From positions 1 to 64,000 of the forward strand of contig BCIX01000007.1 of the NCBI GenBank assembly GCA_001600095.1: a stretch of DNA of 64,000 nt, in the 5' to 3' direction. The position numbers and the translations under genes are program-made. This document shows positions 1 to 64,000 of the stretch, piece after piece. A model generated the notes under the pieces. That model saw only the letters and a program-made list of their open reading frames with translations. It was not told where the DNA came from and did not search any database. The first letter of the stretch is position 1. The number at the start of each line of letters is the position of its first letter. The DNA is from Bullera alba. Taxonomy: Eukaryota > Basidiomycota > Tremellomycetes > Tremellales > Bulleraceae.

Positions 1-497
1 ATACCATCGAAGCTTTCCTACCTCTCATCCCCCGAAACACCGGCAGGATCTCCCTAGTCGCGTCGGAAGCCGGAGCCTGGTATATGAATACCCTGGAGGA
101 GCCCACTCGGACCGCCTTGAGTGATGTGGAGAATGTGAACTGGGAGAAGGTCGAGCATTGGGTGGAGGATTGGACATTGTTCTCCAAAGCCCAGCAATCG
201 GAGCTGAAGTGGGTACCTATCGACAATGCGGTTGGTGAAGCGTACTACCCCAGCAAAGCCATTCTCACCTCTTGGGCTCGAGCGTTCGCGATACAGCATC
301 CGGAGGTCAAGCTGGCCATTGTGTGCCCGGGTCACTGCGCTACCGAGATGAATGGTGACTCTGGCCCCAGACCAGCTTCTGCCGGCGGCGAGAGCATCTC
401 TTGGCCGGTGTTGAACGAGTTTGAGAGTGGACACTTCTATCAAGATGGGAAAGAGCATCCATTTGTCAAGCCCGCTCCAGATTACTTTGGCAAGTAG
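1..497 (+). CDS. Short-chain dehydrogenase/reductase, 3' part
   Basis: The left edge cuts the gene: the frame is open from base 3 and reads ...TIEAFLPLIPRNTGRISLV... before the first in-window ATG at 84, so that ATG is internal. The visible part is the C-terminal half of a Rossmann-fold SDR. It has the beta-strand 5 segment (GRISLVASEAG), the active-site YYPSK (Tyr-x-x-x-Lys, the proton-relay pair) followed by ILTSWARAFA, and the PGHCATEMNG loop after beta-strand 6, typical of carbonyl-reductase-like members. The ending (HPFVKPAPDYFGK) is soluble and has no targeting signal. These enzymes use NAD(P)H to reduce carbonyls or oxidise alcohols; the substrate cannot be told. The nucleotide-binding TGxxxGIG motif lies outside the window. 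No intron is seen in the visible part. Confidence 0.85.
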   Translation, partial: TIEAFLPLIPRNTGRISLVASEAGAWYMNTLEEPTRTALSDVENVNWEKVEHWVEDWTLFSKAQQSELKWVPIDNAVGEAYYPSKAILTSWARAFAIQHPEVKLAIVCPGHCATEMNGDSGPRPASAGGESISWPVLNEFESGHFYQDGKEHPFVKPAPDYFGK

Positions 498-783
498 TAG
501 GCGAATGAAGCGACATGCACAATGTTGGAAGATGCCTGAGAGTATGAGTGGTATAAGACCCGCTGCGTCGTTTCATACTGTTTCATACCATACATCAAGC
601 TAAGCGGAAGGGAGCTGTCATCAGTAAATTCCGTTCAGTAAATTCCGTTCAGAGCACTTTGACAAGCGATACGAGCAGCAGGTGAGGCGGTTCATATGGA
701 GTGGCATGCACATTCCTCAAAGACGCCTGGGGAAATGAATCTGTGAGTGATCCACGCCAAGTTACATGATTGCATACCACTCA
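498..783. other. 3' intergenic region between convergent genes
   Basis: Shared 3' region of the SDR and alpha-galactosidase genes. It holds a perfect 14-bp tandem duplication (cagtaaattccgtt) at 622-635 and 636-649; nothing else is recognised. Confidence 0.5.
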
Positions 784-2889
784 TCATGTTGCCGACTTGA
801 TATGATACAACCTCGCACAGATCTCCGCATCGAGCTTGACTCGCAGATTGCCATCAGCCCACTTGACGTCGGATTGGAATGTCTTCGGATAGAGCAGCCT
901 GACTTCTCCGGACCTCAAACCCAATGGAATCTCGCACTCTGCCGATCCACCTCGCTTCCAGACCATGAGGTATCGAGATCCACCATCCTCTGACTGCATG
1001 CCAAGAGCCAACCACTTGTCGTGCCATTTCGGAAGACCCAACGGCCAGAATGGGGTGAACGTCCTGATATCCTGCTTGATGGATTGATAGACTCTCATAC
1101 CCTCGTAGACGATATTGTCGAGCTGATGACGACTTAATAGGTCCAGCCGACCACTGAGATGGATCCTCCCGAGGAGAGAGTTGGCGACTGTCATGGCGTT
1201 GATCTCGTCCGACCATGATGGCTGAGGATAGGCCCAGGTCGCTCCTTGCTCGGGCAAAACAGCAGTCGGTATAGCTGCGGCGATAGCAGCATACAGCACT
1301 GGGTCCTGCTGGTCACTGGTGGACTGCAAGGTGTGAGTCGCGAGCATGTCGTACTCCATACGCTGGGCACCGCTCGAACAGTTCTCAATGACGAGGTCGG
1401 GGTATCGATCGAGGAGAGTGCGTACCCAGGCGAGGTATGCTTGACCATGTTCTGCCTGACCAACACCTGGACTGGGACAATCGACGTCGGTTCCGAGGAT
1501 ATGCTCGATGTTGTAGTCGAACTTGAAGTATCTCGCCCCGTACTCGTTGACCAGTCGATCAATGACAGAGTCCATCCGCTTGATCACTGCTGGATGTCGA
1601 TAGTCGAGGTGATAGCGGCCTCTCTCCAGTATCCTATGCCCGTTTCGCTGGAAGAATGCTTCGAAGGGGAGGTCTTGAGCAAGAGCGTTTCTGACACCGA
1701 TGACCTCTGGCTCGATCCATAGACCCGGCTTCAGTCCCTTGGCCTTGATCCTCTCGAGCAGTTGAGGAAAGCCCATTGGGAATCTCTTCTTCGACGGCTC
1801 CCAGCCTCCGACATCGTCCCACCAGTTCCCATCATCGGCATACCAGCCAGCGTCGACAACAAAGTACTCTGCGCCGGAAGCCGCAACGGGATCCAGAAGA
1901 GCTAGGATCTTCTCGTCGGTGGGGTCACCGAGTAGACAGTTCATGTAGTCGTTGAAGATGATGGGGAGGTCTTTGTGATCTTTATGAGGTCGGAGGAGAG
2001 TTCGTCGGTATCGAGTGAGTGAAGCGAAAGCGTGGTCGATATTGCCGTCGGTGGCGAGGCAGAGAGCTGTCGTTGGGCTTTGGTGGATTTGGCCAGGAGC
2101 AAGATGCAGGTTCCAATCTCCTCCTTCTGGTCCACAGGTCGCGAGGGAGAGTTTGTCGTCGTAGTCTCCTAGATCCCAGCGCCAAGCTCCATTGTTCTCA
2201 ATCTGCCACAACCACACAGCCTTCTCGCTCTTCAGGATGCCCATGGGTAGGTGTCCTTGGGTGGTGAAGGTGCTCTTGTTGCCTAGGCTGTAGTACGCCA
2301 TGGACTCGGCTGCGGGTCGTATAGCGACGCGATTGAAGCCAAAGTCGTCGAGACCGACACTTGGTAGCGAGTGTTCCTGCCATTGCGCTTCCCTGAACCA
2401 CGAGTTGTTGGCAGTGTGAAGGGTGTAGTCGTCCCACCAGGATCCTTCGGCGATATCGCCAATGACCAGACTCGAGAGTTGGGTGATGTAGTGGGTATCG
2501 GAGGAGTTGTTTTGGATGGTTGAGCGAGCCCGTAAAACAGGAAGTTCTGCGACAAGGGTGTATTGAGCAGTGACGACGACTCCGGTCTTCTCGTCGTCCA
2601 GGTCGATCTCCAATATCCTATCTCCGCCCTGAGTATTGATTCGAAGAGAGCCGTACTTCAACCTGGCGCCCAGTCCACCTCCAACTAGTCCAGTCCCCGT
2701 CTTCTGCTGCCCGGTGTGGTTTCCTATTCCATCCATACGGACCTCTACGAGAGGCAGATGCGGAGCGTCATCGTTGACACTGGGTTGAGCAGAAGGGGGA
2801 GTGATGGCGGCGAGGCAGACTGTGTGATCGGCTTTGACTCTGAAGGTGACCCGCAAAGCCGTATTGGCCAGAGTGATATTGAAGGCCAT
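784..2889 (-). CDS. Alpha-galactosidase, glycoside hydrolase family 36
   Basis: Intronless 701-residue enzyme. The N-terminal beta-sandwich domain (about 1-300) is followed by a (beta/alpha)8 barrel with VDAGWYADD and GLKPGLWIEPE, hallmarks of GH36/melibiase. The expected nucleophile is Asp458 in YFKFDYN (family KWD motif). The expected acid/base is Asp526 in STSDQQD. ENCSSGAQR provides the substrate-binding Cys/Ser-Gly segment. Family knowledge: it releases terminal alpha-1,6-galactose from melibiose, raffinose or galactomannan fragments with retention. There is no signal peptide (MAFNITLANT...), so it should be intracellular and depend on uptake of the oligosaccharide. Length matches eukaryotic/bacterial GH36 group I (about 700-750). 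It is divergent from the ADF-H/PH gene across about 570 bp. Confidence 0.92.
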   Translation of the reverse strand: MAFNITLANTALRVTFRVKADHTVCLAAITPPSAQPSVNDDAPHLPLVEVRMDGIGNHTGQQKTGTGLVGGGLGARLKYGSLRINTQGGDRILEIDLDDEKTGVVVTAQYTLVAELPVLRARSTIQNNSSDTHYITQLSSLVIGDIAEGSWWDDYTLHTANNSWFREAQWQEHSLPSVGLDDFGFNRVAIRPAAESMAYYSLGNKSTFTTQGHLPMGILKSEKAVWLWQIENNGAWRWDLGDYDDKLSLATCGPEGGDWNLHLAPGQIHQSPTTALCLATDGNIDHAFASLTRYRRTLLRPHKDHKDLPIIFNDYMNCLLGDPTDEKILALLDPVAASGAEYFVVDAGWYADDGNWWDDVGGWEPSKKRFPMGFPQLLERIKAKGLKPGLWIEPEVIGVRNALAQDLPFEAFFQRNGHRILERGRYHLDYRHPAVIKRMDSVIDRLVNEYGARYFKFDYNIEHILGTDVDCPSPGVGQAEHGQAYLAWVRTLLDRYPDLVIENCSSGAQRMEYDMLATHTLQSTSDQQDPVLYAAIAAAIPTAVLPEQGATWAYPQPSWSDEINAMTVANSLLGRIHLSGRLDLLSRHQLDNIVYEGMRVYQSIKQDIRTFTPFWPLGLPKWHDKWLALGMQSEDGGSRYLMVWKRGGSAECEIPLGLRSGEVRLLYPKTFQSDVKWADGNLRVKLDAEICARLYHIKSAT

Positions 2890-3460
2890 GTTTAGAGAGT
2901 GTAACTGCAGGAAGAAGGATCAGCTAGCCAGGTAGGTAGACAGCTAGTCATATGTAGACGTCGAGGCGGTTATACCCCTGCTTTCCACAGACTGGACATC
3001 CGTGATAGAGCCAAAGGCCTCGGGCCGACTCCGCGGCGTTCACGGCGCTCAACCCGCCGAGACCGGGCGAGAGGAGGTCAACTTCAGGCAGAGCTCTCCA
3101 GAGGTCCATGCTGCCGGCTACAGTTGATAGATCATCGCTCGGGCGGGGTCTGCGTGCTCTGAGGACGCCTGTCGGATCCATGTAGTATGTAGCTTGGATG
3201 AATGTTGAGAACAAAGGATAGATAGTACCGACGAGTAAACAACGCCGAAAGCGAGCTGGGGAAACCTCCACTCAAATGCGAAACGCCCTGCTGCCGCCCA
3301 TTGTCCCCTTCACTACTGGCTCCTTCTGGTCAATCTGCTCACGACCATCAATCTCATCCTCTAGACGACTGGTCCGAGCAGAGTGGGCTGCAGCATCGGG
3401 TCCTTGGAGTGTTGACAGCAGGAGATCATCAGCAGCGACGCGTTTATCCTCGATCAAAAG
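2890..3460. promoter_or_regulatory. Divergent intergenic/promoter region
   Basis: Lies between the starts of the alpha-galactosidase (minus) and the ADF-H/PH gene (plus). Open frames on both strands use non-ATG starts and resemble no family, so I treat this as promoter plus 5' UTR sequence. No clear TATA box was seen. Confidence 0.4.
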
Positions 3461-6400
3461 ATGTCGGTGGATATCTCGGATCCAGCAATTGCGGCCGTGA
3501 AGGCGGATGTGGAGAACGCAGCGAGCTCGACGTCTTGGTGAGTTATCATGGTCTGAACTAGGCCCTCAGAAGGTGTGAAGGGGTCTCTCCAAATCTAGGA
3601 GGATCGTGGAAAGACTGGACAGAAGGATACAAAGAGGAAAGCCGTCACTTCGTGCATCGATCACTCTACGGATCAAGCTGAACTCTCGTCCTCAGGTTCC
3701 TTCTCCAGTATGGCTCGTCGACCTCGCTACAGGTCTTCAGGAGCGGTGCGGATCCCGTCGTAGCTGGCATGGCGGAGGCTATATCTTCAAGCTCGGAGGA
3801 GGTGCTATTTGGATACGGAGTTATACGGACAAAGGGGTTCATCCTAGCTTTCCTCAGTGATAAAGTCGGGTGAGTGCAGCTGCGTCAACATCGCAACAAT
3901 ACCCATCCTCTGCCAGTCTCCTATCTCCTATCTCGCTTTCTCTCCTTCACACCTCTGCCAATCCCTGCCAGTCCATATTCTACTCCTACTGCCGACGCCA
4001 CCTACGTCCGCTTATGCTTACTGACCGGCAACAGGGGTGTTCGAAGGGGTACGTAAAGCGGGATGGCGTGTTTTCATCACCGATCCAACTCCAATATTGC
4101 AGTTCGAAGAATCATCGCTGATCTCCTAGCAGCTAGAGCGGTGGTACATGCAAGAGCGGTGGCCCAGCTGTTTCCTGTGAGTCACGTTCGGAGGTCGAGC
4201 TGACGATAAGGATTACTCCGCTTTAGTGACTATAGCGCATTCGTCGCAGTTGTCAGACGACCTGATTGAGGAGAAGCTAGGATTGACATATGGACCATCG
4301 GCGAGCACATCGAGATCACATATACCACCGACCAAGTCCGATCATCACTCTCCCACTCCCGACAATCACCCTCTCCCCCCGACACCAGTCACCGAGAGGG
4401 AACTCTCGGGCCCCATCAATCATCAGGGCGATCTAGTCAAACACCGCGAAACCTCTCCGGGTCTACCTACATCGACCGCATCCGCAAACCCATCGACATC
4501 TACGTCCTCGCACAACATGGCTAGCCCTAGTACACCGGCCAAACCCACTCTAGCACCCGCACTCGACCTCCATTCCACCCCTCAGAACCCGCATCCCAGA
4601 GTCGTCTCCGCACCACTGTCCCAGGGAATCGCCTCATCCGACCTATTCCCCAACCAAGATCGCTCCCGTAAGACATCACTCTCCTCTAGACTAGGCTTTG
4701 GCTCGTCTTTCGGCAGAAGTCCTTCCTCCCCGAAATCACCCTCTGCGCCAAACTCGCCTGATCCCAATGGAAGCGGAACACACGGCAATGGAAAGAGCCC
4801 TAATAGCCCTACGTTCAGGTTTATGAACTCGAATCTGGTGAAGAACTTTGGAAGGAAGCAAGGGCAATCTCCGCCAAGTAGTCCTGGACGAGCTGAGAAG
4901 AGGCAATCGATGCCTCCGCCATTACCTCCGAAAGACGATTCAGCTCCGTCTACCACCAAATCTCCACACACCGCTCCTCCTGCCGAGGCTGCACCACAAG
5001 AGCAAACAGGCAACGCCATACTCCCACCACCGCCCAGTAAGCCAGCGTCTACAGCGGAATCTGGGGTTATCGGGACATCTCCATCAGCTCAACAAGCCCT
5101 ATTTGACATATCGCAACGGAATGTCAAGACGGAGTCGGAGATTCAGGAGAGATTTCGCAGAGAACTGGGACAAGGAGGAAATAATCACGCTGCGCCTATA
5201 TCACCCCAGACCGACGACGAGGATATCGGTTTACCCTATGATCGACCTGATCCAGACGATATGCCCACTTCTTCCGCCGATGTCCCCACTCTAGGACCCG
5301 TCATCACACCCGCTGTTCCCTCCACCTCGACGCATACCAGCGATAAAGTAACAGCACCGTCTTTCACCGACGATCCCCACCCCCATCAAGGCTTGAGCGA
5401 GGGTCTGCCCGCTGGGGACGAGGTTTTGGCAGATCATATTGCCGGAATGGACCTAGCAGAGGATGGTGCAGCAGGAGGGACGGCAATTGAGATGTCGATA
5501 GCGGCGGAAGAGCACGCGAGGAGGATCGAAGATGAGCGGGGAGAAGGCAGTATAGCGACATCGGAGGGACCACAGCTTCCTGGAGCATGGGGTGGACAAA
5601 GGAGAGCAGTGACGGAGCACAACCTGGATTCGGAGACGGATGTGTCTCGACCCAATCATAATGGCCAGATGGAGCGAGAGGGATTTCCAGAGACGACCGG
5701 TCAAGAGAGCACTAGGAGCCTCGATCAAGATTCTAGAGATCTGGCGGAAATGGAACAACGACAAGCGACGATCAGGCATCAAGAGGAGAAGGCTGCTGAG
5801 GAAGCTCGGTCCCGATTGGAGGAACAGCGACGTGAAGAACAGCGAATGCGGGAAGAGCGGGAGGCTGAAGAGCATAGAGCTCAGGCAGAGAGAGCCGAGG
5901 CTGAGCGACTTCGGATACAGGAAGAAGATCGAGTCAGAGCGGAACATGAGGCTAGGGTCAGACAGGAGGAAGAGGAGCGACGGCGGATAGAGGAGGAAAG
6001 ACTCCGAGTCGAAGCTGAGAGAAGAAGGATAGAAGAGGAGAAGCAGGCATTAGAAGCTGAAAAGCAGCGCTTGGAGGATGAGAGATTGCGAGCGATTGAG
6101 CTGGATCGATTGGAGAAAGAGCGAGCTGAGACGGAGCGGAAAGAGGCCATCAGAGCTAGTCTCCTGAGAGGGAAGCAGGAAGGTGGCATCATGCTATCAG
6201 GGGTGAGTCACTTTGTGCATGACACGTACTGATGTCAGTGGATAACGGTACAAACGACGAAATCGACCACTTGGCGGAGACGATTCTTCCACCTCCTTCC
6301 CCATGAGATGCGCCTTTTCAAGTTCGAGGCGGTAGGTTCAAGAATCGTGGGTGTGATGCTGATGAGTTATAGGGCGGGAAACCGATTCAGACGATATCCC

Positions 6401-6595
6401 TGGGTCGATCGGCGAAGTTGTCCCAGAAGTACGAGGAGAGCCAGGTCCAAGCGAGCTTCAAGCTGATAGCGGAGGATGGAGAGGTGAGTACCGGCGATGG
6501 GTATAGTGCTGATCGAGCAGGAGTTCTTCTTGTACACAGATGGCGAGGAGGAGAAGGAGACGGTACTGGAGGGTTTGGGGTTGATCCTCGCATAG
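3461..6595 (+). CDS. ADF-H / coiled-coil / PH domain actin-associated protein
   Basis: Hand-spliced model with eight exons: 3461-3537, 3696-3869, 4035-4048 (14 nt), 4133-4176, 4211-6202, 6239-6331, 6373-6483, 6521-6595, giving 859 aa with phase consistent at every junction. Residues 1-130 form an ADF/cofilin-homology domain of coactosin/drebrin type (MSVDISDPAI, VLFGYGVIRTKGFILAF, GGVRRARAVVHARAVAQLFPD, SDDLIEEKLGL). Residues about 135-610 are Pro/Ser-rich and disordered. Residues about 614-757 are a long Glu/Arg/Ala coiled coil. The end (about 765-859) is a PH domain (WITVQTTKSTTWRRRFFHL ... EFFLYTDGEEEKETV). Inference: it binds F-actin through ADF-H and phosphoinositide membrane through PH, for instance at cortical patches. 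The ATG at 3461 gives the canonical ADF-H N-terminus. The domain calls are firm; the cellular role is inferred. Confidence 0.82.
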
Positions 6596-7667
6596 TAGAT
6601 CGATGATGATGCGAGAGATGCAACAGAGTCCAGCTGGCGAATACCTGAATGTCGAAGTGTCAGCGGTTGCTTGGGTTTGGGGATCAGCTCGCATCGATCT
6701 CAGAGCGGCTTCCCGTATTCAAGATCACTCACCTGCCGTGTTTCCAAGTATCATCGGGCCTCTTGAATCCCATGGCTGCTCCCCGGAGTGATGACCTTTC
6801 TCCGTGGCTGATCAATCCATCCTATTCAAGCCTTGTTTTCGAGCTTGTCTTCTCGCCCTATCCTGTCCTGCTTCGCCCCGACTCGAGGATCGAGGCCCAG
6901 GACTAATCTACTGATCCGCCGATGGTTGGTTCTCGGCCAATCCTCAGCTGATATCTATTCCCTTTCCCATCCATCACTCATGCTCTTCTCATGCGATATT
7001 CGGCTTCGACTGCATTCGAACACACTCACGATCCTCGAGCTTGTCAATGAGTTGTCATCTCATTGGAACAATAAGTGATCTACTGTTGTCTTAGTAATCC
7101 TTGCTGAGCTGATACGTGATACTCCTTCCGCGCTGAGCCGAGGCTAGGTCGAGAGGTCGTAGGACGGTTAGACAACGCTGTGCTGAACCTCCCGGTACAG
7201 CTGACAGCCAGACGAATTGGAAATCGACATCAACTCCCTCCAGGATTCAAGTCGTTCGTTGTACCAAAGTGTGCTGCAAGCGGGGAAGATGACACTTCAT
7301 CGTATGCGTCGTCTGAGTGATTCACCTGTTGAGCAGCGTGACTCCGTGGCTCTTCGTGGGATGCTATGCAAGTAGGAGAGTATGGCGTAGACTTGAGGGA
7401 GAGCGGAAGACGAAGAGCTGCAGGACGAGGGGACGCTCACGCCGGACTCCGGAGGATCGGATAAATAGGCGTCCTACAGCTGGACAACGAGAAGCCTAAA
7501 CCGCAATACTGCTCTTTAGGCGTGCGTACTTCCGCGCTTGGGCCAACGCGGTGGTCTTCTCGATCACTGCGGTGTGCTCGTGATGATACGATCTTGATAC
7601 CATTACATCTCATCCTCCTTTCTCTTGTACATAGCCCTCACATCTTTCACCTGATCAGCTAGCAATC
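6596..7667. other. Intergenic region upstream of the metacaspase
   Basis: About 1.07 kb without a supportable gene. Short open frames lack splice-consistent extensions or recognisable motifs. There is a TATA-like ATAAATA near 7460, and the last 80 bp are CT-rich, as expected of a fungal 5' leader. Confidence 0.4.
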
Positions 7668-9456
7668 ATGTCCTGGAACTCGTATCCCGGACAAGGTCAA
7701 GGACACCATCAACAGCAATACAACGCTCCTCCTCCGCCTCCGCAGCAGCAGCAATGGGGCGCTCCTCCTCCTCCCATGGGATATGGGTACAACGCAGCAC
7801 CACCCCCACCGCCTCCTCAGTTCGCGGGAGGATATCAAGGGGGATATCAGACCCAAGGAGGATTTCAGACGGGTCAACAGCCGCCTCAGCACTATCAGCA
7901 GACTGGAGCGGGATACAGGCCTCCAGAGCACATGCAGCCGCAGCAATCGTACGGCGCTCCAATGGGTCCAGCGCCAGGTATGCCAATCCGAAGCCAACCT
8001 AGCTCCTGTAGCTGACAATATGATTCCAGTGAGACCTCCTACCTCTCAGCAACAATACGGTCCTCAGCTGCAAGGTGGCCATGGCCAGACATCGAGACCG
8101 TTCTTCCAGTATTCCCAATGTGAGCAGTCTCGGCACTTGGGACGACAATTTGCTGATAGTGTACAGGTACAGGAAGGAGAAAGGCTCTACTGGTATGTCC
8201 AGAAACAATACTCTGACTGACGACAGATCGGTATCAACTACATCGGCACACAACAAGCTTTGAGCGGATGCATCAATGATGCCATGAATGTCCAAAAGTT
8301 CCTGATCGGTGAGCAACGTTCAGCTTGGGATGAAGCTGACCTATCAGACCGATACCACTACAAAGCCGAAGACATCGTCATGCTCACAGACAATGCCCGG
8401 AATCAGAGGCAACTGCCCACTCGGGCCAACATGATTCAGGCGATGAACTGGCTCGTCAGCGGTGCTCAACCGAATGACGCCTTGTTCTTCCATTAGTGAG
8501 TCCGCGTGTGTGTAACACCACCAATCGTAATGCTGACACTGCCTGCAGCTCTGGACACGGTGGTCAGACTAAAGATCTAGATGGAGACGAGGACGATGGC
8601 TACGACGAGGTCATCTACCCGCTCGATCACAAGCAGGCAGGACATATTGTGGATGATGAACGTGAGTGACCCTTTTTTTGACCCAGCTGACAATCAGTGT
8701 GAGCGATATAGGTAAACTTTGACTGATTTCTAGGCACAACATCATGGTCCGACCTCTTCCACCGGGATGCCGACTGACTGCGATCTTTGACTCGTGTCAC
8801 TCGGGTTCATGCCTCGATCTGCCTTACATCTACTCTACGGAGGGTACAATCAAAGAGCCAAACCTCCTCGCCGAGGCTGGTCAGGGACTTTTGGGTGCTG
8901 GTATGAGCTATCTAAGGTGAGTCATCGATCCCCTAAGGCACTAACAACCCTGCAGAGGCGACGTCGGCGGAATGCTCAGTGGGGTCATGAAGTGAGTTAT
9001 GCTCCCTTAACGAAGCTGACCTTCAGACTCGGCAAGCAGGTCATGAACAATAGCACCGGAGCGAGGGAGAAGACCAAGCAGACCAAGACCTCGCCCGCGG
9101 ATGTGATCATGTGGTCGGGTTGCAAAGACTCTCAGACGGTGAATACCAATCCAGCGGACAGGGCTGACTTGCTAGAGTGCCGATACGTCCGAAGCTGGAA
9201 AGGCCACTGGAGCGATGTCTTATGTGAGTCACTGATACAAACGATGTAGCTGAGGGATAGGCTTTCATTGCTGCGCTGTCGAAATACCCACAGCAGAGCT
9301 ATGTCCAGCTGCTCAATTCGATCCGAGACGAGCTCAAGGGACGATACGACCAGAAGCCACAGCTATCGGCCAGTCACCGTGAGTACGCCGAGTGATCCGC
9401 TGTCTCCGAGCTTATGCCCTATAGCCATCGACACGAACGTGCTGTTCATTGCTTGA
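7668..9456 (+). CDS. MCA1: Metacaspase (type I, MCA1/YCA1 family)
   Basis: Type I metacaspase, a Ca2+-dependent Arg/Lys-specific cysteine protease tied to stress response, protein quality control and cell death in fungi. Thirteen exons: 7668-7977, 8030-8119, 8167-8192, 8227-8308, 8348-8495, 8549-8661, 8698 (one base), 8734-8916, 8956-8991, 9027-9138, 9176-9223, 9261-9378, 9425-9456; total 1299 nt, 432 aa. The N-terminal prodomain (1-105) is rich in Gln, Pro, Gly and Tyr. The caspase fold follows with GINYIGTQQ, catalytic His222 in YSGHGG, catalytic Cys278 in FDSCHSGS, then [15 protein letters not shown] and the VNLLY-like end DTNVLFIA. The one-base exon is forced by phase (see findings). The gene is convergent with the alcohol dehydrogenase, 134 bp away. 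Confidence 0.93.
8662..8733 (+). other. Two introns flanking a 1-nt exon in the metacaspase gene
   Basis: 8662-8697 is a 36-nt intron (gtgagt ... gctgacaatcag) and 8699-8733 a 35-nt intron (gtgagc ... gactgatttctag). Each has its own donor, CTGAC/CTGAT branch site and AG. The base T at 8698 joins C8661 and G8734 to make CTG (Leu257), giving DDE-L-HNIMV in the conserved segment before the catalytic Cys. Removing 8662-8733 as one intron shifts the frame to an early stop. Confidence 0.7.
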
Positions 9457-9590
9457 TGTACTTGCTACTATGCTCTCGGGTGTCCATCGGTTTATATTGG
9501 CTTGTTTTGCATGTACTGGTTACTTGGTTGATGATAATGAATTGACTACTGCTTGCTGCGCAGCTCGTGCCATGACCTCTCAGTCGACGT

Positions 9591-10905
9591 TTATTCCGGC
9601 TTGTACCCGACGAACGCGGTCTTTGCAACTTTGTTCTGCTCGAACAGCTTGTAGTACTGACTGTTAGCGAGATCGCTGTCTCTCTCACTCACTTTTGGCG
9701 CCTCGTCAAGCTCGATATAGTTCTCGATGAAGCTGGAGAAGAGCTCTTGATTGTCTCGCAGAAGAGCTAGCGCTTTTGGGAAGAACGACTGGACGCTACA
9801 TCTTCCGAATTGCATTCGGATGCTGATAGACGGGCGTTAGCTCAAGCCCAGGTGCACTGGTAGAGGGATACGCACTTCTTGTTGTAGAGCAAAGCGCCGT
9901 CGATGGTGACTGGCCTTCCGTGCATTCCGCCCACAGATACTACTCCATACGGCCGAACGAGGTCTAGCGCAGTGACCAGAGCGCTCTCATGGCCAACTAG
10001 CTCAAGGACGGCATCGGCACCGCGACCGCCGGTGGCTTCGAGAACTGCTGGAATGAGTTGATCCAGGGGGAGGGCTGTAGCACCATGTTTCTCGGCTGCT
10101 GGTAGGCGAGAAGCTTGAAGGTCCGTAGCGAATACCTGGGAGAAGAGAGTTTTGGCCGCGCTGATCGCACAAAGACCGACCTATCCGTTCGTCAGAGCGG
10201 TCCAGAACAGAAAAAGGGGCACCAGGACATCTCGACTCACAGGTCCACAACCAATGACTACCACTACGCCCTCTTTCGACCCGCCCTGTTGGCTCAATAG
10301 CTCCCTCTCCTCGTCCGCCAGTCGTTTTGCGTTATATGCCACAGAGAATCCCGTCGGTAGGATATCCGCGAGCATAAGTCCTAGCTCTTTCGGCAGGTCG
10401 GAGGGTAATGGGAACATGGAAGAATCTGCCATGGCGACTCGAACAAACTCGGCCTGACAACCGGGATACGTTGGATTTCCCATACACACCGCAGAGACAC
10501 ATCGGGCCGTGTATCCCTTCTTGCAGTAGAAGCAGGATCCTACACAGCCACCATCAGCTTACTGCCCAATACAATGCCGCATAGCGGGTGGAGTGACTGA
10601 CCGCAGGAGAGCGAGAATGACGATACGACCAGGTCTCCGACTTTGAACCGCTTCACTCCGCTTCCCACTTCTACAACGTCGCCAACGGCCTCGTGACCCA
10701 TGATGAATGGACTGGCCACGCCTCCATGAGCTCGATAGTAGTGCAAGTCGGAGCCTGACTTTCAGCATGGATACAATATGGGGAACTCACCACAGAGTCC
10801 GGCGAGATGGACGCGTAAGATGACATCCCCGTCCTCTAGGATCTTCGGGTATGGCTCATCCCTCACTTCGACTTCATAGGCTCCTGACAGTACGACTCCC
10901 TTCAT
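9591..10905 (-). CDS. Zinc-dependent alcohol dehydrogenase (MDR superfamily)
   Basis: Five exons (minus strand): 10791-10905, 10602-10754, 10241-10539, 9876-10180, 9591-9822; 367 aa, phases consistent. Catalytic-zinc ligands appear in LAGLCGSDLHYY (Cys) and [13 protein letters not shown] (His-Glu). The structural zinc loop is [16 protein letters not shown] with four cysteines. The NAD(P) fold has [16 protein letters not shown]. The C-terminal [18 protein letters not shown] is typical of threonine/sorbitol/glutathione-independent formaldehyde-dehydrogenase-like members. It oxidises an alcohol with NAD(P)+, substrate unknown. The second intron uses a GTCAGT donor, a recurrent variant in this window. 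Soluble, with no targeting signal. The start is chosen at the ATG giving [14 protein letters not shown], the normal beginning for the family. Confidence 0.88.
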
Positions 10906-11781
10906 GATGGTGATAGCGATGGCTATGGCGAGATTGGTTATGTTGCTGAGATATAGGACGGAGGGAGGAGAGAGCTGTTGAGCTTCAGAGGAGCTGTTGA
11001 ACGGGATAACGGCAGTTCCGGCAGATGCGGCCGAGCTTTACCGGAGTCGGGACACTTCTCGAATGTCTTCACGGCCTGTCTCGACTTGCGAGGTGCATGA
11101 TAGACGACGAGGTCATGATCTAACGGCGAGCGGAAGTGATCCGTAGCATCTCCGACGACGGCGGAGCATGCTGGGAAGAAGAGCCTTAGTCCGCTTGAAC
11201 TCGGAGGATCGGTGCGCGCACATCGTTCCGCGCTGCTGCATGTTGCTCGTATCAAAACGCTGAGAGTCCGCAACATGCTTGTGCGTCCAGAGAACACTTC
11301 TGTCATGCTACTATATGCGCGATAGGGGCTGTGAGAGAAGGGGAGAGACCAAGAAGAGACAGTGCGAAGCGCCGCCCTATCATCGTTGTGAGATCTGGAG
11401 TCAGGACTACGTGAGCCTAACCGAGGTTTCGCCTGCCTACACGGCTCGGAGCTCTGTAGGCGCGTGTAGCTGCCCCGTTGCGAGCGGCAGCCCCGAAGGA
11501 TTTTGCTGTGCCAAAGTTGCCAGTGCCGTTCAACGTCCGTCATGATGTGATCCTCCGTCATCTCGACTGTTCAGATCACCTGCTCTACTCGACATATCCA
11601 TCCCCTGCACGATCTCCGATTCAAAATGAGCCGCCAGCCGGGGAGTGGGAACCAGAGGGTAAGGCGATCACAGCCGCAGGACCGCAGCCGTTCTGGTCCT
11701 CGTTGAAGATATGCAGATCGTTGCAGGTCGTACATGCGTTACTAGAGCTACAGTGTGGAGAATCCGGATCCCTCGCTCCAT
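10906..11781. other. Intergenic region upstream of the alcohol dehydrogenase
   Basis: About 880 bp. A minus-strand open frame (10938-11561) ends 33 bp before the dehydrogenase start. It is rich in Arg and Ser, carries no motif and does not splice into a neighbour, so I do not call it. Otherwise nothing is recognised. Confidence 0.35.
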
Positions 11782-12122
11782 CTAGCATAACCCACAACAG
11801 CACTGTCTCCAAGTCGGCTAGGTCATCGATATTACACGACACCGATACTCACAATAGCTCCGATGCAAGCTCCTATTGCGATAAACGGTGCGGCGATACA
11901 CGCACATATCGCCCCGCAACATCCACCGCCTCTAAGCCGTGAAGGGTCTATCTGCTCCTCCTGCTCCACTCCTTTGGGATCATGTATTTGTATAGAGGGG
12001 ACTGATCATAGTCAGAAAGGTCGCTCGGAGGATCGAGATAGTACTGACTCACCCATCAGGTCCTGCTTTGATGGCTGAGCTGTGACGTTGGTCATTGGGA
12101 TACTTGAAGTTTCTGTCGACAT
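11782..12122 (-). CDS. Small Cys-rich hydrophobic protein, hypothetical
   Basis: Not a known family. Three exons (12053-12122, 11853-12001, 11782-11817) with correct phases give 84 aa. Both introns (51 and 35 nt) have GTGAGT donors and AG acceptors after CTGAC/ATGAC-like branch sites. The N-terminal 50 residues are polar (MSTETSSIPMTNVTAQ...). They are followed by a short Gly/Ala/Ile/Cys-rich segment (GGGCCGAICACIAAPFIAIG) and the end PTWRQCCCGLC, with four Cys in the last six residues. This composition suggests a membrane-associated, possibly S-acylated small protein. A TATA box lies 55 bp upstream of the ATG, supporting a real transcript. Function unknown. Confidence 0.55.
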
Positions 12123-12176
12123 GGTGTTGAGATACGAGGTAAGATATCGAGCAGTCTCCCTCGCATGACGTGTGGC

Positions 12177-12182
12177 TATATA
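12177..12182 (-). promoter_or_regulatory. TATA box of the small Cys-rich gene
   Basis: TATATA about 55 bp upstream of the ATG on the minus strand, a spacing seen for several genes in this window. Confidence 0.4.
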
Positions 12183-12677
12183 CCCTCACCTGAAACAGAC
12201 ATCTGGATGAAAGGGAGCAGCGGTACAGCTTCGTCGGGGATAGCGGGGAGTATCCGACGGATGCTGCGCATAGCTTTTTCAGTCGAGCACAGGATGCCAC
12301 ACAGGGATCGCTTGGCGTGGCTGTCCAGGCCGCGGACAGCTCCAATCATGCATTGCTGAGCAGCTGAGGGTGACAGTACGATAGCTACAAGTACATGCAT
12401 GTGCATTCTCCTGCATCCTCCTTATCGGTCCCCCCGAGCTTGTCAGGAGCGCTCAACACCCCAAGCCAGCCAAGACCGAGACATCATAGCAATATCGCTG
12501 CCCTTACGACGATGAAGTGCATAGTGATGTACCTCTCACGAAAGCATGACCAGTCGCTCTGGAGTGGAACACCACCTCGTGAGGGCAGGTTGATCAGTAT
12601 GACTAGTCTGGCGAGATCGCACAATGAATTCAGAATAGGCCATGCTGGACATCTCACTCATTCGGCTCAAGAAGTGC
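12183..12677. other. Intergenic, 3' of the Zn2Cys6 gene
   Basis: About 500 bp between two minus-strand genes. A 76-codon frame (12176-12406) is open but overlaps the TATA box of the next gene and has no recognisable feature. Nothing else is seen. Confidence 0.35.
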
Positions 12678-15323
12678 TCATCTCGGCAACTGCAAGAGCT
12701 CCGCCAATGCCTATCGAGTACACGTCAGTATCGCGACATGATGATCAAAGGACGGGAAACTCACCTGATCCCACTCTGTACCGCCAAGGGTTGCCAGATT
12801 CGTCTGAGGTAGATGATGTGGGAGCAAAGCCATACTCGCCGCAGGATCAGGAAGAGGCTCGAAGAACGTGCTGAAGTCCAAATCTCCATCAGGTTCGAAG
12901 GAATTGAGCAGCTCGTTCAAATCCGGACCGGTGTTGAACATCGTAGAGCCGTCCATCTCGGAGGCCAGGTCGATCGGTGGTACCGGTTGAGTGGTGAGGC
13001 TCTGCAGGAATTCTGCCTGCAAGGCCGATGTGGTCTCGGTATTCTCGCTGACCATTCTGAACAGCTGCGACGTCTCGGATATAAGGAGTATAGCTTTGAT
13101 TCGTTCGTCGTGCGTAAAAGTAGGGTTGTCGACGAGCTACATGCTTATCAGATTTGGCTCGCTCCCAGTCTTTGCTTGTACGTACAGCCCTGAGGAAAGA
13201 CGCAGCGTCTATACTATTCAGTACATGCTGTGAAGAGGTCGCTGTACGTCGACTCACAAGCTACCATGATAGAGATACTGTCCTGGGCGTGATACAGAAT
13301 CGCGCTGTCTATATTCGATATCTCTTTGATGGCACTGAGGCATTCTGTTGCGAGATCGTAGCAGTGTTGTCGAGCTTTGTATCGGGCATCTGATTGAACC
13401 GTGAACAAATCGTCGATCACATCGGTCAGATCGACGGCGAAGCTGTTCAAAGTCAGGCGTATCTACAGGCTTCAGCTTTGGCGATACGGCTGTACTCACG
13501 TGACACTCGAAGAGATGGAGGTATGCACTGTATATGGGCGGTGAGCGGTGCTTGGCCATCTCTTCTGACCAGAACCGACGCCATTCGTCCAGGTCGTAGC
13601 TACTTGATCTGTGAGCTCGATGTGCCTGGGCTATCACGAGGCAGAACTACGCCTCACTTGACAGCTGTATTGGTATAAGATGAGCTCAAATCGAGGCTAA
13701 GCAGATGAAAGCACAACGTACTCAAGAGGTGTCGATCGATGTCAATCCGACTAGCCATCTTCTCCGAAGGCGGCGATAGGACATCCATGGCGGTAGACTA
13801 TAGCTTGTCATAAGGAATTCAAGCTGGCTGCCAGGCTCACTGACAGCTATCCTCCTAAGCTCGGTAAAACCAGCAATGACTGCATCCCCGTGGTTCCGCA
13901 GTGGATGATCCGAGAAACGTCTTGGATCTCTGATGATTGGGTCCAGTCCCCTCAAGCACCAATCTGCATTGTATCAGTGGTCATCTCAGCTTTGTGATTT
14001 CCCAGGTCTCACCTTTGCCCGTTGTAGAAGCCATCGCTCGATCCATCATGTACGCCCTGAGACATCAGCGATGGTGTTGTTGCGACGATCTTTGTCATGG
14101 ACTTTTGCTTACAACATCCACGTCCGTATGCGATTCCTGCGTTCCCTCTGCCGAAGTTCATTCTCCCCCAACGGTCCCTCCCATGGTGTTCGGTCCAGCC
14201 CCATCTCGATCGACAAACGAGCTATCTGACTCTATGAGCGTAGAACACCTTCGACGGACTCACCAGACCAACGTAAGTCCAGGCTCGCTTATCACGAGGC
14301 GCTTTCCAGAAATACATCTAATGAAGGCCGTGAGCACTTGCCACGATCCTGTAGACTCACCATCATCCAGCTCTGCACCGTCTCAATAGAAGTCCTACTA
14401 CTCAGAGCCGCCTGGACTGACTTTACTGCTACTAGCTCTTCCAGCAGCGGTGATAAAGAAGGGACCATGAACTTTGCGGCGGCTGATAAGATCGTGGAGA
14501 GCCTTCCAGGGTAAGCATCAGCTATCCCTGTTCATTACTCACAGGAAAGCACTCCGCTTTCGGATGTAGTCGAACGAGTGCAAATCAGGGTCGAAAAGCA
14601 TGATGATCGGGTTCAGTGTCTTCATGAAGCTGAATACTATGTTAGATTTGTTCGACGAGACGTTCTACACAGGCTACTCACTAGTCGAACATAATGTTTG
14701 CCATTTCCAGCGTCACTATTCCCCTTGACACTGCATCGTCTTCTGATCTTTCACCCAAGCCGGGAAGACGCCGTCTTTGGTTACTCCCTTGCGGTGAGAG
14801 AGGACTAAGCATGTTCTGTAGTGAGAATGCCCCATTGCCAGAACCCGATATGAAGGGTAGAGCGTGAGCAGCCGACGTATGGGCGTTTGCGGAGTCCACA
14901 TCTCTGTCCTCCTCATAGTCCGTGGAGTTTCCAGACGTTATAGCAAGGCTGATAGCTTGCGAGTCGAACGGGAGCGTAGGTGAGCCCGAGGAGGAAGTGT
15001 GGTCGGCTGTAGCTTTGGGTAGATCCATACCACGAGTCCTGATGTTTCAATCAGGTCTGAACAGATGGAGACAATAGGACGTACCTCTTCCTGCCTCTCT
15101 GATGGGGTTGACGGATGCAAACACAGCCTACCGCACGACATCGGTCACATTGACTAGACGAAGGCTCGGTTGTGATGCATTTGGCTTTGCACTGGCGACA
15201 GAGGGTGCAAGCTATGGTTGGGGATGGTTTGACTCGTTGCTGCAATAGCGAACCGGATGATGGTTGAGTAGAGGATTCTCCAGTCTGCGGAAGACTTTGC
15301 GAGGCTTGACCGTAATTGAACAT
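12678..15323 (-). CDS. Zn2Cys6 fungal-specific transcription factor
   Basis: A nuclear regulator pieced together from 15 exons. Exon 1 (15085-15323) carries the binuclear cluster: ACTLCRQCKAKC ... QCDRCRAVGCVC fits C-x2-C-x6-C-x9-C-x2-C-x6-C, followed by a basic stretch (HQRGRKR). The middle is the fungal_trans regulatory domain: YFMKTLNPIIMLFDPDLHSF, IRKRSAFLLSTILSAAAKF, then MYFWKAPRDKRAWTYVGLS and QIARLSIEMGLDR, then RNRIRTWMLAYMMDR. It resembles the PriB-like basidiomycete group. The tail is acidic and Asp/Phe-rich (LNELLNSFEPDGDLDFSTFF), plausible for activation, ending ALAELLQLPR. One exon is only 7 nt (13658-13664). The start at 15323 is my choice; the same frame is open upstream to about 15698, so a longer N-terminus is possible. 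It lies just upstream of the catabolic gene run. Confidence 0.88.
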
Positions 15324-15955
15324 CCTCGCTTCGGACTTCAAAGTATGTCGACTGTTCACTGGGACTGACTGCGTAGCAAGAATGAACGAGCGCAGCTGAC
15401 CGGCCAGTACGAGGGATGAGTGTTTGCGTCTACTCTGAGCCGAGCGCAGTGAATAGCGCAGTGTACGGATCCAACAGCTTTCAGGATGACCGAAGCAGTC
15501 TGCATCAGCGGATTTGTAGTCGCGGTTCAAACACAGTCCGGTGGAATTACAAACCAGCTTGGAATTTCTAATTGTGCTTCGGTCAGTTGTAATCGGAAGC
15601 TCTATGTGTACCTTCAGAGGTCCCCGGTCCAGATGAGAGACCGCATCACTAAGGTCCTTCCAGGCTTGATATACCCATCTTATACCCACCGTGTTCACCG
15701 TGGCTACTCACACGAGAGTCAGTGATCTGCTGTGACTGCTGTGGCTCATCATGCCTGTCCGCTGTCCTTCTTCGAGGTTTACGATCTCAGTCGCCGGTGA
15801 ATGAGCGATCGTGTAACGTGTTGCTGCATGGGGTGATGAGCCATGGATTCAAGAAGGATCTATTTCATCACATTGTATATGCACAAACTCTCCAATCTAC
15901 AAAGACGCTGGTGTCATCAATTCCTTGCCCATTGTAAGTATGAATCACTTTGATA
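15324..15955. other. Upstream region of the Zn2Cys6 gene
   Basis: The regulator's reading frame stays open through about 15698 without a motif, so part of this could be coding or 5' UTR. The remaining 250 bp up to the dehydrogenase stop shows nothing recognisable. Confidence 0.35.
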
Positions 15956-17154
15956 CTATCTGCACTCGGGCACGATCGTTCTTCCGGTCCCAGTCAACAG
16001 ATAGTCTCGCAGGTTGCTCAACGCCAGGACTTCCATCTTCCGCCTAGCGTCCTGGTTCTCGGTTCCAACGTGGGGTAAGAGAGTAATGTGAGGCATCTCG
16101 AGGAGCCTAGGATCGACTTCGGGCTCAGAGGAGAACACATCGAGGCCTACTGAGCCGAGCTGCAAGGTCAGAGATGATAAGCGAGGAATGATGGGCATTT
16201 GTTCGGTTCGCTCCGACTCACGTGGCCATTCTGGAGAGCGAGGATCATGGCCTCTTCGTCAATTACGGGTCCCCTGGCGGTGTTCACAATGATGCTACCC
16301 TTTCTCATCAGACCGATCTCCTTGGTGCCGATCAACCCCCTAGTATGTGTGTTGAGCGGTATGCTGACCAGTAGCACATCCACTTTTGGCAGAAGTCCCT
16401 CGAGGCTAGGCTCGTATACCAAATCTGAGGGTGCGTCTGGATTCGGCTTGCGATTGTGGTAGAGCATTGTCATACCGAACGGGCGTATGTAGCTGGCGAA
16501 AGTGATACCAATACCGCCCAATCCGAGGATACCGATAGTCTTGCCGCTGAGATCGTGTGCTGTTGACTCCACATCTGTAGGGGGGGTGAATGATCCGGAT
16601 CGCAAATGGGCTTCGCACATGCTGAATCGACGCATGGTCGATATGACGAGGAACAGTGCTGTAGTCGCAGTCGCTTCGTCGACGGCACCGGGAGTGTTCG
16701 ATACTTTGATTCCTCTACATCAGCAAGCTCAATATGTATCAAATCCCACCTCTAGCATTCGCAGCTCGAACATCCACTGAATCGTAGCCAGCTCCCTTGT
16801 GTGCTAACCACTTGCAGCTCGAGGGCAAGGCTCCAATCATTTCGGAATCTGGATGACCGACCAGCTTCGCCGAAATATGTTCATGATACACACCGACGAT
16901 GTCGGAATATCTCCCTCCAAGCCCAAGGTCGCTTAGCAGCTCCTGTCTCGACTTGGACTCCATGTGCTAGAGCTCACATCAGGCACTTCCATTACAATCG
17001 CAGCCCGGCCGAACATACCAGGATCTCTGCTATCGAGCCGAGCAGGGTATCACATTCCCGCTGCGCCCAGTACAGTTTGCCTGTAGGCATTTCAGCGGAT
17101 ACCGATCCCTAGGGCCGTCCACTCACCCATCAACAGGATCTTAGGCTTTGACAT
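15956..17154 (-). CDS. D-isomer-specific 2-hydroxyacid dehydrogenase
   Basis: Five exons (17127-17154, 17019-17080, 16750-16966, 16222-16712, 15956-16159), 333 aa, phases consistent. N-terminal catalytic half: KWLAHKGAGYDSVDV and VSNTPGAVDEATA. The NAD domain has the signature ILGLGGIGITFA followed by LYHNRK. The basic/Arg end of the second strand suggests NADP preference, as in glyoxylate/hydroxypyruvate reductases. The catalytic triad is visible: Arg in NTARGPVIDEEA, Glu in FSSEPEVDP, His in LLPHVGTEN. It interconverts a 2-ketoacid (glyoxylate, hydroxypyruvate or similar) and a D-2-hydroxyacid. It is divergent from the DUF1479 oxygenase across 282 bp, so the two are probably co-regulated. 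Acceptor GTAGAG is used at the 16713-16749 intron to keep phase. Confidence 0.9.
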
Positions 17155-17436
17155 TGTACACAATGCACTTCTGCCAAGTTGCGAAGACTGTCGCGAGTCA
17201 AAAGTAGGCCTCGCTGATGCAGTTACGGGTATGCCCGACGACTCATTCGAAATCCGAACAACCGGTACCCGGTGTCCTGAGCGGAGACCGGCCGGCCCGG
17301 GGCCGGTGGATCGACAGCTGCCACTTCGGCGACTTGAACGGTGACTTGACTCGCCAGTGCGTCATCGGCGATATACATAACAGATCCGAGGCGGGGCCAG
17401 CATGTCAGTCAGAATCGCCGAAGCACCGCCGCCGCC
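17155..17436. promoter_or_regulatory. Divergent promoter with CCGG palindromes
   Basis: Shared upstream region of the hydroxyacid dehydrogenase and the DUF1479 oxygenase. It holds two CCGG-rich imperfect palindromes: accggtacccggt near 17261-17273 and accggccggcccggggccggt at 17287-17307. Paired CGG/CCG triplets are the usual recognition half-sites of Zn2Cys6 regulators (family knowledge), one of which is encoded next door; the link is inference. Confidence 0.45.
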
Positions 17437-18773
17437 ATGTCAGACAACGACTTCACCCAGCTCAAACACGAAATCGCGAAGGCGTATCCCGGCTTTGAGC
17501 AGAATGCCACGAGCGCTTGGGCCTCGATTGTCGAGGAACTCGGTCGTGTCACCGTCGACATTGCCAAGCTTGGACCGGACTACATTCCCATTATCGACTT
17601 CTCCAACTTACGAAACATCTCCCCGGACCAGCTGGAAGAGCTCAAGCGCAAAGGGTCCTTCGTAATTCGCAATGTCGTCCCTCAGTCCGAAGCGCAAGCT
17701 TGGAGGCAAGGGTTACTGGATTTCGTGAACGCCAATCCCAATGCCGAGGGGACACCAGCGGAGAACCCACAGTACTTTCAGATCTTCTACACCAAGCCGC
17801 AGGTACAGGCTAGAGCACATCCGAATGTACTCGCTACCCAAACCTGGTGCAACAGCCTATATTCGAGCTCTTCAACTACGGAGACGGTCGATCTCGATGC
17901 ACCGTTGACATATGTGGACCGCTTTCGTATGCGTCAGCCGGGCTTCGCTTGGTCCGCTCATCCGCCTCACATGGACGGTGGATCGATTGAGCGGTGGCTC
18001 GACCCTACCTTCCGATCGTGTTTCGAATCGATCTTGAAGGGAAACTGGCGAGAGTACAACCCATACAGTCTCAAAGGTCGGATCGGAGCAAGGACGTCGA
18101 GCAAAGGTCTACCAAATCAAGCGAGCATCTTTCGGACATTCCAAGGGTGGATGGCAATCAGCGAGACTGCGCCGAATCAAGGGACATTGCAGGTCTTCCC
18201 CGATGTCCTACTCAGCACCTCGTACATCATGCTTCGTCCTTTCTTCACCCCTACCCTCAGCCCCAGCGAAGATGGATATCTCAATGCTGAGAATTGGAAG
18301 TTTGGTGAGTGCTTCGATGAGGGAGACTCAAATAGAGACTACTACTGATGAGATACTTAGACCTCACCAGTCCCATCTTTCACGGAGTGTCTCAAAGCTC
18401 GACTGCTGGTGCTGCTGGAGCCGCTCGTCCATTCGGCTTTTCCCCCGAAACTCATCCACACCTAGATTTGGACAAGACAATGGTTTCGGTACCCCCTGTG
18501 CGACCTGGAGACATGGTGTTCTGGCATTGCGACGTGGTACATGCTGTCGAGTCTGAACACACCGGTGCCGCCGACTCCTCCGTCATGTATATCCCAGCGG
18601 TACCCAAATGCACCCAAAACGACCAATATGTCGATAAGCAACTCGCCCACTTTCTCAAGGGCTATCCACCACCAGACTTTCCCCAAGGCCGTACCGAGCT
18701 GGATTACAACTTGCACGCCACGGATGAGGATCTTACCTCGCCCCAGGCGAGAAAGGCCATGGGATTAGCTTGA
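17437..18773 (+). CDS. DUF1479 family Fe(II)/2-oxoglutarate oxygenase
   Basis: Two exons (17437-18304, 18361-18773), 426 aa, typical length for DUF1479 (YbiU-like) proteins, which adopt the double-stranded beta-helix fold of 2-oxoglutarate dioxygenases. Family landmarks: GSFVIRNVVP near the N-terminus, YVDRFRMRQPGFAWSAH, the metal-binding His178-x-Asp180 (HMDGG) and the distal His350 in HCDVVHAVE. GSIERWLD and FRTFQGWMAISETAPNQGTL are also characteristic. The expected chemistry is O2-dependent hydroxylation of a small molecule with 2-oxoglutarate turned to succinate; the substrate of this family is not established. Cytosolic, with no signal. It shares a CCGG-rich promoter with the divergent hydroxyacid dehydrogenase. 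Confidence 0.88.
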
Positions 18774-19242
18774 GATCGAGATAGATTTCGAGGGGCTTGG
18801 AGGGTCACTAGGATTTGGCTATAGGCAGAATCAGATAGCGATGGGAATGCAGAGTATCCACCGGTACACGCTGGAGCTTCAGTGTTCGTCCTTGCAGGCC
18901 AATACTCAGATGTAACCGTGATGACTGAATAGGACCACAGCCCACTTCAAGGCCAGGAGTCGAACCGACGATGTGTCAGTATGACATCCAAGAGGTGAGA
19001 TGTCAGAGCACTAGACACTGCTACGATTTTGAGTTTGATCATCATATGGCGAGATGATGGGTTCTCATAATGACCATGACCATCAGGTTTCGGCGCCTTT
19101 GAAGAGGTGAGGCCGTATGTCTCTTCAAGTGGTACATGGTAAACATGAATGCAGAGAGTGGGCGGTGCAAAGACAGGAGATACATCGCAGGTTCGCTGTC
19201 CGCTACATCTCGACAGTACCGTCTCGGAATCTCATTCGACTA
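18774..19242. other. 3' intergenic region
   Basis: About 470 bp between convergent genes. A perfect tRNA B-box-like GGTTCGACTCC lies on the minus strand near 18966, but no cloverleaf can be drawn, so no tRNA is called. Nothing else is seen. Confidence 0.4.
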
Positions 19243-20290
19243 TTAGAGCAAGAAATCGCCTCCTGTCTCCTTCACGAGCAGCTCATATTCCGGCTGGAAC
19301 TGGTGAAGTTAGAATCGGAACTGCTGAACAGCACTCACGTTCAGATACATGGTCTCCCAGTGACCGTTGCTCTCCTTCGTGTATGCAGCGTTCTCGGGAG
19401 AGATAATGGTCCTTGGCAGCCCGGTCGATTCGACCAAGAGCTGCTGCTTGCAGGTCTTCTCGAGAAGGCAGAAGAGGTAGATACATTCGTCCACGGTTCT
19501 ACCCACTGCAGTCAATCATCAGCAAAGGACATGCGTAACGATAACTCACACGTCAGAAGACCGTGATTCTGCATGATCACGGTGAGATTCTTGGGACCAA
19601 GAGCCTTCGCGATATTTTGACCCTCTTGGTCACTAAGTACAATCCCGCCGTAGTTGGCGTAGACGGATAGGTTGTCATGAAGAAGGCAGGCATCTTGCTG
19701 CATGATATCGATACCTTTTCCAAATGTCGCCCAGGTCTTGCCGTAGAAGGAATGGCAGTGAGCTGCTGCGGCAGCGTCGGGACGAAGTTTGTGTAGGGTA
19801 TGGTGGATGACATACCCAGCTTCGTTGATCGGCAGTTGAGCGCCATGTTCAGTAACATATCCATCCGGTCCAACCAGTACGAGATCAGATGCCTGAGTGA
19901 GTCAGCAAAGATCATTATGAAATCTTACTCAACACTCACTTTGATCAGAGAGAAGTGCATGCCGAAGGGGTTCATCCAATAGTGATCCCTCATCACTGGG
20001 TCCCGCACCGTGATATGGCCAGCCGTCCCTTCACCGAATCCCAGCTTGCCCCAGTAACGGAAACATGCTGCCATGTGTTGCTTTGTCCAAGTCCGCTCTT
20101 CGTACGGATTCTCGAACTTGGGAACTCCTTGCATTCGGATCTTTCCATCTCGATCTCCGCGCCAGACCCTCTCGAAAGCGTTGTCCGCCAGATCGTGGCG
20201 ATGGGTGTGAGTGTTGTAAGAGTCGTCGCCTCGCAGAGTAAGGGTTGCGTCTGGCTGGTTGGTTTTGGTAGCGGTCTGAGTATAGGACAT
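19243..20290 (-). CDS. Class II aldolase/adducin family protein
   Basis: Four exons (19940-20290, 19550-19892, 19339-19505, 19243-19299), 305 aa, phases consistent. The aldolase II fold is shown by LGFGEGTAGHITVRDP, MNPFGMHFSLI and SDLVLVGPDG. The zinc-binding HCHSFYGK (His-x-His) precedes the third His in MQNHGLLT. This is the full metal site of L-fuculose-phosphate-aldolase-like enzymes. In fungi this subfamily is uncharacterised and may act as an aldolase, epimerase or decarboxylase on a small sugar or hydroxyacid. The first ATG of the open frame is at 20329, adding 13 residues; I prefer 20290 (MSYTQTATKTNQ). Divergent from the MFS porter across 350 bp with CCGG elements between them. Confidence 0.87.
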
Positions 20291-20640
20291 GATGGGAGTG
20301 TGGGAGGAGTCAAAACAGGCAAAGTACACTAATTCAAACTGTCAGCAGGCCAAGTACATAGAGCCATTCTCAACTGGGATAGCTACGCCAGCGTGAACTT
20401 GACCGGGTTGTCACCGGTGTCCACCGGGGTTCTCAACGGCGTCTTGACAGGCGATCTTTTCGCTCCACCTCCCCCCCGGCGATCAATGCGGGCAATTCCT
20501 GTAGACCGGTACCGGAGCCCCTTAGCCCTTTGGGGCCGCACCCGAGTCCTGAGCCTGTCACTCTATATACGGCCTGACCGATCGGTCATAGGCTCGCAAG
20601 ATTACCCTCATCCACATCTCAACGCTCGCTTCAGGTCAAT
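20291..20640. promoter_or_regulatory. Divergent promoter: CCGG elements and TATA box
   Basis: Holds tcaccggtgtccaccgg at 20411-20427, matching 16 of 17 positions of an element upstream of the TauD-type gene at 32431-32447. Further ACCGG words lie at 20402 and 20513. A TATATA box (20573-20578) lies 68 bp before the porter ATG. The element is probably a site for a Zn2Cys6-type regulator acting on both divergent genes (inference). Confidence 0.5.
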
Positions 20641-22496
20641 ATGGCGCTGCCCAAAGACAACTCTCAAGACATACCCGATGTTGTCGAACCGGTAGTCTTC
20701 AGCAACGCGTACGACAACCTGGTGTCGAGCTTGCTCGCTCAAGACCATACACCCTGGTACAAGAAGCCAAACCTGCGCCGGCTGTATTTTCTCTTCATCG
20801 GCAGCGTGCTCTGCGTCGAGACCACATCAGGATACGATGCCAGTGTGACAAACGGTCTCCAAGCCGTCCCTCGCTGGCAGTCTTGTGAGTTTCAGAGGCA
20901 CTGAGAGTCGAGTCCGATACTGACCTCCGTTCAGACTTTGACCGTCCACAGGGTACTGCTCTTGGACTCATCGGCTCAATGTACGCTTTGGGTGTGAGTC
21001 GAGTGTATCACTCTACCTCGAATATCTCACTCACTCCGGAATAGGCCATCGCCTCGGTTCCATTTGTGCCAACTATCGCCGACAGATTTGGGCGACGACG
21101 ATGCACTCAGCTCGGCTGTGTGATCATGTGTCTTGGTGCTGCATTGCGTGAGTAGATCAACCTGCGAGGGACGCAATGTCGGCGCTGACCTCAGCACAGA
21201 AACAGCAGCGCAGAACCGGGGCATGTTCATGGGTTCGAGAGTCATCATTGGTATCGGCATCACCCCTGCTATCGTCGGAGGATCCAACTTGATCAGCGGT
21301 GCGTCTCTTGTGGCTGGAAACATCAACGAGAATGCATAGCTAACAGATTGCAGAATTAGCGCATCCTAAAGAACGAGCTCGACTCGGCTCACTATTCAAC
21401 GCATTCTTCTTCACTGGCTCGTCTCTAGCCGCAATCATCACCATTGCCACCTTTCGCATGACCTCGGACTGGTCTTGGCGGATTCCCAGCTTGTTCCAGA
21501 TCGTTCCAGCGTCAATAACTCTGACGGTCATCAACTTCATACGTGAGTAGCTGGCCTGGACGATTAAGGACATAGACTTACTGCTATACAGCCGAATCTC
21601 CCCGTTGGCTTATCGCAAAGGGTCGCGAAGCCGAAGCGCTCGCTGTTCTGATCAAGTACCACGCCGAGGGGGATGCCGATTCGGAATTTGTTGCCGCCGA
21701 GTACGCCCAGATCAGACAGACCTTGTCGCTCGAAAGGGAGATCGCAAAGCAGAGTTGGTCGACGCTGTTGAAGACCAAAGGCAACAGACGACGTACTATG
21801 ATCGCTGCTTTCCTCGGTCTGGCTACTCAATGGTCTGGTAATGGTTTGATCAGCTACTACCTCTCGCCCATCTTGACCGACGTTGGTATCACCGACAGTC
21901 TCACCAAGCAGGCCATCAACCTCTCCGTGACCGTTTGGGGTCTCGTCACCGCCTTTACCATTGCCTTCTTCGCCACGCGGTTCCCCCGGAGGGTGGCCTA
22001 TCTTACCTGCACAATGTCGATTCTATGCGTCTTCGTCATTTGGACTGCCGCTTCTGCGCGCTACGCGGAGACTGGATCCAAATCATGGAGCGGCTTGGTC
22101 ATCGCACTCATCTTCCTATATCAGCCTTGTTACGCCGTCGCCTTCAACGCCCTCTCGTATGCCTACTTGCCCGAGCTGTTTCCTTACCAGATCCGGACCC
22201 GTGGTGCTTCGGTATTCCAATGGTTCTCTCGAGCTGGTCTCTTCCTCAACACCTTTGTCAACCCGATCGGTATGGCCAATGCTGGTTGGAAGTACCTCAC
22301 CTCGTACTGCGTGTTTGTCGCCTTTGAGATATGCTTCATCTACTTCGTCTTCCCAGAGACCGTCAACAAGTCGATCGAGGAGCTAGCATTCTTGTATGAG
22401 GATGATGTGCATCAGGAGCAGTCGAGAAGGGTAGCTGAGAATAGTGAGAAAGGCTTGGACCGGTTCAACGACCCTTCGTCGAACAAGGTGGAGTAG
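20641..22496 (+). CDS. MFS sugar-porter family transporter
   Basis: Six exons (20641-20884, 20935-20993, 21045-21147, 21200-21298, 21354-21542, 21592-22496), 532 aa, close to the usual 500-550 for fungal sugar porters. Twelve membrane segments are expected; the polar N-terminus (DNLVSSLLAQDHTPWYKKPNLRR) is cytosolic. Signature features: GYDASVTNGLQ in TM1, DRFGRRR in the TM2-3 loop, PESPRWLIAKGR after TM6 and PELFPYQIRTRG after TM10, ending FPETVNKSIEELA. The subgroup resembles lactose/cellobiose permeases (LAC12-like). It imports a sugar or sugar-acid-like substrate by proton symport. It is paired head-to-head with the class II aldolase gene, suggesting the import step of the same pathway. 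Confidence 0.92.
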
Positions 22497-24416
22497 GGTC
22501 AGGATTTTGTATGCTGCAAGCGCGATGTGAACTCTCTCTGTGTTCCTTAGGTCTCTTCTCTCATAGATGAATACGTGATCCGACAGACCGTGATAATAGA
22601 TACGGTCTTGAGGCACTGGCTCGACTGTATCGAGCGGCACTGATCTCTGGGCGAAGCATTCAGGACGGTGACTTCGTGTCTCGTGATTAATCTAGTGAGA
22701 CCCAACGAGATCAGTGTTTCTTCTTGTCGGCCAAGTCGCATAGCTTACGGGATCTCTTGTGGCTGATGAGGTGGGCAGAGCTCATGATGTGTGCCCTTGG
22801 CTCAGCCAGAGTCGATCTTGACCCAGTGGGACTTGGAATAATGCGACCCAGGTTGGCTCTGGGCGTATAACCCGCATCCAGTCTCAGTCTCAGTCCAATC
22901 TCAGTCTCATACGCAGCCACATGATAGCAACTTAGATTTTCGATGCTGACAGCCTAAGCAGATCACGTATGGTCGTGAATGTTGATATGCGATGCGAGAC
23001 CGGGTTGCGGTCGACGGCAGACGCTACTTGAAGTATTGATCGATAAGTTGCTGGTCGATAAGCGGGCGCTTGATTGAGGCAGTGATCGAGTGAGAAGTGA
23101 TAGCTTGATAGCTTGAATCAAAGCTTAATCCAGCTCATACTAGCTTCGTGCCGCGCGAGAGCTACGAGTCCGCCATGAGAGAGGTGTAGAGCCGATTGTA
23201 GGTCGGCTCGATCTCAGTATGCGCGACCCAGTAGTAATACCGTCGTGCAAGCCATATTCGTGCTAGTTGCTACTGCAGGTGTGGTTTGGGTGTGGTTAAT
23301 CAGCCGGTCGCGGAAGCTTGGAGCCTGCGGACATCACAAACTCTCCGCCATGTGACCTTCAGATTATGTAAGCTCGCGTGTCGCCCTCGCGCGTGATCGA
23401 GGATCGCTATGATGGCTTGCCAGTCAGAGCTGTTTGTGTTTCCGTCGTGCACGCCTCAAGGTATCGTCCTGTATCGTCCTTATCTTCTTCCCTATCTTGT
23501 CACACCTTGTGTCGCCGACCCACGGACCCGTTGAATGCCTAGCTCGATAACTGAAGGCCCCGAAATCGTCGATGATTCGAACGCCAACTTCATATCCTGC
23601 CGGATGCAAATCTCATGCAACGCGGATTCCCCAATGGCATGCCCGGTAGAGACCATGGACATGCACGGCGTGAGTCCATGTGACAGTCAGATTCTTACTC
23701 GGTCTCAGTGACAACGAACCCCTGACTCGCTCATCAAGCTGATTGGTTCTGAATGGATGTTTGTAAGCAACTTACCCGTACTTTATTGTGCGGTCAGCAA
23801 AGCTGCAAATACCGACCCGATGAGGCTGTTCTACTTGACGGACAATCCCCGGTGCCTTCATTAAACCCTTCCCGAAGGCGGAGTGTCCGAACAGGTCCGA
23901 ACAGGCTTCGCTTTGCTTCGCTAGACCGGAAAATGAGTGGGGAATCAGCAGATGGACCTGCCGGCTGTGTCTTATCTTTCATAGGAGTCTCAGCCGAGGT
24001 CAACATCCAGTCAGGGATAATCCAGCGTACAAGTAATGGAGGTACGTCGTCGCTCATCTGCTGGCCAATCATTGGGCGATGATGGTACGGAGACGTTATG
24101 GGAGAAGTCCCTGAGCCAGCGTCAAGCGGTCTCAACTGCTCTCCCAGATCGACGGCTTATCGCTCATGATGTCCTACAGAAGCTGAAAAGCCTACAGGCC
24201 AGCAGACCCCAAAAGGACGAGGAGAACCTGACCTTTGTCGTGGCGCTTCGTGGCGGAAACCATCAGGGGAGGATAGTGGAGGTACCTAGGTGGAGGTAAG
24301 TGGAGGTGTGCTGCACCTTGCTGCACTACTAATCTCTGTCCAGTCAGTGGGCGAGCTTCCCTTGGTTGCGGTCCCGCCAGAGATCCGCTTATCGCTGATA
24401 TGGATTTGTAGAAGCG
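22497..24416. other. Long intergenic region (about 1.9 kb)
   Basis: No gene could be supported. It contains short direct repeats: cagtct copies around 22876-22912, gtatcgtcc twice near 23461-23480 and gtccgaacag twice at about 23885-23905. It is the upstream region of the amidase gene. An 87-codon frame (24036-24299) has no support beyond an ATG. Confidence 0.4.
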
Positions 24417-24424
24417 TATAAATC
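24417..24424 (+). promoter_or_regulatory. TATA box of the amidase gene
   Basis: gtataaat about 65-70 bp before the ATG, the same spacing as the TATA boxes at the porter (20573) and TauD-type (32524) genes. Confidence 0.45.
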
Positions 24425-24487
24425 AACAACATCTGCACAGGATGGACAATCCCATTATCCCACTCGCCCCCTTTCCAGCTCACGACG

Positions 24488-26907
24488 ATGCTCGCCTCGC
24501 AGGTCTTCTCCATCCTTGCGATCCTCACCGTACCAGCCCTCGCCCAAACAGCCGGAAACGAGCAATACGCCTCGACATCGAGATCGTTGCTGAATCGAGT
24601 CACTGCCGGAAAACGTGCGGATATTGGTCCTCTCGACATAGCTCCGTCGTCCATCACCTTCAGTATTGGCGCAGACGACAATGTCAGGCAATTCCTCTCC
24701 CCCATCGGTCTCACGCACAAGAACCATACTCTCAAGGCCAACTGGGGTCTAGAGGGGTTCGTTGGAGAGACTCTGGCAGTCTCAGTGATCACTGTCAACG
24801 GCGAAGTGACTTGTGACACACTAGGCAGTAAGATCTCCTCTTACAGGTCCGTGGACGATGTTTGGGATGAGGTGAGTCATATGGGTAGGATAAGTGCTGA
24901 CGGCTTAGGCCTTTATGCAAGCTGTCGTCCTCCAGTCCAACGGATCGTACCATGTGGCATCCGATATTGCGGGCTGCCTCAACGGATGGGGAGGTAAACT
25001 CGTCATCAAGAGCGGTGATGCAACTTCGGACTTGAAAGACGTAGGCCTCGCCCACGTCGAGAGTGGTTTGGTGAGTGATCGATATGTGGCTAGACTGACT
25101 CTACTCCAGATTCCGCCAGGTCCCTACATCGCCAGAATTGGATCTTCAGTCACTCTGACCGAGGTCTATCGAGTCTACCGAGACGAGAACCAAGCCTTCA
25201 CCGGAGCTTTGATCCCCAATACCGACGGAACGTTCTCGGAGCTGTCTCTCAGTGTACCCGGCATGAACACGCTTTCCATCCCCGTCCCCTCTCGACTCTA
25301 CACCAGCGAGCTGTCCAACCCTCTACCGCTCGCGAATCGTAGAGTTGCTGTCAAGGACATTTTTGACATCGCCGGGCTCAAGACTGGTTGTGGTAACCGA
25401 GCTTACTTCAACACATACCCCGCAAGGACGGAACACTCTCACGCTGTGCAGAGACTGGTCGATCAGGTAAGTCGTGTGATTATAGTAAGAGAAGGGATTC
25501 TGACTTGTTCCAGGGTGCCATCCTCGTTGGTAAAGCAAAGACGTCGAGTTTCGCCAACGGAGAGAGTGCCACAGCCGGTAAGTACTGTCAAGCATCGTCC
25601 ACCGTATACTGTAGCTGACTCGCAAACAGACTGGGTCGATCAGATGTGTCCTTTCAACCCTCGAGCGGATGGATACCAACAACCGTCGTCGTCCTCATCC
25701 GGTCCCGGCGCAGCAATCGCTGCGTACGATTGGCTCGACAATACTATCGGCTCTGACACGTAAGCTCGTTTCGCAGAACCTGATTTGACGTCTTTGCTGA
25801 TCATACTATAGTGGATGTAGCATCCTGTGTCCTTCTAGCGCCCAAGGAGTCTACGGCATGAGACCTACCTGGGGTCGTCTTACACTTGAAGGTGTGATGC
25901 CAATGGCTCCCGTCATGGATACTGCCGGTTTCTTTGCTCGAGACGCGGCTCTGGGCCGGGATTTCTCAAAGGGATGGTATGGCGACCTCTTCGACAACTA
26001 CACCAGTTACCCAGACGTGAGTTCGTGCATCAGGTCGTCGGCTGACTTGCTAGACTCTTGTCTTCCCCGAGTCGGACTGGACATTCCCCACTGGATCCGA
26101 GGTCGAGCCAACCTTCACTGCTTTCCGTCAAGCGATCACCGACTTTATCAAACCTTCGACCATCGATAATCGAACATTCGAAGCTTTCTGGAACGATACT
26201 GGGTCATACGCCGCCAATGGAAACGAGTCTACCTCGACATTCCTCGCCAGTGTATGGGGCACCCTTGTCGATTACGGACAGTGGACGACTTTCGGCCTGC
26301 CATGGTTCAACGATTATGCTGCTCAGAACGATGGGCGAATTCCATTCGTCGCACCTTCGCCCAACATCAGATGGGGATACGGACGAGTCAATCTCACCGA
26401 GTCAGACTACACCGAAGCTATGCGCCGCAAAGAGGTCTACAAGAACTTTGTCATAGACAACGTCTTGGTTCCCGACGACACGACCTGCTCTAGAACCATC
26501 TATCTCGCCCCAGACAACACTGGTGGAACGAGCTACCGAGTGAGTTCCCCTTGATCGTCTATATGACTATCGCCAGCTGATCATCTCACTTAGAACATCT
26601 ACCGCAACCCTCCCGGCAATGGATTCTTCAGTACTGGCATGGAGTCGTTCATGGCTGGTAATCCCCAAATGATGATTCCAGTCGGTCAGACCCCGTACTA
26701 CTCGACGATCAGCAATCATACCGAATACATTCCCCTCACCGTGACGATGTACGCTGCTCCGGGCTGCGACTACATGCTGTGGGATCTCGCCGCAGACTTG
26801 CAGGTCAGTCCTGTGATCGGGGTACGCGAAGTAGTATACTGACTGCACTGTAGTCTGCTGGGATCCTCTCACCAGTCACGACGGGAAGAACTGGCTTCCC
26901 GCTGTAG
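24488..26907 (+). CDS. Secreted amidase-signature family protein
   Basis: Nine exons (24488-24871, 24909-25070, 25110-25466, 25514-25577, 25630-25759, 25812-26016, 26054-26539, 26594-26803, 26854-26907), 683 aa, phases all fit. Residues 1-20 (MLASQVFSILAILTVPALAQ) are a clear signal peptide. About 200 extra residues precede the amidase core, as in a fungal extracellular subgroup. Core: catalytic Lys264 in RVAVKDIFDIAG, the Ser-rich loop SSSSSGPGAA holding the cis-Ser, and GSDTGCSILCPSS holding the nucleophile Ser. The family usually has GSDTGGSIRxPA, so a Gly-to-Cys and an Arg-to-Leu change are visible. ILVGKAKTSSFANG and YGMRPTWGRL are typical flanks. Predicted to hydrolyse an amide outside the cell, releasing ammonia or an amine for uptake. 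Confidence 0.88.
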
Positions 26908-27681
26908 ACTGCCTTGGCCGTCGACACACTTGATGTGGGCCGTTGCATTCCAGCAGTGAGCCCGTCGGAGTGATATACCCGGATATAGAGCAAATAGATG
27001 GACGATACAGGATTGAGGACACTAGGGGAAATATAATCGCGAAATGCATCTATCCTCATCCGAATCGCTCTTCAATCTCCCTCGATACGATACTGACTTA
27101 TGAGACACAATTCACAGAGGTCAAAACGCTGTGAGTCTGCACCTGAAGGTTGAAGATTCACTCACATTGCTCCAGGCCGGTACTCAGAAGATCGACTTGA
27201 GATCGACGCCTCTGATTCCGAAAAGACCTCGGCGATCGCTGGCAGCTCGCTGGCCAATTTTCAAGCCTGATCTCTACTACCATTGACCTTGTTCCACCCA
27301 AGTGAGAGTCTGACATCGCCAGCTGACCTACAAATGGAGGCCAGACATCCGATATATACCCCAAACGCGTTTCAACTCTCCCTTGAGCGAAACCCCCGTC
27401 AGGAGTAGCACGAAACCCGCGAGATGCGGCCAGAAGTACGCTAGTCGACCTCCTCCTTTCTACACGATGTCATACCTCATGCTCACCCTCTAACGCGTTT
27501 CAGCATCGGTATGACGAAGAAGAGTTGTGATGAAAGGAGGTAGGCGATCGGTTCGGACGATCTTAGCGAGAGTCGACAAACCGTTGACCACCCCCCACGA
27601 GGCTATAAAGCAGAGCTCAAAATGGTACCAGCCCACTTCTCCCATACCGATTCACTTACCACTATCACCAATCTCAGAGAC
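26908..27681. other. Intergenic region with TATA box
   Basis: About 770 bp, mostly featureless. The element ctataaag at 27602-27609 lies about 75 bp before the ATG at 27682 and argues against the in-frame ATG at 27622, which is too close to it. Confidence 0.4.
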
Positions 27682-29191
27682 ATGTCCGATCGACACCAGC
27701 CTCTCAGAAAGCCTGTGATTCACCGAAGTAAATCTGGCGGATCAATCCACTCGTCTGATGATGACATTCATGAATATCGTCCCGGGAGCATACCGCCATA
27801 TAGACGACCTACAACTACCTCGACATCCAACAATTCACAGAGACCACCGCGAGACCGAACATACTATGCCACCGGGGGACCAGAGAAAGACCGTCCTGGG
27901 CGAACCTCAACTGGACGGGCCAACTTAGCCCCGACCGATGATTCCAGGGATTACAGAAGACGAAGCGCTTCCGGAGTCCCGGGTCGAGAGGATACCTCAG
28001 CGTCACAAAGCGGTGGTCGGGGACGCGGACGTGGTGGTCTAGAAGTCCCTCAGACCGGAACCCGACCGAGAGCCGCATCGACGGGAGACCATTACGACGA
28101 ATACATCTTTGGCGCCGAAGCCCCCCACTGCCACTCTGACAACGATAGTCCCGATAGCGACACCTACCACAAACAGCTGGTTAAGGTCCGCAGAGGTGAT
28201 CCTCTACCCTCAGCAGAGTCTCTATTGCGGAAGTATGTCCCCCAGGCTGTGACCTGCCCCATCAGAGACTCTGACGGGAATCAAACTGGTCTGATGGACT
28301 TTTGGAGCTGTGGTGATGAGACCGTGAGTGAGGCTACGACAGGGTGAAAGTACGACTTTGACTGATAGTCCACAGTGTACAGATTGCTTGTTTCCCTACA
28401 AGGAATCCGACTTCGGACAAGGTCTCGTGCCAGATGCAAGAGTCGAGCCTCGACCCAAAGTGGCTTTATGGAAGGTGTTTGCCGATGATCCAAATGCTCT
28501 TTCAATTTGGGCACAAAGATCTCTCACTACTCATCAAGGTCTGGCGCTGCATGCCCCTCGGTCGGAACGTCAATCTCAAGAGGTACAGGCGTACTTCAGA
28601 TCAAGACGAAGAAAAGCAATCGAGGATTATAATAAAACATCGGATGCGTTTCACCGCCACAACCAAGAGACGGGCAAGTTCTACGCTGACAGCGCCGCAG
28701 TGATCAGCACTTGTGGTGGTGAGTTAGCCAAGGGTATTCGAACTGTCAGTGAATTGGTCAACACTTCCTTCGAGGGAGTTGACATTGCACTACAATCTGC
28801 TGCCAACGCTCGAGATCCATCACCAGCAGTCAAAGCGCTGCAGAAAGTGTTTACGGCTCTCGGACAAGCTCGATCAACCCTTGACGGAATGCCGCCCCGG
28901 GCTATCATCATCGACGAAGCCAGTAAGATCACTCATTGCACAACTGCTCAATCGGAAATGTCTGCGTTGTTGGAAGATGAAGCGTATGAGGAGGGCTACC
29001 AGCGGGCAAAAGCTAAGTATGCGACACACCTTGTACCGCACAGTCGAAGAGGATCACGAGACACTTCCAGTCGCAACAACTCTGTTCGAGGACCCTCAAG
29101 TCAAGACCGCCCAAGCCGCTCGAGTGGAGACAGAGATGAGAGAAACAGCGGCAGTGGTAGCGGTACGAGAGATGCCTCGAGATATAGATGA
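27682..29191 (+). CDS. Hypothetical protein, low-complexity ends with a helical middle
   Basis: Not a family I recognise. Two exons (27682-28323, 28376-29191), 485 aa. The first 150 residues are disordered and rich in Arg, Ser, Gly and Pro (SGGRGRGRGGLEV). A central region has CPIRDSDGNQTGLMDFWSC followed across the intron by CTDCLFPYKESDF, a Cys cluster that could bind metal. Then comes a mostly helical stretch (SIWAQRSLTTHQGLALHAPR, YADSAAVISTCGGELAKGIR). The C-terminal 70 residues are again Ser/Arg-rich. The start at 27682 (MSDRHQPLRK) is preferred because of the TATA position. The ferric reductase on the other strand ends about 130 bp downstream. No signal peptide or membrane segment. Confidence 0.7.
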
Positions 29192-29325
29192 TTGTTGAAA
29201 GTAGTACGGTCCTCCACTTCCTTGACTTCTTGTTCATTCTTCTGTCAAACCCACACCTTATATATACACAGATGCATCATTGCTATAGACAGTTCCCCCA
29301 ATCCCACTTGTTCTGAACTCGTTCA

Positions 29326-31438
29326 TCACCAGGAGAACGCTTCCACTTTGAGCTCGATCTTCGCCCCTGTAGCCTTTGACACCCTCACGACCTCTTTTCT
29401 GACGTCGTCACACATACCAACAGGACCACACACCACGACGGCGATGAGACCAGATCCCCAACTGGCTACCTCTGCCTCGATGACTGACCCGACGTCGAAC
29501 CTAGAACCTATCTTGATATCCCTTTCGCAGACAGGGTGAAGGGAAGGCGTGATGTCGTTGACCAGAGCCGTCATTGGGGTTCTGACCGACCAGTAGAGCT
29601 TCGAGTTGATATGAGCGAAAGTGTAAGGTAAAGTTGCGGTGATACCGATACCGCCGGAGATGAGGACCAAACGATCGCAGCGGAGTAAGTTGGACGTGTT
29701 ATTGCCGTAAGGACCCTCCACTAGGGCGCGAACTGAACCGTGAGAGCAAGAGTTGAGAAGTCGACGAGTAAGACCGCTATGACCCTTGACGTAGAAGGTA
29801 ACACCGGTGCTGGGCAGAGCAACGGTGGACAAGGGTAGGTGATTTGACGAGCTTGCTTCAGAAGAGTCACCCGCCTTCTCGTCGTGCTCAACCGAGTGTC
29901 GTTGGAGGAGACGAGTCGGGATGACTGAGAACGGGTGGGATTGCCATGGAGTGTACTTGTTGACGAGGGGAAAGTATATGTAGGCGTGTTTGCCAGGTTG
30001 ACTATCCCACCTCACACCGTGGATGTCGACTCTGGTAATGACACCACCGAGGTCGGTGACTGTAGCGTTCAACCAGCCAGCCTTGGCGATACGCAATGCT
30101 CGAAGAACCCGGTCGAATGCCCAGACTGCGAATACCGCATACATCCAGAGGTGATAGCCCCATTGGTAGTCGAAGCGATAGATGAGGTGATACCAAGTGC
30201 CAGCGAGAATGAAGACGGCGAGGATGATGTGAAGTATGATGAAGATCTCGTAGTGGTATGATCGGAAGATGCTCTTGATACACATGACCGCACAAGCGAC
30301 GGTGGCGACGCAACCCCAGATCCAGTATGGTTGAACCAGATTCTCCTTGTACATGTCCATGTCGACGTAGACGGCGAGCTCACCGACCGAGTGGATGATA
30401 ACGTGTAGGGTGAATATACGAGCGATCCATCGGTGAAGAAGTAGGTAGGTCGAGTGATCCCAATTGGTGAGCCAGAGGAGAATGTTGTTCCGACCAGCGA
30501 ATAAGAAGACGAGGGGTGCTTCTGCCATGGCGATCACACCAGTCCTAGCAGAGACGTAGGATAGGATCTCCTGATATCGCGAGGTATACCACATGTTGGG
30601 TTGGATGCTGTGATATCCAACGGCAGTGAAGATGATATTGAGAATGATGAAGATGACGATGTACCAAGTCTGACCGAGGTTGGGTAGGTTGCAAATCGTC
30701 AGATGGACAGGTTTGGCCGGATAGATGAGGTATGGCTTGAGTTTGGTGATGATCGTGTGGGCGAAGGGTAGGTAGTATGCGAGTGTGGCTAGGATAGGGA
30801 TAGAGAAGCCGACGAGCAGGATGGCGAGACTAGCAGTCGTCAGCGGCGGACCATGTAGAGGTTTCGTATCTTGCTGCTCACCTGTACCTCGTGTGTCTCC
30901 CTTCTCCCGCCGCAAAGTTCTGCAAGGTGCGAAACTGATCGTAGTACTGGTTCTGAGGTACCAGCGCCGTCTCTTCCAGTTCCTCCTCGCTATTGTACTC
31001 CTCCGTCGGCACCGACTTGACCAAGTCTAGAGCCTGAGCCCAGGACCAAATGGGCGGAAGTGGGTCATTCACATCACCACCAGTAGCGACATTCTCCCAG
31101 AAGTGCTCGATGTCCGACTTGACGACACCATCCACCACGCAGGTCTGATTGATGCAGTAGGCCAGAGTCGAAAGGAATGGTTCGTTGTGCGAGCGACAGA
31201 AGGGAGTGACTTCGGTATCGTGACCATGTCGAGCCTGTAGGTGATCGGCGTGTGAGGCCGGACAGTCGAGCATGGCGCCGGCGATGACGGCTCGACAGGC
31301 GTAGGCGCATGCTGGCTCGTACATGTGGATAGAGATGCCAATGAAGGCGTGGACCTGAGCTACGCAGGCTAGAAGGGCAATTAGCGATTTGACCAACATC
31401 TCGAAAGGGATTGGTTTGGAGGGACTGGGTAGAAGCAT
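29326..31438 (-). CDS. Ferric reductase (FRE family, NADPH oxidase-like)
   Basis: Two exons (30882-31438, 29326-30829), about 686 aa. The N-terminus is an extracellular Cys-rich domain behind a signal peptide (MLVKSLIALLACVAQVHA). The second ATG (31399) starts that signal peptide cleanly, so the 13 residues before it may be untranslated. The membrane core has bis-heme His in LLHRWIARIFTLHVIIHS and SYHYEIFIILHIILAVF. The cytosolic part has the FAD motif HPFSVIP and NAD(P)H motifs SGGIGITATLPY and VVVCGPVGM. It reduces Fe(III) or Cu(II) at the plasma membrane for uptake. Two in-frame donors six bases apart (gtacag, then gtgagc) exist at the intron, so products could differ by two residues. Its iron link to the Fe(II) oxygenases nearby is only suggestive. 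Confidence 0.92.
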
Positions 31439-31579
31439 CAGATCTCCATTGAGCCTGTTATATGCATGAGGGGGTCGACGGGCTGCATCAGTATACTCAG
31501 TCGAGAATGCTCCGGACCAATCACGATGGTGGCAGACAAATGGCTCGTGGGAATGAGCCTTATACCGTTGTGAAGGTGT

Positions 31580-31876
31580 TCAGGAACGGCGTTGATCGAT
31601 AGTCGGATGGGCAGCGGCATTTCGCGATTGATCCTCTCGAAAGCGAGCCATTTGTTTCACCGACAGATCCATGGTTGAAGGTGTCCTTTGGTGGGACTTG
31701 GAGGGAGAGTATGTTGATCGAAGCCACCGCGGAGAAGATAGATCCTCTATGACAAAGGCGTTTCCAACCGTCTTGCCAATCATCCCGCCTATCGAAACTC
31801 GCCTTCGAACCTGCCCGGATGAGTATCCCCCTGGATGGTCTGAAAGGACTGAATCTGCGACTTCGGTAGCTAACAT
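31580..31876 (-). CDS. Possible small protein, hypothetical
   Basis: A 98-codon ATG frame (MLATEVADSVLSDHPGGYSS...) ending just upstream of the ferric reductase on the same strand. A TATATAAAG lies only about 10 bp before the ATG, too close for a normal promoter. No motif is recognised. It could equally be part of the ferric reductase 5' region. Confidence 0.2.
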   Translation of the reverse strand: MLATEVADSVLSDHPGGYSSGQVRRRVSIGGMIGKTVGNAFVIEDLSSPRWLRSTYSPSKSHQRTPSTMDLSVKQMARFREDQSRNAAAHPTIDQRRS

Positions 31877-32582
31877 GCCGAGCTTTATATATCGAAAGGT
31901 GAAGGTGGAGAGGCTGACTTCATACTGATCGACTTGACTCAGTTAGGTGAGCGTACATCTGTACAGCTTTGAGGTGGTGAGCTGCTGATCTCGTCCTAAC
32001 TCGTGTCTCTTTCGTCAAGCGCACCTCTTTTTGCCTCATCGGTGAAATATCTCCGATCGAGCCGTCTTGCTCATCGTTTTTGGCGACTGCAGACCGTTCA
32101 TCTCACGATCCCTCGCCAGTCCTCCTCAGCGACTCATGCCAGACTTCGGTACATAGCGCCTATGCTATTGCTCATGGCACAGAGTGCATCGTCGACATCA
32201 TCACTCACAATGGCGGCGTGCGGCTTTTCCCACTGCCAAGCACGGAGTGGCGGCAATGTCCGCCCCAAAGTGATGGCATCGAACGCGCCATCGATTGCCT
32301 ATAGATCACCAACGATGGTGTCAACGCACTCTACCACTGAGATCTCAAGCTGACAAACGCCTGGCGAGACCAGTGCCCGGCGCCATGTCGCCATTGATGC
32401 CATCGATGCACCCGCCGAGATCTGCTTGGTTCACCGGTGACCACCGGCAAGGCGCAATGTTTCGAGCTGCGCGAATTGGCTTGGGCACTTGCGAATCTGC
32501 TGGAGCTCACGCCGGGGAGCGAGAATATAAGACTGTACTATGTAGACGGCTGATCTCATAGAAACATCTCGCCACTACTACC
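31877..32582. promoter_or_regulatory. Promoter region of the TauD-type gene
   Basis: Contains tcaccggtgaccaccgg at 32431-32447, about 150 bp before the ATG. It is nearly identical to the element at 20411-20427. A TATA box (atataaga, about 32524) lies 59 bp before the ATG. The rest shows nothing recognisable. Confidence 0.5.
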
Positions 32583-33919
32583 ATGTCCTACACCACGACT
32601 TCGACTCAAACCGGTCTTGTCGACACGGTCGACCGCCTGACACTCCGTGGAGGGGAGCTCTCGGCCAAGGACAAGGACTACAAGTATGCCAGGTACCTCC
32701 CCACATACGATCACTCCATCAAGCTCCCACCTCTAGAGCCATTTGAGCATGTCGACCCAGGACATGCGGCCAAGAATGACCCGAACCCAAGGGCCTTCCT
32801 CGAAGGTGCGACCGAGACTCACCTTACGCCAAAGTTCGGCACAGAGGTAGAGGGCATTCAACTCTCAAAGCTCGACCAAAAGGCAAAGTCGTGAGTCACC
32901 GCATCGCCTAATGTGGACCTCCAGCTGACATCGCCCACAGTCAGCTCGCTCTTTACGTCGCCCAGCGCGGTGTCGTGGTCTTCCGAGACCAAGACTTCCA
33001 GGATCAGCCACATGAATGGGCTCTGAACGAGTGGGGAAAGTGAGTCGTCTTGCTGCCAGTGCTATACCCATCAACAAAATACTGACTTCTGATAGGACCT
33101 TCGGCCGACTGCACATCCACCCGACCAGCGGTGCGCCCGAGGGTATCCTCGAGTACCACCTCGTCTACCGAGACGGCGAGCAGGGCAAAGCTCCATCTAC
33201 GAAGCTCTCCTCAAAGCAATGGCACAGCGATGTGACGTACGAGCAGCAACCACCTGGTCTCACTACGCTCCTGCTATTCGACACTCCTCCTTCTGGTGGT
33301 GATACAGCTTATGTCTCTCAAGTCGGTGAGTCCTATGCTTCTCCTCATGTTGATCTCGCCCTGACGTTTACTTTTGTAGAGGCGTACAACAGGCTCTCCC
33401 CTTCTTTCAGGGAGTACCTCGAGACGCTATCCGTAGTCCATTCGGGCTACGAGCAAGCCGAACACAGCCGAAGTCTCGGTGGCGTGGTCAGGCGAGAGCC
33501 AGTGTCCAACATCCATCCGCTCATCCGACGACACCCCGTCACCGGCGACAAAGCTCTGTTTGTCAACCCGGGCTTCAGTCGAAGGATCGTCGGTCTGAAG
33601 GACGAAGAGTCTGATGCGATCTTGAACCTCCTCTAGTGAGTACCTCGACAAAGTTTTGCAGCTTCAGCTGACCTGGCATAGCTCTCACATCGCGCAGGGT
33701 ATCGACTTCCAGATCAGAGCTCAGTGGAAGCCACGAACCGTCGTGCTATGGGATAGTGAGTCGATATCCATCACGTCTCACATGGGAGTGACGACTGACT
33801 AACCTTCACTCTTAGACCGAATCACGGCACACTCTGCCACTGTCGACTTTGACGCTGCAAAAGACGGTCGAAGACACGGCACCAGGATCACCCCTCAGGC
33901 AGAGCGACCGTCTCTGTAG
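32583..33919 (+). CDS. TauD/TfdA-family 2-oxoglutarate dioxygenase
   Basis: Six exons (32583-32890, 32941-33039, 33096-33325, 33380-33635, 33682-33755, 33816-33919), 356 aa, phases consistent and length typical of fungal TauD homologues. Iron ligands: His179-x-Asp181 in WHSDVTYEQQP and distal His328 in RITAHSATVDF. The 2-oxoglutarate-binding Arg lies in GRRHGTRITPQ. GVVVFRDQDF, FGRLHIHP and SGGDTAYVS are family segments. Family knowledge: fungal members such as sulfonate dioxygenases release sulfite from taurine-like sulfonates; others cleave aryloxyalkanoates. The substrate here is not determinable. Cytosolic. It shares the promoter element of the MFS/aldolase pair. Confidence 0.92.
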
Positions 33920-34288
33920 GAGAATCACTTAAGTGGACTGTATGAGGAGAAAGACATTGTATGCGAATTTAGAGTTGTTTTGACCAAGCAGAAGAAAAAG
34001 ATGGAATGTATCAGTGCCAAGTAAGGTGACTGGCGGTTACGCTCAATTACAAAGTCCCTCCAGACCGAGTCCCGATCCGAGCCGCAATTGGTGTTGAGTG
34101 TCACCTACGATCGCTTGATATGGTTGCTACTCAACCAATCAAGTCCTTTCACATGAGTTGTATCATATCAGCGAGCTCTGATCATTCCGGCCACATCGAC
34201 TGGTCACAGCATGTCATTCATATGTGTACTCATTCAGCTACTGGAGCAAACCTGCTCAATATCCGATATTCAAAGACAACTACATATC
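33920..34288. other. 3' intergenic region of convergent genes
   Basis: About 370 bp between the stops of the TauD-type gene and the second sugar porter. Nothing recognisable. Confidence 0.4.
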
Positions 34289-36356
34289 CTAATCCTCCCG
34301 TTGCAGCCTCGAGGGGTCTGTCTCGCCAGATCTCTCCTTCTCAGCATCCAAAGCCTTCTTTGCGTCCGTAACATAGCTCCTGAATCGCCAAGGCCTGACT
34401 TTCTTCCTGAACATCTCATCCAGTTCAGCTGCAGTTCGACGAGACGTGTCGGGCACGAGGAAGAACGAGACGACGACGAAAGGAGCGGATATACCGGCAA
34501 AGAAGAAGGCGGTCTTGAGACCCCAATTGGCAGCCGTGGCGTTGAGCATGTATGGCACACTGGTGTTGAAGACCAGTCCGAGGCAAACACCACCGCAGGC
34601 AGCCACACCGGCAGTCTTGGCTCGAAGTCGGGAGGAACCAGTCTCGCCGATATAGGCCCAGCCGAGGTTGCCCAGGAGAGTGGAACCGAGTCGCCAGAAG
34701 AGCGAGAATGCGAGCTGAGGCGATGGTATCAGTATGCGCATCGTGATGGATGAGACGGATTGATGAACTCACCACTAGTCGGTTCACCTCTGCAGATCGA
34801 TTAGGCATCAAACCCAGTCCTCCGACAACCATACACATCACCCAGACCGTCACGGCTCCGACCAAGAACAGTGACCGACGACCGATGAGATCGATAAGAG
34901 ACGCTTCGATGAGGGTACAGGCGATGGCGACCAGGGCAAGGAGCAAACTGAAGAGGAATGGATCCCCGAATCCAGCCTGCTGTGCGAAATATGACGAGTA
35001 TGACGAGAGTACTGCGAGACCTCCGATCTGTTGAACACAGGCAGGCCAGAATGCGATGAGGGTTCGGAACTAGAAGGGTATCATCAGAACCTAGCCTGGC
35101 TGTGGCCTCGGATACTAGACTCACCCCGTTGACACCGACAAAGACCTCCTTGATAGTTTTTAGCTCGTGCAAGAAGCCTCGAGACTGCTCCCCACTGTCG
35201 ACCTCGTACGCCCTTTCCTTCTCCACCGATCGTTTGATGATGTTGTAGTGGTAGTCGACATCGTAGCCTGGGATACCGCCGTTGAGTCGTTGAATGACAG
35301 CTCTTCCTCTCTCATGTCGACCAGTGTTGGCGCACCAGAAGGGGGATTCGGGGATGAAGACGTATACACCGAGCATCAAGCCGAGCATAGCCCATTCGGT
35401 GTAGATTGGGGTGAGGTAGTTGAAAGGGTCGTTGTCGTTCATCACCTTGAGAGCGAGAGAGGAGCAGAGTTGTCCGATACCGTACCTGCAAGTCAGCACT
35501 GTACACTGTAGATGACTCACCAAGCAGAATAGAAGATCAAGAGGAAACCTCTGATCCTGGATGGAGCCAGCTCCGTCATGTACATTCCAGTCATGAACTG
35601 GACTGAACCAACACCAAAGCCGGAGAACAGCTTGGCACATAGCCATGATCGCCAGTCGCGTCCGAAACTCTCCAGAGCGACGGCAATGACGAGCGACACC
35701 CAGAGAGTGTAGAAGGCGACCTTTCGTCCGAAGCGATCGGCAATGCTGGGTGACTAGTCAGCGTACGGCTTGAATCGTGAAGGGTCGATACACTCACAAT
35801 GCCTGACTCAACATGCCGAACCCCTGGCCTGCACTCTGAATACCACTATACGGAGTCAGTGATGTCCAGTGCACAAAAATCGTCACTCACCCCCATGCAG
35901 CGAGGATATCCGCGGCAAGAGCAGGAGCACCGGTCTTTGGGTTGGTTGTGGTAGCGTATTGCTAAGGACATGGTGTTAGCACTGTCATACCTATCATATT
36001 AGTTTCTCTAGTTGGGACTGACCAGGATGAAACCCTTGTTCGCGATGATGTTACCGGTCATTGAGATCTGGAAGCCACTACATGAAACTCATCAACAGTG
36101 CCTTGTCGCCATCCACAACCGCCTCGACTCACTCTGCGGCGGCGGAGAAAGAGGCAAAGATGCACATCAGAGCCGCCTTCCTGAACACAAACCATGTCTT
36201 CTTCCATGGCAAGTCCTCAAAAGGCGACTTCATGATCACATCTGGATCACCGCCCTTACCATCAAATCCCTCGATCTCCTCGATAGTGGGCTTCTCATCA
36301 AAGGCGACTGGGGCGATGGTCTCGTCCCCCGGTCTCTGGGTAGCGTTGGCAGCCAT
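34289..36356 (-). CDS. MFS sugar porter (alpha-glucoside/maltose type)
   Basis: Eight exons whose phases fit throughout. The cytosolic N-terminus (MAANATQRPGDE...) runs to PWKKTWFVFRKAALMCIF at TM1. Landmarks: DGFQISMTGN in TM1, ADRFGRKVAFYTLWVS in the TM2-3 loop, SAPSRIRG-like ELAPSRIRGFLL after TM4, FIPESPFWCANTGR after TM6, IDLIGRRSLFL in the TM8-9 loop and ETGSSRLRAKT after TM10, ending VPDTSRRTAAELDEMF. This pattern matches fungal maltose/alpha-glucoside permeases (PESPWWLV-type). It imports a hexose or oligosaccharide with protons. It is the second transporter in the putative catabolic segment, and a different subfamily from the one at 20.6 kb, so probably a different substrate. Confidence 0.92.
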
Positions 36357-38034
36357 GTTGTCGATTGGGCGCGGGGCGTGATTGATGGATTGAAGAGACC
36401 CGTGGGGTCAATGGGGTTGTTAATAAGTACACCAGAGCTTACTAGTGGGAGATCCAAAGGGAACGAGACATCGCCCTTCATTAACGCCTGGGTGGAGGTC
36501 CCACGGCTCAATCCCACCCCGCGAGGGGTTCATGAGGGGTGCGGCGCAGGCGGAAGGTCGGGCCGTGATACCAAGCAAAGGGCGTAATTACAGGCACCTG
36601 TCAGATCACCGGCTCGCATTGTTCGGACTTTGGCGTAAATGCGCCGAGAGCGGTTGGTCCTAGACTGTCCTAGAGGACTCGAGTTGACATCGGCGGAAGT
36701 AGCCTGAAGTAGCGCTCGTTTTCCGGTCCGTAAAAACGCCGGGCATCTCGCCGCCTCATGATTTCTCCAGTCTCCAAGCTTCAAGGCCTCAGAGAACTTA
36801 GAGGGCTGAGGAGGCAGAGGTGGAAGAGGTATGGTATTGATTCTGGCTGGTTTTACTCGGGTTATCGTCCTACCGCGAGACAGCGAGGGCTTGGCTGGAG
36901 GCGTAGTCTCGACCTGAGCTCGAGGACGATGTGTAAGCCGAACAACAACCATATCGGACACCGATAACTAGTCGCGAGTCGCGCCCCTTTGGCTGCATGG
37001 GTGTAGCCAGACGCAAGCCTACAGCAGATAATGCTCAGACCTACAAATCGGCTGACGCAAACCTATCCGAGAAAAGGGAGGGGTCGATTAAACCTTACAC
37101 AGCTTGAACGGCGACTCGAGTTGCTGCACCAGGCGCTACCGCTCTACCGTATGATCTGGCACTGACAGTCATCTATCCGCTTCACATCGACTAACGACGG
37201 CTGCTGATGTCAATTTCAAGTGTCGCATACGTTTGCGCCGCCCACCGCACGATCCACCTCGCTTGCCAGAATCGATCGCGGAAGATTGCATAGGCGTCGA
37301 GCACATCTCGCTAGACTGTGATTTGCTCGTGACATAGGACTAGTACTGTGAAAGGATGGAATGCATGATTTGAAGAATCCACAGCGCTTTCATTGGAGTG
37401 ATGTCACTCAATCTTTCTTTCAGCTTGGAACGGGTCTGCATAGCAAGTATCACATACAACCTTCTCGGGAAGAACGCTCGAGGTGGTCAGACGATGTCAG
37501 CATTCAGCAGCCTCAAGTTCAAGCTCAATTTCAAAGCAAGACACCTGCCTTGAGGACCACACCTTCATTACTGTGAGCCGATGACAGCTGCTGCACAAAC
37601 ATATTGGCAAGACTGACCTCGTCTCCAGGAATAAGACATTGGAGCTACGACATCGTGTAACCCTCAATGCGCTGTCGTCTCTGTCAGATAACGCAGTCTC
37701 GCGCTGCGAATTGACGGACCGGAGTATCAATCCCCTGCTGGCGACCTACCAGCTGAGTAGCAGGCCCAGAGCGTGCAGACTTTGTGTAGTACTTATCAGC
37801 CGGATGAATACAGCTTGTCGACCGACCGAGGGACCGGTATCGGTGATTCTTTGCGATTGCAACTTCTTCGACCGTAAATCGAGAGAATTTTGTCAGAATG
37901 TCGGATGACGTCCCGCCTCGGTCTCCACTCATGGGTTGCTGAGGTGTAGACAACTCGTGCATCAGTTCATATGGAACGGCTCTCCTATCCCGGATCATGC
38001 TAATTTCCCAATCAAGCCATAACCTGCGGACCCT
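36357..38034. other. Long intergenic region (about 1.7 kb)
   Basis: Upstream of the second sugar porter and downstream of the esterase. Open frames (for example a 143-codon GTG-started minus-strand frame at 36530-36961, Pro/Arg-rich) have no motif support. A tRNA A-box-like stretch near 37100-37140 (minus) does not fold as a tRNA. Nothing else is seen. Confidence 0.35.
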
Positions 38035-38958
38035 CTATCTAGCGATAGCCCGTCGCAATGCGTCTTTCTGCGTCTTCATGAACTCAACTGATCTTGGCTC
38101 AGAGGCGAACAGCGCTTCGGAGGCGTGGAACGCTCCATTTACGACCGTCAACTTGATCTCGACATTGGCCTCTTGCAACCGCTTGGCGTAGGCGACATCC
38201 TCGTCGTGGAAGAGATCGTTGGAACCGACACCTATCCAAGCTGCAGGAAGCCCTGATAGATGTTGTCGTCTAGCTGGGACGGCTGCGTCGAGAACAGCTT
38301 GAGTGGGCTGTGATCCGAGGTACGACCTCCATCCGAACTCGTTGTTGGCTCGACTCCAGACGTAGTACGTTCTACCCGTATTGTCGGTCCTGAGGGTAGT
38401 TCGATCGTCGAGCATTGGGTATACCAGGAACTGAAGGATGGGCTGTATACCACCATCGTCGTGTATGCGTTGAACGAGTGAGGCGGCAATACCTCCCCCT
38501 GCACTTTCTCCAGCGATGATCAACCTTTTCTTGTCCCATCCTCGTTCTTCCGCATTGTCGAGTATCCACCTCCAAGCTGCCAGGCAGTCGTCCACAGCTG
38601 CCGGGGCCGGGTGCTCTGGAGCAAGCCTGTACTCTGGGGATACAGAGCAGAGTCCTAGATCTTTGGCGTATTCATCAAGACGGGAGACGCTCATCTTGTG
38701 ATTCCCCAGGACCATCCCTCCTCCATGTATCCACAGCACCACGGGCAATTTCTCTCCCGCGACCCGGTTTGCCGATTGAGTGACGAGTAATTGGACATCG
38801 CTAGCTTCGCCCCGACAAGCGACGTCTTCCCGTGTCACTCCCTCCGGCGGTGGGTTTACCCAAGACATGCTTCGGCCAAGTTTTCGGAACCAAGACCAGT
38901 GGACCGGCATACTAGGTAGGTATCGGACTTTACTGAAGGCTGGATCCAGGTCAGACAT
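38035..38958 (-). CDS. Alpha/beta hydrolase, hormone-sensitive-lipase family esterase
   Basis: Intronless, 307 aa. The HSL/family IV oxyanion motif HGGG is in VLWIHGGGMVLGNH. YRLAPEHPAPAAVDDCLAAW is characteristic. The nucleophile Ser is in IAGESAGGGIAAS. The acid Asp is in GSNDLFHDED and the catalytic His in NGAFHASEALF. It hydrolyses esters of short acyl or aryl acids, or lactones, in the cytosol (no signal peptide, MSDLDPAFSKVRY). A TATATATA box (39015-39023) about 60 bp upstream of its ATG supports the start. It sits at the end of the 16-39 kb metabolic run, where an esterase would fit a catabolic route. Confidence 0.92.
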   Translation of the reverse strand: MSDLDPAFSKVRYLPSMPVHWSWFRKLGRSMSWVNPPPEGVTREDVACRGEASDVQLLVTQSANRVAGEKLPVVLWIHGGGMVLGNHKMSVSRLDEYAKDLGLCSVSPEYRLAPEHPAPAAVDDCLAAWRWILDNAEERGWDKKRLIIAGESAGGGIAASLVQRIHDDGGIQPILQFLVYPMLDDRTTLRTDNTGRTYYVWSRANNEFGWRSYLGSQPTQAVLDAAVPARRQHLSGLPAAWIGVGSNDLFHDEDVAYAKRLQEANVEIKLTVVNGAFHASEALFASEPRSVEFMKTQKDALRRAIAR

Positions 38959-39750
38959 TTTGGCGATGAGAGAGGAGAATACGTTGACAAAGGCGGCTTC
39001 ACGGTGTGTGCATCATATATATACTTGGACACACACTACTAATAGCTCTGCGATGTGAGTGCTTCAATTGCCCTCGTCAAGTCGTTTACGTGAAGACGGA
39101 GTTCCATGTAGACTGTAGAGTGTACTCTACGAGTATGTACCAGTTGGCCGATGCGGTCGATGATGTATGCCTTTGGCAAACCGGCTATGGTATCTTCCGT
39201 GATCGATGATCCGTGGCCCGTGGCCCGTGGGTAGATCTGTTGGGTGTTCGCCGTGTCCGGCGACCGAAACGGAGATCTCCATCTCTCACTTCTCTAGTCT
39301 CATACAACTCACGCTTTGTTTGCGCTATATCATCCTTGCTCTTGGTAGTGATGGCGACGCGATATGATGTCCTCGCTACTCGCTAGCCCTGCAGATCCCG
39401 CGGAGATACCTTACGATTACTCCGACCGTGCGACGACCAGTCTGGTCGCGCTTTGGTTTCACCATCCAACTACAACTCCACACGTGTCCACTTCTCTCAC
39501 CAGTAGACCAGTGGACAACTGATTCTTTGCGCCACACTCTCTACACCACCTGCGGTGTAACGTTTTCGATATCTCTCTCAGATCTCGACCCTTGTCAAAG
39601 GATCCAATTTCAAACCGTTCCAGCGCAGACATGGGATGAACCGTGAGAAGGCCTCTCAGCGCTCAGCGCTCAGCCTTCTACATCGTTACAGCTGCTTGAA
39701 TGACAATGTCATCAAGCTGATATTGTACCGCACATTGAGCATAACTCAAG
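38959..39750. promoter_or_regulatory. Divergent region, esterase and phosphatase copy 1
   Basis: Has the esterase TATA (TATATATA, 39015-39023) and, at about 39590-39650, a segment similar to the region at about 41170-41240. So the tandem duplication of the phosphatase gene includes at least 100-150 bp of its 5' flank. Confidence 0.45.
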
Positions 39751-40977
39751 ATGACAGGTTTCTTGACGACTACCCAGACATATACTTGCGAGACCGTCGA
39801 CGGTCTTTTCAGCCCACTACCTTGGCCAGAATCGGTAGGTTCGAGGTTCGCCGTTCAAGCTATGACATTGTGCTGACACTATTCTCTTCAGAGGTGGAAC
39901 CGGTTCGGCCTGAATGAGGGGTTTAATACCCCTGAAAAAGTTGGAAACTACGTCAAGAGTGAGTGTCTGCATACCGATAGCCAGAGTAGCTGAATATTGT
40001 AGGTCTAAACGATTCGAGCAAGTCCAGGGGCTCTGAGGAAAGCTACCTGCTAGCTTATGTCGGCCGACATGGGAACTGTGGGTGGTGCAACGTCATGATC
40101 TATGATACAGTGCTGATACAGCGATAGCCGAGCATAATGCTGAGATTGAGCGAACAACGGCGAAGTGGGATCGCGAGTATAATTTCGTGTACAACAAGAG
40201 CTCGATGCACCGAGATGTGAGGTGATTACAGTACATGGTGGTCATTTACTGATACTATCGTAAACCGCCAAACGGGTCGGAATAGACCCCTCATTGATCA
40301 CGGAAGGGTGGAACGACGCATGTGAGACCGGAAAGCTAATGAAAGACTGCTTGCCAGAGCCGGATGTGTTCTACTGCAGTCCGCTCAAGCGCACTCTCCA
40401 AACCCAGAACTGCAAGTGGGGCGACTTGACCACGGCAGGACCAGACGACACTCTCACGGATCAGACTTGCTCGCTGCCAAGCGTCCTGGTTGAGGTGAGT
40501 GACCTTCAGTCTTGGCCAATTGATCGATGACTGACCAAAACAGAATCTATCCGAACGCTACCATCTGTATAGCTGGAACCGGAGGGAATCTGTGACTTCC
40601 ATTCGCCGGCGATGCCCAGATGTTTACATGGTGGATGGCCTTGACGAAGAGCCTACGGTCTTCGATCAATTGCAAAGCGAAAAGAGGCCTGAGACCCGGC
40701 AGGCTCACACCAACAGGGTATTCGACGGAACCGACTGGATCATCGAGAATGCTTTGTCTCAAGGCGCAACCAGTGAGTGAGCCTTCGTCTCGACAGTGGA
40801 ATATCAAAGTACTGACCCACTTCAGTCATCGATCTTACTACGCATCAGGGCACATGCTCCCGTATCATGGAGAAGTTCGGTCGACCACTTCAGAAAGATC
40901 ATCCCACCGAGGGCTCATTCCTTGAGGGTGAGGTAAGACCGACTTTGGTCAAGGTCACATCGATTGGATTCGCTTGA
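39751..40977 (+). pseudogene. Histidine phosphatase (phosphoglycerate-mutase-like), tandem copy 1, splice acceptor lost
   Basis: Branch-1 histidine phosphatase. Coding segments: 39751-39834, 39892-39958, 40003-40077, 40128-40216, 40264-40494, 40544-40772, 40826-40977. Their lengths (84, 67, 75, 89, 231, 229, 152) equal those of copy 2 exactly. The phosphate pocket is Arg72-His73-Gly74 (VGRHGNSEHNAEIE); the second half has YCSPLKRTLQTQN and IDLTTHQGT. The fourth intron ends ...actatcgtaa instead of ...actatcttag in copy 2, so the AG at 40262-40263 is AA. The next AG (40285) puts the frame out, with a stop four codons later. Product if unspliced or mis-spliced: about 105 aa lacking the second half. 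All other frames and splice sites are intact, so the loss looks recent. It may instead be a sequence error or a non-canonical acceptor. Confidence 0.7.
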
Positions 40978-41309
40978 CCGCGGAATGCTATGGCTGACTG
41001 CCAGTCGGGGCTGCTGATGAGATTAACAGACCGTGGTTAGTAGACTAGCACGGCGCTCGATCAACACATGCATGGGGATACTTATCAGAAGACAGTAATA
41101 CCCCACGATCAACCTGTATGACGCTGGACTAAACTACATTCTGCGACCACTCCCCGAAGTCAAGACTCTCGTCAAAAGATCCGCTCTCGAACCGTTTCAG
41201 TGCACATGTTTGGGATGGACTTTGCGAAGGCCTCACTCTGTCTAAAGCTCTACGACCGACGGGACTATCATGTCACGACTTGGTATTCTAATTTACCCAC
41301 TAGCCCAAG
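40978..41309. other. Spacer between tandem phosphatases
   Basis: 330 bp; its distal part (about 41170-41240) is similar to the 5' flank of copy 1, marking the duplication unit at about 1.56 kb (39751 to 41310). Confidence 0.5.
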
Positions 41310-42542
41310 ATGCCAGGTTTCTTGACTCCCACCCAGACTTATACCTGCGAGACAGTCAACGGTCTTTTCCGCCCTTTACCATGGCCTGAATCAGTGAGTA
41401 TTGGCTTGAGTCGAAAGTGGTACTGGGCATTATTAACACAATTACCGCCAGAGGGATAAGACGTTCGGATTGCTTGAACGATTTCAGAACTCTTCAGAGG
41501 TCGAGAAGTACGTGAATGGTGAGTACGTGCACACACACAGAGTCAGAGAAGCTGACTATGCTAGATCTAAACGATTCGAGCAAGTCCAGGGGTTCTGAGC
41601 AGAGGTACTTGCTAGCGTATGTCGGCCGCCACGGAAAATGTAGGCGGTTCATCGTGATGTCTGTAGTACAGTGCTGATACTGTGGTAGCCGAGCACAATG
41701 CGGAGATCGAGAGAACGATGGCCAAGTGGGAGAGCACCTATGGCCCATGGTACGACAAGAGCGCGATGTACCGAGATGTGAGCAGGTCCTATCGTGGTCA
41801 TATACTAACACTATCTTAGGCCGCCACGCGGGTCGGGATAGACCCTTCATTGATCGCTACAGGATGGAATGACGCATGTGAGACTGGAAAGCTGATGCGG
41901 GAGTGCTTGCCCGAGCCGGAGATCTACTATTGCAGTCCCCTCCGGCGTACCATTCAGACTCAGAATTGCAAGTGGGGAGACTTGGGCTCGGCAGAACCCA
42001 CAGACAAACTCGCTGGACGAACTTGCTCCCTACCAAGCGTCCTAGTCGAAGTGAGTGAGCCATATTCACAAGTGAAAACCCGTGAACTGACTCCCAAAGA
42101 ACCTATCCGAACGATACCATACGCACGACTGGAATCGAAGAGAGTCTGCGAGTTCCATAAAGAAACGCTGTCCACAAGCCCTCTTCGTGGAAGACTTTGA
42201 CGAACAGCCCACAGTGTTCGACAGATACAAGAGCGAAGGTAGTATTGAGAGCGAAGATGAGCACATTGATAGGGTGTACGATGGTGTCGACTGGATCATC
42301 CAACACGCTCTATCCCAGGACGCCAGCAGTAAGTGAAAGATCACGTCGACAAATGAGGCTCACAGAGGGCTGATCAAATATCAAATATAGTCATCGACCT
42401 CACTACGCATCAGGGTACATGTACCCCTATCATGGAGAAGTTCGGTCGACCTTACCTGGTAGATCGTCCCACTGAGGGCTCCTTCCTTGAGGGTGAAGTC
42501 AGACCGACTCTGGTGAAAATCACTCCATGTGGCTCCGAGTGA
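41310..42542 (+). CDS. Histidine phosphatase (phosphoglycerate-mutase-like), tandem copy 2
   Basis: Seven exons (41310-41393, 41452-41518, 41565-41639, 41689-41777, 41820-42050, 42100-42328, 42391-42542), 308 aa, all phases and splice sites intact. The catalytic His lies in VGRHGKSEHNAEIER, with the second Arg in YCSPLRRTIQTQN and the late His in IDLTTHQGTCTPIMEKFG. Length and the WNDACETGKLM segment fit fungal phosphoglycerate-mutase-family proteins that dephosphorylate small phosphorylated metabolites; they are not the glycolytic mutase. The substrate is unknown. Cytosolic. It is the functional partner of the neighbouring copy, from which it differs at scattered residues (for example EPEIYYCSP versus EPDVFYCSP), so the duplication is not very recent. 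Confidence 0.88.
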
Positions 42543-42694
42543 CATCGCGCCGAGACTGCTGACTGACCTCGAAACGGTATGCTGATGAGACTGACAAGTC
42601 GTCTAGTAGAGAGTTGATTGATGATGACGAAATGCATGTGGATACGGCGTCAACGGGCGTATATGATCTCTATTGTCGTATCGTTCGTCAGATC

Positions 42695-43984
42695 CTACTC
42701 GGATTCCCGCTTCCTCTTCTCCGGTTTCGTATCCACCGCATACACATGCATCTCCCCGTGCATGTTGCTCCTGAAGACGAGATATCGGCTATCGGGGGTG
42801 AAGTTGGCATTGGGTTCGAGGCGATAGTCGTGATCCACCAAGTCGACCAGCTTCTCGCTCGAGAAATAGCCAGGTCTTACTAGCGAGGCCGAGTCGTTCG
42901 CTTGGATCCCGGCGACGTCGGGAATGGCGTTTGGAGTGAAGAGGTAGAGGTACTTTCCATCCTTGGCATGTGCTACCATCTCCGAATCCCCACCATCCCC
43001 CGAGAAAAGCTTGTTGTCGGGAGAGCTGTGGAAGTGGACCGACCATTCGTCCCGCAAAAGGTGGTATTGAGTCCGTTTCCCAGTCTTGATCTCGTAGCCA
43101 GCGACCCAGAAATCCTCTCCTCGCGGTGTTTGTAGATCATACCAGATGGTCTGGCCGTCGTGACTGAACCATTCGTGTCCCGCAATCTCCATGTTCATCC
43201 TCCTCTCGTGTATCTTCTTCGGCGTCCCCTCTTCCAGATCCAACAACCACAGTCGGTCAACTTTATGCCAAGGTCCTTCGTGGCAGAACATGAGCAGGTT
43301 CGGATCGGTTGGTGAGAATAGGAGGTGGTTGAGCCAGTCTGTCGATTTGTACACGTCCCTCCGCTGTCCCGTGGAGATGTCGATGACGAACATTGTCATG
43401 GGGATTTTGGCCTCCAAGCGTTGATTCAGCCTTACCTCCTTGGCATCGGCATAAGTCATTGGTGTTCCATCTGGCCAATTGGCCTCGTAGATGAACTGGT
43501 CCGTCTTTGGATCTCGCTTGTCAAACACCTTGAGTATCTCCGCTCCAGACCCCGGGTCTACTTCCACTCCGGCCAACAGCGTCTCATCCGAATTGATCGC
43601 CTGAATGTCGCCTGTGAATGAAGAGGTGATTACGGTGGATATCCCAGTCTCGGTTGACACTCGGCATATTGTATCTGACTCTGTCAACTTGAAGTAGACG
43701 CTGTCGGTGTGTTTGCCGACGAAGAGGAAGGAGAAGGGTTCGTCGATGGTGAGAATGGGGGTAATGTTGCGTGTTGCCAAGTCGACCCTGGAGACTCCTC
43801 TAGGCGTCGAGATGACCAATTCACCGGTAGAAGTGTAGGCGTTGAAGTTGAAGTACAAGCTCGAGCTTCCAGCTTCTTCCGATAGCCTCACTACGCGATG
43901 TCCAGAGGGCTCTACCCATTCACGAGGAGGGGACTTCCGGGCGCTTGGGGAGGCTGATGAATCGTTACTCTGCGCCTCGGTCAT
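42695..43984 (-). CDS. Oligogalacturonate lyase (PL22)
   Basis: Intronless, 429 aa, seven-bladed beta-propeller expected. Diagnostic family segments: TDWLNHLLFSPTDPNLLMFC, CHEGPWHKVDRLWLLD, AGHEWFSHDGQTIWYD and EWSVHFHSSPDNKLFSGDGG. The His in NHL, HEGPWH, GHEW and HFH supply the Mn2+-binding and catalytic residues known for PL22 enzymes. It splits digalacturonate and unsaturated oligogalacturonates by beta-elimination to 5-keto-4-deoxyuronate, the late intracellular step of pectin breakdown. There is no signal peptide, in line with that role. Its stop is about 150 bp from the 3' end of phosphatase copy 2 (convergent). With the GH36 enzyme and two porters it suggests a fungus that feeds on plant polymers. 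Confidence 0.9.
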   Translation of the reverse strand: MTEAQSNDSSASPSARKSPPREWVEPSGHRVVRLSEEAGSSSLYFNFNAYTSTGELVISTPRGVSRVDLATRNITPILTIDEPFSFLFVGKHTDSVYFKLTESDTICRVSTETGISTVITSSFTGDIQAINSDETLLAGVEVDPGSGAEILKVFDKRDPKTDQFIYEANWPDGTPMTYADAKEVRLNQRLEAKIPMTMFVIDISTGQRRDVYKSTDWLNHLLFSPTDPNLLMFCHEGPWHKVDRLWLLDLEEGTPKKIHERRMNMEIAGHEWFSHDGQTIWYDLQTPRGEDFWVAGYEIKTGKRTQYHLLRDEWSVHFHSSPDNKLFSGDGGDSEMVAHAKDGKYLYLFTPNAIPDVAGIQANDSASLVRPGYFSSEKLVDLVDHDYRLEPNANFTPDSRYLVFRSNMHGEMHVYAVDTKPEKRKRESE

Positions 43985-44644
43985 TGTACCGGTTGTTCGT
44001 TGGGTTGAGGTGATCTGCAGCGAGCTACATGTTGAGTTGCAACCTTCCAGCTGCCCATCACTCGACTCTCGAAGCTCGCGGTCATCCTATCGTCCGTTGG
44101 TCCAGCCAAGGTCAAGCGGTCAATAACGGGCCGGAGAAGAGGGTGTTGACGGTGAAAAGACACGCCGAGTCGGAAGCCAAAGTCAACACGAGGCATTTTG
44201 TAATTGCGACTAACAAACTTGAGGTAGAGAGCGGAGAGTGAGCTTAACTCCGAATACAAAACGCAGAGGGCTTTTGTAACCTCACTCCTGGCCCGATTAA
44301 GCTGGGCAGATCGACTCTCAAGTCCACAACAACTCCGTATCGCACTACACATCGATCACATCTCTAGATTCTCTAGCCTACATCATCCACTCGCTCTCAG
44401 GATCTGGTCAATATGCAGGATCGTCTACCTCGAAGCGCCGATGATCACCACCTGAAGCTACGGACAACGGTCGAAGGGATTCTCGGTACCCAGTGACTCG
44501 ACTCGCAGACATGACGGGCTTCGCAATGATGTCGAGTCTTCAAGTTGGAAGCTGAGTCACAGCAGCAGCCAAAACGTGTACATGCTTCACCATCCAGGAT
44601 CAAAGACTACCGGAATCTGCCTCGATCCTACGACCCATAGACCT
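43985..44644. other. Intergenic region upstream of the PL22 gene
   Basis: About 660 bp serving as PL22 upstream sequence and the 3' region of the large orphan gene. Nothing recognisable. Confidence 0.35.
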
Positions 44645-47600
44645 TCATTTATCCAATCCCATTCGCTTACGCATAACACGATACTCCTCCTGCAGCTCCG
44701 GCCTGAGTTTAGTCAAATGCGGGAAGAAGTCTTGATCGGTAAAGGTTGTGTCATGAAGCGGCAGAGCGCGATAGAACTCCACCATCGAATCTACACCTTC
44801 AATGTTTGTCCACATACCCAAGACGACATTGGCGAGGTACCCATCCGAGATCAGGTCGATTGCGTCGTTTGCATCAATAGCCGTGGTCTGCTGCTGGCCT
44901 GCTTTGCGAGCTAGCGCCTCGTAAATTGGTGCACCTGCTTGGAGTCGACGTCTGAGCGTGATGCTTGGTCCTAGGAAGCTCTGTCGCTCCTTGAGCAATA
45001 GGACCGCCAGCTTGCCCAGCGAGTCGGTTTTCGGATCCGCCTTAGGAGGTGATACCAGGTTCGTCTTGTTGGCGACTGTCATCTCGTCCAATCTTGATGC
45101 AAAGCCTTTCGAAGCTTGAGCCACAGCCTCACCGACCTCCTTGTACCCATCAATTGAAGATATGATGGCCAAAGTCTCGTTGGAAATGTCGAAAGTGGTG
45201 CCAGCTTTTGGCTCGGCGATATCCTCGATTACAGCTGTCCCATGAGATCCGATGAAGGTGATCAGGTCGGAACCACCAATAGTGGCATCTGGAACGTTCA
45301 TCTGACCAAGAACCAGCTGTTGAGCTCGAGCGAGTATCGGACCGTGAAGGACACCCTTGATGGAACGGCGGTAGACTTGTTGGCCAAAAGTTGGGATTGA
45401 GGCGTATTCGAGTAGCCCCTGACCGAGTCCGTGGAGCACCTCCCATCCGAAAGTACCGGGAACGTGAGGCGGCGGATCTGTGCTGCTGACAGGGAGGGTC
45501 AATCCGGAGTAGCAACCTTTCTCGACAAGACGGTCGATCCTGACGAGACAGTCGTACCAATCCAGGAAGGGTTTGCTGGTAACCACTGAGACAGCCGAGC
45601 CAGCTGGGTTGGAACCAGCAGATACAGCGTGCTCGTCGTCCCAGGCTTGAGCCCAAGTAAGGAGCTGCATGTCGATCACAGCTTGACCGTTGAGATCGGG
45701 CCGTGACCATAATGCCAGGCGCGTTTGGTCTGGTGAGGCATCTGGGCGATATCTCTCACCGGGTATAGGCATACCGATGGTCATCGATGACAACTCCTTG
45801 AAGACATCTTGAAGTTGGTTGGCAGTGTCGTCGCTGAGGAGTGGATTGGCAAGCTGGATAGTACTTGTGCTCTGACCAGAAGTGAAGGTGTAGCTAGTCT
45901 GCTTCTTCGGTTGAGCCAAATTGACCAACTGAGCCAAACAACTGTCGATCGTGTTGAGGTCGTTCTCGGATCGAACATGGAGCAGGTCGATCACCGCATC
46001 GATCTCCTTTTCGACTTCGTCCATCTCGAAAAAGCTCTGAACCATCAATTTGAGGACGTCGAGAGCGATGGTAGGAAGAGCGTTGAGGACCTTTTGGACT
46101 GCGGAAGTATCACCCGTAACTGGATTTGTGACCGGTGTGGGAGCAGGTGTGCTGCCATCGGTATCCTTCTTGACGTTTAGATCTTTCAGAATACTCTCGA
46201 ATGGGCCGATTGCGACGTTGATTCGCTTGGCGACGCTGTTGACATGGTCGACGGCGATGAGTTTGGCTTCAATAGTTCGACACTGCTCAGTCATCTTACT
46301 GATACCGGCGTAGAACTCCCGAATATCGGCGTAGACGACTTTGAGTGCGGCGTCAAACTTGACAGTGATGGGCCGTATCTCCTTGAGCTGGGTGATGTAC
46401 TCGGCTAGATGTGGAACCAAGATCTGGTATACTGACTTGAGACTGGCCTCCACCTTGACGTACTTCGCGCTGTCTATTCGAGGTTGCGTCGCATTGCCCT
46501 GTGGCTCGGAGTGGTGCACAACCACTTGACCAAGTGCATGGGTGAAAGTGAGGCAGTTGAGCTCGGTCTCCAATCTCCTCTTGATCGTGGCGATGAACGA
46601 GTCGAGATCCTTGACATCTCGACCTAGCGTTTTGGGAAATCGATCAGGCGAGTTGATCTTGTCGGCGTGAGCGTGCATAGCGGCATAAGCCACCTCTAGC
46701 CCGGCTAGACCTGTCGTCTCGGTACCTGTTCGAGGCTTCTCTGCCGCATCTACCATGGCTGCAGTGCTTTTGATGATCGAATCGATCGTACCTTTGACAT
46801 CGTCGATTGTGCCTAGGACATGACCAATACCAGTCGCGATGATATCCCCTCCCATGATGTAGTCGAGTGTAGGTTTGATCCCAGTGGTGAGAGCGGTGCG
46901 GTATGATTGAGGTAGGTGGAGCAGCGTATCGACATCGTCGAGAGCAGGCTTCATCGCTTTGACAAGAGAGTGGATGTGGTTGGAAAGGTCCTTGAGATCG
47001 TCATCGTGGTGACCAAACAGCTTATCGGAAGCTTTGGCGACGACCTGGAGCGAGTCTAGCGCGGCGATAGAGTCTTTGATGACCGATGTGATCTCGTCAA
47101 ACTTGTCGTCAAACTCGGCAAATACGGCACGGAATTTGGCTGGATCGGCGATCTGAGGTTTCTCGGTGGTATTTGAGGATGGTTGAGAGTCGAAGGCCGG
47201 AGCATCGGTAGACCTGGCTTTGTCGCGCGCAGCCGTAGCCGGATCGTGTACCACTCGCATGGTGATGGAGACTGGAAGCTCGTTGTGTATGGCGTAGGTG
47301 AGCTTTGGAGCATTGGCGTTTGTATCGGTATCTGCAGCACCGCCAGTAACGAAGAGCCTAGTCCCGAAGGCTGGAGGTAGGGTACTGTCCGCCTTCTTGA
47401 CACCAGTCGAGTTGATAAAGTCGCTCATAGTGGTTTGGACCTTCTTAACCGTCTCCTTGGTGCGCTGAACGTCCTTGGCGTGATCGTCGGAAGTACCGAC
47501 CGCTGCTGGTACGATTTTGAGCTTGAGAGGAGTGGCAGGAGGGAGAGCCGCTCTGACAACACCTGGCATGGGCGGAGTTGGTGTTGGGCGGACCATGTCG

Positions 47601-49126
47601 ACCGACTTGGGTATGGCCAAGAGTACCACCGGAGACCTCTTGGCTTTAAGCTTGTCCAACTCTTCCTGTCGACGGTCTGCCCAGTTGCCAAAGCCATCCG
47701 CATCGACCTTGTCCCCCTGTATGACTAGCTGTCGTCAGTGTATTTCGGCGTAGAGAGGGAAGCCTCACCCACCTGTCGAGGCGACCTTAAACAGCGATCC
47801 GGCGGGATCTGCCCGGAATTGCTGGAGCTCCGACCTCATCTGGAAGGTGGTCAGAACCTGAAAGTGCACGATCTTATCATATACTCACATTGTGAAGACT
47901 GTCCATGAACCCCTTTCCGTCGCTGCCAATCTTGTCGTTGGTAAACTCCCTGTACACGCTCTGTAGACTGTGCATCAAGAACTCTTTGATTTCGTCCTTG
48001 ATGGCGGTAATGCCCAATTTGTCTTCGATCGTCTGCACAAAGTCGGCGATCCATTGTTTGATGCCGAGCTCGTTCATGACCTTGTCGATGAGCCATCCTA
48101 CGGTATGCTCCCAGAGCCATTGGACGCAATCCTGCTCGGATTAGCCAGTGCTCTGTCAGAGGCACCCATCCGGGCGCTAAGACTTACCAAGACCCAAAAG
48201 AAGGGTTCAAACCACCCCTTGATCGTGCCACAGACACTCATGCACTTCTTGATGATGTCCATTACGGGGCGCATTGCTTCGAGGGTAGCACCAATACCGT
48301 GTTCGAGCTAGAGACGTTAGCGGCAGAGACCGTGTTATTACTCACCGGCCTGATGATGGCATCCCGGAAGCCCTCCCAACCAGCTTTGACGGCGTTTTTG
48401 ACAACGTCGATGATGACACTCACAGCACTATAACTTGTCAGTAGGCGTCTTTCATATGTAAGAACGGAATGACTCACTCCCAAGCGGTACCGGCTTTCCC
48501 AGAAACCTCTTTGAGCTTCTTGAGGATGTCTTTGACGATGTCGTCCGAGCTTTCATGGAAGAATTCGTACAGAAGCCAGTCGACCAGCCTGGAGACGGTG
48601 AACATGGTGCCCAGTGTGCTGACCCAAGTAGGTAGCTCATCTCGGATAGAAGTGAGGTGTGTAGCGATTGGTGTGATGACTCGCTTGAGATTGTCGAGTA
48701 CCACATCTTTGGCCTGACAAACCATATATCAGCCCAGAGACATATGCTCATGTCAAGACTGACCTCTTTCACCACTCTTCTGACTTCGTCAACTATCGCC
48801 TTGACTGTCTGCTCGATATGGAGGTTTTCGATGAAGGACGCCGCTTCGGCGAGAATAGGTCCGACCTCCGGAATGAGCTCCCCAAGGTATTGACAGAACT
48901 TGATGGCATCGTGCAATATGGCGAGGATGTCGTCTGTGAAGTTGAGAAAGGACAAAGCATCACCGACATATCTGTCGATCCTGGTGATGACTACGAGTAT
49001 CTCGGAAATTGGGCCGTGGACGATGTCAATCGTCGTATTGGCCAGTTTGAGTCCCTCGTGGATCTTGTGCAACTCCACTGTCGCTTCGGAGGCCTTGATT
49101 CCTGGATCAATCTGTACGTCGGGCAT
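44645..49126 (-). CDS. Large helical orphan protein, 1396 aa
   Basis: Not a family I recognise. Seven exons (48764-49126, 48478-48713, 48346-48427, 48188-48307, 47889-48131, 47773-47839, 44645-47724) with all phases consistent. Nearly all of it reads as amphipathic helix. The N-terminal 340 residues have regular helical runs (RLVDWLLYEFFHESSDDIV, AGWEGFRDAIIRP, EHTVGWLIDKVMNEL, IKEFLMHSLQSVYREF). A Pro-rich linker (TPTPPMPGVVRAALPP) follows, then about 800 more helical residues with repeated D/E-rich heptad-like stretches. No signal peptide, no clear transmembrane segment, no catalytic motif. The start (MPDVQIDPGIKASEATV) is the first ATG consistent with the frame; the open frame runs further upstream without ATG. 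One intron uses a GTCAGT donor. It is divergent from another orphan helical gene at 50.1 kb. Confidence 0.75.
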
Positions 49127-50086
49127 TCTGAGCTCGATTTGCGGTATGAGAGTTGCTGGATGACTGTGCTCACTGTTCAGACCATTGCAGAAAACATCGT
49201 CCTCGTTATACTCCGCTCGACCTCTCGACCGAGTGAGGCGCAGCCGCCCGACGGCATCATCTGCTTCCTTAGGAAGCGTTCGATCAAACACTGGTGAATG
49301 ATCGCTTTAGGGTTGGGCTAACGCTCTCCCAGTTTGACCCGTTGGACTCGTTCTCGGCGTTACTGGTCGGTCCCCGAAGAGGCGTTGATCACGCCAGACG
49401 TGCCGTCGACGGGAGAGGTGACCTGATGTGACTGACGTGAGGTGAGATGGTATTGAACCTTGTTGGTCGAGCGAGTAGTGAGCGTGGTGCATGCGCTGGG
49501 TGAGGCTGAGTCTGGCTGAATACAAAATGAAGAGTAGCTTCGATGCGGATCGCTGCGGAGTGCGGAAGAAAGTGCGGGATACGTGATATGCTGAGAGAGT
49601 GCTGATCCCATCGAGCGGGGCGTAAGGCACGATCATCAGCCATCCATCAGCATCCGACCCCATCCGAGTCGAGACGAGTGCGAGGAGACAGACTGAGGAG
49701 ACAGACTGAGGAGAAGTCTGAGGAGGTGACTGGTGAGCGTTGAATCGGCAGTATCACCTTAGCGCGGTTCCTGACGAGTTGACGACTTGTGCCGTGGCGT
49801 CGGGAGGCGTCGGGAGTGACATGATTGCCGTTAAGTACTATCGGCAGAGACTGCTGAAGCCTAAAGCAAAGATCACGTTTGTCAATCAGTGGTGATCCCG
49901 CTGAGAAGGCCAACCGGTCAAGAGTGATTGAGACTGCTGGTATACATATAAGCACCCTCCCGCTCATCAAACAGTCATGATCATCCAGCGTCCCCAATCC
50001 TTCAGCATCTTCCCAAAGACACCTCCCAGTCACCTGCATCTTCCCAAAGACACCTCCCAGTCACCTCCCCCGAACCACTCGTCAAG
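49127..50086. promoter_or_regulatory. Divergent promoter between two orphan genes, with a leader duplication
   Basis: About 960 bp. It contains a 15-bp tandem repeat (gacagactgaggaga, 49686-49715 region) and a TATA-like catataag near 49945. About 20-80 bp before the plus-strand ATG there is a near-perfect ~30-bp tandem duplication (catcttcccaaagacacctc ... ; about 50006-50068). No gene is supported inside. Confidence 0.45.
50008..50069 (+). repeat. Tandem duplication of about 30 bp in a 5' leader
   Basis: Two adjacent copies of a unit containing cttcccaaagacacctccca followed by gtcacct, lying in the probable 5' UTR of the gene starting at 50087. Confidence 0.75.
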
Positions 50087-50884
50087 ATGTCTGCAGCTGT
50101 CCCACCCGCCGCATCCACTGCCACGGTCGAGAAGCCTCCCGCCAACTTCGAAACTCTGTCTGAGACCGAACGAAAGACCTGGACGGCAGCTCACAAAAGG
50201 GCCGCTGGTGATACATACACCCTTGGCGAGATGGCAACGAGCGACCGATCCGCCTACGCATACCTTGGTGGAGTGAACGGCGGTCTATCTTTGATAATCA
50301 ATGCGGTCGACGGCCATGCCCCCGATGGCACCGTCAAGGACGTGCTCAAGATGATCTTTACTGCCATCGCCTCGGCTGTGGTTGAAGTCGCTAAATCCGT
50401 CAAGGCAGACGCTTTGGACATCGAAAAGAAGGGTATCCTCCAAGACCACCCGCTCAGCTCTGACATGGCCGACTTGCCGGACCCAGCTGCCAAGCCTACC
50501 TATGCAGTGAGTCCTGCATCGTCGGAAGCAGAGTCATGTAGCTGATCAGATCGATAGGGCCTCGCTCAAGCCCTCGAGGGTGTCATTCAACCCATCATCA
50601 GCACCTCTGCGACTCTCAACGTCCTCACCCCACACATGAGCTTGACCTACGCCAAAGTCATCGAAATCCTCTTCAAGTCAATTTCCGATGCCATCAAGGG
50701 TCTCGACAAGCCTAGTCAGCCACACCTCCCTGCGAACGTCCTTTTTGCATTGCCGACCCCCAACGGCGTTCCGGACCTCCCAGAGCCACCCCAGGGAGCC
50801 CTGACCAACGAAGATGCCACGGCGAAAGGCAAGGCTATCGCCGCCATCCTCGACGGTGCCATCGAAGCGGACGAGCTGGATTAG
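50087..50884 (+). CDS. Orphan helical protein, 248 aa
   Basis: Not recognised. Two exons (50087-50506, 50558-50884) with phase 0. The N-terminus is Pro/Ala-rich (MSAAVPPAASTATVEKPPAN). A helical domain follows (ETERKTWTAAHKRAAGDTYT, YLGGVNGGLSLIINAVDG, VLKMIFTAIASAVVEVAKSV) and, after the intron, GLAQALEGVIQPIISTSATL and KVIEILFKSISDAIKGLDKP. The end is acidic. No signal peptide. The alternating hydrophobic pattern recalls the large divergent neighbour (helices of similar spacing, 'KP' ends), but no clear sequence repeat links them. The shared divergent promoter suggests co-expression; function unknown. Confidence 0.78.
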
Positions 50885-51229
50885 AAAGTGATTATGTGTT
50901 GTGGTTTACCGGGGTCTTCATATGCGCGCTTCGAACAATCGTCATACCTTGATGAGAATGCAATACAGTCACATCGTGCCAACTATCGATGACGAGAGCA
51001 CTACAGTCCACAAACCGCCAGTAAACCTAAGACGGCCACTCATGAGAAGAGCTGGGAGTTTGATAGATGAGTCTCCAAAGACGAACCGCCAAGACGACGG
51101 TGCAATGGGCGGGAGCATCCTAGATGACTCGAGAGTGACTCAGTGAAGGATCTTGCTATGCCTGCATCTGTTATAAAAGCTGCAGGAACGAGTGCTGTAT
51201 ACAGTTTCGTCCATAGGAGTTGCCTCTGA
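50885..51229. other. 3' intergenic region
   Basis: 345 bp between two convergent orphan genes. Nothing recognisable. Confidence 0.4.
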
Positions 51230-51879
51230 CTAGATGAAACCTCGGTTGGTGATGTCCGCAGCAACAGCCTGTATCCACCTCCAGGCATTCTGATCAGAAG
51301 TGCCATTGTTGTCTCCGTCGAATTGCTCGTTGGGAAAAGTGGCAAGCTTGTTCATCAACCAAGCTTGGAGGTTGGCGATGGTAGATGCCCCCGGCCGGAT
51401 CTCATACCATTCTTTGGCTGATATCAGTCAGTGAGAGTGATGACGACAATATCGTGATCAGGTCAAAAGGGTACTCACTACCCGCTACCTTATGCAAATT
51501 GCAAGCCTGAAGAATGCCCTTTTCGAAGAATGTACCGACTCTTGTACTATCATATCCATGAACGACTCCAGGAATGCCATAGGTTCCAGACCCAGCTGTA
51601 CGGTCATTCGGAGCCAGACTAAGAGTCGTCAGCGGTGGATCAGATGTGATCGATCCAGAAAGCCAAGGCGAGACTCGCGCTTTCTTCACTCACGCAAACG
51701 ATGGGTTGTGTGTGGAATACCTCTTGCCAGCGAGTCCATCTCCGAACTTGATGTAGAACAATCGACCCCCAGCATCCTTGACGGTCAGCTAGGTTCTGGC
51801 TAACTGGGCTCACCTCTGCGCCCTGCAGATGCGTGGCGGGATTCGGACTGACGATGAGGTAGAAATCGTTTGGAGCCAT
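51230..51879 (-). CDS. Small orphan protein, 158 aa
   Basis: Four exons (51814-51879, 51694-51776, 51479-51618, 51230-51417) with consistent phases and GTGAGY donors. It begins MAPNDFYLIVSPNPATHLQG and contains RLFYIKFGDGLAGKRYSTHN, GTYGIPGVVHGYDSTRVGTF and a final helical part (LQAWLMNKLATFPNEQF, NAWRWIQAVAADITNRGFI). Mixed alpha/beta, no signal peptide, no known motif that I can name. The same frame is open upstream to an ATG at 51966, but the MAPND start sits directly before well-formed coding sequence. Function unknown. Confidence 0.65.
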
Positions 51880-53942
51880 GATGGAGGTCACTTGGTGAAG
51901 AGGGAGCTTGAGCTGCGGACGATCGATGAGCTTTTGATGTGTCCGTGGATGTAGGAGACGATTCACAGCTTGACTGACCTACATAGTAGCTCAGGCGGGT
52001 TTAGAGAGAGGACCATGATGGCGGTCTACTCTGCGCGTTCATGCATGGAAGAGCTGCTGATGTTCTCGAGGATCACGATAGCCTAGACTAATCCAGATCA
52101 AGCTCGTTGGACCTGAGACCTGACCCGTTACGCAAGGTGACGTTGCCGATCAGCCAAGGCACGATAAACCTTGTCACATGTGCTGCGCCTCCAGTTCCAT
52201 GGTTTGAACACTGCTTGAGCAACCGGCAGAACGTAGCTGGACGGCGTAACAGGACGTACCTGGGCGCTGATGAGTGATGGCTGAAGACGTGCCTTCCGGC
52301 AGCTGCCTGCTCGGCGTGCTGAGCCCACTCAGCCAGACTCAGCCGAGCTCCCGTGAACGAGCTGTGAGCTTGTGGCTGCCTGTGATAGGCAGTGACGAGA
52401 GCCGAGATTACTCAACAGGAACCAACGTGCGATGTTTCAATGGTCTACGAACTGGTGAGCTAAGCATAGACTAAGTTGCGCTGAACTTTGCTTCGAAGTT
52501 TGAACAGATCCGTTGACGTATAGCACTGAGAAACCCGATCGATGCGCCGAGGACGCTGCTGCCTGACTGCCTGGCAGTAGCTGAATCATATGAGTGCGAT
52601 CTCGAATTTGCAACCTCGAGAAGGGTTGGAAATAATGCCCGGGACCCGGAGACCGAGCGCCGGAGCCATACCGGAGCGATGTTGCACAGGCTTGCACAGG
52701 CCAGCACAGGCCACCCGCCACACAACCTGCACCAAGCCATAGCAGCCTGTACTGCGGTCTTCGAGTTCACACTACTTACTCCTGGGCACCACCTATAGTA
52801 CCGTATGTCTCTTCAAGGCTTGTCACCGCGTATGAAAGCGACCACAGCAATAGGAGATAAGCTCAAGCTCTCAAGGTCCGGTGAAAGCTGGTGGAAGATG
52901 TGGTGCTGTTATGATAGGGAGAGATCCCGGACGAGCCAGATCGAAGACTAGGGATCTTGAGTCACACTCGGACGGGACGAGGTGTCATTATGAGATACAC
53001 GGTGCTGAAGGCGACTGGAGTACTTTACTCGTGCAGTGCTTTACAACTTTTCAGCCTCCTGATCATGCAGTCGCATTGGATATCTTGGGCAAGTTTGATT
53101 CTAGAGATGAGCTCGATGGCTCAAATCATCACTGCTGCTGAGTACAAGTGTCAAGGGGAAAGACGTGGGTTCCCAGATCCTAGAGAGTGACGACCATCAA
53201 GCCGACAAGTCCCGCTTGGGTTTGCTCACCCCACATCCGCTGCAAGATGAGGCTTGCGGAGGCCATCGGGACGTTCAGGAGACCCAGAGGAGACCCCACA
53301 CCAGATCCCTTCGTGACTGACTTTGAGTCCGACCCAAATCCGATGGCCGTTGGACGAAGAGAAGACATATGATTCGAAAAAGGCTTCGCAGCTTATAGAT
53401 GTCGTCCGGTTTTACCGTCGTTTATCACCTACTGACTCACCGATGATTTCGAATCGCTCAGCTCTCGTTGGTCAGCTCCCGGGCCATCTTCCTCGTCAGC
53501 GCTCTCGCCTTGCCCGACGTCGCCCTCGTCGCCCCGCTGAGCCCGGAGAGATGTGTGCATTAAGCAGTGATTGAAGCGTTTATCACCAGCTGATAAACCC
53601 TTCCGATGACTATTAATACCCGAAAAGAGATCTGTCTTAGGCGGTAGTGACTTACAAACTGTGCTCGTGCGCTGCGGCAAATGCCTCGGGTAATTCCATA
53701 GAGGTGTCTATAAATATCGTCGGGCAAATTACTCACTCGTAGCATCCTACGCTAGCGATGCGGGGGAGGTGGACATGCGAGTCCAACTCAAATGCCATTC
53801 CGAATCTTCGCGATGGATCTGGCCGAGCATGACTGTTCTGCGAGAAGTGCGAGGTGGATATGGGGATGCTGAAGAGACAGTATAAAGACGCCCACGGGGC
53901 CATGGGGAAGAGAAGCCACACCCCCATCTCACCCACATCGAC
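51880..53942. other. Long intergenic region (about 2 kb)
   Basis: No supportable gene. There is a 10-bp imperfect triplicate around gcacaggc at 52683-52712. Short frames in 52.9-53.6 kb lack motifs and splice partners. The last part is the upstream region of the transporter at 53943. Confidence 0.4.
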
Positions 53943-55758
53943 ATGTCGAAGCACACAGCCTTTGCCATACCGGATGATCAGGAAAAGGCCGATATCTCCC
54001 ACAAGGAGATGTTGGCCGATGGCCTGTCGAGTCTCGCGCCAACGAGTACGAGGGGAACAGACCACTCCGAATCGGGAGAGGTGTACAAGCGGGAGCAGGC
54101 GAAAGCGGTCAGGAAGCTACTCCTCAAGCTGGGTGAGTGCGATGCTGAGTCAAGGTGGAGTGGGAATACTGACTCGATGTAGATCTGTCCATCCTGCCCT
54201 TCGCCATTCTTCTCTATTTGTCCGCATACCTCGACAGAGGAAACTTGTGAGTAGACGAGGTGCAAAGTATCTAGAGTACTTGGTTGACCAGCTGGTAGGG
54301 CAAATGCTCGTCTACAAGGACTGGAGGAGACCGTCCTCAGGGGATCCGACACCAATTACTCCATCGCCCTCTGCTGCTTCTTCATCACCTACATCCTGGG
54401 ATCGGTGAGTGCAAACGACAACTTCACTATGGATATAGATTCTGAGGCTTACATCGCTTAGGTTCCCGGAACATTGCTGGCTCGACAGTTCAACCCATCC
54501 CGCACCATCGCCATTGGCGCCATGACTTGGTCCGTCGCTGCGGCATGTCAAGCCGCCGCCGTCAATCCCGCTGGTTTATACGTCTGCCGACTGTTCGTTG
54601 GTATTGGAGAAGCCATGTTTGGTCAAGCTATGGGTCTCCACCTCAGTTTCTGGTACACCAAGCGCGACCTGGCCAAGCGAATCGGACTGTTCATCTCGGC
54701 TGGTGCCCTTGCCGGTGCTTTCGGAGGTCTGATCGCCTTTGCCGTTCAACACATTGAGAACACTCCGATTGCCCAATGGAGGATTCTGTTCCTGATCGAG
54801 GGATGTCCATCGGTCCTGCTGGCCATCTGCGTCGCTCTGTTCATGCCTTCGAGACCAGAGACATCGAGATTGCTTAGCGAGGACGAGAGGACACTCTGCC
54901 TCACTCGACTCAACCAGGACAGCTCGGTCGACAGCCGACCTGGAATCGACTGGAAAGGTGTCAAAAGGTGTTTCACCGACTGGAAGACTTACGTCGTCTC
55001 GGTGTCCTACTCTTGCAACAACCTCGGTCTGGCCAGTGTCGGAGGATTCCTCCCTACTATCATCAAGGGACTCGGATACACCAATGCCGAAGCCCAGCTG
55101 TTCACCGTACCACCTTATGCCTGCGCTCTGGTGTTCATGCTGCTCCTCACCTCTTACTCGGATTACAAGCAGGCTCGAGCGATCCCAGCTGCTATCGTCT
55201 TCATCATCGCTTTGGTCGGCTGGACTATCCTCATGACCGTCAACGCCCATCACGCTACCGCTTCCGAACTGCACGTCAGGTACTTTGGCTGCATCTGCGT
55301 CGTCATTGCCGGATACACCAACATTCCCATCATTATGTGTGAGTAACACTTATGACACACTCGATTAGAATCCCACTGATAGGTTGTCTCAGCGTGGCAA
55401 GCCGGAAACACTGGAAACCAATCTCAACGAGCCGCCTCGTTGGGCATGTTGAACTCGCTCGGACAGTGTCTCTCTCTCGCTGCTGCTTTCCTGTGAGTCC
55501 ACCCCCGCTTCGTTGACAAGACTCGCGCTTACCCTTGACAGGTTCCCGTCCAAGGAGAAGCCCCAGTTCAAGAAGGGATGCTCTATCAATGTCGCCTTTG
55601 CCTGTCTCGGTTTCACGATCGTCACCTGCATGTCAATCTACTACCGATGGGAGAACCGACGACGAGACAAGGTCGAAGGCGGTCGACCGCCTGTTGGAGC
55701 ACACCTCGAGGTCATTGAGAAGTTTGATCTCGCTCCAGGATTCCGATACGTCACGTAG
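53943..55758 (+). CDS. MFS transporter, anion:cation symporter (allantoate permease) family
   Basis: Six exons (53943-54132, 54183-54246, 54299-54404, 54462-55338, 55393-55492, 55542-55758), 517 aa, typical of Dal5/Tna1-type carriers. Landmarks: KLDLSILPFAILLYLSAYLD at TM1 followed by RGNLANARLQGLEE, the classic ACS motif; LVCRLFVGIGEAMF in TM4; WYTKRDLAKRIGLF after it; LFLIEGCPSVLLA in TM6; a C-terminal half ending YYRWENRRRDK. Substrates in the family include allantoate, nicotinate, pantothenate, tartrate and dipeptides; which one applies here is unknown. Plasma membrane. It is convergent with the quinone-oxidoreductase-like gene, 147 bp away. Confidence 0.92.
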
Positions 55759-55905
55759 AGAAGCGCAGTGTGTAGGTTTACAGAAGATAGAACATGCTAG
55801 ACCTGCTACCAAAAATGGGGATCCATTCTGCAGATGAATTGTATGAAGTATTGACTGCATGCGACACTCGAACACTCCAATCGTATTGATCAATCGCGAC
55901 TGCGC

Positions 55906-57173
55906 TTACTGAAGACTTTTCGTCTCACTGATCCTGTAGACCAGCTTGACTCCATTCACGTTCCCTTGCTCCAAGAGATCCATGCCCTCAGCAACGCCGT
56001 CCAGACCTCCTGGCAGGACCTTGACGTTGTTTGCCTTGAACTTGCCTTGATCCAACCAAGCCCCGATGATCCTGTACCACTTTTCCGCAAACTCCGAGTC
56101 GTCGGAATGTGCCGTACCGACCATTGTCCTGACCACCTTGACCGATGAGGGGATGGTATCCGGTTTTTCCTCTCCTCTCGTGGGTAGGACTGTGGTGATC
56201 AACCCGCCTCCACTACCATCTACGACTTTGGCCAGGAAGTCGACTGTCGAGTCTGTAGACACGGCATCGTATGTCGCTGCCAATTTGCCCAGTTTGCCCA
56301 CTTCCGCCTTGATCGCTTGAGCGAGCTCGTCATCGCTCTTGCCCCGGTAGTCGACGACGACGGCGCCGAGATCTTGAGCGACTTTGGCCGATGATCCCGC
56401 CGTGCCGACGACTGCACATCCGGCCTTTTTGGCGAGTTGCACTGCGAATGCGCCAACGGAGGAAGCGGCACCGTTGACCACGACGACCTGGCCTTTGGCC
56501 GGGGCATCTGAACCGTCCTCGGGTGGCGTGGAAAGGCCGAGCCGTTTGAACAAGCCGATTTGAGCGGTCATCACAGCGAGGGGCAGTGTAGCTGCGTCTT
56601 CGAAGGGGGTAGACTCGGCGACGTGCCATGTGGTATGAGCAGGGGCGACAGTGTATTCGGCACTAGAGAAATGGTCAGTCCTAGCTCATAGAATGTTAGT
56701 GTGACTCACTATGCCCCGTACTTGCTATCCTTCATCATGATACTGAAAGCAGCAACCTTGTCGCCCTTTTTGTATTCGGTCACTTTACTGCCCACCGCCT
56801 CGACGTGACCGCAGACGTCGTTGCCTTCAATGGCTTCCCATCCCTTGATCCATCTATACATCGCATCAGCGACGCCCAAAGGCCGGAAGTCCAGATGGAT
56901 ATCCCTTCTCCATAGACAGGAATCGAAGGGAATCGTCGAGAGGATTTGATAGGATCTGTTCTCACTCACTGGATGCACTGGGGGTACGTCGTCGTCAGCA
57001 CAACTCCAACGATGACAACATAGATGGCTGATTGTACTAACCTTCCAGTCTTTCGGGTTTGAAGCCACAGCGACATTCTTAATCAAGACCTCATCCTCGC
57101 CTGGAGTTGGAATGTCGAAATCTCTCAGCTCGTACCTCTGCGTGTGGGTGTTTGAGAAGAAGACGCCCTTCAT
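55906..57173 (-). CDS. Zinc-free MDR oxidoreductase (quinone-oxidoreductase / enoyl-reductase-like)
   Basis: Four exons: 57042-57173, 56970-56977 (8 nt), 56710-56853, 55906-56662; 346 aa. It starts MKGVFFSNTHTQRYELRDFD and has VASNPKDWK, then the micro-exon residues C-I-Q, then WIKGWEAIEGNDVCGHVEAVG. This spacing matches ToxD/zinc-binding-oxidoreductase-like fungal proteins. The Rossmann motif is VVVNGAASSVGAFAVQLAKKAG. There are no zinc-ligand cysteines. It reduces an activated double bond or quinone with NADPH, substrate unknown. The 8-nt exon is needed both for phase and for the conserved spacing. Introns of 64 and 116 nt flank it. The first ATG used is the natural family start. Confidence 0.87.
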
Positions 57174-59470
57174 GACGGACGTGCTGCGATGCTGGTGGTG
57201 AATCTGTGAGCTAGTTGACGGGGGTCAATGTTAATGTGATTCAGTCTTCCTAGCGAGAGTCTTGAGCAAGGAACAGCATACAAACTCGGTTGATACTCAC
57301 TCCACACTCGCAACTGAGCACGCTGAGCAAGCATCATGATATCATCTTCAGGCCTACTCAAGGGCCTACCCAGAAGAGTGATCAAGTCGATCTCGTCATG
57401 CAGATGTGTCATCGCGCTATAGGTGATACCGCCAATTCCTGGTGGAGGTGGAGACGGTGGAGGTCGGAAGCCTTTGGGCCGGCCTCAAGGCCGAGGGCGA
57501 AAAGGAAAGATCAAAAAGGCTCAGAACTCAGAAGTCGTCTCCAGTTTTGCTCCAGTTCAATCATGCAGATTCAGCGACTATTCTGATATAGCGCGGATTG
57601 CTCGCTAAGGCTTGAGCTTCAGTCTCCAATGAATCGACTCAGATATCACACATGGGCCGAGCCAGCACTTTCCGACGGTATTGTGCTCTACTCTACAATC
57701 CCGATGGCTGCGGCAAGGATATCCCAGATGGCCGAGACGATTTGAGCTGGCCGCTCGGTGCGATGAACGATCAGCAGCCGGCACGCAATTCACAACAGAC
57801 TACAACCACCTCCTGGGACCAAGAGCGGTACAGGAGCGTGGCCTGACCTTGAGGTACTCCACGGAATTGCGAATCTGCCCGAGGTGCTCGCGTACTTGCT
57901 TTTCGGCAATCTGTTCGCTCTGGGGTGACTGGTCCGCATCATAACGACCCGATATTGGATATTGATGTCGACTGATTTGAGAAATGGGACCTTCGGAACC
58001 GGAAAGAGCCAGCGGACCTTCGTCGGATTCGCAGGGAATACATGCTGACGCGCAGATGAATCATGTGACCTCCTTCGTTTCAAATATCGTCCCAAACCCC
58101 GATTAGTCGGCGTCCGTGGTCAATCCGTGCCTGTCGATCCTGTCCCTGAGCCGGCTGCATGGTTGGATAAGGCCGCTGAGCAGATTGGCATAAGTCTCGG
58201 GCAGTAGACAACCTGCTGGTCAAATCAGATTAAGTACGTTGTGCAGCCTTGTTCCGTAGATGGATTCCTCCGTTTGCGGCTGCTGTGGCTTGGGAGAGTA
58301 CCAGAGACTCAGGTGGACCGAGAAAAGATGGCAGTTGATACATGAAGTCGGCGGTGATCGTCAGTATGCTGGTGAGATGGCGATCCTGCTGCGAGTCGAC
58401 ACTGTGTGCACATCAATGCCGGTAGAGACGTTCAGAAAGCTCAGTGCAGAGCCTGAGATGCATGGATACCCGACTGACACTTGAGACGGTTCGGTGTATT
58501 GGGAAATCAGTCTACAATAGCAGTCACGGCGACAAGGATGCATGCAGGATGAATGGTGGTGAGGGGGTCGGAGAGCTATGCTCCAAAAGGGGTCGGAGAG
58601 CTCAAACCGGTCGGAGAGGGAATTGCCGAATAACCGGGGTGGCAGCATGCGACAAAATTACCGGAAGCGGCAAAAATATACCTCTCCGACCCGGGCAGAG
58701 AGAGCTTGGAGTATTGTAGAGGAGGGGAGAGGAGGGGAGAGGAGGGGAGAGGCCAAGCTGCATTATGACGCGAGACTCGTGAGGCTTGATAGGACGTCCT
58801 TACAATATGCCCAGACTCATGCCTAGCACCAATAGAATTGGGTGGTCGTACATAGACTCGTAGTCACTCGGACTCCATAAGTATCTGAGACTAAACCTAG
58901 TCTCTGCATTACGAAGAGTGCTGAAAATGTAATGGGTGTGCGGCGTTCCGCGGCCTCGTTTGAAATGGAGAGTATCCAGCCAGAGCTAAAGTAGGGAAAA
59001 AACCAGGCAATTAACAATTCTTCCCACCTCTGCATCCTCCCCCTCATCCTCCTCCCCGGTCTTGCTTGCTGCCCCTGACGTCTGATCGACCCGGCCGGCG
59101 TATGATCACAACTGTCATCCTCGACATCCATTCCCGACATTCCAACTCGGAGCGCTATACAGAACATTCTTCCTTCAAATCTCGAGCAGAGTAGAAAGAA
59201 ACACAGGAAACCGCTAAAACAGTCGCCAGCTTGGGCTCAAAGGAAATCACAGCACACGAAATCCCTCAAACCGACACAGAGCACCAGAGTCGACTGTGAA
59301 CCGCACGACTCTCCCACTAGGACCTCGGTAGCGACACTCAATTGAAGAGGAACCTGCACATCCCGACGCAGTGTCTCCAACGCATGAACCAGAGCCCCGA
59401 TCAAACAAACAATCCGTTTCGTCGCCTCGTCTGAGAATCACGTCGCCACTAGTCGACTACACCGCCCAGC
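57174..59470. other. Long intergenic/5' leader region (about 2.3 kb)
   Basis: No gene could be supported. It holds a 10-bp tandem repeat (ggaggggaga three times, 58721-58750) and three spaced copies of ggtcggagag between 58566 and 58618. The last 450 bp is rich in CT and CGA words, like a long fungal 5' UTR for the gene at 59471. An 80-codon frame at 57170-57412 is open but does not splice into the oxidoreductase. Confidence 0.4.
58721..58750. repeat. Three tandem 10-bp units (ggaggggaga)
   Basis: Three perfect adjacent copies; a purine-rich tract upstream of the Q-rich gene. Confidence 0.8.
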
Positions 59471-62400
59471 ATGTCCTACCCAACATCTAGACCTTCGCCG
59501 AGTTCAGCGGCCGGTGACAACGGCAACGGTGGTCGCCCTTCGTCTCAGCAATCACAGTCTCAATCGGGCGGACAGGGTCAGTCGCCATCTGACTGGACCA
59601 ACTATATGAGTTTTCTTACTCCGCCAGTTCACACCCCTTCCCAGTCCAACCAGAACCATGTGTCCAATGGCAGTAACGTCGCCCCGACGTACAACGCGCC
59701 GGTGCAATCTGGTCAGGTGGACCAACGTGCAGGAGGCATGTCCCACATCCACAGGCAACCATCAGGTTCGGCGGACAATTATCAGTCTTTCGCCCAGGTC
59801 ATCGCCATCTCGCAACTCTCTCCTTCCAATATATCCTTCCAGCACCCCTATCCAGCAGCGTCGCGGGTCCCTCAGCAGCAGCAGCAACAACAACAACAGA
59901 ACAGCCAGCAGTCGCAGAACCAGTCGTATCAGCAGAACTCGCAGTCGCAGGCGGGACCATCGAGGTCGCCGAATCCCACGATCAACAAGGGCAAATCTCC
60001 AGCGAACAGAAATGTGAACAACGACTCGGGCATCGAGTCCAACAGCAATGTCGACAATGGTCTCAACCTCGATCCAGATGCCTTTTCCAGAGTCGCTCAG
60101 TTCCTGTCCAATCAGATGGGTGGAGCGCCCACTTTCCCTCCAGGAGGAGAGGCATGGTCAGGTTTCGACGCCAACATGTTATCCAATGACAACAGTGGTG
60201 TCAATCAGCTCACACCCGGATCACTATTCGCCCCTTTTAATCCCATCGGCCAGAACGAGCAGGCATACGGAACCAGCGGAAACGATCAGGGCGGAGGGTT
60301 CATGAATCAAAACACTTGGGATCAATGGTCTGACCCCAAGGACAAGGACAGCAACCAAGGTGGAATGAACAATTTGGGAACGACCTCTTACGTCAATCCG
60401 AATCCCAGTTCCAACGTCCTCGCACAGCAGGTCTCTCAGGCTCAGCAGCAAAACATGAATCGGCAGAGTTTAGTGGATCAAAGCGGTTCCATTTCGAGAG
60501 CTCGTGAGCTCTCTGTCAGCACCAACAATGCGAGACCGGCGAAGCAAGTGTCGCAATTGCCTCGAACGTCACAGCTCAATTCAACCACCATGCCTTCGCC
60601 TCGCCCTAATACCGGCAACGCGTCCACGGGGTTCGGACCTCCGAGCAACCTCAAACGTAGCAACCAATTCAGCTACGTTCCATCCTCCTCCACTTCTGGG
60701 CCTAGTTGCAACTCGGCTTCAACAGCCAATATCCTGTCGTCCCCTTCTCAGCCATACGCACCTCCTTCCAACACCAGTGCTCGCCCGCCCAACCTCACGT
60801 GTCCCCCTCTCACAGACTCGCAGACGGGATCATCACGGTCGCCAGATCTCCCAATCAAACCAGAGGCAAACGAATCTCGCCCGGAATGGATACTTATCCC
60901 TGTCAACTGTCCGACGGGAGGTGGCAATACCGTCGATTTCGCGATGTGTCCTCATCCTTCCTGTATTCAGTCGCTCCACAACTTTATCAAACGAGAGGGG
61001 AAAAACGAGACTGGCGACATTCCGCGAGTGGAATTACTCCAGAAGCGCACCACTACAAAGTTCGCCTTCACGTTCGCTTCACAAGCGAAAAACCGTAGCA
61101 GACGCGAACACGAAATTACAAAGCATAGAGTGGACTACCAGTCGAAGCGACAAAGTTGGCCGTTCGCGGCGGTTGTGAGTTGGCCGTTCTGGACATGCTA
61201 GTTGCATTCCTAAATTGAGAACGGGATCATGGCTGATCCACTCAGCAGGATAAGCCGATACGCAACTACATCAAGGCGTACGGAGTGAATATACCCGGAA
61301 ACAATAATTTAGATGTAGGTGTGCTTGCCCTCGACCGGCGATTCTTTGTCTCGAGCCAATTGACCTTTCTAGGCCAAATCAGATACGGATTATTCGACAA
61401 TGGTTGAGGATATCCGCAGTGCCTTTGATGCGGGGACTGCCATTATACGTTATGACGACGCAGGGAAGCCCAAGAATGATAATATACCGTTCACTAGTGC
61501 GCAGACCCCTTCGGCCTCTTCGCCAACATCTGAACGCGGCAAAGAGCCCGCAGCATTTCTCAGTCCTAGAGGTAAAAGGAGGAGGAATGCTGAGTCCCTT
61601 AGCGACACATTATCTGTGAGTTGGATAGGAATTCGCGAGCAGGCACGCGCGGTATCTCATCTACGATCCAAAGCTGAGATCCAGTAGGGTTTACAAATGG
61701 ATCCAAAGAAATCCTGTTTTGACATTCCGGCTGAACGGTTCGATATCGACGCCCTGACGCGGTACTGGAACCCCAACTTCGTGGTGAAAAGAACCAATCT
61801 CACCGACATGCGTTCCTACAACAAACCGCCGCGGCACTTTGAAGATTCCTTGAAGCTGCGTCCCTGGTACTGGATCAGGAAGACAGATCTGGACGGGTTA
61901 TGCAATGTTCACGAAGCGGACGATGCAGATGATAAGGCATCCGTTCTTGCCTGGCTGGAGCAGTAAGTTTGCATCCGTTTGCAGTTTCCCAACCAGGCAG
62001 ATGAACGATTGCTGATACAAGTCAGACGTCATGATGATAAGGCGCAGGACCCGTTCTGGGGACCGATGGTCGTACCCGGGAAAACGCCTGCTCAGCACTT
62101 GGGAAACAGGAGTGCTCCGAAGATCCAGCAGATATGGGAGAACGCCAACGATACATCCTTCCACGATTACAAGATATACCAGCCTAAAAGAGGAGTATCG
62201 ACCACCGAGTTCGCGGGCGGGACCCACGTCGCCGTGCATAGATCCGCCATACAGTTCCACGAGGTGAGTGCCGTTAATCGGGTGTTATAGCAAAGGGTTC
62301 GATCTGATTGCATTAGTTGGTGTGTGACTTTCGTCTCAAAGATGCTGGATAGTAGGTTCAGCCAACGCCCAAATTGTTAAGGAAACAAGCATGACTGGGA

Positions 62401-63067
62401 ATTAATGGAAACCCGGGCTAATGTATGCAGTTACACCGTATCAGTCTTCATCAAGATGCCTCAGTACTATGTCGATTCCCAAACGGATCCGCTGCCCCCG
62501 CCTGAGCATAGACGATTGTGGGCCTGTAACAACCCCCGCCTACTGCGCAAATGGGGCTACAATCCGGGCCTCGATACACACTTGCTACAATATCCCTCAG
62601 ACCGTACCTACATACCGAAGACCAAGCGTACCGTCGAAACACCGATCCGCGATTGGCTCGGAATCCAGATATTGGTGGGTCCACCGGTGGCTAAGGAGAG
62701 CTGTAATCCACAGGCGGGGAATATCGAGAAATACCGCCTTGAATTATCACGGAGTATGGTATCGGCGGAGAGGCGGATCACGTATACGCTCGACAGACGG
62801 GACATGGAGAAAGCGATGAAGATGGGTCTAGCTGGAGAATGGTGCGAAGTGCCCTTGTCGACTAAGCGGCTTCACGTCCCGGTCGGCAATGCAACTCAAC
62901 GCATCCTTATCTTTTACGGGTGCGATGAGATTCACGGCGGTTATGCTGTCGACCGTGGTCCCCTGATATTCGGTGGAGCGAGACTCACGCTGGCTGAGTC
63001 CAACCAGGACTATGCAAATCATGGGCCGTTGGAAACGGCTCAAAAAGGGAAAGCTCGGGAAGTGTAG
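59471..63067 (+). CDS. Q/S/N-rich orphan protein with structured C-terminal half, 1065 aa
   Basis: Not a family I recognise. Seven exons (59471-61174, 61249-61314, 61373-61615, 61688-61962, 62026-62263, 62317-62351, 62431-63067) join with correct phase. Residues 1-460 are low-complexity, rich in Gln, Ser, Asn and Pro, with a polyQ run near residue 137. About 470-590 is a compact domain with two Cys/His-bearing pieces (NCPTGGGNTVDFAMCPHPSC, RREHEITKHRVDYQSKRQSW) that could be a DNA-binding or zinc module. It is followed by a polar segment, then FDIDALTRYWNPNFVVKRTN and RPWYWIRKTDLDG. The last 300 residues look beta-rich (GTHVAVHRSAIQFHELVCDF, LGIQILVGPP, RLHVPVGNATQRILIFYG). The layout suggests a nuclear regulator, but this is inference. 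The 35-nt sixth exon is required to join the two halves. Confidence 0.7.
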
Positions 63068-63218
63068 TTGTCCAATAGTGCGCAGCATGCTTTGATTCCG
63101 TATGCATGAGAAGTGTGCTCGGCATGGGACAGGCGAGGCAAGCTTTCTTTTGTAATCATAATCAATACCTGTCAAATATGAGACAAATCCTCTCGCTCCA
63201 CATCAAAAGCTAAGCTAT

Positions 63219-63778
63219 CTACTCGACTAAGCTCCGAAGGGACGAATGGTCAATAACGCACATCCTATTTCCAAACTCTCCTTCGACGGCTATCGCGGCG
63301 AGGGCATACGGAGGGATCAATCCGAGGAAGCAGTTATCGAGATGGGCATAGGCGGAGCAGAGTTGAGCGCGAAAAGAGGGAAGGATCGGGCGGTGCGGTA
63401 ATCGGCCAGAGATGAAGGCGAAAGAACAAAGAGAAAGACCGGAGAAAGGACTAAGGTAGAAAGGTGAAATTTGGAAGGCTCGTGGCTCGTGGTTCGTACC
63501 TGGGGAGACAAACGGGAGCTTGAAGCTCAAAGGTGCCAGTGTTTGGCGCAGGGGACTGAGTTGTCAGGAATCGCATAATCACGCAGGGATAGGTCATAGT
63601 AATGTAGGGTTCTAGAATTGTACAACTTACCATGAGGCATCCCCCGCACAACCCAACACATGTTGTTGCAAACTGGGCAGTGGTACCAGTCCTGCATGTC
63701 TCGCGAAACAAGTGGACCCAACACCTTATCGACGACGACCGGGACCATATTGAGTATAGGGATCAGGTTGAGGAACAT
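63219..63778 (-). CDS. Small hypothetical protein with CPVC motif
   Basis: Two exons (63631-63778, 63219-63499) separated by a 131-nt intron (gtaagt ... ccccag), 142 aa. The N-terminus is hydrophobic (MFLNLIPILNMVPVVVDKVL), perhaps a membrane anchor. It is followed by DWYHCPVCNNMCWVVRG, a CxxC-x3-C cluster that could bind zinc, and a hydrophobic tail. If the intron is kept, the frame stays open for another 33 codons, giving an alternative 83-residue product. A TATATAA box about 105 bp before the ATG supports a promoter. No family is recognised. Confidence 0.45.
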
Positions 63779-63879
63779 TGTAGTCTTGTGAAAGTGGCTG
63801 GTGAGATGTTTAGGTTATATGATAGAGCGGGACCGGGATGTGTTGTGGATGAGATTTAGGGGTATCGCTGTCGGCTTAT

Positions 63880-63887
63880 ATATGCCT
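63880..63887 (-). promoter_or_regulatory. TATA box of the right-edge small gene
   Basis: catatataag on the minus strand, followed by a CA/CT-rich leader to the ATG at 63778. Confidence 0.5.
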
Positions 63888-63907
63888 GGTGTCCCACCCT
63901 GAAGTAT

Positions 63908-63989
63908 TGCCGATATCGATATGGTCAACGGAATATCGATTCTCAAAACTCCGGTATCGATATGGTTTGACCGAAATCGATTTGATATG
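63908..63989. repeat. Cluster of ATCGAT words at the window edge
   Basis: The word atcgat occurs six times in about 85 bp, twice inside atatcgatatggt / gtatcgatatggt. It lies upstream of the right-edge gene and may be a regulatory cluster or the start of a repeat continuing outside the window. Confidence 0.5.
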
Positions 63990-64000
63990 TACCCGACATC

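Follow-up and report, generated by a model that had tools for sequence, protein, structure and literature searches.

The metacaspase locus

The DNA analysed here (the window; 64,000 nt, positions 1 to 64,000 of contig BCIX01000007.1 of Bullera alba, a yeast-like relative of Cryptococcus and Kwoniella) contains, in its entirety, a gene at 7668-9456 whose 13 exons join into a spliced coding sequence of 1,299 nt, a multiple of three as originally predicted. Pfam recognises a single Peptidase_C14 domain in the protein (148.9 bits; cut-off 21.4), the solved structures closest to the protein (7qp0 and 4f6o) are both Metacaspase-1 entries, and it is 88% identical to the K. newhampshirensis protein over 306 columns. 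Type I metacaspases are characterized by a caspase domain with His and Cys motifs and by an N-terminal region rich in Pro and Gln, and the protein has all of these, the motifs being YSGHGG and DSCHSG. The features that matter here are as follows (splice scores are compared with the sample of introns described in the next section).

7668..9456, plus strand: type I metacaspase gene (MCA1-like), 13 exons, 432 aa plus stop
8549..8661, plus strand: exon 6, ending in phase 1, with C8661 as base 1 of a Leu codon
8662..8697, plus strand: intron 6, 36 nt, GTGAGT...CTGAC(A8690)AATCAG, splice score 7.25 (above 54.5% of sample introns)
8698..8698, plus strand: putative exon 7, the lone nucleotide T, base 2 of the codon C/T/G (Leu)
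8699..8733, plus strand: intron 7, 35 nt, GTGAGC...CTGAT(A8726)TTCTAG, splice score 5.6 (above 42.5% of sample introns)
8734..8916, plus strand: exon 8, with G8734 as base 3 of the Leu codon; carries the catalytic DSCHSG
8666..8733, plus strand: rival single intron, 68 nt, donor GTGACC, giving DDE-RE-H, splice score 0.22 (above 2.6% of sample introns)

The coordinates, phases, lengths, donors and branch-like motifs originally given for the sites around C8661, T8698 and G8734 are all exact. T8698 has an AG immediately upstream and a GT immediately downstream, and both introns contain a branch-like site (CTGAC and CTGAT), the A of which lies 7 nt upstream of the intron end. In the proposed arrangement two minimal spliceosomal introns would split a single codon, one after base 1 and the other after base 2, and the removal of both would join C8661, T8698 and G8734 into CTG, placing Leu at DDE-L-H. 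T8698 is required both for the reading frame and for the conserved protein, and its conservation is seen in the DNA of a paralogue and suggested, by way of the proteins alone, in other species. Introns of this size are common within the gene (34, 35, 37, 37, 39 and 39 nt), the remaining ten introns being 34-53 nt long.

Ranking of the possible splicing patterns

Splice sites were scored with a small purpose-written gene finder trained on 264 kb (the window together with another 200 kb of the same genome), the output of which, 83 genes with 457 introns, served as the sample for splice scores. This program is unable to model one-base exons and picked other parses in both metacaspase genes of the genome. 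The commonest donors among the 457 modelled introns are GTGAGT (241) and GTGAGC (58), and GTGACC is used once; introns of 34-39 nt account for 18 of the 445 gene-finder introns outside the metacaspase gene. On this scale introns 6 and 7 score as ordinary, whereas every rival parse has either a weak donor or an intron of 22-25 nt. As a separate observation, intron lengths in the same 264 kb (the window and loci L003-L022) look bimodal: of the 457, 25 measure 34-39 nt, a figure that includes one misparsed intron of the metacaspase gene, eight measure 40-44 nt and the main peak lies at 50-54 nt; several of the 34-39 nt introns cluster in a few genes, and both metacaspases are rich in short introns.

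With exons 6 and 8 held fixed, and one or two GT-AG introns of at least 20 nt allowed, four stop-free in-frame parses exist, with splice totals of 3.86 for the one-nucleotide exon, the best, and of -1.24, -1.24 and -4.28 for the others. In a wider enumeration the outer sites were free within 8610-8790, introns could be 30-160 nt long and GC-AG and AT-AC introns were permitted. Of the 255 in-frame parses that retain the catalytic motif, only that with the one-nucleotide exon keeps the VDD-x-x-H spacing, and no GC-AG or AT-AC intron in the interval does so. The claim that C+T+G supplies a Leu at the proper place in the DDE-x-H spacing is supported, this spacing being constant in all 205 countable homologues outside the Tremellales (below). 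On splice-site score, reading frame, residue and spacing alike, the parse with the one-nucleotide exon comes out first. An equally good one-nucleotide parse arose in three of 40,000 simulated 72-nt introns in which the real last 20 nt were retained, and in none of the 134 modelled real introns of at least 62 nt. When the 264 kb were scanned for AG-N-GT, two of 1,935 sites passed thresholds that had been lowered after a stricter first version passed nothing, T8698 included; these were the T8698 site and one other, for which an ordinary single intron accounts.

Removal of 8662-8733 as one 72-nt intron gives, as had been stated, a frameshift with a stop after 270 aa, and retention of intron 6 or intron 7 gives a stop at 257 or 258 aa, so that all of these predicted products end before the catalytic Cys278. 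Since the 72-nt skip intron scores 7.34, on a par with intron 6, skipping of T8698 may compete with its inclusion. In cDNA the junction of exon 6, T8698 and exon 8 would read GAACTGCACAAC / GATGAACTGCACAAC.

The same arrangement in the paralogous gene

There are two Peptidase_C14 matches in the genome, and the second lies on another contig (C4, locus L002, minus strand; numbered here on the reverse complement). In this paralogue A1994 is followed by a 55-nt intron, T2050, a 34-nt intron and C2085, which together would give the codon ATC (Ile); the two introns have splice scores of 7.34 and 4.25 respectively. With the T exon the protein reads IDDE-I-FDALVKPLP, the same spacing as in the first gene, and this is kept in one of 90 parses, that with the one-nucleotide T exon; an equally good one-nucleotide parse was found in 18 of 40,000 simulated 90-nt introns. 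A single 119-nt intron, the form chosen by the gene finder, scores 2.75 on splice sites only against 2.59 for the one-nucleotide exon parse, and removes FDALVKPLPA. Around its catalytic Cys the paralogue reads DSCNSG rather than DSCHSG, and after YSGHGTQ it has an additional stretch. The genome itself comprises 19.4 Mb in seven contigs, of which contig C1 makes up 8.0 Mb, recalling the giant chromosomes reported in a study of Kwoniella (PMC11185503).

The two metacaspases are identical at 185 of 371 aligned residues, and eight of the 11 modelled introns of the paralogue (whose exon 1 and N-terminus are uncertain) coincide in alignment column and phase with introns of the first gene, including both introns that flank the T; the homologous codon appears to carry the T exon in both genes. 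Set side by side and judged by eye, with no score computed, the intron letters of the two genes look dissimilar, which argues against recent conversion. The simplest reading would be one arrangement inherited from before the metacaspase duplication. A date for the duplication was sought in trees and not obtained, the branch of the paralogue being very long and the Tremellales backbone being without resolution.

Annotation of homologues at the split codon

The sample of homologues consisted of 240 proteins (the best 120 of 4,548 matches and the best 120 of 967), of which 227 have both motif anchors, 11 lack the catalytic anchor and two lack the DD anchor. The H position was set by distance and is occupied in some rows by F or another residue. 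In these best-match lists DD-x-[M/I/L]-H was found in 205 of the 205 countable rows outside the Tremellales label (M in 171, I in 23 and L in 11). Of the 23 rows labelled Tremellales, 22 could be counted (the other is P0053, a MAG protein), and 15 of these are aberrant and seven normal, one of the normal rows being Cryptotrichosporon, which NCBI taxonomy places in the Trichosporonales; Kockovaella, Papiliotrema and Kwoniella were verified as Tremellales and the other labels were assigned by us. The comparison with related species that had been called for was made at the protein level, and among countable named Tremellales species 15 of 19 are aberrant exactly at the T-exon codon, the normal ones being Naematelia, C. 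wingfieldii, Dioszegia and C. depauperatus. P0053 (Tremellales MAG), P0032 (Phaffia) and P0104 (Marasmius) have lost residues around this codon, possibly through gene-model errors; in P0032 and P0104, which stand outside the count, this part is shorter than usual.

The aberrant rows fall into two groups. Three (P0009, P0017 and P0019) have longer inserts, and 12 have exactly one added residue, reading RN, RE, RE, CE, CE, CE, RD, CE, SE, SR, SE and CE; K. heveanensis and K. botswanensis, for example, are annotated DDEREH. An annotator unable to place a one-base exon may read the first letters of the intron as coding, and N/GT.. misread in this way would give R, C or S when N is C, T or A. If N/T/N' is restored, all 12 rows with one added residue decode to Leu or to Met/Ile, as elsewhere, although the power of this test is limited, since codons that start with C decode to Leu, and those that start with A to Met or Ile, whatever N' is; the informative points are that Gly, from a G-first codon that would encode Val, occurs in none of the 12, and that all five Cys rows have Glu next, which implies a purine and fits TTR (Leu). 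The Tremellales rows are moreover related to one another rather than independent, and their gene structures are deduced from annotated proteins. Read with these limits, the pattern suggests that a one-base T exon is present in many Tremellales and hidden by annotation artefacts, its presence in species other than the source being inferred from proteins. Many Kwoniella and Cryptococcus proteins in the databases are probably wrong near the active site, including the UniProt MCA1 of C. deneoformans B-3501A (P0017). As these entries look wrong at exactly the T-exon codon, and as the paralogue has a T exon at the homologous codon, the arrangement is probably ancient and overlooked.

Unspliced reading frames and a transcript-like contig

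A search for short proteins gave 108 matches, 107 of them new. By motif count, 28 of the 107 lack the DD motif and 79 have it, 56 of these in normal form and 23 in some other. When the 23 were inspected by eye, eight proved to be matches to an earlier LTDD/LVDD stretch, leaving 15, of which four (P0291, P0296, P0300 and P0312) have DDV followed by other residues and were taken for cases of an intron of different phase in other groups. In the other 11 (P0273, P0299, P0330, P0337, P0339 and P0342-P0347) DD[E/D] precedes R, C or S; these are apparently unspliced reading frames and fit an intron after codon base 1, that base being C, T or A. P0330 repeats the boundary of exon 6 and its donor as VDDERE and differs from the window reading frame at one internal residue, besides the start, so that the boundary recurs in DNA of another source. 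When residues are read back to bases, a single intron would suit two of the frames, of 46 nt (A/../TG) in P0344 and of 54 nt (C/../TT) in P0273, while P0271 fits an acceptor one base upstream of the His codon. Some relatives thus apparently have the first intron alone, in the phase that it has in the metacaspase gene, and if these single-intron readings are right, the second of the two introns, one base downstream, was either added to an older one or lost beside it. P0299, a short reading frame with AICPLDYEQAGLIIDDDSE..VHDLLV, recalls the paralogue (EAICPLDFQENGLMIDDE) and may represent an MCA2-like gene that has the first intron but lacks the second.

Two protein searches aimed at transcript pieces, one of them listing its best 120 of 967 matches, listed no cDNA recognisable as Kwoniella or Cryptococcus. 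P0030, a contig of 1,017 nt, would be a spliced transcript, judging from its uninterrupted frame. Its residues 93-269 match Kockovaella at 166 of 177 places, and where DDDSDTNRHEIMV stands in the Kockovaella annotation, P0030 has D-LHEIMV. Its residues 1-62 match P0124 at 58 of 62 places, however, and the contig looks chimeric, a P0124-like first part being joined to a Kockovaella-like rest, so that the break could lie near the key residue. P0030 is taken as slight support for inclusion of the T.

Discussion

From the letters of the DNA and the proteins of relatives we consider it very probable that T8698 alone makes up a coding exon of a type I metacaspase gene, in agreement with the original prediction: this is the best parse, it recurs in the paralogue and the annotations of relatives fit Leu, Met or Ile at the codon. 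The alternative nearest to it, which the original prediction missed, is a single 68-nt intron from the donor GTGACC at 8666, shifted by 4 nt, with the junction GATGAACGTGAGCACAAC and one added residue (DDE-Arg-Glu-His). It is stop-free and in frame, and the same DDEREH is annotated in the two Kwoniella species named above, as is one added residue in 12 Tremellales proteins in all. It would, however, have to use a donor that is among the weakest of the sample, break the spacing kept in every countable homologue outside the Tremellales and replace the M/I/L residue, and it leaves unexplained both the strong internal CTGAC..CAG/T/GTGAGC, rarely matched in simulation, and the arrangement in the paralogue; we regard it as improbable. 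Still less probable is an error of one base in sequencing or assembly, in or beside an exon, in which case one 72-nt intron would interrupt the real gene here and its Leu codon would be an ordinary one. The high score of that intron, which misses the frame by only one base, speaks for such an error, but the internal splice signals would then be coincidence, P0330 shows the same boundary of exon 6 and donor from a separate source, the paralogue has the same arrangement on another contig and the annotations of most named Tremellales fail at the same codon.

We give hardly any credence to the two remaining explanations. A micro-exon of 10 or 25 nt starting at 8687, after a first intron of 25 nt, is stop-free and in frame, and to this extent the 25-nt exon offered as an alternative in the original prediction is an available parse; the 10-nt form was moreover chosen by the gene finder, which lacks one-nucleotide exons. 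Besides the 25-nt intron, this reading needs a weak second donor (0.5, above 3.3-3.5% of introns) and, in the 25-nt form, a second intron of 22 nt, and it adds at least three residues to a constant spacing (DDEPDNQH in one form). That the locus is simply frame-broken, for example a pseudogene, without rescue by splicing, would agree with the loss of the conserved spacing in every parse tested that lacks the one-nucleotide exon, but every other exon is open and joins its neighbours without a break in frame, neither the His nor the Cys motif is missing, and both the domain score and the identity to the K. newhampshirensis protein are high.

Assuming that T8698 is an exon, AG8696-8697 and GT8699-8700 lie one base apart and the factors for both introns could hardly be bound simultaneously. 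The likely route would be intron definition, with the introns removed one at a time in either order, and this is plausible because small introns permit recognition across the intron; that introns 6 and 7 are spliced, and in which order, is inferred. Guo and Liu put forward a similar sequential argument for APC11 (PMC4674806). Stwintrons are likewise described as two adjoining introns removed in succession (PMC12403724, PMC9024468, PMC8469720), but in those the internal intron sits inside a splice signal of the external one. Introns 6 and 7 do not belong to this class, as no splice signal is interrupted: GT, branch-like site and AG are intact in both, with one coding base, T8698, between them.

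One-base exons were described in the original prediction as almost undocumented, but they are better documented than that. In Arabidopsis APC11 one base between GT-AG introns is essential for the frame, as shown by cDNA and by GFP constructs in protoplasts, and an older annotation had wrongly taken in 10 intron nucleotides (PMC4674806), an error resembling the kind inferred for the Tremellales metacaspases. The metacaspase likewise has a lone base between GT-AG introns that is needed for the frame, but whereas the APC11 base lies in an annotated intron of 422 nt, in another gene and kingdom, the two minimal introns here total 71 nt and are known from DNA. One-nucleotide micro-exons of plant APC11 and VPS55 are reported as conserved over land plants and absent from reference annotations, with gain and loss seen through duplicates and intron losses and with confirmation by RNA-seq and RT-PCR (PMC8831610); one of two VPS55 copies lacks the exon, whereas both metacaspase paralogues appear to have it. 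In fungi, Fusarium CYP621A, a P450 gene, is reported to have a single G exon within a 139-nt region (F. graminearum), with 18 SRA reads (PMC12940212). That case shares with ours a nuclear gene, the middle base of a codon, a conserved motif and a phase mismatch against homologues as the clue, but it is a read-confirmed G in a P450, and ours is a T in two paralogous proteases of the Basidiomycota. One-base exons as such are therefore already known, and the metacaspase T exon is new; no report of a one-base exon in a metacaspase was among the matches listed in the literature on Cryptococcus and Kwoniella micro-exons and on one-base exons. In C. neoformans MCA1 (CNAG_04636) and MCA2 have been named in a paper with a section headed as finding no virulence defects in metacaspase mutants, the main text of which is without the word intron (PMC3219705), and a comparative study of Cryptococcus and Kwoniella is described as having predicted genes with BRAKER2 (PMC11185503).

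More speculatively, and in our view rather doubtfully, the one-base exon may predate the duplication of the two Tremellales metacaspases and have been retained in both, also in human-pathogenic Cryptococcus, as a switch. Inclusion would take two sequential splicing events and skipping one, and as skipped or retained products would end before the Cys, the efficiency of splicing would determine how much active protease is made. On the reading that we prefer, one-base exons now extend to the Basidiomycota and to a pair of paralogous caspase-like proteases, in a setting of very short introns, and the metacaspase case would constrain models for the use of splice sites one base apart. The relatives that seemingly have one of the two introns would be natural comparisons for the origin of such an exon.
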